Positions 1 through 38,614 of a DNA stretch of 38,614 nt are shown piece by piece; positions within the stretch are counted from its first letter, which is position 1, and each line of letters starts with the position of its first letter. The DNA is taken from the IMG/VR virus record IMGVR_UViG_3300047678_000676, positions 1 to 38,614 of that record, one strand, 5' to 3'. The notes beneath the pieces are model-generated. The model was given only the letters and a program-made list of their open reading frames with translations. It did not search any database and was not told the DNA's origin. Position numbers and translations under genes: made by a program. Origin of the DNA: a virus.

Positions 1-109
1 GAAAGCGGTCCTTGTTTTTGACGACCAGCGCGCCCACGACGAGGAGGGCGGCGATGGCGACGACGGTCACCCAGCTTTGGATGGAGCTCTGGTCGTCAAC
101 GACCTTCAT
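1..109 (-). CDS. small membrane protein, partial (runs off the window start)
   Basis: The frame opens at an ATG (107-109) and reads 36 codons to the window edge without a stop. The peptide starts MKVVDDQSSIQSW and continues into an uninterrupted hydrophobic stretch (about residues 13-30) followed by the basic stretch KNKDR. This looks like a single N-terminal membrane helix with the rest outside the window. It lies on the same strand as the late operon but downstream of its hairpin terminator, so it probably has its own promoter. Function is unknown; a phage membrane protein or the first host gene beyond the phage end are both possible. Confidence 0.45.
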   Translation of the reverse strand, partial: MKVVDDQSSIQSWVTVVAIAALLVVGALVVKNKDRF

Positions 110-208
110 CGACAACGCCCCGAGGGGCGCCTCCGCGGGCGTGGTGATGGTGTTCGTTCATGGGGGATGATGGCGAAAATTCTCGGAAATGTGCAGCCCT
201 GTGATTAA

Positions 209-240
209 TTTCCGACCATGCGGCAACAGTTTTCCGACCA
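209..240. repeat. pair of 10-bp direct repeats, TTTCCGACCA
   Basis: TTTCCGACCA occurs at 209-218 and again at 231-240, 22 bp apart start to start (about two helical turns). The pair lies in the non-coding gap between the partial gene at 1-109 and the end of the late operon. Same-face repeats fit a regulator operator or transposase-binding sites at a Mu-like phage end. The sequence alone does not decide between these. Confidence 0.4.
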
Positions 241-255
241 CCCTGCGCAAACACC

Positions 256-281
256 AAAAGCGCGGTCCGCGCCGCGCTTTT
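256..281. terminator. bidirectional intrinsic terminator at the end of the late operon
   Basis: A perfect 10-bp stem (AAAAGCGCGG at 256-265, CCGCGCTTTT at 272-281) encloses a 6-nt loop. The ends give a T-run in both directions: five T on the plus strand and four on the minus strand. It lies 44 bp beyond the stop codon of the last late gene (325-2274), where a late-operon terminator is expected. The rest of the 110-324 gap shows only the direct repeats at 209-240. Confidence 0.75.
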
Positions 282-324
282 TGAAGACCTCCGTGATCAC
301 CACGGGGTCGTAGGACGAAAAGAA

Positions 325-2274
325 CTAGCCGGACTGGTACAGCCGCCGCGCGTCATCGAGCGCCAGCTCGGCTTTCCCTTGCCGCATACGCACCGCGTTG
401 TGCGCAGACCACCACCAGTGGACAAACTCCTCAACGCTGCCCACGGCCGACGGATGCGCGGCGAGGTAGGCGCGCCAGTGTCGGCGGCAGTCGCAGAGCG
501 GCGGGAGCCGGTCCGTGATCGAGGCGACCAGATCGCGCCGCTCCTGCTCCGTCGTGAGGATCGCCGCCTGGCTGTGAGCCTCGCGCCACAGCGGCGGCCC
601 CCAATCACCGCCTGGCGCGGCCGACCGCTCGGCACGGGCCACGCGATAACCTTTGCCCACCGTCACCACCCTCGCCTGATCGCTGCCTCGGATCACAAAT
701 TCCCCGTGCGTCGTGGCCACAGTCGCCTCGCGGCCGGGCGGCAGCTTCGCCGCGAGGCGGGCGAGCACGGCGGCCACCTCGGGCGGCGTCACAGCGGCCG
801 GCATCGGGCCGCGATGCGGACGCAGCTCCCACGGCCCCGCCGCCACGAACCGCCGCTCGAAGTATTCGACCACGGCCGCGCTCCCCAGGCTCTTCCCATC
901 GAGGCAGACGAACTGATTCCCCTCACTCTTCTCCCGCACGACCTCGGCGGATGGATGTCCGCCCAGCCAGCCCCGGATGCGCGCCGAGTCGAGCGGCTCG
1001 CTCTCCACGCGCGCCGCGTTCAGGAGCGTGCTGAAAATGGTCATCCCTGGACCTTCGCCGAAGGCAAAGCGCAGCGCCGCCTGGCACCATTCCTTCCGCA
1101 GCGGATACGGGATGTGCCCCTCGAAGGCCCTCGCCGGCAGTCCCGCCGCTCGGAGCACCCGCCCGGTATTCGTCAGCCGCGCCGCCCACGACTCTTCCCC
1201 CGGCTTCCCCGCGCCGATCTCGCCGGTGTGCCAGTGGCGAAAATCCTCGGGCCGCGAATCGCGGACGAGCAGATGATCGTCCGAGCACAGGATGAATGGG
1301 TCGCTGAGTTCCGGTTCCATCGCGAGCCGCGCCGCCTTGGCGAGCAGGTTTGCGTCTTTGTTCCGTGAATAGGGATCGGGCCACGGGACGCAGCGCACCT
1401 GGCTGCGGTCGATCCAGTCCGGGATGTGGCCGATGATCCAGAGCTGCGCGTCGGCATGGTAGTGGCGGCGGAAGGAGCGCAGGCTCATCCGCAGCTCCCA
1501 GTCGTCCGCCTCGCTCCCGCTCCCGAGCATCCAGGCCACGTCCACCCGCACCGACGATCGCGCGGCCACGGGTGCGGAGACACGAGACCGCCGCCCACGG
1601 GTTTTCCACGCCCCGGCGTAGTGGTGAATGCCGGCGGCGCGTTCCCGTTCCCCTTCATTCCTGGGGTCGAAGATCGGGCGGAAGAGCGTGACGAGCTGCG
1701 CCTGCCAGGCGCGCCCGATGCACTGGCCGACGCGGTGAATTTCGCGATGCTCGTAGTTGCCGTTGAGCCACCAATGGATTGCCCGCCGGAACATCTTCGG
1801 GCCAGTCGCCTCGAAGACATAATGATCGAACGCTTTGCCCGGCGCCGGCGCGGCGCGCGTCTCGCGGGCGAGCCGCTGGCAAATGGTCGTGATGAATGGA
1901 TGCCCGCGCGGCGAGACGATCCATCCGTTGCCCGCCCACCCTTCGCGCTCCTCGTGGAAATGCACGCTCTCCGGCTCGAAGTGCTCCTCGTAATTCGCCA
2001 GCGCCTCGATGTCGTAGTCCGCATACATCCCGCCGAAGAGCCGGAGCAGCTCGTAACGCAGGAGATCGCTGCGCAGGCCGGGGTTGAGCGAGCGATCGAG
2101 GATCATCCGCCCGCAGAGCAGCTCGCCCGCGAGCGCCGGCAGATCGGCCTCGCGCCACTCGCGATGTTCCCACGCCGGGTAATGCTCGCGCCACGTCGCC
2201 GCCCACGCGGCTTCGCGCTCCGGCAGCGGGTTCGGCCCGAGCCAGATCTGGTGCAGGATTTTCGGCACGCTCAT
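325..2274 (-). CDS. three-module protein: GT32-like glycosyltransferase + Stealth-like + Erv/ALR-like domain
   Basis: This is a 649-residue protein. Residues 1-225 begin VPKILHQIWLGPNPLP and contain GGMYADYDIEAL with a DxD at D86/D88, the pattern of GT32 (Och1-like) sugar transferases. Residues about 243-470 resemble Stealth-type sugar-phosphate transferases: DVAWMLGSGSEADD, ELRMSLRSF, IPDWID, NKDAN, and SDDHLL at 331-336. Residues about 560-649 resemble Erv/ALR thiol oxidases: LWREAH (W563, H567), CDC (C594/C596; CxC, whereas the family has CxxC), then W..SAHNAVR..QGK. The ATG at 2274 is chosen because it overlaps the previous stop as ATGA. It is the last gene of the late operon. Likely roles are surface-glycan modification or decoration of a virion protein; this is inferred from the motifs. 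Confidence 0.7.
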   Translation of the reverse strand: MSVPKILHQIWLGPNPLPEREAAWAATWREHYPAWEHREWREADLPALAGELLCGRMILDRSLNPGLRSDLLRYELLRLFGGMYADYDIEALANYEEHFEPESVHFHEEREGWAGNGWIVSPRGHPFITTICQRLARETRAAPAPGKAFDHYVFEATGPKMFRRAIHWWLNGNYEHREIHRVGQCIGRAWQAQLVTLFRPIFDPRNEGERERAAGIHHYAGAWKTRGRRSRVSAPVAARSSVRVDVAWMLGSGSEADDWELRMSLRSFRRHYHADAQLWIIGHIPDWIDRSQVRCVPWPDPYSRNKDANLLAKAARLAMEPELSDPFILCSDDHLLVRDSRPEDFRHWHTGEIGAGKPGEESWAARLTNTGRVLRAAGLPARAFEGHIPYPLRKEWCQAALRFAFGEGPGMTIFSTLLNAARVESEPLDSARIRGWLGGHPSAEVVREKSEGNQFVCLDGKSLGSAAVVEYFERRFVAAGPWELRPHRGPMPAAVTPPEVAAVLARLAAKLPPGREATVATTHGEFVIRGSDQARVVTVGKGYRVARAERSAAPGGDWGPPLWREAHSQAAILTTEQERRDLVASITDRLPPLCDCRRHWRAYLAAHPSAVGSVEEFVHWWWSAHNAVRMRQGKAELALDDARRLYQSG

Positions 2275-3392
2275 CTCGCGCAGGGGTCGGGTTCGCATTC
2301 ACCGTTCGGGCCGGTCGGGGCCTGATCGCTCGGGCAGCAGCAGGTGAGGCCGAGCGCCTTGCGGCCGGGGCAGTCGCACCCGTCCTCATCGAGCCCTTCG
2401 CAGATGCAGTAGCTCGGAATGGTCACGCTCCCGGCGCAGGCGAAATCATGATCCAGCGCCGACCCACACCAGAATTCCACATCCACGGTGAAGTCGCCCG
2501 CGCAGGTGCAGGGCCGCGAGAATTCCGCCGACGCGTTCTCCCCGTGCCCCGTCGCGATCGAGGAGCCGCCGATACTGATCCGCCATTCCCAACTGCCCCG
2601 CGTGCAGCTCGCGCAGATCTCGGGCGTCGAGACCACCGCCTCGACCGCGAGCGTGATCGTCCCCGGCGGGCTCGTCTCGCCGCCCACGCACGGCGTGGTC
2701 GCGAGCCCTGCCACCTCGACATGGCAGCACCCAGCCGGACCGCCAGGACTCGAGGGCGACGACGAGCTGCCGCCGTCGTCCGGCCCATCCGGTCCACCGC
2801 CGCCCGATCCGCTCCCGCCGCCGCCGCCGCTCCCGCTCGGGTGAGAGCCCGAGCCCGAGGGCTGACTGCGCGAACCGCTCGACGGCGACGAGCTGCTCCC
2901 CGACGACGAACTGCCCGACGAATCGCTGCCCTGCGACGACCCGCCGAGATCGACGCAATGCTCGTCGCTCAAATCCACATCGAGGTCGCACCGGATCAGC
3001 ACCGTCGCGCCATCGAGCACGCGCAGCCACAGCTTCACGAGATGCTGAAAGCACGTCGTATCCGCGAAGATCGTCTCGCGGGCCAGTGGCGCCGAGTCGT
3101 GGCAGTCGCGCGCCGTCAGCACGTTGTCCACCGCGAGCAGCAGCCGGCCTGTGTCCGCATCTTCGCTGCGCACCTCGTAACGCAGAGGCCGCCCGCCCGC
3201 CCGCGCCCGCAGCCAGGCCGGCGGCGCGGCCCAGCCGATCCGCAGCTTCACGATCCGCTCGCACCCGTCCACGCAGGGCGCATACGTCGCCTCGGCGCAC
3301 AGGTCGAGCTGGTCGCAGCAGCAGCAGTCCTTGTTGGTCGAGAGCTTGCCATCGCCGCTCAGAAGTTTGGTTCCAACCTTGCGCAGCTTCAT
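2271..3392 (-). CDS. cysteine-rich late protein with Ser/Gly linker
   Basis: This is a 373-residue protein with 29 cysteines, including a CCCC run near residue 23 and CCC near the C-terminus, many as CxC or CxxC pairs. A low-complexity Ser/Gly/Pro segment (about residues 155-220) joins two globular halves. The second half has an immunoglobulin-like beta pattern (ITLAVEAVVSTPEIC, WEWRISIGG). No signal peptide is visible. The start at 3392 overlaps the hub stop as ATGA, and the stop overlaps the glycosyltransferase start in the same way. By position it may be a tail-tip or spike protein. The cysteine load could be metal-binding or disulphide-bonded. I do not recognise the family. Confidence 0.65.
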   Translation of the reverse strand: MKLRKVGTKLLSGDGKLSTNKDCCCCDQLDLCAEATYAPCVDGCERIVKLRIGWAAPPAWLRARAGGRPLRYEVRSEDADTGRLLLAVDNVLTARDCHDSAPLARETIFADTTCFQHLVKLWLRVLDGATVLIRCDLDVDLSDEHCVDLGGSSQGSDSSGSSSSGSSSSPSSGSRSQPSGSGSHPSGSGGGGGSGSGGGGPDGPDDGGSSSSPSSPGGPAGCCHVEVAGLATTPCVGGETSPPGTITLAVEAVVSTPEICASCTRGSWEWRISIGGSSIATGHGENASAEFSRPCTCAGDFTVDVEFWCGSALDHDFACAGSVTIPSYCICEGLDEDGCDCPGRKALGLTCCCPSDQAPTGPNGECEPDPCAR

Positions 3393-4966
3393 GTCTCCGG
3401 GCAGGTGTCGGCGATTTCGGTAAAGGCCGGAACTCGATCCGACCACGTCGGCGCGTAGGTGCCGTGCTCGGGGAGCGTCGGCAGGGCGTCCGACGAGCTC
3501 TTCCGTTGCAACGTGATTTTCTTGAACCCGTCCTTTGTCAGGAAGGTGATCTCCTCCTCGCTATAGTCCTCAGTCGTCGAAGTGGACTTGTCCCCGCCGA
3601 AGCTCCAGCTCTCGTCGCTCCCGCCCGTGCCCTGCTGTTTTTGCTGGTCGCGCGTGGCCGGCCGGCGGCGGCGATTGGCCGCGAGCAGCGCCGCGAGATC
3701 GGCGCTGCCGAGCTGGCGCGGCGGTCCCCACGTCAGGATGCGCCGCCCGCGTTCCCACACGTCCGTCACCGCCTGGATCGGCGCGCCCATCGTTGCCCAT
3801 TCCGCGCGACCCCCGGTAATGTTCAGCTTCCGGCCGAGGCCCACGGTGCGCGGCACGTCGTCGCCGTAGAGCGTCCCCGAGCCGCGCCAGGCCAGCGCGT
3901 TCGCCTGCTCGTAGATCGCCCGCGCCAGCGTGTAGCCGGCCACGGTGAGGTCCGGCTCCGTCGCCATGTCGTCCGTCTCGAAGGTCAGCGCCGCCACTCG
4001 TGCCGCACCGGGCTCGGCACCCTCGGGGTAGGCATAGCTCACGTAGTCCGCCGTCACCCGCTCCGTGAGGCCCAGCGCGGCGGCTGGGAAGGTCAACTGA
4101 CGTCCGCCCCGCAGCGTCAGGACCACGTTTTCATTGATCTTCTTCGCTTCGACCCGGTACTGGATCACCACACCCGCCAGCGAAGCCGAGCGGTTTTGCC
4201 CGCAGCGAAACGCGCCCGATCCGTCGAAGCTGTTCGCCGGCACATCCGCCCCGGTGAGCGCATCGTAGGTGGTAAAGTGGAAGGCTGCGGGCGAGACCGA
4301 GTAGTCGAACCACACCACCGCGCCGGGCGTCCAGCGGCAGAGCCGCGTGATCGCCTCGGCACACGTCAGGTCGCTTGCCTCCTCCGTGGGCGCGAGGATG
4401 CCGTCGCTGATCGACCCGATTTGCAGCGCCGCGCCTTTCTCGATCGCCCATTCCACGATCGCGCGAATCTGCGCTCCGGTGGTGATCCGGTTCGCCTGCG
4501 GATTTTCCGGGTTGTAGGTCACCGGATCGGCCCCGAGGATCACACGACCGAAGGGCACGCGCCCGCCCGGCCCGGCCGCCCAGGTCACCGCGAGGAAGGT
4601 CTCCACCGAAAGCCCAAGCGCATCCTCGAGCGACGTCGTTAGCTCCGCCGTCCACCCGCGCATCCAGAGCTGGCAATACTGGTGCCGCGTCAGCTCCAGC
4701 CACCCGCCACCGAGCACGATCTGCCGGTGCAGCGTCGCCTCGCTGTTTTCCTCCGTGGGCAGCACCCGGCCGCGATACACCGGCGTCTCACCCTTCAGCA
4801 CTGTCACCAGCGCGTCTTCTTCCCAGTCGTCCGCCGCGAGCACCGAGTCCTTGGTCTGCGTGAGCGCGAGTGTGTCCATGCCGCCATTCACGAGCTGGCA
4901 GCGCGCGCCCGTGATTTGGCGCGCGGCCAGCGTGGTTCCGCCGATTGAATAATCGTAAAGCGCCAT
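3389..4966 (-). CDS. tail hub / baseplate-like protein
   Basis: This 525-residue protein follows directly on the tape measure gene, the usual place for the distal tail or hub protein. The N-terminal part is beta-rich (YDYSIGGTTLAARQ, VTVLKGETPVYRGRV), followed by a central region containing GAQIRAIVEWAIEKGA and CAEAITRLCRW, as in hub proteins with gp27-like folds. The C-terminus (from about 440) is charged and low in complexity (GGSDESWSFGGDKSTSTTED). ATG at 4966; four bases separate it from the tape measure stop. The role is inferred mostly from gene order. Confidence 0.6.
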   Translation of the reverse strand: MALYDYSIGGTTLAARQITGARCQLVNGGMDTLALTQTKDSVLAADDWEEDALVTVLKGETPVYRGRVLPTEENSEATLHRQIVLGGGWLELTRHQYCQLWMRGWTAELTTSLEDALGLSVETFLAVTWAAGPGGRVPFGRVILGADPVTYNPENPQANRITTGAQIRAIVEWAIEKGAALQIGSISDGILAPTEEASDLTCAEAITRLCRWTPGAVVWFDYSVSPAAFHFTTYDALTGADVPANSFDGSGAFRCGQNRSASLAGVVIQYRVEAKKINENVVLTLRGGRQLTFPAAALGLTERVTADYVSYAYPEGAEPGAARVAALTFETDDMATEPDLTVAGYTLARAIYEQANALAWRGSGTLYGDDVPRTVGLGRKLNITGGRAEWATMGAPIQAVTDVWERGRRILTWGPPRQLGSADLAALLAANRRRRPATRDQQKQQGTGGSDESWSFGGDKSTSTTEDYSEEEITFLTKDGFKKITLQRKSSSDALPTLPEHGTYAPTWSDRVPAFTEIADTCPET

Positions 4967-4970
4967 GGGG

Positions 4971-7400
4971 TCAGGCAGTGGTGGCCTCCAACGCCGAGAG
5001 CCGCGTGCTCACCTCCGTCCAGCCCGTCTTGAGCTGATCGAGTGCGGCCAGGATTTGCGCGTTCGCCGTCTGCTGCTCGCCCGCCACCCCGGCGATTGCC
5101 GCGCTCACCTCCGTGCCCATGCCCTGCACTTTCTGGCCCAGCTTGGAAACTTCGCCCGTCACGTTCTTCGCCGCACCGTCCACGGCGGCCACGGATTTGC
5201 TGTCGTCCTTCGGAGTGGCTGCGTTCGCCTGGGGCGGGCGCGACTTCCGATCTTCGAAAAAACTCTTCGACTCCCTCGCACTCACCTCGTCGGGGTCGTA
5301 ATTCTCACCCTTCATTCGCTCCACCTCGCGGTCCACGGCTCTGGCCCGTCCCTTCTCAGAAAGGTGGGGTTGGTTCTTTGCCACTTTCGCCTCCGCCGCG
5401 CTGCGCATTTCCGCCTTGGTGCGACGATCTTCCTTCGCATCTTTCCTTCCCTCCGCCGCCTCCATTTTCGCCGCCGCCTGTGCCTCCCGTTCGTCGGCCA
5501 TGATGCTCTCGGAGAAGTGGATCCCCTCGTCGATGTCCTTCTCCATCCGGCGTTCCGCTTCCTTCTGTTTGTCGGTTTGGAATTTCTTCATCTCGCCGGC
5601 CGCCTTCGCCTGATCCGCCGCCTCCTGCTGCTTTTGCTCGATGAAATCCTTCGTCTGTTTCGCGTCCGTTTTCGCCGCCGTCACCTTCTCGTCCGTCGCC
5701 AGTTTTTGCCGGTCGTAGCCGATGACTTCGAGCTTCTGCTTCGCCTCCTTGGTGGCGGCGGTAAGCTGGTCTTGCGCCTCCCCAAGCGTCTTGGTCCGGG
5801 TTTCCAGTTCCGTCTGTTTCGCCGCGAGGCTGGTCTGTGCCTTGGTCAGCGCTTCGGCTGCCGCCGCCAGCCGCTCACCGGAGGCGCGGGCGTCGTCCTC
5901 CGCCTGCTTCGTGGGCGGCCCGCCCCCGAGCATTTGTTTTTGCATCCGCTCGGCCACGGCCTGATCCGCCGCCTTCGCGGCCTCCTGTTCACGCAGCGCG
6001 GCGGCCACATCCTTTCGCCCGGCCTCCACCGCCGCCTGTGCCCGATCCGCCGCTGTCGCCTGCTCGCCCACCAGCGCCGCCGCACCGCGCACCGGAGCCC
6101 GCGCCGCCTCCGCCGCGCGATCGAGCTTCGCGGCTTCTTCCGCGACCCGCAGTTTTCCCCGTTGGGCATTCGCTTCTTCCGGAGTGATCTCACCGCGCGC
6201 TTCCTTGAGGTCCACGGCGGCGATGTCCGCACCGAGCTTCGCGCCGCCCAGCGCGTCTTCCGCCCGGCGCAGGCGCTCGGCCTGGTCCGCTGCCGCCTTG
6301 AAGCGATCGTGCAATTCCTGAAGCTGCCGTTTGGCCGTTTCCTGCGCCGCCGCAAAGTCGTCCGTCTTGTCCTTCACCTCGCCGATCTTCCGCCCCAGCC
6401 CGTCGTAAATGTCGCGCGTCTCCTTGCCCCCTTTTTTTGCCTTGTCGGTCGCCTCTTCCGCCGTCTTTCCGAAGTCGTCGAAGAGGCCGTTGATCACCCG
6501 CATGCCCACCTCGATTCCCGCGAAGACGGCGAGCCCGCCCAGCCCGCCGGTGAGCGCGCTGCTGAGGCCTCCCAACCCCACCTGCCCGGCGAGCTGGCCG
6601 GCGCCGCGCTTGAGGATGCCGAATTGGAGGGCGTCCTGCTTTTCCTTTTCCAGCGTGATCGCTCGCTCGGCCGCCAGCCGCGCGGCCTCGTCGAGGACGA
6701 GTTTGTCGTTCAGCGCATCCTGCGCTTTCGCCGTGAGCAGGTCGGTCTCGCGCGCGGTGGCGATCTGCCGCCGCAGGGCGATCTCCTCGCCGGCCATCGC
6801 CAGCGCCTGGTGTTCCTCGAGATTGAGCTGCCGCTGGAGCACTGCCGCGCGGTCGCGCAGGGCAATCTCCTCCCGCATCGCCGCCGCGCCGGCGGCGTCG
6901 CCACCGGCTTCCAGCGCCAGCGCGGAGAGGGCGCGATCCTGCCGTTGCAGCGCCCCGAGGCGTTCGCGTTCGGCGTTCAGCTCGCGCTCCGCCGCCGCCG
7001 CATCCTTCGCGGCCTGCGCCCGGGCACCCACTGCCTCGGCGGCCTGTTTCTCCAGCGCGGCCAGTTCCTTCGCCGCGCCCGCCGCTTCATCGAGCGAGAG
7101 ACCATACTGGCCCGCCAGCTTGGCCATGAGTTGCAGCTCGCGCTGCTGGTCGCGGACGCTTTGCAGCTTCGCGTCGTCCCCGGTCGCCAGCGCCTCCTTC
7201 TCCGCGATCTCCAGCGCCAGCCCGGAAGTCTTGAGCAGCGCCGCCATCGCCGCCTCCTGCTCCTTCGTCGCCGCCGTAGCGGCCTGCGTCTGCTGGGTCA
7301 GCGCCTCGGTGTGCGTGCCGAGCTGCGCCAGCCCGGCATCGATCTTCTCGATGCCGGCGGAGTCGCCTTCACTGACGATGCGGATGCGCGTCTCGGGCAC
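4971..7400 (-). CDS. tail tape measure protein
   Basis: This is an 809-residue protein dominated by Ala/Glu/Lys/Gln-rich coiled coil. A Gly-rich hydrophobic stretch at about 265-307 (AGQVGLGGLSSALTGGLGG and AVFAGIEV) is the usual tape-measure membrane-active segment. The later half carries charged repeats (EAANAQRGKLRV, KEAKQKLEVIGYDRQKL). The start codon is GTG at 7400. At about 1.5 angstrom per residue it predicts a tail of roughly 120 nm, a family rule of thumb. It lies between small secreted proteins upstream and the hub downstream. It is too short for a fused peptidase and none is seen. Confidence 0.85.
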   Translation of the reverse strand: MPETRIRIVSEGDSAGIEKIDAGLAQLGTHTEALTQQTQAATAATKEQEAAMAALLKTSGLALEIAEKEALATGDDAKLQSVRDQQRELQLMAKLAGQYGLSLDEAAGAAKELAALEKQAAEAVGARAQAAKDAAAAERELNAERERLGALQRQDRALSALALEAGGDAAGAAAMREEIALRDRAAVLQRQLNLEEHQALAMAGEEIALRRQIATARETDLLTAKAQDALNDKLVLDEAARLAAERAITLEKEKQDALQFGILKRGAGQLAGQVGLGGLSSALTGGLGGLAVFAGIEVGMRVINGLFDDFGKTAEEATDKAKKGGKETRDIYDGLGRKIGEVKDKTDDFAAAQETAKRQLQELHDRFKAAADQAERLRRAEDALGGAKLGADIAAVDLKEARGEITPEEANAQRGKLRVAEEAAKLDRAAEAARAPVRGAAALVGEQATAADRAQAAVEAGRKDVAAALREQEAAKAADQAVAERMQKQMLGGGPPTKQAEDDARASGERLAAAAEALTKAQTSLAAKQTELETRTKTLGEAQDQLTAATKEAKQKLEVIGYDRQKLATDEKVTAAKTDAKQTKDFIEQKQQEAADQAKAAGEMKKFQTDKQKEAERRMEKDIDEGIHFSESIMADEREAQAAAKMEAAEGRKDAKEDRRTKAEMRSAAEAKVAKNQPHLSEKGRARAVDREVERMKGENYDPDEVSARESKSFFEDRKSRPPQANAATPKDDSKSVAAVDGAAKNVTGEVSKLGQKVQGMGTEVSAAIAGVAGEQQTANAQILAALDQLKTGWTEVSTRLSALEATTA

Positions 7401-7418
7401 GGGCGGCGGGGGCGGCTG

Positions 7419-7718
7419 CTACTGCTTCTGCGCCCGCTCGAACTCGACCTTCCACCGCTCGCACTGCGCGAGCAGCTCGGGCGTGAGGCCCTGCGCGCGG
7501 ATCGCGGCCTGGAGCTTCGCGCGGCGTGCGCCGAGCGTGCTGTCGGGCGAGAGCACGGCCTCGGGATGGAGCAGCGCCGCGAGTTGCGTGGCCTGCTCGT
7601 GTTTCGCCGTGGCGGCGGCGACGAGATCGGCGGAGGAAGTCGGCGCGGGCGTGGCCGGCATCTGCGCGTCCGCGCGAGCGAGGACGAGGAGGAGGAAGAG
7701 GATGAGCTTATTGGTCAT
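7419..7718 (-). CDS. small secreted protein between fiber-like and tape measure genes
   Basis: This is a 99-residue protein with an N-terminal signal peptide: MTNKLILFLLLVLARADAQ, with likely cleavage after ADA or AQ. The mature part is Ala-rich and helical (LVAAATAKHEQATQLAALL, WKVEFERAQKQ). It is 18 bases upstream of the tape measure gene, where tail-assembly chaperones normally lie, but no slippery frameshift site is apparent. The start region contains three copies of ATTGGTCATT on the plus strand (about 7710-7740). Function is unknown. Confidence 0.6.
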   Translation of the reverse strand: MTNKLILFLLLVLARADAQMPATPAPTSSADLVAAATAKHEQATQLAALLHPEAVLSPDSTLGARRAKLQAAIRAQGLTPELLAQCERWKVEFERAQKQ

Positions 7719-7735
7719 TGGTCATTCTCCATTGG

Positions 7736-8530
7736 TCATTGCGGCAGCGCCGCCAGTTGGGCGGCGAGCACTCCGCGGAAGTTCTCCGCGTCGGGCGTGG
7801 CGTTGACGGTTTGCAGCAGCAGCGTCAGATGCCCGCGCAACTCGGCGGGCGAAAGCAGCGCGCGATTCACCTCTTCGCAGGCTTCGGCGAAGCCGGGCGA
7901 GTAGGTCACGTTGCCGGCGGTGAGGATCGGGATCGCGATGGCGTTGATCTGCGCGTCCGTCCGGCCGGCCTTGCGCAGATCGCGCAGCCGCGCGGTGAGA
8001 TAACCCCAGCCCGGCACGCCGCGCGCACGCTCCTTGAGCCGGGCCGTCTCATGGAGATCGGCGGCGCGTACCCAATCCGCCGAGGTCCGCGCGCCGGCCG
8101 AGACGACGCGCGCCCACAGCTCATAGCCGCGCGGCGATTCGGGGAAGAGCGAGCACTCGCGAGCGCACAGCGCATTCGCCGCGTCGAGTTGACGGTTCGC
8201 CAGAAGATGCCGGACGAGCTGCGTGCAGGGGACGCCCCGCTGGTCGTCTGGGAGCAGTGCCAGCGCCGCCTCGAAGAAAGCGGGAGCCGCATCGCCGTCG
8301 CCGCTGAGGATCGCGACATTGGCCCGTTCGATCGCGATCTTCGCGCGGTCGGGGTCGGTGGTGGCGAGCAATGCCGCCTGATCGAGCAGCATGGTGCGGG
8401 CGATGGTGTCGTGCGGCGAGAGCGCCTTGACCTGGGCGAGCAGGCTCCCGGCCGCGCGCGGCGCGGGATCGGCGGCAAAAGCGCCGAGGGGCGTAAGGAA
8501 GAGAGCGAGGGCGACGGTGAGCAGGCGCAT
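7736..8530 (-). CDS. secreted TPR-like protein
   Basis: This is a 264-residue protein starting MRLLTVALALFLTPLGAFA, a clear Sec signal peptide with a likely cut after AFA. The mature part is a run of helical pairs (LDQAALLATTDPDRAKIAIE, AFFEAALALLPDDQRG, QLDAANALCARECSLFPESP) resembling TPR or Sel1-like repeats. An in-frame ATG at 8557 would add nine residues (MKIHHPKSA) encoded by a low-complexity spacer; the shorter start gives a better signal peptide. It lies in the tail block with two other secreted proteins. Its role in the particle, if any, is unknown. Confidence 0.65.
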   Translation of the reverse strand: MRLLTVALALFLTPLGAFAADPAPRAAGSLLAQVKALSPHDTIARTMLLDQAALLATTDPDRAKIAIERANVAILSGDGDAAPAFFEAALALLPDDQRGVPCTQLVRHLLANRQLDAANALCARECSLFPESPRGYELWARVVSAGARTSADWVRAADLHETARLKERARGVPGWGYLTARLRDLRKAGRTDAQINAIAIPILTAGNVTYSPGFAEACEEVNRALLSPAELRGHLTLLLQTVNATPDAENFRGVLAAQLAALPQ

Positions 8531-8561
8531 GGCGGATTTTGGATGGTGGATTTTCATGGAG

Positions 8562-9533
8562 TTATTTGAGGAGGATTACGTTGAGGTTTCCGCTGGGGAG
8601 ATCGACGGTGGCGCCGGTGTTATTCGTGATCTTCACGTAGACGGTGCCGGCGGTGTTGACGCAGGCCCGCACGTTCCAGTCCGGCGTGATGATCGCGGTG
8701 TGGGCGGCGATGACAGGATCCCCTACCTCTGCGCCGGCGACAGTGATGGCCCCTGATGTCGCGCTGGCCCCGTTCACCAGCGAGGGGGGATCCCAGGTGT
8801 AGGGAACATTGCCCAATTTGGTGATGGGCGTGTTCCCGCCGCCTACTTGCAGGCCGTTGGAGTAAACCACACCGGACGTTGCGATGTCGCCGCCGGTCGT
8901 GAGTCCCTGGCCGATCGTGGCGCTGTTAGTCACCGTGAGGCTTGGCGTATCGATCTGCCCGAGCGGCCCGATGAGGTCGCGGTAGCCTCCCTCCATATTC
9001 CCTTTGATCCGCAGCCACGGCGCGGTCGGTGTGGCTTCGTTGCTCATCCACAAGACGTGCGGCGAGGCGTAGGCAGCCCCGGCCGTCCGCCGGACCATTT
9101 CGGCCGGGAAGTCGGTGTGCGCGCCGTCCTGCGTGAACTTCGGCCCCGGTCCGTTCGGAGCATCGGTCGCCAGCGGAAAGCTCCCCGTGCCATCCTCCGA
9201 CCCGCGGAAGACACCGCCGATCCCGCCCGCCGCCGCCTGCACCGAGAAACGCACCGGCGACCGCTCCGAAGATCCCGCCCCCGCATCCGCCCCCGGCCCG
9301 CCACTCGCACCCCAAAACGCGAAATCGCGCGGCACGATCGCCATCGAGAGATTGCCGAGCGTGATCTTTTTGCCCGTGCCTCCCGCCGAATCGGTGTGAT
9401 CGCTCACGTCGATGATCCAGAGCAGATCGCCCGTGGCCGGGGTGGTCAGCTCGGGGAGCTGGACCGGCGTGATGCCCGCCGCCGGCAGGGCGGCGAGCGC
9501 GAGGATGAAGAGGAGATTGCGGAAGAGTTTCAT
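8562..9533 (-). CDS. tail-fiber-like protein with signal peptide
   Basis: This is a 323-residue protein starting MKLFRNLLFILALAALPAAG, a Sec-type signal sequence. It is followed by LPELTTPATGDLLWIIDVSD and GKKITLGNLS, a motif common near the N-terminus of phage fiber proteins. The middle is Gly-rich. The C-terminus is a beta pattern (SATIGQGLTTGGDIATSG, then GNTPITKLGN, VRACVNTAGTVYVKITNN) resembling trimeric fiber tips. The upstream in-frame ATG at 9623 lies inside the preceding gene, so M at 9533 is preferred. Receptor-binding or capsid-associated roles are inferred. A signal peptide on such a protein is odd. Confidence 0.6.
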   Translation of the reverse strand: MKLFRNLLFILALAALPAAGITPVQLPELTTPATGDLLWIIDVSDHTDSAGGTGKKITLGNLSMAIVPRDFAFWGASGGPGADAGAGSSERSPVRFSVQAAAGGIGGVFRGSEDGTGSFPLATDAPNGPGPKFTQDGAHTDFPAEMVRRTAGAAYASPHVLWMSNEATPTAPWLRIKGNMEGGYRDLIGPLGQIDTPSLTVTNSATIGQGLTTGGDIATSGVVYSNGLQVGGGNTPITKLGNVPYTWDPPSLVNGASATSGAITVAGAEVGDPVIAAHTAIITPDWNVRACVNTAGTVYVKITNNTGATVDLPSGNLNVILLK

Positions 9534-9540
9534 GAGCAGA

Positions 9541-10062
9541 TCAGGGGTTGGCCATCGGATCGCCGTCCGTGTTTTCCATCGGATCGCCGTCCGTATTCGT
9601 GAGGGCGGGGCGCCCATCGGCATCGAGGGTCGTGCAGACCAGCTCGGGCACGAGCAGGCGATAGGTCGTCCAGGTGCTCACGCCGTCCGGCCCGGGCGTC
9701 TCCACGCTCTCCCAGCCCGCGCGGGCGCCGCGCCACTGCGTCGTGATCCCGGCCTCGGTCAGCTCGATGACCAGGTGCGCCACCCCGCGCACGCGCTCGA
9801 ACTGCCGCGCCGTGTGGTGAAAGGCGCGGGTGCCGCTGGGATGCTCCCGCGCGATGGTGAAGCTGACCTGCGTCGTGCTCCCCAGCCGGTCGAAGATCGT
9901 GGGCCGGCGGGCAAAGAGCCCGGGCACCGGTTCGAGCTCCGCCTTGGCCGAGACGCGCGGGCCGTCCACACACAGCGGCCCCTCGAGCGTCCCATCCGCG
10001 AGGATGAGCTCCACGGGCGGGTCCGCCGTGGTGACGCGCTTGATGACGAAGATTCCGTCCAC
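9541..10062 (-). CDS. unknown tail protein downstream of the tube gene
   Basis: This is a 173-residue protein with a GTG start at 10062, 12 bases after the tube stop. It is beta-rich (VELILADGTLEGPLCVDG, AHLVIELTEAGITTQW, TYRLLVPELVCTTLD). The C-terminus repeats TDGDPMEN/TDGDPMAN because of a 24-bp tandem duplication. The composition suits a tail-completion or distal tail protein, but I do not recognise the family. The next gene starts seven bases beyond its stop. Confidence 0.6.
   Translation of the reverse strand: MDGIFVIKRVTTADPPVELILADGTLEGPLCVDGPRVSAKAELEPVPGLFARRPTIFDRLGSTTQVSFTIAREHPSGTRAFHHTARQFERVRGVAHLVIELTEAGITTQWRGARAGWESVETPGPDGVSTWTTYRLLVPELVCTTLDADGRPALTNTDGDPMENTDGDPMANP
9552..9594. 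repeat. 24-bp-period tandem duplication at the 3' end of the 9541-10062 gene
   Basis: CCATCGGATCGCCGTCCGT occurs at 9552-9570 and 9576-9594. It keeps the reading frame and duplicates eight residues (TDGDPMEN/TDGDPMAN). It looks like a recent slippage event. Confidence 0.8.
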
Positions 10063-10074
10063 GGTTCATCGCGA

Positions 10075-11046
10075 TCAATCCTCCTCCACCGCCGCGAGGG
10101 TGAAGAGATCGAGCATGGCGTCGCCTTCGTCATTCGTGGTGCGCTCGGCCATGAGCGACACCTCACCCACGCGCGAGCCGGTGCCCACATTCAGCTTGCC
10201 CTGGCTGGCCACGGCCAGCGGCACGGTGATGAGCGGGTAGATGTGGCTCTCGCCGGTGACGGTGAGCGTGAGGCCCCGGTTGCCCAGCCGAGTGCCACGC
10301 CCGGCCTCCACGCCATCGGTCTTCACCAGCGTATTGACCAGATTGGCCGCGCTGAGATTTTGCGGGCTGAATTTGATCCCGAGCGAAATGTTGTCGATCT
10401 GCATGTTGAGCAGGCCATCGCGGGCGGTCAGCAAATCCTTGAAGGTGACCGTGGGCTCGAACTGGATGCCGTTTTCATCCGTCTCGATATTGTTCAGCGG
10501 CGAACTTGCGCCGAGGGAGAGGGTGAATTTGCAGTTCACGATGTCGTAGGTATCGAGCACCGGCTCCACGTAACTCGCCGAACCTTCGACGACGTGGTCG
10601 TCGTCGGCAGAACCATCGTCGCCCGCCTTGCGCAGGCAGGTGAATTCCACCGAGCCGAAGAAATCCTTGTTCGGCGCGCACTGGATCGACGGCTGTTTGG
10701 TCAGGATGGCCGAGACGAAGGTCACCGTCCGCCCGTCCTCGAGATGCACCACGAGCGGTTTGTCGGTGTTGCTGCGGATGCGCTTGCCGCGCCGCCACGT
10801 CGAGTTCGCGCGGTAGGGGACGAGCTTGTCGAGCTGCGTCTGGAGCTGGCTGTAGAGCGCGATGGGTTTGCCCGTCACCTTGCTCCGCACGTACTCCTCC
10901 CATTTGCCCACGAAGCCTTGCAGGTTCGTCTTGCGATCGGTGGTGACGATCTCGATGTCGATGTTCCAGTTTTCATCCATCAGTTGATAGAGGATGCCGT
11001 CGTAAATGAAGTAGCCGGGGCCGCCGGTGAATGCGTTGGGTTGCAT
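10075..11046 (-). CDS. major tail tube-like protein
   Basis: This 323-residue protein is placed between the connector genes and the tape measure. The sequence is strongly beta (YFIYDGILYQLMDENWNIDI, RTVTFVSAILTKQPSIQC, SLGIKFSPQNLSAANLVNTL, SHIYPLITVPLAVASQG). The pattern of a tag-like N-terminus and long strands fits a tube or major tail protein. ATG at 11046 follows a C/A-rich leader with no Shine-Dalgarno site. No sheath gene precedes it, which argues for a siphovirus tail. The call rests on order and fold pattern. Confidence 0.55.
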   Translation of the reverse strand: MQPNAFTGGPGYFIYDGILYQLMDENWNIDIEIVTTDRKTNLQGFVGKWEEYVRSKVTGKPIALYSQLQTQLDKLVPYRANSTWRRGKRIRSNTDKPLVVHLEDGRTVTFVSAILTKQPSIQCAPNKDFFGSVEFTCLRKAGDDGSADDDHVVEGSASYVEPVLDTYDIVNCKFTLSLGASSPLNNIETDENGIQFEPTVTFKDLLTARDGLLNMQIDNISLGIKFSPQNLSAANLVNTLVKTDGVEAGRGTRLGNRGLTLTVTGESHIYPLITVPLAVASQGKLNVGTGSRVGEVSLMAERTTNDEGDAMLDLFTLAAVEED

Positions 11047-11073
11047 GATAGGTTGTTGGTGGTGGGATGGAGG

Positions 11074-11499
11074 TTAGGACGCGGGCGGGGTGGGCGTTTC
11101 CGGCACCGGCGGCGTGGTTTCTTCGGCGGCCTTTTTGCCGCCGCGCTTCGCGACAGCGGCGGGCACGGGCTCGGGGCTGGCCTCGAGCTGCTCCACCGCC
11201 GCGACGAAGGCGGTGTGCGTGGTGAGCGTGGCGTCTTTCTGCCGGAGCTGCTCCGCCGTCTCGATGAGACGCGGCACCAGCGGCAGGATGCTCTCGCGGA
11301 TTTCGTCCTGATCGGGCAGCGGGCCGGTACGGGCGGGATCGTTGAGCGCGCGGGTGAGCGCGCGATCCGCGAGGAACGCCGCCGCCTGCTGCTTCAGCGC
11401 CGCGCGGCGCATGCCCTCACGGTGGCGGGTTTCGCGGGCCGCGATCTCGGCGCGGATGGCGTCGCGGTTCTGCTGGTCTGGGTTGGTTTCGTCGGGCAT
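11074..11499 (-). CDS. unknown charged helical late protein
   Basis: This is a 141-residue protein: Arg/Glu/Ala-rich helices (RDAIRAEIAARETRHREGM, RLIETAEQLRQKD) with a low-complexity Lys/Glu/Pro tail (KRGGKKAAEETTPP). The ATG at 11499 is preferred because it follows a run of ACC triplets like the other free-standing starts here. Upstream in-frame codons overlap the previous gene. It could be a tail-assembly factor by position. I do not recognise it. Confidence 0.55.
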   Translation of the reverse strand: MPDETNPDQQNRDAIRAEIAARETRHREGMRRAALKQQAAAFLADRALTRALNDPARTGPLPDQDEIRESILPLVPRLIETAEQLRQKDATLTTHTAFVAAVEQLEASPEPVPAAVAKRGGKKAAEETTPPVPETPTPPAS

Positions 11500-11518
11500 G
11501 GTGGTGGTGGTGGTGGGC

Positions 11519-12229
11519 TTACAGTTGCTTCTCCGCCGGATCGCTCGGGATGAGCGGGTCGAGTTGCGCGCCGACGCGGAGAAACGTGCCGGCGGGAACA
11601 AAGAAGGGAGCGGCGTAGGCCGTGGCTTCGGGATTGGCGCTCGCGGGGTAGCTGCCATCCTCCGCGTGGTAAATGGTGGCCCCGACCGTGGGGCAGGTCA
11701 GGGTGACGGTGAAACCGCCCGGCGCGGCCACGGAGGCGATCGCGGGAATCTGCACCTTGTCGCCGCCCGACATTCCGCCGCCGCGCGAGAGCGCGATGTC
11801 GGCCCCGAGGACGTCGTCCTCCAGCCAGTCGAGGAAGGGTTGCGCGGCGCGCTGCTCCGCGAGCAGCGGCTTGTTCGAGTAGAGCCGGTGCAGATTGTGC
11901 AGCGCCTGCATCGCCAGGGCGTCCGCGCTCTGCGCCACGCCGTCCTCCCCGGCGGCGAGGCTGCGGGCGACGAGCGCACGCACGGCCACGCGGATTTGGC
12001 CCTGCGGCCCGCTCACGGTATTGACGTCCACATCAAAGCGCGCCATGCGCACGAGCAGCACCGCGCCGCGTTTGCCGCCGCCGTCCGCCGCCTCCAGCGC
12101 GGCGATCAGCGTGCGCTTGCGCCCGTCCTCCCGCTCGAGCAGCACCGTGCGCCCGGCGAGACCGGGATCGCTGCGCAGCCGCCACGCGGCATCGCGTTCG
12201 GCGCGTTCGAGAATCTCATACATCGTCAT
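11519..12229 (-). CDS. tail/connector protein with chitobiase C-terminal-like domain
   Basis: This is a 236-residue protein. Residues 1-150 are mixed helix and strand (MTMYEILERAERDAAWRL, AVLLVRMARFDVDVNTVSG). Residues about 172-225 read FTVTLTCPTVGATIYHAEDG, then SYPASANPEATAY and VPAGTFLRVGAQ. That matches the CHB_HEX_C-type Ig-like domain ('atvyYTtDGs.P' pattern) found on secreted glycosidases. It starts at ATG 12229, 13 bases after the gp37-like stop; a second ATG at 12223 is possible. By position it takes part in head-tail joining or tail completion; the Ig-like domain would be a surface decoration. Confidence 0.55.
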   Translation of the reverse strand: MTMYEILERAERDAAWRLRSDPGLAGRTVLLEREDGRKRTLIAALEAADGGGKRGAVLLVRMARFDVDVNTVSGPQGQIRVAVRALVARSLAAGEDGVAQSADALAMQALHNLHRLYSNKPLLAEQRAAQPFLDWLEDDVLGADIALSRGGGMSGGDKVQIPAIASVAAPGGFTVTLTCPTVGATIYHAEDGSYPASANPEATAYAAPFFVPAGTFLRVGAQLDPLIPSDPAEKQL

Positions 12230-12242
12230 CGGCAGGAACGGG

Positions 12243-12833
12243 TCAGCGACCCTCGCCCTCCAGGTGCAGCCGGCCGGTCGCGGTCTGCATTTCGCCGGCC
12301 TCGGTGGAAAACTCCTGAACCCACGCGTCGCGGCCGGGCGCGTCCTCACGCTGTTTGTCCGTGATGCGCAGCACCTCGCCGTGGCCCGGCTGGAGCGCCA
12401 CCCAATCCGCCGCGCGGCCCAGCGTCTGGCCGGCGAGCACCGCCACGACCAGCTCGGCCATGAGCAGCACGCCGGGATTTTCGCCCGCCTCGCCGACCAG
12501 CGCGGTGTTTTCGCCGCCGAAGTTGCGATCCGTGAGAATGAGCACGAACTCCATTCGCCGCCGCATCCGCAGGCTCGTGCCGTGCAGCTTGGCCGTGTGG
12601 TCGAATCCACCCGGGACGAGGATCGCGAGCCGATCGTCGAAGAGATACAGCTCCTGCATCGCGGCCACGATGTCGCGGCGGGCATAGACCTTCACGTCAT
12701 TGAAGAGCAGCGTCGGGTCGTTCGACGCGTCGTCCATCGGCTGCCCGTCCGTGTTGAAGACCTGCCCGAGCGTGAGCGCGGCAAGGCGCGTCTTCACGTC
12801 GTCGAGAATGGAGAGGGTGCGAACGAAGGGCAT
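12243..12833 (-). CDS. Mu gp37-like / tail terminator-like protein
   Basis: This is a 196-residue protein directly after the gp36-like gene, as gp37 follows gp36 in Mu-like phages. It starts MPFVRTLSILDDVKTRLAAL and contains AILVPGGFDHTAKLHGTSLR and MRRRMEFVLILTDRNF, an alpha/beta pattern seen in gp37/DUF1834-type and tail-terminator proteins. One base separates it from the preceding stop. Family assignment is by order and general pattern. Confidence 0.5.
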   Translation of the reverse strand: MPFVRTLSILDDVKTRLAALTLGQVFNTDGQPMDDASNDPTLLFNDVKVYARRDIVAAMQELYLFDDRLAILVPGGFDHTAKLHGTSLRMRRRMEFVLILTDRNFGGENTALVGEAGENPGVLLMAELVVAVLAGQTLGRAADWVALQPGHGEVLRITDKQREDAPGRDAWVQEFSTEAGEMQTATGRLHLEGEGR

Positions 12834-12834
12834 G

Positions 12835-13248
12835 TCAGCGCGTGGTGAGTCGTTTCCGGCTGCCCCACTTGCCCCGGCCGTTGTTGCCGATGTCCGCCGG
12901 CTCGGGCGAAAGCAGCGGCAGCGTCTTTGCGAAGCGGCCGGCGAGGATGGCTTTCATTTCATCCATCGCCTCGTCGTAGCCGTCCTGCTGCTTCTTCGGG
13001 ATCGGCGAGAGCCGCGGATAGACTTCTTTCAGGACCAGCTTGCGCAGCAATTCCTTCCAGTGATCCTCCTCCAGTTCGTAGAGGTGGATGTAACGCTCCA
13101 TCTTCTGCGCCTGCTCCGCGATCGTGCGCTCCACCTTGTCGCTCGGTTCGCCCTCGGCAATCAGCTTTGTGGTCAGCGCGGTGAGCTCCTTGTCGGAGAT
13201 CCCGGCGCTGCCCGTGAGCAGATCGGTGCGGTCGAAGGCGAAGCGCAT
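12835..13248 (-). CDS. Mu gp36-like (DUF1320) head-tail connector
   Basis: This 137-residue protein reads FAFDRTDLLTGSAGISDKEL, an early acidic helix, then YIHLYELEEDHWKELLRKLV and VYPRLSPIPKKQQDGYDEAM. That is the layout of the DUF1320/gp36 family (about 140 residues; helical connector at the neck). It lies downstream of capsid and upstream of the gp37-like gene, as in Mu. ATG at 13248. Confidence 0.65.
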   Translation of the reverse strand: MRFAFDRTDLLTGSAGISDKELTALTTKLIAEGEPSDKVERTIAEQAQKMERYIHLYELEEDHWKELLRKLVLKEVYPRLSPIPKKQQDGYDEAMDEMKAILAGRFAKTLPLLSPEPADIGNNGRGKWGSRKRLTTR

Positions 13249-13254
13249 GGCGGG

Positions 13255-13461
13255 TTATTGCGCGCCGGGCGCGGGGGGCGGGACGGGCGTTGTGGTGCCG
13301 TGTTTGGCAATGCCGCGCGAGAGCGCGTAGCCTGCGACGCCCACCGCGATCGTGGTCATGATCTGGGGATCGAGATGCAGGCCGAACGCCTGATTGGCGA
13401 GCGGCACGAGCGCGGCGGCGGCCGAAGCCCAGAACTCCGTGGTTTTCCATCCGGGCTTCAC
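13255..13461 (-). CDS. holin-like small membrane protein
   Basis: This is a 68-residue protein starting at GTG 13461, which overlaps the previous stop as GTGA. It has KTTEFWASAAAALVPLANQA, then a second hydrophobic stretch (TIAVGVAGYALSRGIAKHG) and a Pro/Thr tail. Two predicted helices joined by a short turn and the opening KTTEFW are typical of small phage holins. It lies among head-tail genes, far from the endolysin at 23149-23691, so a non-lysis membrane role is possible. Confidence 0.5.
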   Translation of the reverse strand: MKPGWKTTEFWASAAAALVPLANQAFGLHLDPQIMTTIAVGVAGYALSRGIAKHGTTTPVPPPAPGAQ

Positions 13462-13772
13462 TTGTCACCGCCTTTCTGCTTATCCGCCTTTTTCGCATCG
13501 GCAGCGGCCTTCGCATCGGCAGCGGCCTTCGCATCGGCAGCGGCCTTCGCATCGGCAGCGGCCTTCGCATCGGCAGCGGCTTTCGCATCGGCAGCGGCTT
13601 TCGCATCGGCAGCCTGCTTGGCAGCTTCTTCGGGATCGTGCGGTGCGATCTGTCCGAAGCGGAGCCAGGCAGAGGTTTGACCGCCGTCCGGAAGATCAAG
13701 CACCTGATCTTTTTCGACCGGCTTGCCGCCGAGGATCATGCCTTGGGGATTGGTAACAATGAAGAGACTCAT
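13458..13772 (-). CDS. small protein with Ala-Asp-Ala-Lys repeats
   Basis: This is a 104-residue protein. The N-terminal half is compact (SLFIVTNPQGMILGGKPVEK, QVLDLPDGGQTSAWLRFGQI). The C-terminal half is seven ADAKAA-type units forming a probable long charged helix, ending KKADKQKGGDK. ATG 13772 follows a C/A-rich leader with the motif ATCTAACTA, as for the capsid and decoration genes. It lies just downstream of capsid; a capsid- or neck-associated role is inferred. Confidence 0.6.
   Translation of the reverse strand: MSLFIVTNPQGMILGGKPVEKDQVLDLPDGGQTSAWLRFGQIAPHDPEEAAKQAADAKAAADAKAAADAKAAADAKAAADAKAAADAKAAADAKKADKQKGGDK
13492..13617. repeat. seven tandem 18-bp repeats
   Basis: The unit TTCGCATCGGCAGCGGCC recurs in frame from 13492, with the last two or three copies diverged. 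It encodes the ADAKAA helix of the 13458-13772 gene. The 18-bp unit keeps frame, so copy number can change without a frameshift. Confidence 0.9.
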
Positions 13773-13840
13773 GGGATAGTTAGATTGGTGGTGGTTTTCA
13801 TGTGGGCTGTTTAGTGACCGCGAGGTCTGGCGCCGCCGCG

Positions 13841-13879
13841 ACCCGTGGGCGCGCCTTCTTGCGAAGAGCACCCACGGGT
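13841..13879. promoter_or_regulatory. large stem-loop downstream of the capsid gene
   Basis: ACCCGTGGG at 13841-13849 pairs perfectly with CCCACGGGT at 13871-13879, and CTTC/GAAG pairs further inside. There is no T-run after it on the late strand, so it looks like an mRNA-stabilising or attenuating hairpin 3' of the capsid cistron and not a full terminator. It fills much of the 143-bp gap 13773-13915; the remainder holds the C/A-rich leader of the next gene. Confidence 0.5.
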
Positions 13880-13915
13880 GTTTCAGCGACCGCTTCGACC
13901 GGCGGAGGGAGTCGT

Positions 13916-14836
13916 TTAGTTCAGGACGTTCGAGAGGTGGTAGCCGAGGTCCGCACCGGTCAGCTTCTCGTCGAGATACTCGTCGGCGCTGTGGAAGTCC
14001 GTCTTGCGGTCGGAATCACGCCAGCTCTCCATCGTGCCCACGGCGCTCCAGCGCATGGACCGCATGAAGGTGGGCACTTCCCAGTCACTGCCCGCGCGCG
14101 GGTTCACGTACGCGAGCAAGACCGAGTCGCCCCAGATGCGGCCCGCCGTCGCGGCCTGCCCATCGGCGGCCGTGTTCTCGAAGGCGCCGGCGATGACCAG
14201 ATTCTCGATCTGGAAATACTGCCGGAGCTGATCGTAGGTGAGGTTGCCGCCGGTGACGTACTTGACGTTCTCCTTCACGTCGGCGTGATCGATGAGCACG
14301 TCGGCAACTTCACGGGCGAGCACGAGGGTGTTGGCCTCGAAGCCCACGCTGTTGTTGTTGATTGCCGACTTCGCCGTGATGACATCCGCGCGCGGCTTGG
14401 AACCGTTGGCGTTCCACTTCGTTCCCGGCGAGCTGCTCGGCACGCTGCCGCCGGTGGCGATGTCGCGGATGCGAATCTCGCGGGCGAGCTGCTGCACTTC
14501 GCCGACCTGCTCGATCTTCACGCGGTCCGCATCGAAGCTCGAGGCGTAGAAGGCGCGCAGTTCATCCGGCACGCCGCCCTTCAACGCGTAGTTGAGGCAG
14601 TTGTAGGTGTCGGTGCTCAGCTTGGTGGGTGGCAGCTCGGCATGCGGGGCGCCCGGCGCGCGACGCAGATTCGTCGGGCGTTCGAGCAGCGTGGCCTTGT
14701 CGAGCACGTAGTAGGACGCGGCCTGGATGCCGGTGTTGAAGAGCGGCGACAGGCGCAGGCCGGCGAGGCCGGCTTGTGCCGCGTTCATGTATTTGCGGAG
14801 GACCCCATTCAGCACGGGGTTGAGTTTTGCAGCCAT
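13916..14836 (-). CDS. major capsid protein
   Basis: This is a 306-residue protein, the usual size of Mu-type (gpT) coats, lying downstream of protease/scaffold and decoration genes. It contains ERPTNLRRAPGAPHAE, STDTYNCLNYALKGGVPDE and RAFYASSFDADRVKIEQVGE, then VLIDHADVKENVKYVTGGN and GRIWGDSVLLAYVNPR near the C-terminus. That is a mixed alpha/beta pattern consistent with an HK97-like fold. ATG 14836 follows a C/A-rich leader ending ATCTAACTAGACT. The call rests on order, size and pattern. Confidence 0.75.
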   Translation of the reverse strand: MAAKLNPVLNGVLRKYMNAAQAGLAGLRLSPLFNTGIQAASYYVLDKATLLERPTNLRRAPGAPHAELPPTKLSTDTYNCLNYALKGGVPDELRAFYASSFDADRVKIEQVGEVQQLAREIRIRDIATGGSVPSSSPGTKWNANGSKPRADVITAKSAINNNSVGFEANTLVLAREVADVLIDHADVKENVKYVTGGNLTYDQLRQYFQIENLVIAGAFENTAADGQAATAGRIWGDSVLLAYVNPRAGSDWEVPTFMRSMRWSAVGTMESWRDSDRKTDFHSADEYLDEKLTGADLGYHLSNVLN

Positions 14837-14885
14837 AGTCTAGTTAGATTTCGTGGTTGGTTTGGGTTGCTGGTGTGGCGTCAGC

Positions 14886-15713
14886 TCAGGCGCCCTGCTG
14901 CCATTCGACAAACAGGGTGGCTTTACCGGCGGTGAGGGCTTCCACGGCGACCGTGGCGGTAATGAGCCGCTCGGCCGTGGTCTTGACGAAGCCGGCCGCG
15001 AAGAGCGCGGCGACCTCGGGTTGGGTGTCGTGCGCGGCATCGGCGCCGAAGCTGGGGAAGCCCGGCTTGCCCGCGTGCAGTCCCGCGTCGAGCATGTTCG
15101 TGGCATCGCTGATCGCGATCGCCGCGAGCAGGTCGCCCGCGCCTTCGACATGGAACGCCACCGTCGCCGCGTCCGTCGCCGAGGTGAACGTGGTGTTCAC
15201 CTCGTAGTAGAACTTGGTGACGATCGCGTCGTCGGGGATCGACACGCCGAGCGTGTGCGCGCCGATGGTCCGCTCCCCGGGCGTGGCCGAGGGATTGAAC
15301 ACCGCGCGAGCCACGCCGCCGGTCTGGCCGCGCCGATTGAGGCCGGTGATGAAGTCGCCCGCCGCGCCGTTGCTCAGCGGGGCCTTTTTGGTGCCGATCA
15401 TCGGGCCGGTGGCGCCGGTCAGCGCCGTAACCTTGCCGCCGACTGCACCGGCGAAACCGGCAAGTGCGGCGATGGCGCCGTCCTGGACGAAGATCTGTTC
15501 GCCCGGTGCATTGAGGAAGCGCACCTTCACGTCGCGCGTGTTGGCGTCGATTTCGAACACAGTGCCGATTTCCTTGCCCGGCGTCGCGAGCAGTTTGACC
15601 GTGCCTTCGGTCGCCCCGAGTTCGACGAGGTGGTTTTCCTTGCCGGTCAGTTCGCCGAGGGTGAGTTCCTGATACGTGCCGTAAGGCCCGTCGAGAGTAA
15701 GTTGTTGTCCCAT
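14886..15713 (-). CDS. capsid decoration-like protein
   Basis: This is a 275-residue protein between the protease/scaffold and capsid genes. The N-terminal half is beta-rich (GPYGTYQELTLGELTGKENH, VFEIDANTRDVKVRFLNAPG) and Ala/Gly-rich in the middle. The C-terminal half (IPDDAIVTKFYYEVNTTFTS, TVAFHVEGAGDLLAAIAISD, ATLFVEWQQGA) resembles the jelly-roll repeats of head decoration proteins. ATG 15713 follows a C/A-rich leader with ATCTAACTT. A role in stabilising the expanded head is inferred from position. Confidence 0.55.
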   Translation of the reverse strand: MGQQLTLDGPYGTYQELTLGELTGKENHLVELGATEGTVKLLATPGKEIGTVFEIDANTRDVKVRFLNAPGEQIFVQDGAIAALAGFAGAVGGKVTALTGATGPMIGTKKAPLSNGAAGDFITGLNRRGQTGGVARAVFNPSATPGERTIGAHTLGVSIPDDAIVTKFYYEVNTTFTSATDAATVAFHVEGAGDLLAAIAISDATNMLDAGLHAGKPGFPSFGADAAHDTQPEVAALFAAGFVKTTAERLITATVAVEALTAGKATLFVEWQQGA

Positions 15714-15759
15714 AAGTTAGATAAGGTTTCTAAGTGGTGTTGGTGATGATGCCGGGGGC

Positions 15760-16338
15760 TTAGTTGGCCGCCGTTTTGCCGAGGTCGAGACGCTTGCGGT
15801 AGGCGTCGTAAGCCGCCGGGTTGGCCGCCGCGTAGGCGACCACCGCGTCAGTCTCGTCGCCCTTGATTCCCTCTTTCTTCGCGAAGGCTTTGGCTTCGAC
15901 CACGAAGCTGTCTTCCTTGCCGGTGACCACGTTGCCGGGTCGCTCGCCCGCCTTGGCTTGTACGACCGCCTCGCCTGCCAGCGCCGGGTTCGGCTCGGGG
16001 AGCAGCTCGGCGTTCTTCGGGTCGGCTTTGATCAGCGCGATCCACTTTGCCTTGACCGTTTCGTTTTGCGGCGGGATGCGGCCGGCCGTGATGGCGGCTT
16101 CGACCACGCTCGTGGCATGCTCGGCGCGCACGGTCTCGAGTTCGGTCGTGGCGGTTTCGGCCTTGGTTTTGAGGCCATCGCGTTCCACCTCGATGGCGGA
16201 GAGCTTGGCTTTGACGGTGTCGCGTTCCGACTGGAGCGCGGTGATGTTTTGCTGTGCCTGGGCGACCGCCGACGCCTCGTCCAGATCAGAGCTGGTGAGG
16301 ATGCCGTATTTCGCCAAGACCGCGAGGAGTGACTTCAT
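15760..16338 (-). CDS. internal-start scaffold protein (gpZ-like) nested in the protease gene
   Basis: ATG 16336-16338 opens MKSLLAVLAKYGILTSSDLD in the same frame as the protease gene and would yield a 192-residue scaffold. The preceding bases (CAACCAACCAAAACCAAAG, then AAGTAAAAACC) match the G-poor C/A leaders found before other free-standing starts here. In Mu, scaffold Z is produced from an internal start in gene I. Expression as a separate product is inferred. Confidence 0.5.
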   Translation of the reverse strand: MKSLLAVLAKYGILTSSDLDEASAVAQAQQNITALQSERDTVKAKLSAIEVERDGLKTKAETATTELETVRAEHATSVVEAAITAGRIPPQNETVKAKWIALIKADPKNAELLPEPNPALAGEAVVQAKAGERPGNVVTGKEDSFVVEAKAFAKKEGIKGDETDAVVAYAAANPAAYDAYRKRLDLGKTAAN

Positions 16339-16932
16339 GGTTTTTACTTCTTTGGTTTTGGTTGGTTGGGCCGGTTCGCCGGCGGGCGCTTGGGCTTTGG
16401 CCCAAAGGGGTGCGATGCGACGGAACGCCGCGCGATTGACGAGGCCGCCCATGTTTTCACTGGGGGCCGAAAAGGAGCCGGTGCCGTCCGGCAAAAAGGC
16501 GGGAGAGAAGCGGCGGAACGCCTTGCCGATCACGGCGCGCTTGCCGGGGCCGGTCCATTCGACCTTGGCGCGAATGCCGCCGGTTTTCGGGTCGTCGCCG
16601 CCCCAATAAAATCCGGTCGGGTGCGCCGACGCTTCCGCGTCGTCGTGATTGAGATCGAAGTACGGGCGATCGCCAGTCCCCGCCTCGGCCGCCGCGACCA
16701 TCGAAAGGAAGTCCGCCTGCACGCGCGTCGCAGCGGCGGCATCGACCGTGACGATTCCCTCCCACGGTTCGCCGCCCTTCTTCGCCGTGATCGCATGGAC
16801 GCCGGGCGGCATCCACTGGATGTCGCCGGGGAGCGTCGCGCCCTGCGTTTCGGGCAATTCCGCGGAGACCGCGCAAACGATGTCTTCGAGCAACGGAGCC
16901 GAGCCGGTGACGATGTGATGAGGGATTTTCAT
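15760..16932 (-). CDS. Mu gpI-like prohead protease with fused scaffold
   Basis: This is a 390-residue protein. The protease part (about 1-185) carries FDLNHDDAEASAHPTG (92-107) and GFYWGGDDPKTGGIRAKVEW, as in Mu gpI-type proteases that mature the prohead. Residues 199-390 are a helical, Glu/Lys-rich scaffold with a coiled coil. The start at 16932 overlaps the previous stop as ATGA. An in-frame ATG at 16338, preceded by a C/A-rich stretch, would give a separate 192-residue scaffold, as Mu Z is made inside I. The protein is cleaved and lost during maturation in the family. Confidence 0.75.
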   Translation of the reverse strand: MKIPHHIVTGSAPLLEDIVCAVSAELPETQGATLPGDIQWMPPGVHAITAKKGGEPWEGIVTVDAAAATRVQADFLSMVAAAEAGTGDRPYFDLNHDDAEASAHPTGFYWGGDDPKTGGIRAKVEWTGPGKRAVIGKAFRRFSPAFLPDGTGSFSAPSENMGGLVNRAAFRRIAPLWAKAQAPAGEPAQPTKTKEVKTMKSLLAVLAKYGILTSSDLDEASAVAQAQQNITALQSERDTVKAKLSAIEVERDGLKTKAETATTELETVRAEHATSVVEAAITAGRIPPQNETVKAKWIALIKADPKNAELLPEPNPALAGEAVVQAKAGERPGNVVTGKEDSFVVEAKAFAKKEGIKGDETDAVVAYAAANPAAYDAYRKRLDLGKTAAN

Positions 16933-17150
16933 GCGAAGAAAGCCACGTTCAGCCGGGCGCGTTGCGCGCGGTTCTTGCCGCCGTAAGGCCGCTTGCCGGG
17001 GCGGTAATGGGTGGAGGCTCCACCGCCTTTGCGATGGGCGCTTAAAACGATGACCGGCGGCGGGGTCGATGCCGTGATCGCGTGAATCTGCGGCAACACC
17101 GAAAGACCGAGGGTGGCGGCGCAAAGGCCAAGGACGGAACGGAGTTTCAT
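16929..17150 (-). CDS. small secreted basic protein in the head module
   Basis: This is a 73-residue protein with a clear signal peptide (MKLRSVLGLCAATLGLSVLP, cut near IHA-IT). The mature part is short and basic (HRKGGGASTHYRPGKRPYGG, KNRAQRARLNV). Both ends overlap neighbours as ATGA (17147-17150 and 16929-16932), so it is translated with the morphogenesis and protease genes. I do not know the family. A secreted protein inside the head-assembly block is unexpected. Confidence 0.6.
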   Translation of the reverse strand: MKLRSVLGLCAATLGLSVLPQIHAITASTPPPVIVLSAHRKGGGASTHYRPGKRPYGGKNRAQRARLNVAFFA

Positions 17151-17764
17151 GCGGGGTTGGCGGCAGGGTTGGGGCGCGCGAGTTGGCGCACGTAAAAGGC
17201 CTCGGCTTCGTCGTAGAGGGCGGGGGCAAATTCGTCCGGCGGCGGCAGCGCCTCGGGATCGGGCTGCTGTGTGACCGATTCCGCGAGCACGTAGAAAACG
17301 CGGATGTCGTCGCCCACCACGCCCATGAGCAGGTTGGTCAGAACGCCCCCGCTTTTCTTGAGCCGGAAGAGCTCGATGCCGGTCTCCTGCTTGAAAACGG
17401 CGACGGTGCGGTCGTAGCTGAGCGGATCGACCGGAATCGTCAGCGCTTCCTTTTCCTTCGGAGTGATCGTCCCGCCGAAAAGTTTCTGCGCAAAAGCCGG
17501 ATCGGAAATGTCGATGGCGACCACGTTCGGGCTTTCGAGCACGGGAGCCTTCACGCTGTCCGCCACCCGCCGCCAGAATCCGCTGCGCCGTCCGCCGAGT
17601 TTGTTCGGCGTTTGATTGCGGCGGCGGAAATGGGCCTTCAGCTCGTTGTTGCCGCGCCGGCCCACCACCTTCATCATCGCGTCGGGTTTGGCGACCAGCG
17701 TGGCCACGGTGCCGAGGTAGCTCATCGCCTCCGTGAAGTTCGTATGGTAGCGGATGCCGATCAT
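17147..17764 (-). CDS. Mu gpG-like virion morphogenesis protein
   Basis: This is a 205-residue protein. It contains MMKVVGRRGNNELKAHFRRR and NQTPNKLGGRRSGFWRRVAD, the basic region typical of phage virion-morphogenesis (Mu gpG / P2 gpS) tail-completion proteins, followed by a beta-rich part (NVVAIDISDPAFAQKLFGGT, LTIPVDPLSYDRT) and an acidic C-terminus. ATG 17764 overlaps the portal stop as ATGA. The likely role is head-tail joining. Mu also has its G gene next to portal and protease genes. Confidence 0.6.
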   Translation of the reverse strand: MIGIRYHTNFTEAMSYLGTVATLVAKPDAMMKVVGRRGNNELKAHFRRRNQTPNKLGGRRSGFWRRVADSVKAPVLESPNVVAIDISDPAFAQKLFGGTITPKEKEALTIPVDPLSYDRTVAVFKQETGIELFRLKKSGGVLTNLLMGVVGDDIRVFYVLAESVTQQPDPEALPPPDEFAPALYDEAEAFYVRQLARPNPAANPA

Positions 17765-19551
17765 ACGATGACTCCCTCCTGCCGCGTGCCCGCGCGCCGC
17801 GAGACGCCGCGCGCCACCCCGTTGACCAGCGCGGCGGCCATCGCCTGCTCCATCGCGGTGCGGAGCGCGGCGGTGTCGAGCCTGCCAAAGAGATCCGGGA
17901 ACTGCCGCGCGGCGGCCTCGATCGCGGTGACCAGCTCCGCGTCGGTGACCGTTGAATCCTTCGCCTTCGCCATCAGGCCGGCGAAGATCGGTCGCACACC
18001 CGCCAGCCACTTCGCTTCGACGCTGGTCAGATTCTCGAGGACATTCTCCGTGAGCTTGTCGGTGGCGGAAAGGTCGGCCGCCTTTGCGTGGACGGGCTGG
18101 CGGGTCGCGGGTTGTTTGAGCTTCTGATCGGGAAGCCCCCCCGCGCCGGTGCGCCCGCCAGCCCCCGTGCCGCCCGTGGTTTCTGACGCACTCGCTGTCG
18201 GTTCGAAAATATCGTCCCCGTCTTCCGGCTCGGGGATGTCGTGCCGCTCGTAGAGCCATGACCGCTTCACCGGCATGCCGAGTTCCTTGATCAACACGCG
18301 ATCGCGCTCCGCCATCTTCCCGGCGTCCTCGACTTCGTTGACCTCCACCTCGATGCACGGGTCCTCATCGTTGTTGCCGAAGTTCAGCCGCATCAATGGC
18401 CCCACGAATTGATAGCTGAGCGTCTGCGCGGCCCACGTCGCCACGTAAAGGATGCGCTGCTCGCGCACGCTCATGTGCACGGTGCCGAGCGCCTGCGTCC
18501 CGTGGTTGCCCGCGTCGCTGGTCAGTGTCTGGCCGAGGATGAGCAGATCGGCGGCGGTGTCGGCGAGTTGCAGAACGAACGCCTGCGGATTGTCCGCGGC
18601 GCGCTGGAGCGCCTCCTTCAGCTCGAGCGTCGTGCCGGCCGGGAACGCGCCCCAGCCCGCGCTGCCGAGATTTTCCAGCATGTCGCAAATATCATCGAGC
18701 GAACCGGCGTTGGTCGGATCGTAGTTCGCCCAGCGGATCGGGATGCCGAAGAGCTGCGCGAGATTGAGCGCCCACTCGTAGGAGAAATTCGCGCCGATCC
18801 AGAACGTGGCCAGGGAGCGCAGCAACGCCCCGCCGAGCGGGTGCCCGGTCTTGGTGCGGAAGTTCGCGATGATGAACTTGTCCGGCGGGAATTCGATCCA
18901 GTCCGCCTGGTTCGCTTCCGGCGAGAGCATGAGCCGGTCGTCGTTCGGATCGGTCCACGGGTAGCCGTAGTGGATCGGCGAGACCCAGCGGAAGGCCCGG
19001 GGCAGGATTGCGGACTTCTTCTCCACGATGGCCGGCGCCCACAGAATTTCCTGAATGCTGGTGCCTTTGCCGAACGCGTCGCACAGATCGTAAAGCATCT
19101 CCTCCCAGCCGTTCTCCGCACGCGTGGGGTCGGGCTGGCAGCCATACATCGCGGCGCGCACCAGTGCGGCTTTCTTCTTCGCGATGTCGCTCGGTTCCTT
19201 GGCGTCGTCCGGCTTGTAGGCATCGACGGTGAAGCTCTTCCGTTGCACTGCCTCCTTGATCTCATTGAGGAGTTTCTTGAGGCGCGGCCACGTATCCTCC
19301 ATCAGGTCGAACAACTCCCACTGCGCGACCATGTCGCCGCCGAACGCACCGCGCAAAATGTCTTCCACGCGCTCGGGCGTGAGGCCGCGCGTGATCAGTG
19401 CCGTCCAGCGTTCGCGCGCCTGCGGCTTCACGATCTGCTGCAATGCGCCGCCCGCCTGGCGCGGCGTGGCCACGGCGGGCGCGGCCTGCGCGGGGGTGAG
19501 CACGAGCGTGCTCGCGATCGCGGTGACGAGCATGGAAGCGGGCGCCTTCAT
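17761..19551 (-). CDS. portal protein, Mu gp29-like (DUF935), with signal-peptide-like N-terminus
   Basis: This is a 596-residue protein. The core matches DUF935 portals: LTPERVEDILRGAFGGDMVA, QWELFDLMEDTWPRLKKLLN, ILPRAFRWVSPIHYGYPWTD, PDKFIIANFRTK, GIPIRWANYDPTNAGSLDDI and ILGQTLTSDAGNHGTQALG. A C-terminal helical segment (about 520-596) resembles the tail of other Mu-like portals. Residues 1-29 (MKAPASMLVTAIASTLVLTP, then AQAA) look like a Sec signal peptide; portals normally lack one. ATG 19551 overlaps the terminase stop as ATGA; no later Met precedes the DUF935 core. Function is DNA entry and exit at the head vertex. Confidence 0.85.
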   Translation of the reverse strand: MKAPASMLVTAIASTLVLTPAQAAPAVATPRQAGGALQQIVKPQARERWTALITRGLTPERVEDILRGAFGGDMVAQWELFDLMEDTWPRLKKLLNEIKEAVQRKSFTVDAYKPDDAKEPSDIAKKKAALVRAAMYGCQPDPTRAENGWEEMLYDLCDAFGKGTSIQEILWAPAIVEKKSAILPRAFRWVSPIHYGYPWTDPNDDRLMLSPEANQADWIEFPPDKFIIANFRTKTGHPLGGALLRSLATFWIGANFSYEWALNLAQLFGIPIRWANYDPTNAGSLDDICDMLENLGSAGWGAFPAGTTLELKEALQRAADNPQAFVLQLADTAADLLILGQTLTSDAGNHGTQALGTVHMSVREQRILYVATWAAQTLSYQFVGPLMRLNFGNNDEDPCIEVEVNEVEDAGKMAERDRVLIKELGMPVKRSWLYERHDIPEPEDGDDIFEPTASASETTGGTGAGGRTGAGGLPDQKLKQPATRQPVHAKAADLSATDKLTENVLENLTSVEAKWLAGVRPIFAGLMAKAKDSTVTDAELVTAIEAAARQFPDLFGRLDTAALRTAMEQAMAAALVNGVARGVSRRAGTRQEGVIV

Positions 19552-21344
19552 GCGGCCTCCTTCCATTCTTCCGACCAGTCGAATTCACCACGAAGGCACG
19601 AAGACTCGAAGAGCAGGAGCGGAGACCTTTGATCCCGACTTGTCGTCTCGCCTGTGGTTCCTTCGTGTCCTCGTGTCTTCGTGGTGATGATCCGCAGTCC
19701 ACGGACGCCACCGAGGCGGCGCGGCTTGAAGCGCGGGCGGCGCCCCACGCCCCCGCCGAGGCGGATGCCCTCAGTGGTGGCGATGAAATCCTGACCCGTG
19801 CGGAAGCAGCGGAGGAGTAGCGCGATCGCCCAGAACTCATCCGCGTGGCCCGCTTCATCCGTCTCGGCCGCGATTCGCACCTGGTTGGCCACGGTGAGGC
19901 GTTGCGGCTTGAGCAGCGAATCGCGGAGCGGCTGCTCGGCCGGGATGCGGACCGAGCGGCTGCCAAAGGCGGAAAGCATGTCGAGCCCCATCAGCTCGGT
20001 GACGAGCGCGGTGTCGGGTTTCGCGTTCCGATCGCGCGAGTTCTCCGCGTGGATCGCCTGCGTCATGTCGCGCTCTTCGCGGCTGGCGAAGTTCACACCC
20101 ACGATGCGATGCACGCCCCAGGACTCCTGCGCGAAGTCCACGAGACCCACGCCGAGACCCGTCTCGTCGATCATGCCACGCCCGAAGTTCGGCAACTCGG
20201 CGACGCGTTTGATCTGCGCCTTCTGGTGCGGGAACGTCTTCGCGTTCATCCGCAGGATGGCGCGCACAAAAACGATGCCGCCCACTTTTTCGCCGACCGC
20301 AATGACCGAGAGATCGCGCTTGCGCCCCACGTCCTGACCGAAGCAGAGCGGCCCCGGCAGGCTGCGCAGAAATTCGATTGCCTGCCACGACCAGCGATCT
20401 TCGCAGATCACGACTTCGCGCTCGTTGTCCGCGCCCTGGTATTCGCACTGCGAGACCAGATCGTCGGTGAGCAGCGACACGCCATCCGCAAGAAAACTCA
20501 GCTCGTAGTTTTGGTCGTAGCTCTGTTTGTCGAGCGAGGCGGCCCGCGCCTGATCCGGAGTGATCGGCTGGCGCGTTTTCGGATCGTAAATCTTCTGCCC
20601 GAGGATGAACGCTTTCGACCGCGCCACGCGCGACACGATGAAATCGGTGAAGCTCTTGCACAGCCCGCCGGGGTTCTCCGCCGTGGCATCGGCCTTCGCT
20701 CCCGCGACCATGCGATAGAACATATTGAACAGCCCGTTGCCTGTGCTCGCGATGCGGCAGAGGTAATCCGGGTTGCTCGAAATGATCGGCTCGGCCGCGT
20801 CCCAGATCTTCACGCTGTCCTGATGAAACGCGAACTCGTCGAGGATCAGGTCGCCGGAGAAACCGCGCGCCGTGCGGGGATTGGCGGCCAGCACCTTCAC
20901 CCCGGCCACCCGCCCGCCGACCTTGATCCGCACTTCGAACTGCATCGTCTCGAATTCGATGCCGCTCAAATCCGCGGGGATGGCATCGGCCTCGAACGCG
21001 ATCCGCGCCAGCTCGCACACTTCCTTCACCTTGCCGATGAACTCGACGCCATTGTCCTTCGAGTTCGAGAGCACCGTGACCAGGCGGCCCGGCTTGGTCA
21101 GCAGCCGCTTCACCGCCCACGCGGCGAGCACGTAACTCTTGCCGATCTGGCGCGACCAATGGAGGCACAGGACGCCTGTGTCGTCGTCCCAGAAGATCGG
21201 CTCCTGAAACGGCTTGAAGCTGACCAGCGAAGTCAGCCGCGCGAACTCCGCCGTCGCCTTGCTCTGCGCCTTCGCGTCCTTGCGCGAGGACTTCGAAGAC
21301 GCCCGCGCCGCCGTGCGCTTTTGCTGTCGGGTGGGCGTCGTCAC
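19548..21344 (-). CDS. terminase large subunit (Mu gp28-like)
   Basis: This is a 598-residue protein. The ATPase has a Walker A-like SRQIGKS at 64-70 and Walker B LILDEFAF at 166-173 (D169/E170), with a coupling motif near SSNPDYLCRIASTGNG. The nuclease domain has D338 in FGQDVGRKRDLSVIAV, the acidic segment MIDETGLGVGLVDF, and a late acidic HADEFWAIAL. The start is GTG 21344 in a GTGA overlap. Residues about 553-587 are encoded by a palindromic repeat (19584-19687) inserted in frame near the C-terminus. It packages DNA by headful in Mu-like phages. Confidence 0.9.
   Translation of the reverse strand: MTTPTRQQKRTAARASSKSSRKDAKAQSKATAEFARLTSLVSFKPFQEPIFWDDDTGVLCLHWSRQIGKSYVLAAWAVKRLLTKPGRLVTVLSNSKDNGVEFIGKVKEVCELARIAFEADAIPADLSGIEFETMQFEVRIKVGGRVAGVKVLAANPRTARGFSGDLILDEFAFHQDSVKIWDAAEPIISSNPDYLCRIASTGNGLFNMFYRMVAGAKADATAENPGGLCKSFTDFIVSRVARSKAFILGQKIYDPKTRQPITPDQARAASLDKQSYDQNYELSFLADGVSLLTDDLVSQCEYQGADNEREVVICEDRWSWQAIEFLRSLPGPLCFGQDVGRKRDLSVIAVGEKVGGIVFVRAILRMNAKTFPHQKAQIKRVAELPNFGRGMIDETGLGVGLVDFAQESWGVHRIVGVNFASREERDMTQAIHAENSRDRNAKPDTALVTELMGLDMLSAFGSRSVRIPAEQPLRDSLLKPQRLTVANQVRIAAETDEAGHADEFWAIALLLRCFRTGQDFIATTEGIRLGGGVGRRPRFKPRRLGGVRGLRIITTKTRGHEGTTGETTSRDQRSPLLLFESSCLRGEFDWSEEWKEAA
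19584..19687. repeat. palindromic interspersed repeat inside the terminase gene
   Basis: The 27-bp arms 19585-19611 and 19660-19686 are inverted copies with 24 matching positions, around a 48-bp loop. Each arm is built of CACGAAG-type units (CACCACGAAGGCACGAAG and its partner). No stop codon is introduced, and the element encodes about 35 residues of the terminase C-terminus. Confidence 0.85.
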
Positions 21345-21955
21345 GGCACGACCTCCTTCGCCGTTTTCACATGCGCGGGGCGATCGCCGAAGAGCACCTT
21401 GATGGCGCGTTCGCGCTTCTCGGTATCATCGAGTTTGCTCGCGTTGATCTCCTGTAACTCGGCTGCGTGGGCGAGTGCGGCCTTCGCGGCGTCGAATTGA
21501 AACTTGTCGCGCTGCGTCTGCGCGGCCTCCACGTCGGCATCCGCCTTTTTGTTTTTGGCGAAGGCTTCGACGAGCGTCGCGAGATTCATTGCCGCCGCCT
21601 TGATCGCAGCGGGGCTCTGCGCGAGCTGCGCATCGAGCAGGTCCTGCGAAAGCAGCGCGATGTTTGCCTCGGTGAGATGGGCCACGTCGCCGAAATCCTG
21701 CGCGACGGTCCGGGCGTGTTCATCGGCGGCGGCCAGTTCCTCGAGCCGCGCCTGGAACGCTTCCTCCTGCCGGCGGCGCGCCAGCCACGCGCTCAGCCGC
21801 GTGTCGCTGATCTCCACGTCGAACTCCGCCCGCAGCCACGAGATCGTCGCCTTGAGACTGTTCTTCGCCGCGTTGCCCTGCGCGTACACGGCGTCCTGCT
21901 GTTCGGGGGTGAGCCCGTCCAGAATGGAATCGCTGCGGAGTTTGCGGCCGGACAT
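21341..21955 (-). CDS. terminase small subunit-like (Mu gp27-like) protein
   Basis: This is a 204-residue protein directly upstream of the large terminase, with stop and start overlapping. It starts MSGRKLRSDSILDGLTPEQQ and contains a helix-turn-helix-like region (TISWLRAEFDVEISDTRLSA), then long helices (QARLEELAAADEHARTVAQD, AQTQRDKFQFDAAKAALAHA). DUF3486/gp27 proteins have this layout. The ATG at 21955 is preferred over upstream codons that run into the preceding gene. The end encodes AAGGAGGTCG, a good Shine-Dalgarno for the large subunit. Confidence 0.7.
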   Translation of the reverse strand: MSGRKLRSDSILDGLTPEQQDAVYAQGNAAKNSLKATISWLRAEFDVEISDTRLSAWLARRRQEEAFQARLEELAAADEHARTVAQDFGDVAHLTEANIALLSQDLLDAQLAQSPAAIKAAAMNLATLVEAFAKNKKADADVEAAQTQRDKFQFDAAKAALAHAAELQEINASKLDDTEKRERAIKVLFGDRPAHVKTAKEVVP

Positions 21956-21960
21956 CGCGT

Positions 21961-22236
21961 TTAGGCAGAGGGTTCCGAGAGGGCGTCTTCGCCGGCCGCC
22001 GTAAGCCGCCACACGGTCAGCGCCTTGCCGATCGCGCGGGGCATTTCCTGTTTCGTGACGAGTTGCTTGTCGCCGAGATAGGTGAGCGCCTCGCGCACGT
22101 CATCCGCACCGGGGCCGGTGTAACCGCGCGCGCGCACCATCTGGAGCAGCTGCTCCACGCTCTGCCCATTGTGCCGCGCCGCGCGCAGGGTGAGCAGGAT
22201 CGTCATCCGCAAAATTTCTTTGTCCGCGTCCGTCAT
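21961..22236 (-). CDS. small winged-helix-like protein
   Basis: This is a 91-residue protein: KEILRMTILLTLRAARHNGQ, SVEQLLQMVRARGYTGPGAD and DVREALTYLGDKQLVTKQEM, then a VWRLTAAGEDAL wing. The helices followed by a beta wing suggest DNA binding. It lies in the place of Mu gp25/gp26-type genes before the terminase. ATG 22236 overlaps the preceding stop. Function may be packaging or regulation; this is inferred. Confidence 0.5.
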   Translation of the reverse strand: MTDADKEILRMTILLTLRAARHNGQSVEQLLQMVRARGYTGPGADDVREALTYLGDKQLVTKQEMPRAIGKALTVWRLTAAGEDALSEPSA

Positions 22237-22745
22237 GATTCGTCCTCCTGCACATTGAGCGCGCCGGCGATGCGGTTGACGGTGGCGGTGACACCCGCCA
22301 GCCCCTCTTCCATGCGTTCGAGGCGATGTCCGTTTTCGCTCCGCAACGTCGCCACCTGCGTCACCTCGCGCTGCATGGTGTGCAGATCGGTGGCGATGCG
22401 CTGGATCGCCGCGTCGGTGGATTGCTCGACGCGCAGGACCGCGTCCTTGTATTCGCGCTCGATCCGGGCGTGTTCGTTCCGGTTGATTTCCGCGTGCGTG
22501 TTGAAATTGGCGCGGGGCACCGGCTCAGTTGCCTCCTTGACCATGAATGGCTGCGGTCCCACGTACTGCTCCGGCGGATGCTGCTGCGCGCTCAGTTCCA
22601 TGCGGACCTGCGCGACGATGCCCGAGATCACTTCCTTCTTCGCCGCGTTGAGCTTGAGGAACAGCGTTGCGGCAGTGCCGAGCATGACCAGGAACGCGCC
22701 GATCTCCAGCGCGCCGGGATTGTCGACAGTGGCGAGGAAGGTCAT
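22233..22745 (-). CDS. membrane-anchored coiled-coil protein (possible inner spanin)
   Basis: This is a 170-residue protein with one N-terminal membrane helix (GALEIGAFLVMLGTAATLFL, about 11-32), then a long periplasmic-type helical part (EYKDAVLRVEQSTDAAIQRI, DLHTMQREVTQVATLRSENG). The layout of one helix plus a coiled coil near an endolysin is that of Rz-like inner-membrane spanins, but there is no family motif. ATG 22745 and the stop both overlap neighbours. Confidence 0.5.
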   Translation of the reverse strand: MTFLATVDNPGALEIGAFLVMLGTAATLFLKLNAAKKEVISGIVAQVRMELSAQQHPPEQYVGPQPFMVKEATEPVPRANFNTHAEINRNEHARIEREYKDAVLRVEQSTDAAIQRIATDLHTMQREVTQVATLRSENGHRLERMEEGLAGVTATVNRIAGALNVQEDES

Positions 22746-23152
22746 ACGGCGGCGCCGAGCAGCATTTCGCCGGTGGAAGCCGCACGCGGGAGGGAGGCGG
22801 CGGCTGGGTGCGCCGCCTCCCCGGTTGGCGTGGGCGCGGATGAAAGAGGGTCGGCAGCGGGCTCGGTCGGCGTGAACACGACCGCCTTCGCCGGATCGTA
22901 TGGAGCGGCGCAGCTTTCGAAGCAAAGCAGCCGGAGCAGTCCGAGGGTGAGCAGCCGGGTGAACCAGACCTGCTCCTGCGGCTCGAGCGCGTGGCCGAGG
23001 AGGATGCGCTCGACGAGGTGCGCGGGGGAGACCACTGGCGGCTGCATCCATGCACCGCCTTCGACGCGATGCCCCGGCCCCGGCGGCACCGGCCCGAGCG
23101 GGCGGGCGAGTTCGTCGATGAGCGCGACGAGTGCGGGCGACATCATACTCAT
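22742..23152 (-). CDS. unknown small late protein
   Basis: This is a 136-residue protein starting MSMMSPALVALIDELARPLG at ATG 23152, in an ATGA overlap with the endolysin stop. The middle is helical and hydrophobic (FTRLLTLGLLRLLCFESC). The C-terminus is Pro/Ala-rich and ends AASTGEMLLGAAV. No catalytic motif is seen. It lies between endolysin and the membrane coiled-coil protein, so a lysis-related role is possible. Confidence 0.45.
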   Translation of the reverse strand: MSMMSPALVALIDELARPLGPVPPGPGHRVEGGAWMQPPVVSPAHLVERILLGHALEPQEQVWFTRLLTLGLLRLLCFESCAAPYDPAKAVVFTPTEPAADPLSSAPTPTGEAAHPAAASLPRAASTGEMLLGAAV

Positions 23153-23691
23153 TTTGGAAACCGCATGCGAAAGCCGCGGACCCGCGAATACCCCGTGATG
23201 CTCACGCACACGCTGTCCGCCTGGTTGCCACCGAGGATGGCGAGGTTGTCCGCGTCCCAGCCGACCACGTTCGAAACGTGGTTGCCGCCGGGCCGGCTGA
23301 AGACGACCACGCAACCATAGACCGGCTTGGCAATCGGGGTGCCCCAATCGAGCCACGAGGCGGCGGCGGCGCTGTTCGTCTTCGGCACGCCGACCACATC
23401 CATGACAAAGTTTTCAAATGCGGAACACCACGCCACCTCGTCGTCGCTCGCCCTGAGCGAGGTGTGCCGGTGGTATTCCAACACGCGAGGGTTGTCCGCC
23501 GCGCCCGCGTATTCGGTCACGCCCAGTTCCCGCTCTGCCGCGAGCAGCCACGGCGGCACATACACGCCCCGGCTCCGCTGCCACGCATCGGTGGCGAGCT
23601 GCGTCTTGCGCCCCCAGTCGCCGTCGATCGCGCCGGGATTGAATCCGGCGGCGAGAATCGTGCGCTGGTGCGCGGTGACGAAGGCACTCAT
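23149..23691 (-). CDS. endolysin (CHAP/NlpC-P60-like, TIGR02594 type)
   Basis: This is a 180-residue protein. Residues 16-38 (GFNPGAIDGDWGRKTQLATD) look like a short peptidoglycan-binding repeat. Residues 47-180 match TIGR02594-type amidases: PWLLAAERELGVTEYAGAAD, NPRVLEYH, WCSAF with C89, SAAAASWLDWG, and GNHVSNVVGW with H138. No signal peptide is present, so it needs a holin. ATG 23691; two bases separate it from an upstream stop. It cleaves peptidoglycan cross-bridges or amides in the family. Confidence 0.8.
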   Translation of the reverse strand: MSAFVTAHQRTILAAGFNPGAIDGDWGRKTQLATDAWQRSRGVYVPPWLLAAERELGVTEYAGAADNPRVLEYHRHTSLRASDDEVAWCSAFENFVMDVVGVPKTNSAAAASWLDWGTPIAKPVYGCVVVFSRPGGNHVSNVVGWDADNLAILGGNQADSVCVSITGYSRVRGFRMRFPK

Positions 23692-23693
23692 GC

Positions 23694-23933
23694 TCAGCGG
23701 CCCGCCAGTCGCCCGTTAGTGACCACGAAAGGATTTTCCGACAGAACCACCAGCTCGGGCTGCGCGCCGAGCGCGGCGAGATCGTCGCCGGTGACCTCGG
23801 GAAGGATCACGCGGCCCTCGTGATAGAGCGGCTCAAGCCACGAAGCGTAAGAATTCCCGGAGAGGGAAGGCTCCCCGGAAAGACGATATTCACCCCTTCC
23901 GGTGGCGGGCGCCTGTAACCCGCGTGGGCGCAT
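23694..23933 (-). CDS. small unknown protein upstream of endolysin
   Basis: This frame begins at ATG 23933, nine bases beyond the tRNA 3' end, and ends two bases before the endolysin start. It encodes 79 residues, of which the C-terminal half (LEPLYHEGRVILPEVTGDDL, AALGAQPELVVLSENPFVVT) looks protein-like. The same frame stays open upstream to 24449, but that extension runs through a tRNA gene and is unlikely to be all coding. I do not recognise the family. Confidence 0.4.
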   Translation of the reverse strand: MRPRGLQAPATGRGEYRLSGEPSLSGNSYASWLEPLYHEGRVILPEVTGDDLAALGAQPELVVLSENPFVVTNGRLAGR

Positions 23934-23941
23934 GGGTAGGC

Positions 23942-24016
23942 TGGTTCCGGGAGAGGGAATTGAACCCCCGACCTCTTGGTTATGAGCCAAGCGAGCTGCC
24001 ACTGCTCCATCCCGGG
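23942..24016 (-). tRNA. tRNA-Met (CAU), initiator-like, with encoded CCA
   Basis: The minus-strand 75-mer folds as a full cloverleaf: acceptor CCCGGGA/TCCCGGA, D-stem GAGC/GCTC, anticodon stem CTTGG/CCAAG with loop CTCATAA (anticodon CAT), and T-stem GGGGG/CCCTC with loop TTCAATT. The first pair is C1 opposite A72, which is mismatched, and A11:U24 is present; both are hallmarks of bacterial initiator tRNA. The anticodon stem has only two of the three G:C pairs usual at 29-31 (U29:A41). CCA is encoded. It lies at the head of the late operon. Confidence 0.85.
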
Positions 24017-24449
24017 TTTGAAAAAAAACGGGGCTGGCACTCGGCGCCGGACGGCTGCGGTTGCTGGCGATGACCAAGCCCCTTTCTCGGGTAGGGCAGT
24101 CCCGCGCGCCGCTTGGGCGCAGAACCCCATTGTCGTCATCGCCACTCGGCCGCTCACCGCCGGCGTTGCTGCCAGCCCCTCTCGTGGTGTGGGTATTTTG
24201 TGCGAGCGGCTGGACGGACTTTCCGTCGTGCCGGTCGCGAAAGTGAATGGTGCCGGTGACCCCGCCGCCCGTCGCCGAGACGCCGACCGACTCGACGCTG
24301 CCGCAGCCGGAGACGAGGAGCAGGCAGAGCAGCGCGATGAGGCCGAGGAAGGCGCAGTGCGACGGGCGCGGCGAAGGGCCGCAACCCGCCGCGATTGCGC
24401 CGCCCGGCACAAAGGAAGCGGGGGAAAACGACAGACAGGGCGGTTGCAT
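24017..24449 (-). other. lipoprotein-like reading frame of uncertain extent
   Basis: A frame opening at ATG 24449 encodes a hydrophobic helix and lipobox (CAFLGLIALLCLLLVSGC), then GSVESVGVSATGGGVTGTIH. After about residue 75 the sequence stops looking protein-like, and the frame has no stop before it enters the tRNA at 24016. An eight-T run (about 24020-24027, read on the minus strand) lies just before the tRNA. It could be an outer-membrane spanin partner (Rz1-like) with a decayed or frameshifted end. The stretch 24450-24703 shows only short inverted repeats and no convincing gene. Confidence 0.3.
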
Positions 24450-24660
24450 GGCGACTGCTTTGCCCCGCCCTCGCGGGCTGTGAAAGGGAACCGGTCGGCG
24501 AGCTGCCGCCGCTCAATATGCTTGTCTCGTTTCGCCGCCTTGTTCTCCGAATTCGCAAGAACACCACCCGCGTTCTTGGCCAGCATTTTCAGCGGCGACA
24601 CTTCGCCGCTTTCCGCCGTTGCGCTTTGAAGCTGGGCGTGGCCGGTGAATCCCGCCCACC

Positions 24661-24683
24661 AAAAGTGCCACCGTGTCACTTTT
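24661..24683. promoter_or_regulatory. imperfect 23-bp palindrome before the MuF gene
   Basis: AAAAGTGCCAC and GTGTCACTTTT form inverted 11-bp arms (10 of 11 paired) around a single base. It lies 20 bp before the ATG at 24704 and at the divergence point between the late operon and the MuF operon. It could be an activator or repressor site, or a small hairpin. A regulator of the Mor/C type is possible but not shown. Confidence 0.35.
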
Positions 24684-24703
24684 GCCGCCCTCCGATCCCT
24701 CGC

Positions 24704-26098
24704 ATGTTTTTCGTCCGCCCACTCCCTTTCGAGGAAGCCCTCAACCGGCTCGGCGACCGTTCGCCCATCGGCTCGGTGCTCCGATCCGCGGATTGGCTGG
24801 GCGTGCCGGTCGGTCTGCGCGACCGGGGATTTTTCTCGGCCACGGTGGAGAGCATCCGCTTCCTCCAGCGAGCGGCGGACGAGCTGCTGGATTTCCTGAG
24901 CGGCGCCCGCGCGGTGAACGAGCGCGGCGAGAGCTATCTAAAGACGGGCGGACGCGCCCAGTTCATCGAGCGGATGCAGGAGTTCGCGATTCGCGAAGGC
25001 ATGGGGCCACTCGACCCGGAAGACGCCGGGACGATCCGCGACATCCGCAGCGAATCGCGGCTCCGCCTGATCTTCGATACGCAGGTGAAGGCGGCGCAGG
25101 ATTTCGGCTACTGGAAGCAGGGGATGGACCCAGACGTTCTGGATGCCTTTCCCGCGCAGCGTTTCATCCGCGTGCAGGACGTGAAGGTACCCCGCGATTA
25201 TCACGAGGAGGCGCTCGGCACGGTGCGGCTCAAATCCGATCTCGATTACTGGATGAGCCTGAACCGCGACTTCGGCGTGCCGCATGGGCCGTGGGGGTTC
25301 AATAGCGGCTGCGATGTCGAGGACGTGGGCCGCGAGGAAACCGAGGATCGCGGCCTGCTCAAGCCCGGCGAGGAAGTGCGCCCGGTCGCGGGCGAATTCA
25401 ACGACCGGCTCGAGGCCAGCACGCGAGGCCTCAAGCCCCGGCTGCTCCGCGCGCTGGAGACCATCTTCGGCGACCAGGCAGTGATTGATGGTGACGCCGT
25501 GCGCTGGCGCGGGCGTCAGCTCGCCGCACCCTCCCTGCCACCAGCGCCCGCCGTGCCGGTGCCTCCGATCGGGGCGGGACTGCGCACCGAGCCGACCCGG
25601 GCCACGGCGGAGGAAGCGGAGCTGGTCAACCTACCCCGCGAGCGGGCCGTGATCTATGACGGCGAGGGCCGGCTGCTTTTCACCCAGGAAGCCCCCACCT
25701 TCGATGGCCGCCGGGTGATCTTCGACGACGATCAACTGGCGCAACTGCCGGGAAGCGTGGTGTCGCACAACCACCCGGGCGGCAACGCCTTTTCCCCCGC
25801 CGACCTGCTCTTCGCCAAAGATCACGATCTCGCCGAGTTGCGCGTGCTCGCCCCCGATTACGAGGGCGGCGCGAAGCTGCACCGCCTGCTTCGCCCGGAA
25901 GGCGGCTGGACGCTGCATCGTGACCGGCTGCTCGACCTCGCTGGCGAATTCGGACCCGTGGCCGATGAACGTGCCGCACACTGGGCGCACGAGCGCGGCC
26001 TGCCCGCCGCTGCCGCGCAGGCTCGGGCGCTGGAGGAGTTCTGGCGGCTGTTGCAGGATCGCGAAGAACCGTTAATCTACGAGGCGCACCGGCTATGA
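24704..26098 (+). CDS. MuF head morphogenesis protein with JAB/RadC-like C-terminal domain
   Basis: This is a 464-residue protein. Residues about 1-250 are MuF/SPP1-gp7-like: RLRLIFDTQVKAAQDFGYWK, AFPAQRFIRVQDVKVPRDYH and PHGPWGFNSGCDVEDVGREE. A Pro-rich linker follows, then a second domain with ERAVIYDGEGRLLFTQEAPT and SHNHPGGNAFSPAD (H355, H357, D367), the H-x-H-P-x-G...S-x-x-D signature of JAB/JAMM and RadC-like proteins. ATG 24704 is chosen because upstream codons lie in non-gene sequence. MuF proteins enter the head in small copy number; a metal-dependent peptidase-like or effector role for the C-terminus is inferred. It is on the opposite strand to the other head genes. Confidence 0.75.
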   Translation: MFFVRPLPFEEALNRLGDRSPIGSVLRSADWLGVPVGLRDRGFFSATVESIRFLQRAADELLDFLSGARAVNERGESYLKTGGRAQFIERMQEFAIREGMGPLDPEDAGTIRDIRSESRLRLIFDTQVKAAQDFGYWKQGMDPDVLDAFPAQRFIRVQDVKVPRDYHEEALGTVRLKSDLDYWMSLNRDFGVPHGPWGFNSGCDVEDVGREETEDRGLLKPGEEVRPVAGEFNDRLEASTRGLKPRLLRALETIFGDQAVIDGDAVRWRGRQLAAPSLPPAPAVPVPPIGAGLRTEPTRATAEEAELVNLPRERAVIYDGEGRLLFTQEAPTFDGRRVIFDDDQLAQLPGSVVSHNHPGGNAFSPADLLFAKDHDLAELRVLAPDYEGGAKLHRLLRPEGGWTLHRDRLLDLAGEFGPVADERAAHWAHERGLPAAAAQARALEEFWRLLQDREEPLIYEAHRL

Positions 26099-26259
26099 AC
26101 GACACCCCGAAACCGAAAACCGCCACGCTCGACGATCGCGAGACGTGGGCGGATTTTCGCGCCGAGGCGGAGCAGCGGAAGCGCGAGAAGGCGAGCGCGA
26201 ATCAGGAAACGGCGCATGCAGATCAGACGCGTCCGCCTGCGGCATCGCGGGACGTTTGA
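26095..26259 (+). CDS. short charged protein coupled to MuF
   Basis: This is a 54-residue frame with an ATGA overlap (26095-26098) on the MuF stop. It starts MNDTPKPKTATLDDRETWAD and continues with a Glu/Arg/Lys-rich helix (FRAEAEQRKREKASANQE). The start overlap and helical composition support expression. Function is unknown; it might be a partner or chaperone of the MuF C-terminal domain. After it, 26260-26422 holds a 6-bp hairpin (26398-26414) and no gene. Confidence 0.5.
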   Translation: MNDTPKPKTATLDDRETWADFRAEAEQRKREKASANQETAHADQTRPPAASRDV

Positions 26260-26422
26260 TCCGGCCGCAACGCGCGTCGGTGGGCGTCCATCCGCTTCGG
26301 GACCGCAAGACGATTCAGGGGCGCAGGGCATCCGGTGTGCTATGGCTCACCGGAACTTTGTCCTTGAATATGTCCGCTTCGTCCGCAATCTCTCCCCCCG
26401 GTCATCCCGACCGGACCCGCTC

Positions 26423-26878
26423 ATGCCCAACCAAGACGCCGCCCTGCCCGAGGTGAAAGCCTCCTCCCGTTTCGAGCACATCGCCGGGGAGCTGCTTGCC
26501 GTGGAGGCTGCCCTGCGCAAGATCATTCCCGCCGATCTCGAGCAGCGCCTGCTCGCCCAGATTCCGCAGTGGTTCCTCGTCATCCGGCTCTTCAAGGACA
26601 TCGAGATTTCCTACACGTGCCTGGCCGATCGCTCGGCCCTCGAGCCGAAGTACCGCGCGGCCCTCACCTCGATCATGGCGCTGGGCGACAATATCGTGGC
26701 TGCGCTGGCTGATCGCCCTGAGCTGGACCTTTCCCCCATCGACACCTCCCGCGAAATCGTGGCGGCCAATCTTCGCTACCTGCGGGACAAATACGAGCAG
26801 TGGTTCGTCGCCCACGACGAAGCCTGGCTGGAGGCTGTGTCGGCGGAGATTGAGCATGCACGGGCCACAGCTGATTGA
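26423..26878 (+). CDS. unknown helical protein
   Basis: This is a 151-residue protein starting MPNQDAALPEVKASSRFEHI. It is rich in helices (AGELLAVEAALRKIIPADLE, QRLLAQIPQWFLVIRLFKDI, EIVAANLRYLRDKYEQWFVA). ATG 26423 follows a small hairpin (CCGGTC/GACCGG). An in-frame ATG at 26342 would add 27 less protein-like residues. It overlaps the next gene by 23 bp. No known family is evident. Confidence 0.55.
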   Translation: MPNQDAALPEVKASSRFEHIAGELLAVEAALRKIIPADLEQRLLAQIPQWFLVIRLFKDIEISYTCLADRSALEPKYRAALTSIMALGDNIVAALADRPELDLSPIDTSREIVAANLRYLRDKYEQWFVAHDEAWLEAVSAEIEHARATAD

Positions 26879-27062
26879 GCGGATTCTCCAGATCAAACTT
26901 CAGATCGAGCATGCGCCCCCGGAGGAATGCGCGGCCCTCTACGCCGAGCTGGACGCGCAGATCGCGCACCTCGAGCTGATCGCGAAATCCACCCGCGCCC
27001 GGATCGTCGCAGTCGCCAATCAGCGCTTCCCCGCTTACGTGAAGCTGCACTGCGGGAAGTAG
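26856..27062 (+). CDS. small helical protein
   Basis: This is a 68-residue protein starting MHGPQLIERILQIKLQIEHA, then EECAALYAELDAQIAHLELI, a helical hairpin pattern. It starts within the 3' end of the preceding gene and ends the plus-strand MuF operon at TAG 27062. It is convergent with the secreted protein gene ending at 27082. Function is unknown. Confidence 0.5.
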   Translation: MHGPQLIERILQIKLQIEHAPPEECAALYAELDAQIAHLELIAKSTRARIVAVANQRFPAYVKLHCGK

Positions 27063-27081
27063 AGCGCCGACCCGGGGACCG

Positions 27082-27729
27082 CTACCTTTTCTTCAACGTA
27101 TCGAGCCGGGAGGGCTTTTGGGGATTCATCGGATCTCGCGCGCCCCACCGGGCACTGAGCGAGTCGGGGCGCTTTTCCTCCAGCTTTCCCCTCTCCATTC
27201 CGGGGTGCAGCGTGCCGTTCTCGAGCAGCGCGGCCAGCGCGGGTTCACTGGCCCGGGACATAATCACCTTGCTCGTATTCGGGTCTTCCACCGCCACGAC
27301 CCAGCCGTCGATTTTGTCGCCGGAGGTCGAGCGGTAGCGGGCAAGTTCCAGATTCAAATCGCTGCCCGTCACCTCACCGCTGCTGCTCACGAAGGAGTGA
27401 CCCACCGAGCGATCGATCGTAAACTTTACAGCCTCTTCCTTGAGGAGTGAACGCCTGCCCCCGCCGACCGAGCTGCCGATCCAATACACGCGAGCGCCCA
27501 CGGTTTCGGGCTGCTGCCCGAGCGTGCGAACGGAAATTTCGATGCGGCGGGAGCGCAGGTAATGTTTATCGTAGCTTCCCCACGAGGTCTTGAATTGGTC
27601 GTCCGTGGACGCGCTGGCGGCGCGGGGTTTCACTTCCAGCGACAGGCTGGAGCCCATCTGAGCGACGCAGGGCGATAACGACGCACCGACCAGAGCGAAG
27701 GGCGCGAGCAGGACGTGCAGGGATTTCAT
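27082..27729 (-). CDS. secreted protein of unknown function
   Basis: This is a 215-residue protein with a signal peptide (MKSLHVLLAPFALVGASLSP, cut near CVA-Q). The mature part is beta-rich (SYDKHYLRSRRIEISVRTLG, ETVGARVYWIGSSVGGGRRS, AVKFTIDRSVGHSFVSSSGE) and ends in a basic tail. It resembles exported proteins that I associate with Verrucomicrobiota, from recollection only. It lies beside the repressor and is read in the same direction, so it may be expressed in the lysogen. Seven bases separate it from the gene upstream (27736-28038). Confidence 0.6.
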   Translation of the reverse strand: MKSLHVLLAPFALVGASLSPCVAQMGSSLSLEVKPRAASASTDDQFKTSWGSYDKHYLRSRRIEISVRTLGQQPETVGARVYWIGSSVGGGRRSLLKEEAVKFTIDRSVGHSFVSSSGEVTGSDLNLELARYRSTSGDKIDGWVVAVEDPNTSKVIMSRASEPALAALLENGTLHPGMERGKLEEKRPDSLSARWGARDPMNPQKPSRLDTLKKR

Positions 27730-27735
27730 TTCAGT

Positions 27736-28038
27736 TCAATCTTTGGGAGGGTGGAAGATTTCCTTGAGGCGGTGTTCGATCCAGGTGCCGGAGCCATCGA
27801 GCGGGTTGTGGTGCTCGATTTCGGCGAGCGCTTTCTCCAGCTCGGCCGGGTTGTTCACCACGCCGGCCGTGAGCCAGTGTTTCCGCCGGAGCGCGTGATT
27901 GTAGAGGATGAGGCCGGAGATCAGCGCCGAGGCCCCGCCCTTGTAGCCGGCGTGCTCGGCATCTTCCTGTGCCCATTTCCAGAGGGTGGGATGGATGCGG
28001 ATTCCGTGCGATTCCCAGCTCTTCGGTCCTTCAGTCAT
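27736..28038 (-). CDS. unknown small protein beside the repressor
   Basis: This is a 100-residue protein starting MTEGPKSWESHGIRIHPTLW at ATG 28038, with KWAQEDAEHAGYKGGASALI and SGLILYNHALRRKHWLTAGV. The RIHPTLWKWAQEDAEHAGYK segment recalls small ribbon-helix-helix-like DNA-binding proteins, but the match is loose. Two TGTGAATA-type repeats lie upstream (28051-28124). It may regulate itself and the secreted gene that follows. Confidence 0.5.
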   Translation of the reverse strand: MTEGPKSWESHGIRIHPTLWKWAQEDAEHAGYKGGASALISGLILYNHALRRKHWLTAGVVNNPAELEKALAEIEHHNPLDGSGTWIEHRLKEIFHPPKD

Positions 28039-28050
28039 TTACAGAGATTT

Positions 28051-28124
28051 TGTGAATAACTCGGTCGTTGTGCAATGCAGATTCGAGGTTGAAGCAGGCC
28101 CGCGCCGGGTGTGAATAGTCGGTC
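28051..28124. promoter_or_regulatory. two near-identical 15-16-bp direct repeats upstream of 27736-28038
   Basis: TGTGAATAACTCGGTC (28051-28066) and TGTGAATAGTCGGTC (28110-28124) lie 59 bp apart in an otherwise gene-free gap. On the minus strand, TTGCAC with a 17-bp spacer to CAAAAT could be a promoter spanning the first copy. The repeats are candidate operators for the small protein they precede or for the phage repressor. Confidence 0.4.
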
Positions 28125-28167
28125 ATGAAGACCCCTGAATTGCGGCAGTTGCGAAAAGACCTGATCC

Positions 28168-28629
28168 TCATTTGGAGCCACCCCCTGAGTCCCGAGCGGG
28201 CGGAACTTGCCCGCCGCCTCGCGAAACTTTGCGCGCCTGCGCCAGCTTCCCAGCCAGGGTCGCGGCCACGGAACGCAGCACGTCGCGATCGGCTTCGCTG
28301 CCATGTTTGAGGACATATTCGAGCGAGTCCCGAAGCTCGGCAGGCGCGTCTTCGGCGATCCGCGCGGACTCGAAATCATCGATCGAAATTGGACGGTATT
28401 TCGCGATCTCGCCGGCGGTGTCGCCCCGCCCGTCGCGCAGCCATGGCAGAGAGATTCCGGTCCGTTGGGCCACGGCGCGAAGTTTCGATTCGAGGGCCGG
28501 ACCGCCCGCCGCCCAGCTTCGCAGCGTCATGTCGGAGACTCCGCTCCATCGCGCCAACGGTTTGAACCCGCCGGCCTGAGCGCGGAGGAGTTCGATTCTG
28601 CCCTGAAGTGTCGTTGGGTCCGGTTTCAT
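28168..28629 (-). CDS. phage repressor (CI/Mu c-type role)
   Basis: This is a 153-residue protein. Residues 10-70 contain a helix-turn-helix (RIELLRAQAG, then LARWSGVSDMTLRSWAAG at about 25-42, and TGISLPWLRDGRGD), the arrangement of short prophage repressors. The C-terminal part is helical and charged with a basic Gly-rich end. It is divergent from the Cro/Ner-like gene over an 85-bp region with three operator copies. ATG 28629. It has no peptidase domain, so SOS self-cleavage is unlikely. Confidence 0.7.
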   Translation of the reverse strand: MKPDPTTLQGRIELLRAQAGGFKPLARWSGVSDMTLRSWAAGGPALESKLRAVAQRTGISLPWLRDGRGDTAGEIAKYRPISIDDFESARIAEDAPAELRDSLEYVLKHGSEADRDVLRSVAATLAGKLAQARKVSRGGGQVPPARDSGGGSK

Positions 28630-28639
28630 CCCTGCGGCG

Positions 28640-28667
28640 AAAATACACAGCGCAAAGTTTTGCGCAA
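28640..28667 (-). promoter_or_regulatory. repressor gene promoter
   Basis: On the minus strand, TTGCGC (28662-28667) and TATTTT (28640-28645) are 16 bp apart and lie just upstream of the repressor ATG at 28629. Operator 1 (28651-28664) falls in the spacer and overlaps the -35 box, which fits autoregulation. No experimental support. Confidence 0.45.
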
Positions 28668-28709
28668 TTTTCTTGTTGCAGCCCGCAAGACCTTGCGCAT
28701 AGTCTTGCG
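28651..28709. promoter_or_regulatory. three 14-bp operators of the lysis-lysogeny switch
   Basis: CGCAAAGTTTTGCG (28651-28664), CGCAAGACCTTGCG (28684-28697) and CGCATAGTCTTGCG (28696-28709) share the dyad CGCAN6TGCG. Centres are 33 and 12 bp apart. Operator 1 covers the repressor promoter; operators 2 and 3 cover the early promoter and end five bases before the ATG at 28715. They are probable binding sites for the repressor and the Cro/Ner-like protein. Confidence 0.65.
28676..28703 (+). promoter_or_regulatory. early operon promoter
   Basis: TTGCAG (28676-28681) and CATAGT (28698-28703) are 16 bp apart. Transcription would start near 28710, leaving almost no leader before the ATG at 28715. 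Operators 2 and 3 overlap it, so occupancy would block early transcription. Box matches to consensus are modest. Confidence 0.4.
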
Positions 28710-28714
28710 AACAG

Positions 28715-28960
28715 ATGAAACAAGTCGCCCCACTCGCAGCCCGAAAAATCCGGGCGGATATGGCTCTCAGAGAGCTGACGCTCGAGGACGTGGCCGAGCT
28801 GCTGCGCAAGGCCGGCCAAAGCGGGTTTAGCGTTTCGATTCTCTCGCGGGTGCTGAATGGGCGCCCGGATTTCACCACCACGGAAAAGCTCCGGATCATC
28901 GCCGAGGCGGTCAAGGCGGCGACGATGCCGAAAGCGTCGAAAGAGGAGGTGGCGGCGTGA
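28715..28960 (+). CDS. Cro/Ner-like DNA-binding protein
   Basis: This is an 81-residue protein with LTLEDVAELLRKAGQSGFSV and SILSRVLNGRPDFTTTEKLR, a lambda-repressor-type helix-turn-helix (about 21-60). It is the first gene of the early operon, divergent from the repressor, the place of Ner in Mu. It ends KEEVAA, and those codons supply AGGAGGTGG as the Shine-Dalgarno site of the next gene. It probably limits early and repressor transcription. Confidence 0.65.
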   Translation: MKQVAPLAARKIRADMALRELTLEDVAELLRKAGQSGFSVSILSRVLNGRPDFTTTEKLRIIAEAVKAATMPKASKEEVAA

Positions 28961-29184
28961 GCGAGTTTGCCACCCAGGCGGCTTTCGGAGTGCTCGTCAG
29001 GTCCACGCTGCATCGCCCCCTGTCTCTCGATGACCGGGCACGGGCACTGCACGCACTGGCGGAGCTCGCGGACCTCCACGGAATGCAGGATCACGTCGAT
29101 GCCGCGATCGCCGCCGTGGAAGCAGTCAAGGCGCTGGATGCCGCCCAGCTTCGGCTTTTCGACCTTCAGGAGGTTCGCTCATGA
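28957..29184 (+). CDS. unknown early protein
   Basis: This is a 75-residue protein with a GTG start overlapping the previous stop (GTGA), preceded by AGGAGGTGG. It is helical (LSLDDRARALHALAELADLH, HVDAAIAAVEAVKALDAAQL) and ends LQEVRS, whose codons carry AGGAGGT for the next gene. Function is unknown. Confidence 0.55.
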   Translation: MSEFATQAAFGVLVRSTLHRPLSLDDRARALHALAELADLHGMQDHVDAAIAAVEAVKALDAAQLRLFDLQEVRS

Positions 29185-29444
29185 CCCTGCCCGATCTTCA
29201 CCAGCGCATCGGCGGGCTGGCTCTCCGCCGGCGGATGACCCGCGCGGCCATCGTCACGGACGCGGGCGTGCCGGAGCGCACCTTCCGCGATGCCGTCACC
29301 GGCCGCACCACGCTCGACACCGCGACGGCGGCGCGGCTGCTCCCGCTCGTCGCCGCCGTGGTCGCGCCCGGCGAGCCGGTCGCCCTCACCCTCTACGTCC
29401 CCGGCGTTGCCACGCCCCTTCACCTCACCACCGCCCCACTATGA
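29181..29444 (+). CDS. small helix-turn-helix-like early protein
   Basis: This is an 87-residue protein starting MTLPDLHQRIGGLALRRRMT. RAAIVTDAGVPERTFRDAVT resembles a helix-turn-helix that recognises 'TxAGVPERTFRDAV'. The C-terminus is hydrophobic (ARLLPLVAAVVAPGEPVALT). ATGA overlaps lie at both ends. It may be a second small regulator of the early region. Confidence 0.5.
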   Translation: MTLPDLHQRIGGLALRRRMTRAAIVTDAGVPERTFRDAVTGRTTLDTATAARLLPLVAAVVAPGEPVALTLYVPGVATPLHLTTAPL

Positions 29445-29635
29445 CCCCCGCCGAGAAACACATCCACAAATCCCGCGCGACGCGGGTGCTGCCCTGCTCC
29501 GGCGGGTGCGGCGACGAGCTGCCGAATGCGGCGCCGGATTCCACGCGCTACACCTGCGCGCACTGCCTCACCACGGGGCGCGGCCGGCAGGTGCAGACGA
29601 CGCTCCTACCCGACGAAGCGGAGGTGGTCTCGTGA
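29441..29635 (+). CDS. zinc-ribbon-like small protein
   Basis: This is a 64-residue protein with two cysteine pairs (LPCSGGCGDE and YTCAHCLTTG), fitting a small zinc ribbon. It starts MTPAEKHIHKSRATRVLPCS in an ATGA overlap. The end encodes GGAGGTGG before the next GTG start. It may bind nucleic acid; no family is recognised. Confidence 0.55.
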   Translation: MTPAEKHIHKSRATRVLPCSGGCGDELPNAAPDSTRYTCAHCLTTGRGRQVQTTLLPDEAEVVS

Positions 29636-29919
29636 ACGCGACCACGTTCTCCGGGCCGGTGAAGACGCTCGACCTCGGGCGCATGCCGGCCTGCATGCCA
29701 CTGGACGCCCAGCGCACCGCGCAGGTGGCGCACGAAGCGGCCCGGCTGGGCTACGACCTCGCGAAGCTGGAGATCGGCGGGCAGGTGATCTTCGTGGCGG
29801 CGCGGCTCAAGACCGGGCCGAAGCGGGAGACGCTGGCGCTGATCCGCCTCAAGGGGCTGCGCGCCGATCCCGCCCTGCCGATCCGCCCGGAGATTCAGCA
29901 CATCGCCTCGAACTCATGA
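29632..29919 (+). CDS. unknown early protein
   Basis: This is a 95-residue protein with a GTG start in a GTGA overlap. It contains QRTAQVAHEAARLGYDLAKL, EIGGQVIFVAARLKTGPKRE and TLALIRLKGLRADPALPI, an alpha-beta pattern. It overlaps the next gene by ATGA. No motif is recognised. Confidence 0.5.
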   Translation: MNATTFSGPVKTLDLGRMPACMPLDAQRTAQVAHEAARLGYDLAKLEIGGQVIFVAARLKTGPKRETLALIRLKGLRADPALPIRPEIQHIASNS

Positions 29920-30545
29920 GCACGACCGCCGTCATTCCCCAGCTCGCGCCGGAAGTCCTCGCGCTGCCGCACAACCGTTTCCACGCGCAGGCCGTCCGCG
30001 CGGCGAATGAAGCCGCGCTTTGGTCGGCGCTGACCGGGATCGAGCTGCTCGCGATCAAAGGCACGATGAAGCACGGCGACTGGCAGGCGTGGGTCGCGGC
30101 GCACTGCGCCTTCAGCTACCGCACCGCCGCCCGCCACCTCGACTCCGGCCGGCTGGCATTGGCGGCACTGGAGACCAGCGCGCAACAGCCGAGCCTGGTC
30201 GGCCCGGCGGCGTTCGAGGCGGGCAAGGCGCGCATCGCCGAGCTGCTGGAGGGCGACGGCCTCGCCGAGCAGCGCGTGGCGCTGATCGCCGCGATCCGCC
30301 CACCGAAGCCGACGCCCGCGCCGCAGATCGAAGCGCCCGCGCCGAAGAAGCCCGCCAAACCGCGCCCGCCCGTGACCGAGCGCCCGCTCTTCTCGCCGAA
30401 GGCGCTGAACGTGGTGGTCGAACGCTGGCACCACACGCCGGAGCCCGTGCGCCACGCTTTCTACGACGCGAACCGCGCCGAAATTCTCGCCTACGCCGAG
30501 CGGATCAATTCCGAGACCGGCGAGGCCCTCGCCCTCGCTTCCTGA
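29916..30545 (+). CDS. DUF3102-like early protein
   Basis: This is a 209-residue protein. GIELLAIKGTMKHGDWQAWV and AAHCAFSYRTAARHLDSGRL resemble the DUF3102 core (reduced helix-turn-helix with 'GdW..wl....F s.rTA.ry'). A Pro/Lys-rich linker (KPTPAPQIEAPAPKKPAKPR) precedes a short C-terminal helical part. It lies immediately before the transposase. A role in binding early DNA sites is possible. Confidence 0.55.
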   Translation: MSTTAVIPQLAPEVLALPHNRFHAQAVRAANEAALWSALTGIELLAIKGTMKHGDWQAWVAAHCAFSYRTAARHLDSGRLALAALETSAQQPSLVGPAAFEAGKARIAELLEGDGLAEQRVALIAAIRPPKPTPAPQIEAPAPKKPAKPRPPVTERPLFSPKALNVVVERWHHTPEPVRHAFYDANRAEILAYAERINSETGEALALAS

Positions 30546-30547
30546 CC

Positions 30548-32974
30548 ATGAACGCCCTCGCCCTCACCGATCCTCTCGCCCTCCCGTCCGAAGCCCTGCT
30601 CGCCTCGCAATGGGCGCGGCTGCTTGGGATCAAGCACCAGGCGTTTCGCAAACAGTGCGCGGGGCTTTCGGAACTGCGCGGCGGCGGCGCTCGCCAGCTC
30701 AAGCAATACTTTGCCTTCGATCGCCTGCCGGCGACGTATCAGGAGCGGCTGCTCGCCGCGCGTGAGGAAGCGCACTGCCGGTCCTTCGTGGACATGCTCT
30801 CCGGGCCGAACTGGGCGCCGCCGAAAAAGATGGCGGAGACCACCGGCTACAACGAGGCGAAGGCGCAGCGGGTGTGGCAGGTCGTGGACCTCTACGAAGC
30901 GCTCCGCACGGCCGGCCGCCCGGCGGTGGAGTGCGAAGTGAAGGCCGTCGCCAAGTGGAAGGAGATCGCGCTTTTCGGATGGCGGCACGCGGAGGACTGG
31001 AAGCCGGATTTCCGCGATCTCCAGCCGGAGATCACCGATCGCACCCTGCGCAACTGGCTGGCGCGGGTGGAGGCGGCGGGCGGGCATGGCGTGGCGCCGC
31101 TGGAAGCCTACGGACACTTCCGCAGCACGGCGCACCACGCGGCCCGCGCCGATCGCAAGCTGGCGAAGCGGCTCGAACTCGGCGACGAAGCGCTGACCGC
31201 GCTGGCCGGCTGCATCCGCGAAAAGGCGGTGGAAGTGGAGCACGCCTCCGCCGTTTATCACGCGCTGCAAATCGAGTGGCAGAACCAGCGCGAGATTCCG
31301 GGCCTCGGCGTGCGGAAGAACGGCGCGATTTTCCCGCTCACCATGCAGCAGGTGAAGGCGATGATGCCGAGCACGCCCGCGCGACGGCTGGGCAGCCACG
31401 GCGAGGCGCGGTTCGCCCGCGAATGCGCGCCGTGGGTTCACCAGAGCGTCGAATCGCTGCGGCCCGGCGAGCTGCTGGTGCTCGACGACACGCGGATCAA
31501 CCTGATCTGCACCGGCGACGTGAATCCCGGGACGCTGGTCGAGCTGAAGGCTTACATCCTCATGGACGTGGCCACGCGGCGCATCGTGGGCTTCACCATC
31601 AAGGACGGCCCCATCGGCAAGGAGGACGTGAGCGCGCTGCTCGCCCGCTACCTGCGCGGGATCGGCCTGCCCGCGAGCTACCCCACGCATCTGCTTTTCG
31701 AGCGCGGCACCATCGCCTGCTCCGACGCCGCCGAGACGCTGCTCCGCAGCATGTGGCCGGATCGCATCGTGATCCATCGCACCGGCATGGACGGGCGCAA
31801 GCGCAGCGCGGTCGCGGCGTTCTGGGAGGCAGGGAGCGGGCACTGGATGGGCAAGGCGTGGATCGAATCCTTCATGCGGACGATCGCGATTTTCAGCGAA
31901 GCGATGCCCGGCCAGCGTGGCTCGAAGTACGAGCTTCAGCCCGCGCACCTCGGGCTGATCGGGCGCCATCGCGAAACCGGCGCGCTGAAATACGACAAGG
32001 CTCCGATGGGCCGGGACGGCGACGGCAACCCGCGCAGCCTCGGCACCACCACGCGGATGCACGACGCCGCGCTGACCGGTATCGCCGAGCAGGCGCTGCG
32101 CTGGCTGGACGGCAATCCCGCCGATCCGCGCCCGCGCCTGAATTACCAGCCGCTCCTGCCGAAGAGCATCGTGATCCAGCGCCTCGCCGAAGTGGTCGCC
32201 TACTACAACTCGACCAACGAACACCGCCGGCAGGGTCTGCCCCGGATCAAGATGCAGAACGCGCTGAGCAACTGGGTCGATGCCGGCGAATCCGCGGACG
32301 ATGCCTGGACGCGGCTCTCTACCGTGGCCGCCTTCGAGCGCGTGGCACCGCAGGATGCGGCCCGGCTGCTGAAATGGCGCGGCACCACGGCGACCGTGTA
32401 TGGCGAGAGCGGCGTCACCATCGACGTGAGCCCGTGGAAGGCGCTGCAATTCTGGAAGCCGGATTCCCTCGCGTGTCATCAGGCGAATCAGCTCGTGACC
32501 ATGAGCAAGAAGGTCGTCGCCCTTTACGACGCGGAGGCTTTCCGCACCTGGCGGCCGGGCAGCGATGCGCCGCTCGAGCTGCACATCATGACCGACGCGA
32601 GCCCGACGTGGAAACCCGGCGACCCCGCCCGGTATCTCGAGACGCTCCCGCTCGCGCGTCTCCCCGAGCGCAACGACGCGCAGGCCATGGCCGAGGCTCG
32701 GGCCGAAAAGCAGCGCGCGATCAACCGGCTCAAGCTCGAGCTGGGGCAGGCCGTGGGGCCGCGCGCCGCGCGCGATCTCGCCGCGATGACCGAGGACGAG
32801 AACCAGCTCCGGGGCGTGATCGTGAAGATGGAGGAGCATCGCGGCCAGCTCGCCGAAAGCCAGCTCGGGCGCGACGTGAGCGAGCGCCGCGAGGAACCCG
32901 CCATCACCCGCGCCGCGCAACGCGACGAAGCGACCAGCGAACTCGACGCCGCGCTCGCCGATCTCCGCGACTGA
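30548..32974 (+). CDS. Mu A-like DDE transposase
   Basis: This is an 808-residue protein. The N-terminus (LLASQWARLLGIKHQAFRKQ, then LKQYFAFDRLPATYQ) is the Mu-type winged DNA-binding domain. The RNase H-like core has LLVLDDTRINL (D313/D314), LLFERGTIACSD (E385) and MGKAWIESFMRTI (E440), spaced 72 and 55 residues, close to Mu A (67 and 56). The second residue is Glu, where Asp is expected. The C-terminus is a charged coiled coil (EDENQLRGVIVKMEEHRGQL), where MuB would be contacted. It joins phage ends to target DNA and starts replication by transposition. Confidence 0.85.
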   Translation: MNALALTDPLALPSEALLASQWARLLGIKHQAFRKQCAGLSELRGGGARQLKQYFAFDRLPATYQERLLAAREEAHCRSFVDMLSGPNWAPPKKMAETTGYNEAKAQRVWQVVDLYEALRTAGRPAVECEVKAVAKWKEIALFGWRHAEDWKPDFRDLQPEITDRTLRNWLARVEAAGGHGVAPLEAYGHFRSTAHHAARADRKLAKRLELGDEALTALAGCIREKAVEVEHASAVYHALQIEWQNQREIPGLGVRKNGAIFPLTMQQVKAMMPSTPARRLGSHGEARFARECAPWVHQSVESLRPGELLVLDDTRINLICTGDVNPGTLVELKAYILMDVATRRIVGFTIKDGPIGKEDVSALLARYLRGIGLPASYPTHLLFERGTIACSDAAETLLRSMWPDRIVIHRTGMDGRKRSAVAAFWEAGSGHWMGKAWIESFMRTIAIFSEAMPGQRGSKYELQPAHLGLIGRHRETGALKYDKAPMGRDGDGNPRSLGTTTRMHDAALTGIAEQALRWLDGNPADPRPRLNYQPLLPKSIVIQRLAEVVAYYNSTNEHRRQGLPRIKMQNALSNWVDAGESADDAWTRLSTVAAFERVAPQDAARLLKWRGTTATVYGESGVTIDVSPWKALQFWKPDSLACHQANQLVTMSKKVVALYDAEAFRTWRPGSDAPLELHIMTDASPTWKPGDPARYLETLPLARLPERNDAQAMAEARAEKQRAINRLKLELGQAVGPRAARDLAAMTEDENQLRGVIVKMEEHRGQLAESQLGRDVSERREEPAITRAAQRDEATSELDAALADLRD

Positions 32975-33007
32975 CCCTTTCCACCAAACCCAAGCCCGCC
33001 CGCACAC

Positions 33008-34207
33008 ATGTCCACCACCCGCACTCGCCCCGAAGGCGCCGACCGCGCGCCCGAAAGCTACCTCTCCTCCCCGCAGCTTGCGGGGATCAATATCAACCTC
33101 TCGATCATCGCGCAGACGGCGCGGATCGCACCGGAACGCCAGCGCCATGCGATGCTCTGGCTCGGCAATCTCGCCGCGAACTGGCCGCGCATTTCGCTCG
33201 TGTGGGAACGGCGCGGGATGCTCCCGCCGATCGCCGCGATCGGGCGCATGACCGCCGACGCATTGGCCGGCGAGCTCGGCCTGCAAGTGCGCGACGTGCG
33301 CGAGGCGCTCACCGATCCGGGTTACGATCACGCGCTCTTCACGCCCGCCGTGGAGAAGCTGCGGGCGCGCTTCGAAGCCGCGCTGCCGCCGCTGGCCGAG
33401 ACCGAGCCGAAGCGGATCGTGGACCAGGCATTCGCCTACCTCGGGCGGATGAAGAAGCTCGGCGGCGTGGAAGGCAAATGGCGCGCGGGCAAGACGGAGA
33501 GCGCGGAAGACTGCTGGCTGCGCAACCTGCACAACACGCTGTGGATCGACACGCCGAGCGACACGCCCGAGCGCTCGCTGGTCGCCCGCGTGGGCGCGGC
33601 GCTCGGCATCGGCGTGGGCAGCGGGACGAAGAATTGCGTGATCCGCGAGAAGGTGCCAGGCGCGCTCGGTCGCGGGCTGATCGAGCGGATCATCTTCGAC
33701 GAGGCGCACTTCCTCATGCCGCCCGAGCCGGACATGAAGCCGGTGCGGCTGGAGTGGGTGCGCGAGCTGTGTGGCATCCGCAGCGTCTCCGCGATGCTGC
33801 TCGTCACCAAGCAATTTGCCGATGCCATGCAAAAGGCGATGGCGGTGAACACCACCTGGGCGCCCGGCCAGCTCATCGGCCGCATGCCCTATTGGGAATT
33901 GCCCGACGCGCTGAGCGACGAGGACATCGGCGCGATCGTGAAGACGCACGCGCCCAAGGCGAGCGAACCGGCGGTGCGCGCCTTCGTGGCCTTCGCGAAG
34001 TCGAGCGAGGGTTACGTGGGTGCGATGGTGAACGCGATCCAGCTCGCCATCGACGCGGGCGGCGCGGACGGCATCACGAACACAGCAGCCGCCGCCGCGA
34101 TCGAGCAGCAGAAGAAGCTGAACCGCTTCGCTGCGCTGGCGGTGCTGCGAGCGCCGCGAGGGCGGGGGAAACGCAAGGTGCTGACGCTGGAAGGGAGGGC
34201 CGCGTGA
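33008..34207 (+). CDS. Mu B-like target-selection ATPase
   Basis: This is a 399-residue protein. The P-loop is GVEGKWRAGKTESAED with K162/T163, a departure from the usual GxxGxGKT. Walker B is RIIFDEAHFLMP with D231/E232. A helical C-terminus follows (ALSDEDIGAIVKTHAPKASE, and VGAMVNAIQLAIDAGG). It stands directly after the transposase as in Mu. ATG 33008 follows a C/A-rich leader. The family binds DNA in an ATP-dependent manner and directs the transposase to target sites. Confidence 0.75.
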   Translation: MSTTRTRPEGADRAPESYLSSPQLAGININLSIIAQTARIAPERQRHAMLWLGNLAANWPRISLVWERRGMLPPIAAIGRMTADALAGELGLQVRDVREALTDPGYDHALFTPAVEKLRARFEAALPPLAETEPKRIVDQAFAYLGRMKKLGGVEGKWRAGKTESAEDCWLRNLHNTLWIDTPSDTPERSLVARVGAALGIGVGSGTKNCVIREKVPGALGRGLIERIIFDEAHFLMPPEPDMKPVRLEWVRELCGIRSVSAMLLVTKQFADAMQKAMAVNTTWAPGQLIGRMPYWELPDALSDEDIGAIVKTHAPKASEPAVRAFVAFAKSSEGYVGAMVNAIQLAIDAGGADGITNTAAAAAIEQQKKLNRFAALAVLRAPRGRGKRKVLTLEGRAA

Positions 34208-34884
34208 TGGAGAAAAAAGAATCACTGGTGGTCCGCCACGTCGGCGACATTTACCGCCACGCCAACTCGGGCAAGGGCCATTCGTGGCGCATTCTCAACG
34301 GCGCGCTGAGCGATGCGTTGCGGCTGTGCATCACGGCGCATTTGCGGTTTCAGCTCGACGACTTCCACACGATCTATAGGCAGTTTCAGGGCGGGTATTG
34401 GTTCGGCACGGATGGCGACGGCAAAGGCTCGGGGACTTCCCTCTACAGCATCGCGGTCGATTGCGGGAACATGAGCGCGTGTCTCGCTTTCGAGGCATGG
34501 CGCACGTTCGATCCGTGGCTCTACATGGGCCGCCGACTGGCCGTGGCGGGCATGCCTTACAACTCCACGGCCGGCGAGCTCTGGTGGCTCACGTCGGAGC
34601 CAGCGGAAATCATCGCCGCGATCGGAACGAAGACCACGGAGCTGCAAGTCTTGGAAAAGATCGAACGGAATCCGTACGCAGAGCGCTGGTGGGTGACCGG
34701 TTTCAACGCCGACACCCTGCGCCTTGCGAACTACGTGACGGAGAACAATCCCGCCGGTCACCGCGACGGGAAGCCGGTCAAGTTGATGCAGCTCACGCAC
34801 GACGATCTCGAAGCGCGGAGCAAAGCGATCCGCGCCGCGATCAAAGCTGCGCGGCCCAAAAAAGAGAAAGGGGTGGCGGCATGA
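34207..34884 (+). CDS. unknown early protein after the MuB-like gene
   Basis: This is a 225-residue protein with ATG 34207 overlapping the previous stop; GTG 34204 in the same frame is an alternative. It contains RHANSGKGHSWRILNGALSD, YRQFQGGYWFGTDGDGKGSG, YSIAVDCGNMSACLAFEAWR and EIIAAIGTKTTELQVLEKIE. It is Trp/Tyr-rich and compact, and ends KGVAA. I recognise no family; the place just after the transposition genes suits replication-accessory or anti-defence genes. Confidence 0.55.
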   Translation: MEKKESLVVRHVGDIYRHANSGKGHSWRILNGALSDALRLCITAHLRFQLDDFHTIYRQFQGGYWFGTDGDGKGSGTSLYSIAVDCGNMSACLAFEAWRTFDPWLYMGRRLAVAGMPYNSTAGELWWLTSEPAEIIAAIGTKTTELQVLEKIERNPYAERWWVTGFNADTLRLANYVTENNPAGHRDGKPVKLMQLTHDDLEARSKAIRAAIKAARPKKEKGVAA

Positions 34885-35276
34885 GAACGGTCAACGGCAA
34901 CCGCATCGAGTCGCTGCTCAACGGGCACTGGGGCGAGGAGAACGCCATCTCGGCGCCGGACATCGGGCTGGCGCTGGGGTTGCCTGAGCGCGAGGTGCGG
35001 AAGATCATCGCCACGGAGTTTCGCGAATGGATCGCAGGGCGCGGGCTGGCCATCGGGCTCTCGGGCGTCGGCTTCTTTTTTATGACCGACGCCGAACAGG
35101 CGATGCGCAAACAGCTCTCGCTGCTTTCGCTCGAGCTGGAGGCGAAGTGCAAGCGGCGCGATTTCCAAAACGGGATGCGCCTCGCCGGCCTCGGCGGACT
35201 GGTCACCGACAAGATCCCGGAGACCTTCGCGAACGCCTCGCAGCCAAACCAAATGGAGGACCGGAAACGGGCATGA
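34881..35276 (+). CDS. winged-helix-like early protein
   Basis: This is a 131-residue protein starting MRTVNGNRIESLLNGHWGEE. APDIGLALGLPEREVRKIIA reads as a helix-turn-helix, followed by TEFREWIAGRGLAIGLSGVG and FFFMTDAEQAMRKQLSLLSL. It has an ATGA overlap with the preceding gene, and its end encodes GGAGG before the next start. It is a possible DNA-binding regulator. Confidence 0.5.
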   Translation: MRTVNGNRIESLLNGHWGEENAISAPDIGLALGLPEREVRKIIATEFREWIAGRGLAIGLSGVGFFFMTDAEQAMRKQLSLLSLELEAKCKRRDFQNGMRLAGLGGLVTDKIPETFANASQPNQMEDRKRA

Positions 35277-35587
35277 GAAAGGCGCGCCGCACCGTATCGC
35301 TGCCGAACCCGCTCCGCGAGTGGGTGGAAGTGCAGGCCGACGCGAATGGCATCAGCGTGAATGCCTACGTGACCGCGCTGGTCCTCGCCCGCAAGGAGCA
35401 GCAGCAGCCGGCGATGATCGCCGCCCACGAGCGGCACGAGGCCGCGTTGCGCGGAGTGGAGTCGGCGATTGCCGAAATGTTCGGGCAATACACGTTGCGT
35501 CCGGACGTCTCGGAAAATCAAAAGCGGCGGCTCATGGATACTTTCGTGCGGTTCAGCAACACGCTGGACGGGAAGGAGGCGGCATGA
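35273..35587 (+). CDS. ribbon-helix-helix-like small protein
   Basis: This is a 104-residue protein. RKARRTVSLPNPLREWVEVQ and ADANGISVNAYVTALVLARK fit a ribbon-helix-helix (a beta strand, then 'ls.N.YV..al'). The C-terminal helix (FGQYTLRPDVSENQKRRLMD) is charged. It ends GKEAA, whose codons supply the next ribosome site. Likely an early-region DNA-binding protein. Confidence 0.5.
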   Translation: MRKARRTVSLPNPLREWVEVQADANGISVNAYVTALVLARKEQQQPAMIAAHERHEAALRGVESAIAEMFGQYTLRPDVSENQKRRLMDTFVRFSNTLDGKEAA

Positions 35588-35976
35588 TCGGCCTCGGCAA
35601 CTCCCTGGCCAACCTGCGCCCGATCACTGGGCCGCTACCCTTCGAGGCGTGGCTGTGGCGGGATGGCCGCGAGCGGCGCCGGGCCTTCGGTTCGCTGGAA
35701 GCGGCGAAGCTCTGGCTGCTCGACCAGGACGCCGCGAGCGATGAAGAATACGGCGTGCGCTGCCAGGGGGAAATCCTGCTCTTCAGCGAAGCGATCCGCG
35801 AGCGCCTGCGCGCGGCGGCGCTCGATCACTGTGTCTTTTGCCAGTCGCCGCATCCCGTGGTCTGCGATGCCGAGCACGGGCCGCTCTGCGACGACTGCCT
35901 CGACGGCCTCGCCGATGGCGAGGAGCAGCTCGATGCCGTGGCCTGCCTCTTCGACTCGATCAATTTCGAACCCTGA
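35584..35976 (+). CDS. zinc-finger-like early protein
   Basis: This is a 130-residue protein. Residues about 84-104 hold LDHCVFCQSPHPVVCDAEHG and LCDDCLDGL, two CxxC pairs suggesting a zinc knuckle. The N-terminal half (LPFEAWLWRDGRERRRAFGS, LEAAKLWLLDQ) looks like a small alpha/beta domain. It has an ATGA overlap with the previous gene. Function is unknown. Confidence 0.5.
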   Translation: MIGLGNSLANLRPITGPLPFEAWLWRDGRERRRAFGSLEAAKLWLLDQDAASDEEYGVRCQGEILLFSEAIRERLRAAALDHCVFCQSPHPVVCDAEHGPLCDDCLDGLADGEEQLDAVACLFDSINFEP

Positions 35977-35990
35977 AACCCCAACCCGTC

Positions 35991-36563
35991 ATGCCCAAAA
36001 AACTGAAATCCAAGAACACCGTCGCCGTCGTCATTTCCAGCGAGGAAGCGATGATCGCCATGCTCAATCGCTACTGCGAGTTGAGTCTCCACCTCGAAGC
36101 CGCCAAGGCCGCGCACGAAGCGATGATCGCCGGGCTCAATACCCGGCACGACGAGGAGCAGCAATCCGATCGCGACGAGCTGGCCATGCTGGAAAGCAGC
36201 ATCCAGCTTTTCGCGGTCAACCACCGGGCGGCGCTCTTTCCCGACGCGAAGAAGAAGTCGAAGGAGTTCACCAACGCGGTGCTCGGCTTCCGCGACGATC
36301 CGCCCGCCGTGGCCGCGCTGATCAAGGGCGAGAAGGACGGCACGATCGCGCTGCGCCTCTCGCAGCTCCCGTGGGGCGATCCGTACTGGGACGCCGATCC
36401 GAAGCTGAACAAGAAGCAGCTCCTCGCCGATCGCGAGAACCTCACGCCCGCGCAGCTCGCCGAGGCGGGGATCACCTTCAAGCAGGAGGAGAAATTCTTC
36501 ATCACGCCCAAGGCCGGCAGTGCGCCCCGCGTGAGCAAGGACACGGCGGAGGTGGCCGCATGA
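35991..36563 (+). CDS. Gam-like host-nuclease inhibitor
   Basis: This is a 190-residue protein (Mu Gam is 174). It starts MPKKLKSKNTVAVVISSEEA, then ELSLHLEAAKAAHEAMIAGL, a helical N-terminus, FAVNHRAALFPDAKKKSKEF, then AVLGFRDDPPAVAALIKGEK and FKQEEKFFITPKAGSAPRVS. The layout matches the Mu Gam family, which binds DNA ends and blocks host exonucleases. ATG 35991 follows a C/A-rich leader. The end codes for EVAA and a Shine-Dalgarno site for the nuclease. Confidence 0.75.
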   Translation: MPKKLKSKNTVAVVISSEEAMIAMLNRYCELSLHLEAAKAAHEAMIAGLNTRHDEEQQSDRDELAMLESSIQLFAVNHRAALFPDAKKKSKEFTNAVLGFRDDPPAVAALIKGEKDGTIALRLSQLPWGDPYWDADPKLNKKQLLADRENLTPAQLAEAGITFKQEEKFFITPKAGSAPRVSKDTAEVAA

Positions 36564-37039
36564 ACGCGCCGGCCCACCCCTCCACACCCGCGCAACGGCT
36601 CGCGGCTTATCAGCGCGCGGCGGCGTGGCGCATCCGCTGGTTTGTCGCGGGGGTGATCGCCCTTGCGCTGCTCATCGCCTACGCGGCGAAGGCCGAGGCG
36701 CGCGACTACCCGTGCGAAGTGATCCGCGCGATCGACGGCGACACGGTGGTGGTGAACATCGACCTCGGTCTGCACGTCGCGGCGAATCTGATCCACGTCC
36801 GGCTCGCGAACGCCAACGCGCCGGAGCGCGGCAACGAAGCCGGCGAGGCGGCGCGCAAGTGGATGGTCGCCTTCGCCGCCGGCAAGAAGGGTGTGCTGCA
36901 CACCACGGACGGCAAGGAGTTCGACAAATACGGGCGCGTGCTCGCCCGGCTGGAGATCGCCGGCGTGGACGCGGGCGAAGCGCTGATTGAGAGCGGCAAC
37001 GGCCACGGCGGACCGGGCCGCAAAGACCCAGCGCCATGA
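36560..37039 (+). CDS. membrane-anchored thermonuclease-like protein (SNase)
   Basis: This is a 159-residue protein. One membrane helix lies at about 27-45 (WFVAGVIALALLIAYAA), then a staphylococcal-nuclease fold: VIRAIDGDTVVVN (D59, D61), VRLANANAPERG (R81, E89) and KYGRVLARL (R126). All three catalytic positions of the family (Arg, Glu, Arg) are present. The domain is short but complete. It overlaps Gam and the GemA-like gene. Whether it cuts host or incoming DNA is unknown; the active part would lie outside the inner membrane. Confidence 0.7.
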   Translation: MNAPAHPSTPAQRLAAYQRAAAWRIRWFVAGVIALALLIAYAAKAEARDYPCEVIRAIDGDTVVVNIDLGLHVAANLIHVRLANANAPERGNEAGEAARKWMVAFAAGKKGVLHTTDGKEFDKYGRVLARLEIAGVDAGEALIESGNGHGGPGRKDPAP

Positions 37040-37512
37040 ATCTCTCCGAAGCCCAACTGCGCCCGCTCTGGACGCTGCTCGCCGCCGCGTGGGCCGCGCA
37101 CTGCCGCACCAGCGGCGAGCGCGTGACCGACTCGAAGGCGAAGGAAGCATGGCGGCGCGAGACGCTCCGGCGCGAGACGGGCTTCGACTCACTGACGCGG
37201 CTGCCGCGCGCCGGGCGGCATTACGTCACCTTCATGGCCGCGCTGGAGGTGATCGCGGCCAATGGCGTCCGCTGGCAGCTCGCCCTGCACGGCGCGGACG
37301 CGCGGCCCTACCATCACGCGATCACGAAGCTAATCGAGGACCACGGGCTCGCGGAAGAATACGTGGAGGGCATCGTCTGCACCGTGCTGCGTTGCGAGCG
37401 CGAAACCCTGCCCGGCTGGGGCGCGATGACCGTGGAGCAGCTCGCTCACATCCTCGGCGCGCTGAAGCGCACCTGCGCCAGCCCGAAATTCACACGGGAG
37501 GTGGCGGCGTGA
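37036..37512 (+). CDS. GemA/gp16-like regulatory protein
   Basis: This is a 158-residue protein. LSEAQLRPLWTLLAAAWAAH, KAKEAWRRETLRRETGFDSL, RLPRAGRHYVTFMAALEVIA and MTVEQLAHILGALKRTCAS match the Mu gp16/GemA (DUF1018) pattern, though the middle differs. ATG 37036 overlaps the nuclease stop. It ends REVAA, whose codons form GGAGGTGGC followed by GTGA, yet the next gene runs on the other strand. The family affects host gene expression and early regulation in Mu-like phages. Confidence 0.65.
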   Translation: MNLSEAQLRPLWTLLAAAWAAHCRTSGERVTDSKAKEAWRRETLRRETGFDSLTRLPRAGRHYVTFMAALEVIAANGVRWQLALHGADARPYHHAITKLIEDHGLAEEYVEGIVCTVLRCERETLPGWGAMTVEQLAHILGALKRTCASPKFTREVAA

Positions 37513-37520
37513 TCACGCGG

Positions 37521-37955
37521 TTAGCGATAAAGCGCCACGTCTTCACGGCGGGCATCGTGGAGAATGATCTGGAGCAGGCTGCCCCGGCGATTGAGCACGC
37601 GCAGCTCGAGCAGGTGGCCGGCGTGGGCGCGTTGCAATGCGTAGCAGGCGGCATTGAAGGCACTGGTGTGCCACGCCCCGTGGTCGCGCGGATGCTCGAG
37701 CAGATTCCAGCCCCGGCCATCAGCGCGCTCGCGAATCTCGCGGCTGAAATCGGCCGGGGTTCGCAGATCGGGAACGGACAGTTCAGCAGTGACGACGAGG
37801 AGCATCGTGTCGCTGGGGACGGTGACCCGCGCAGAAGCGTCGAGCGCATCGGCGGCGGTTCCCGCGAACCGATCGGCTCCATCCGGCAAGGCCAGTTCGA
37901 TACCGGCGCGGCCCGACGCGTGAGCAAGGAATTTCCAGAGGGCGGACATCATCAC
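37521..37955 (-). CDS. unknown protein inserted against the early operon
   Basis: This is a 144-residue protein with start GTG 37955 or ATG 37952 or 37949. It is alpha/beta (TMLLVVTAELSVPDLRTPAD, GWNLLEHPRDHGAWHTSAFN, AACYALQRAHAGHLLELRVL). It faces the early operon; only eight bases separate its stop from the GemA-like stop. Codon use resembles its neighbours. No family is recognised; it may be a moron expressed in the lysogen. Confidence 0.55.
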   Translation of the reverse strand: MMMSALWKFLAHASGRAGIELALPDGADRFAGTAADALDASARVTVPSDTMLLVVTAELSVPDLRTPADFSREIRERADGRGWNLLEHPRDHGAWHTSAFNAACYALQRAHAGHLLELRVLNRRGSLLQIILHDARREDVALYR

Positions 37956-38007
37956 TCCAGCGGATTCCGGTACGGCTGCGGTAAGTCAGGCGGCGGCGTG
38001 AGATACC

Positions 38008-38523
38008 TCAATCTTCAGCCTTGCTGGTTGGTTGCCCGGGAGTGCTTTCCCGCTGCTGCTTTGCGTTCTGTATGGCATCTTCCAACACTTTCTTTTCCGC
38101 CATTCCCAGCCAGAGCTGATCCCGGAAGCTTCGCACTGCGCTTCTGCCGCCTGCCCAAAGGGGCATTATGCCCGCCAACGTCGCGATCAAAGCGAGCGGA
38201 TAAAAACCAATCTGCAAGGCCACCCCTGCGGCGACGAACATCAGCAGCGCAAACTGGAGAAGAATACCGGCGGCTCCGCGCAGCGTCAAAATCCAAAACT
38301 CCTGGCGTCGTCTCTCTTCCAGAGAATTTCTCAGGAATTCGATCTGTTTCTCCATCTCCTTCGTGTGCGCGGCGGAACGCGAAAGAGACCACTTCTTCAA
38401 CCGCCCGGTTGAAGCATCAATCAACGTCCGCGCATACGAACCGGCCACATCAAGAAGAACGCCAACGATCACCACGCCGATCCACCACTGTGGTTTGTGT
38501 AGATCGGCTAGAAATTGTTCCAT
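38008..38523 (-). CDS. membrane protein with three predicted helices and coiled coil
   Basis: This is a 171-residue protein: a first membrane helix at about 14-31 (WIGVVIVGVLLDVAGSY), a charged coiled coil (KEMEKQIEFLRNSLEERRRQ), then two more helices (about 80-102 and 105-125), and a charged tail. It has no enzyme motif. Together with 37521-37955 it forms a reverse-strand block of two genes in the early operon. A superinfection-exclusion or immunity membrane role is conceivable but unsupported. Confidence 0.55.
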   Translation of the reverse strand: MEQFLADLHKPQWWIGVVIVGVLLDVAGSYARTLIDASTGRLKKWSLSRSAAHTKEMEKQIEFLRNSLEERRRQEFWILTLRGAAGILLQFALLMFVAAGVALQIGFYPLALIATLAGIMPLWAGGRSAVRSFRDQLWLGMAEKKVLEDAIQNAKQQRESTPGQPTSKAED

Positions 38524-38575
38524 CTATGCAACGGCAGCACTTCGGGATTTTGAGGTCAACCCTGGAGGTTTCAGC

Positions 38576-38614
38576 GTGAACGCCCTGACAATCATCGCCG
38601 AGATCGCGGAGAGG
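38576..38614 (+). CDS. start of a plus-strand gene cut by the window edge
   Basis: GTG 38576 opens VNALTIIAEIAER and runs to the edge. It is preceded by TGGAGGTTTCAGC, with GGAGG at Shine-Dalgarno distance. It continues the early direction after the reverse-strand block. Too little is visible to name it. Confidence 0.4.
   Translation, partial: MNALTIIAEIAER

Follow-up and report, generated by a model that had tools for sequence, protein, structure and literature searches.

A late-operon phage protein joining GT32-like, Stealth-like and Erv/ALR-like modules and the recurrent pairing of an Erv-type domain with a cysteine-rich gene

The gene that closes the late operon of a 38.6-kb IMG/VR virus record (IMGVR_UViG_3300047678_000676, 38,614 nucleotides, analyzed over its whole length and referred to here as the window) encodes a single polypeptide in which GT32-like and Stealth-like modules are followed by an Erv/ALR-like thiol oxidase domain, and its likelier start codon overlaps the stop codon of a gene for a cysteine-rich protein. 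Many phages that are unrelated to one another share the pairing of an Erv-type domain with a cysteine-rich neighbour, and this suggests a cassette for virion maturation that had gone unrecognised. On balance, we consider it probable that the three-module protein is a cytoplasmic enzyme that matures the translationally coupled cysteine-rich tail-region protein encoded immediately upstream.

The window also encodes a Mu-like portal and protease and a CapE-type capsid protein. The whole three-module frame spans 325..2298 on the minus strand and comprises 657 amino acids from ATG 2298, the numbering followed throughout; the alternative start at ATG 2274, which yields 649 amino acids, is the likelier one because its codon interlocks with the stop codon of the gene before it in a 4-nt ATGA. 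The original prediction had placed the gene at 325-2274, which equals this shorter frame, and had described it as closing the late operon, beside a protein with 29 cysteines; that neighbour was confirmed at 2271..3446 on the same strand. Just 3' of the gene, a terminator-like hairpin with a T-rich run (259..273, minus strand) fits a late operon that ends here, although this weak match, coming from a consensus scan only, adds little weight. Next upstream of the cysteine-rich gene in the same operon is a gene for a 525-aa protein (3389..4966, minus strand) that has no family match and is presumably tail-associated. Elsewhere in the window, a lysozyme or endolysin is predicted at 23149-23691 on the minus strand (PHROG 1259, 9.4e-28), and two very long frames on opposite strands overlap, namely 30491-34225 on the minus strand (1244 codons, no PHROG match) and 30874-34884 on the plus strand (1336 codons).

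The C-terminal domain (328..606, minus strand; residues 565-657) is homologous to Erv/ALR sulfhydryl oxidases by both profile and fold, as had been proposed from the letters of the gene. Residues 571-648 match Evr1_Alr (PF04777) at 34.2 bits (E 3.4e-8), above the curated cut-off of 27.6, which 14 of 16 related records pass as well; phmmer against PDB sequences returns Erv oxidases (9e-7), and NCBIfam gives no match. The model of the domain, built with 22 related sequences, has five helices and a pLDDT of 86.3, and it superimposes on the African swine fever virus protein pB119L (3gwl) with a TM of 0.77 and a Z of 13.8. In this fold comparison, the rows for Erv1, Erv2, ALR and R596 have Z of at least 11.5, and the next unrelated row scores 6.3. 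Furthermore, a profile of 22 phage Erv domains matches only Erv/ALR/QSOX chains, with 3gwl the best (E 3.7e-19), and a DNA pattern built on the Erv core has a single match in the window and none in 100 shuffles.

In ALR, the C-terminal cysteine of the CxxC contacts the flavin and the other cysteine exchanges with the substrate. The window domain has a CxC motif (C602-D603-C604, preceded by L601; 487..495, minus strand, placed by alignment) instead of the canonical CxxC at the start of helix 3. C604, which begins helix 3 in the model at the site of the Erv CxxC, aligns with the flavin-side cysteine, and the other cysteine is displaced by one residue; given the roles established in ALR, it is only the substrate-facing cysteine that has shifted. 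The W-x3-H and W..HN motifs originally read alongside the CxC are likewise in place: from the FAD-contact pattern W..H, C..H[WF], W....HN.VN, the window domain retains W, H, C604, H, W, W, H and N, with the last N of VN replaced by R. The original prediction had tied its reading of residues 560-649 to cysteine conservation among homologues, and this is what the alignment reveals, the flavin-side cysteine being invariant in 22 of 22 domains and the second cysteine standing at CxC or CxxC spacing in all 22. Also invariant are W16, H20, P61, W73 and N79, and nearly so H52, P62, H78 and V81 (numbering of the first row of the alignment). The CxC form is carried by the window and by L003, L006, L010, L065, L066, L067, L068 and L069, and most other relatives carry CxxC. 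The window domain departs from the consensus at the WL, PPDF and VN positions and has the longest branch in the tree (2.51), and for these reasons could be a degenerate copy; no second (shuttle) cysteine pair is obvious in the three-module protein. Because the CxxC is replaced, we describe the domain as an Erv/ALR-like variant rather than a canonical sulfhydryl oxidase, with FAD binding and thiol oxidation as its predicted properties.

The middle domain (820..1551, minus strand; residues about 250-493), with CR1-CR4-like segments and an SDD at residues 339-341, is modelled as a Stealth-type fold, for which sugar-1-phosphate transfer is predicted. Here too the original assignment held up, the Stealth part reaching Z of 18.1-19.4 to GNPTAB (7s6n/9bgf) and Mycobacterium tuberculosis CpsY (8j2n) as against 11.6 for the next group (VIA-align); CpsY was matched by Foldseek as well (3.8e-12), and GNPTAB by phmmer against PDB sequences (9e-5). 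PHROG 7999, of unknown function, matches residues 263-409 at 4.6e-12, and stand-alone phage Stealth proteins share about 35% identity with it across the domain. The Pfam match to Stealth_CR2 (residues 265-355, 22 bits, E 2e-4) is far under the curated cut-off of 39.4, which is a convention and not a biochemical trait and appears strict for phage members, given that L082, a relative from another phage, falls short of it too (29.5 bits). The window copy thus differs from described members of the family in its score, in its fusion to GT32-like and Erv-like modules and in its place within the late operon of a phage. Phage contigs commonly encode Stealth-type proteins, with at least 289 relatives among 599 candidates (viral contigs, L073-L152); several of those read stand alone at about 250 aa, and L082 has about 300 extra residues N-terminal to the Stealth domain. 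No Erv signature was found in the flanks of the best 80 of these at least 289 loci, so the combination of Stealth and Erv has so far been encountered in the window only. In the Streptomyces phage TurkishDelight (L071), gp20-gp22 follow the order annotated glycosyltransferase, major tail protein, Stealth-like gene, an arrangement that may allow the glycosylation of a tail protein to be tested in a phage isolate. The segment between the Stealth-like and Erv-like domains (604-816, minus strand; residues about 495-565) has no family match.

The N-terminal domain (1594..2274, minus strand; residues about 9-235) is a borderline case. The claim of an Och1-type GT32 glycosyltransferase (Och1/mannosyltransferase-type, PF04488) stands as far as motifs go: the domain contains PKILHQIW and SDLLRYELLRLFGGMYADYD, corresponding to the PK..HQIW and DLLRY..L...GG.Y.D.D motifs of the family, and has weak matches to phage genes annotated as glycosyltransferase or mannosyltransferase. 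The Pfam match to Gly_transf_sug (DXD/GT32) over residues 26-103 is 22.5 bits (E 1.9e-4), 0.5 bit short of the cut-off of 23, and residues 50-248 are modelled with pLDDT under 50, that is, with no confident fold for this part. The domain is accordingly termed GT32-like on the strength of its sequence motifs.

The proposed substrate is the product of the gene directly upstream (2271..3446, minus strand), a serine- and glycine-rich protein with 29 cysteines (7.4%), for which ATG 3392 is the likelier start as read from the sequence (an ATGA overlap with the gene upstream) and which then begins with MKLRKVGTKLLSGDGKLSTNKDCCCC. Cysteine enrichment at this position is a common feature of Erv-bearing loci, which were searched for independently of the neighbouring gene. 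The immediate same-strand upstream gene contains at least 3.3% cysteine in 16 of 20 distinct Erv lineages, compared to 10.6% of 188 background genes drawn from the same loci with a simple longest-frame caller, a set that may contain false frames (Fisher p 7e-11, Mann-Whitney p 4e-9), and in 15 of the 20 it is the most cysteine-rich gene of its locus. In most loci, the partner gene runs into a potential start codon of the Erv frame, often by exactly 4 nt (ATGA or GTGA) and otherwise by a short stretch. Exceptions to the pairing include L056 and L066, in which the upstream gene is not cysteine-rich, and L022, in which Erv forms the C-terminus of a cysteine- and serine-rich protein within one polypeptide. 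The partners of different lineages have little sequence in common and are too divergent for BLAST, but a basic N-terminus, a G..L...GxL element and a CxCC-type cluster recur in several of them; the N-termini of the L022 fusion and the window partner, in particular, are alike (GSQLLAKSGVL...CACC versus GTKLLSGDGKL...CCCC). The cassette usually closes the tail operon, and tail tape-measure genes are located upstream of it in L010, L022, L034, L036 and L158.

About 22 other Erv-bearing viral or prophage contigs were found in IMG/VR with fixed-spacing DNA patterns (C..H[WF]...W....HN) and one alignment search, and these differ widely in what accompanies the Erv domain. It is fused to GT25 in L023, to GT29 in L056 and to a GT8-like domain in L003, L006 and L010, and it is flanked by Mannosyl_trans3 and GT34 on either side in L034 and L061; the GT8-like label denotes a DxD-containing sequence with sub-threshold Pfam matches, and a profile search of PDB sequences with this domain returned no match. 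The remaining Erv proteins stand alone at about 100-230 aa. At the start of the Erv products of L033, L034 and L061 stands a short cysteine cluster that closes with CPLG (as in CWKCAQRD...C...CPLG) and is possibly a second redox or metal site. Two viral elements under one IMG genome number, L004 and L007 (IMGVR_UViG_2687453341_000004 and _000003), each carry a cysteine-rich gene and an Erv gene. A related-locus search with the window's own protein, its 525-aa neighbour and its capsid protein returned none. The statement that no described phage protein has this combination of modules agrees with our searches: tblastn with the whole protein, its Erv domain and related Erv domains detected no Erv relative in 50,697 isolated-phage records, and no published phage protein combining the modules was found in the largely open-access literature searched.

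In bacterial genomes, sampled from phyla that were inferred from the seed loci and searched with the Pfam model alone, the Erv domain was present in 2 of 388 and 3 of 384 genomes from two overlapping Verrucomicrobiota samples. It was detected in 0 of 392 Planctomycetota-sample and 0 of 398 Pseudomonadota-sample genomes, in which the controls gave no match either, so that absence from these two samples is unproven. Matches of the DNA pattern in genome contigs were discarded as Erv genes, the Erv frames open at the motif being at most 49 residues long, and are chance matches or fragments. In one Verrucomicrobiota genome (G647), a 32-cysteine protein with a Gly/Ser linker is encoded directly before a 126-aa CxC Erv gene, 3' of tail genes; in G630, the protein before the Erv gene contains 2.9% cysteine, and G1270 carries a cassette of the L065 type twice. 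The Verrucomicrobiota genomes confirm the pairing of cysteine-rich and Erv genes independently, and they point to this phylum as host of some cassette phages.

Under the proposed mechanism, both proteins would be made together from the overlapping late genes, and the Erv/ALR-like domain, with FAD and the CxC motif (C604 on the flavin side and C602 on the substrate side), would form disulfides in the cysteine-rich protein even though the host cytoplasm is reducing. Such oxidation would resemble that by pB119L of African swine fever virus and E10R of vaccinia virus, which support disulfide formation in the eukaryotic cytosol. The GT32-like and Stealth-like domains would then add sugar and sugar phosphate to the same protein, perhaps in its serine-rich linker, yielding a tail or adhesin component that is both glycosylated and hardened by covalent bonds. 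Elsewhere among these phages, unrelated families take the place of the glycosyltransferases, or there are none, with the oxidase domain and its cysteine-rich partner retained. Because the oxidase stays beside or fused to a cysteine-rich tail-region protein while the transferases vary, the simplest account is that both activities are directed at that protein during virion assembly; this predicted substrate would presumably reside in the virion.

The strongest rival for the window copy, which we nonetheless consider unlikely, holds that its Erv-like domain is catalytically dead and docks the glycosyltransferases onto the cysteine-rich tail protein. The CxC in place of CxxC and the position of this copy as the most divergent of the set would fit such a role, as would the fusion of Erv to five different glycosyltransferase sets, which is what could be expected of a targeting domain. 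However, none of the 22 aligned domains varies at the flavin-side cysteine or at the W, H and N positions, and the second cysteine never leaves the CxC or CxxC spacing; moreover, most copies stand alone or retain the canonical CxxC, and there the domain has nothing to dock. The original prediction had left both the virion and the host envelope as targets, and we favour the virion because the cysteine-rich tail-region partner is conserved and translationally coupled. That the host is the target instead, with the GT32 and Stealth modules altering surface polysaccharide to exclude other phages and Erv shifting the redox balance of the cell, appears improbable. Phages do alter host surface glycans, and Stealth proteins, including the matched CpsY, serve capsule and exopolysaccharide synthesis; against this stand the late-operon position, the overlap with the cysteine-rich tail-region gene in a pairing kept in unrelated phages, and an N-terminus with no evident signal peptide or membrane segment. 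Still less probable is a metal-based reading, with Zn or Fe-S clusters in the cysteine-rich proteins and an Erv relative that tends their assembly or redox state rather than forming structural disulfides. The partners have CxC, CCCC and CxxC clusters close to their N-termini, which are suggestive of metal sites, but a thiol oxidase ought to destroy such sites, and the cysteines are scattered along the whole proteins rather than confined to clusters.

Maturation of the cysteine-rich partner by the three-module enzyme would have parallels in known systems. Erv/ALR oxidases occur in eukaryotes and their large DNA viruses, and the phage domain shares with pB119L, vaccinia E10R, mimivirus R596 and baculovirus Ac92 the helical fold, the W/H/HN positions of the FAD site and its encoding by a virus; both presumably act on virion proteins in a reducing cytosol. 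Unlike these oxidases, the phage domain comes from tailed-phage contigs, is fused to glycosyltransferases or to a cysteine-rich partner and includes a CxC variant, and its gene overlaps a cysteine-rich tail-region gene, with no dedicated relay proteins seen. In QSOX, an Erv domain is likewise fused to other enzymatic domains, but these are thioredoxin domains that pass on disulfides, whereas the phage partners are glycosyltransferases. We know of no virion-glycosylating phage glycosyltransferase reported to be joined to a thiol oxidase domain. In mycobacteriophages, glycosylation of the virion by phage-encoded glycosyltransferases, presumed, as here, to modify virion proteins, has been proposed (PMC11256854).

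Taken together, these observations incline us, if cautiously, to the broader view that tailed phages encode a dedicated pathway by which their virion proteins are oxidatively folded and glycosylated within the cytoplasm of the bacterium, and in which an Erv-type oxidase, often joined to a glycosyltransferase, is coupled to a cysteine-rich tail protein; bacteriophages would then have an equivalent of the disulfide machinery of the nucleocytoplasmic large DNA viruses, including a separate CxC subclass. The cassette is missing from all isolated-phage records searched and is rare in the sampled bacterial genomes. If the model is correct, tailed phages make disulfide-bonded, probably glycosylated tail proteins in a reducing cytoplasm with their own enzymes, and two protein modifications are linked in one polypeptide. 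Such a pathway would bear on the question of where viral Erv genes came from, and would offer compact tools for disulfide formation in the cytoplasm.
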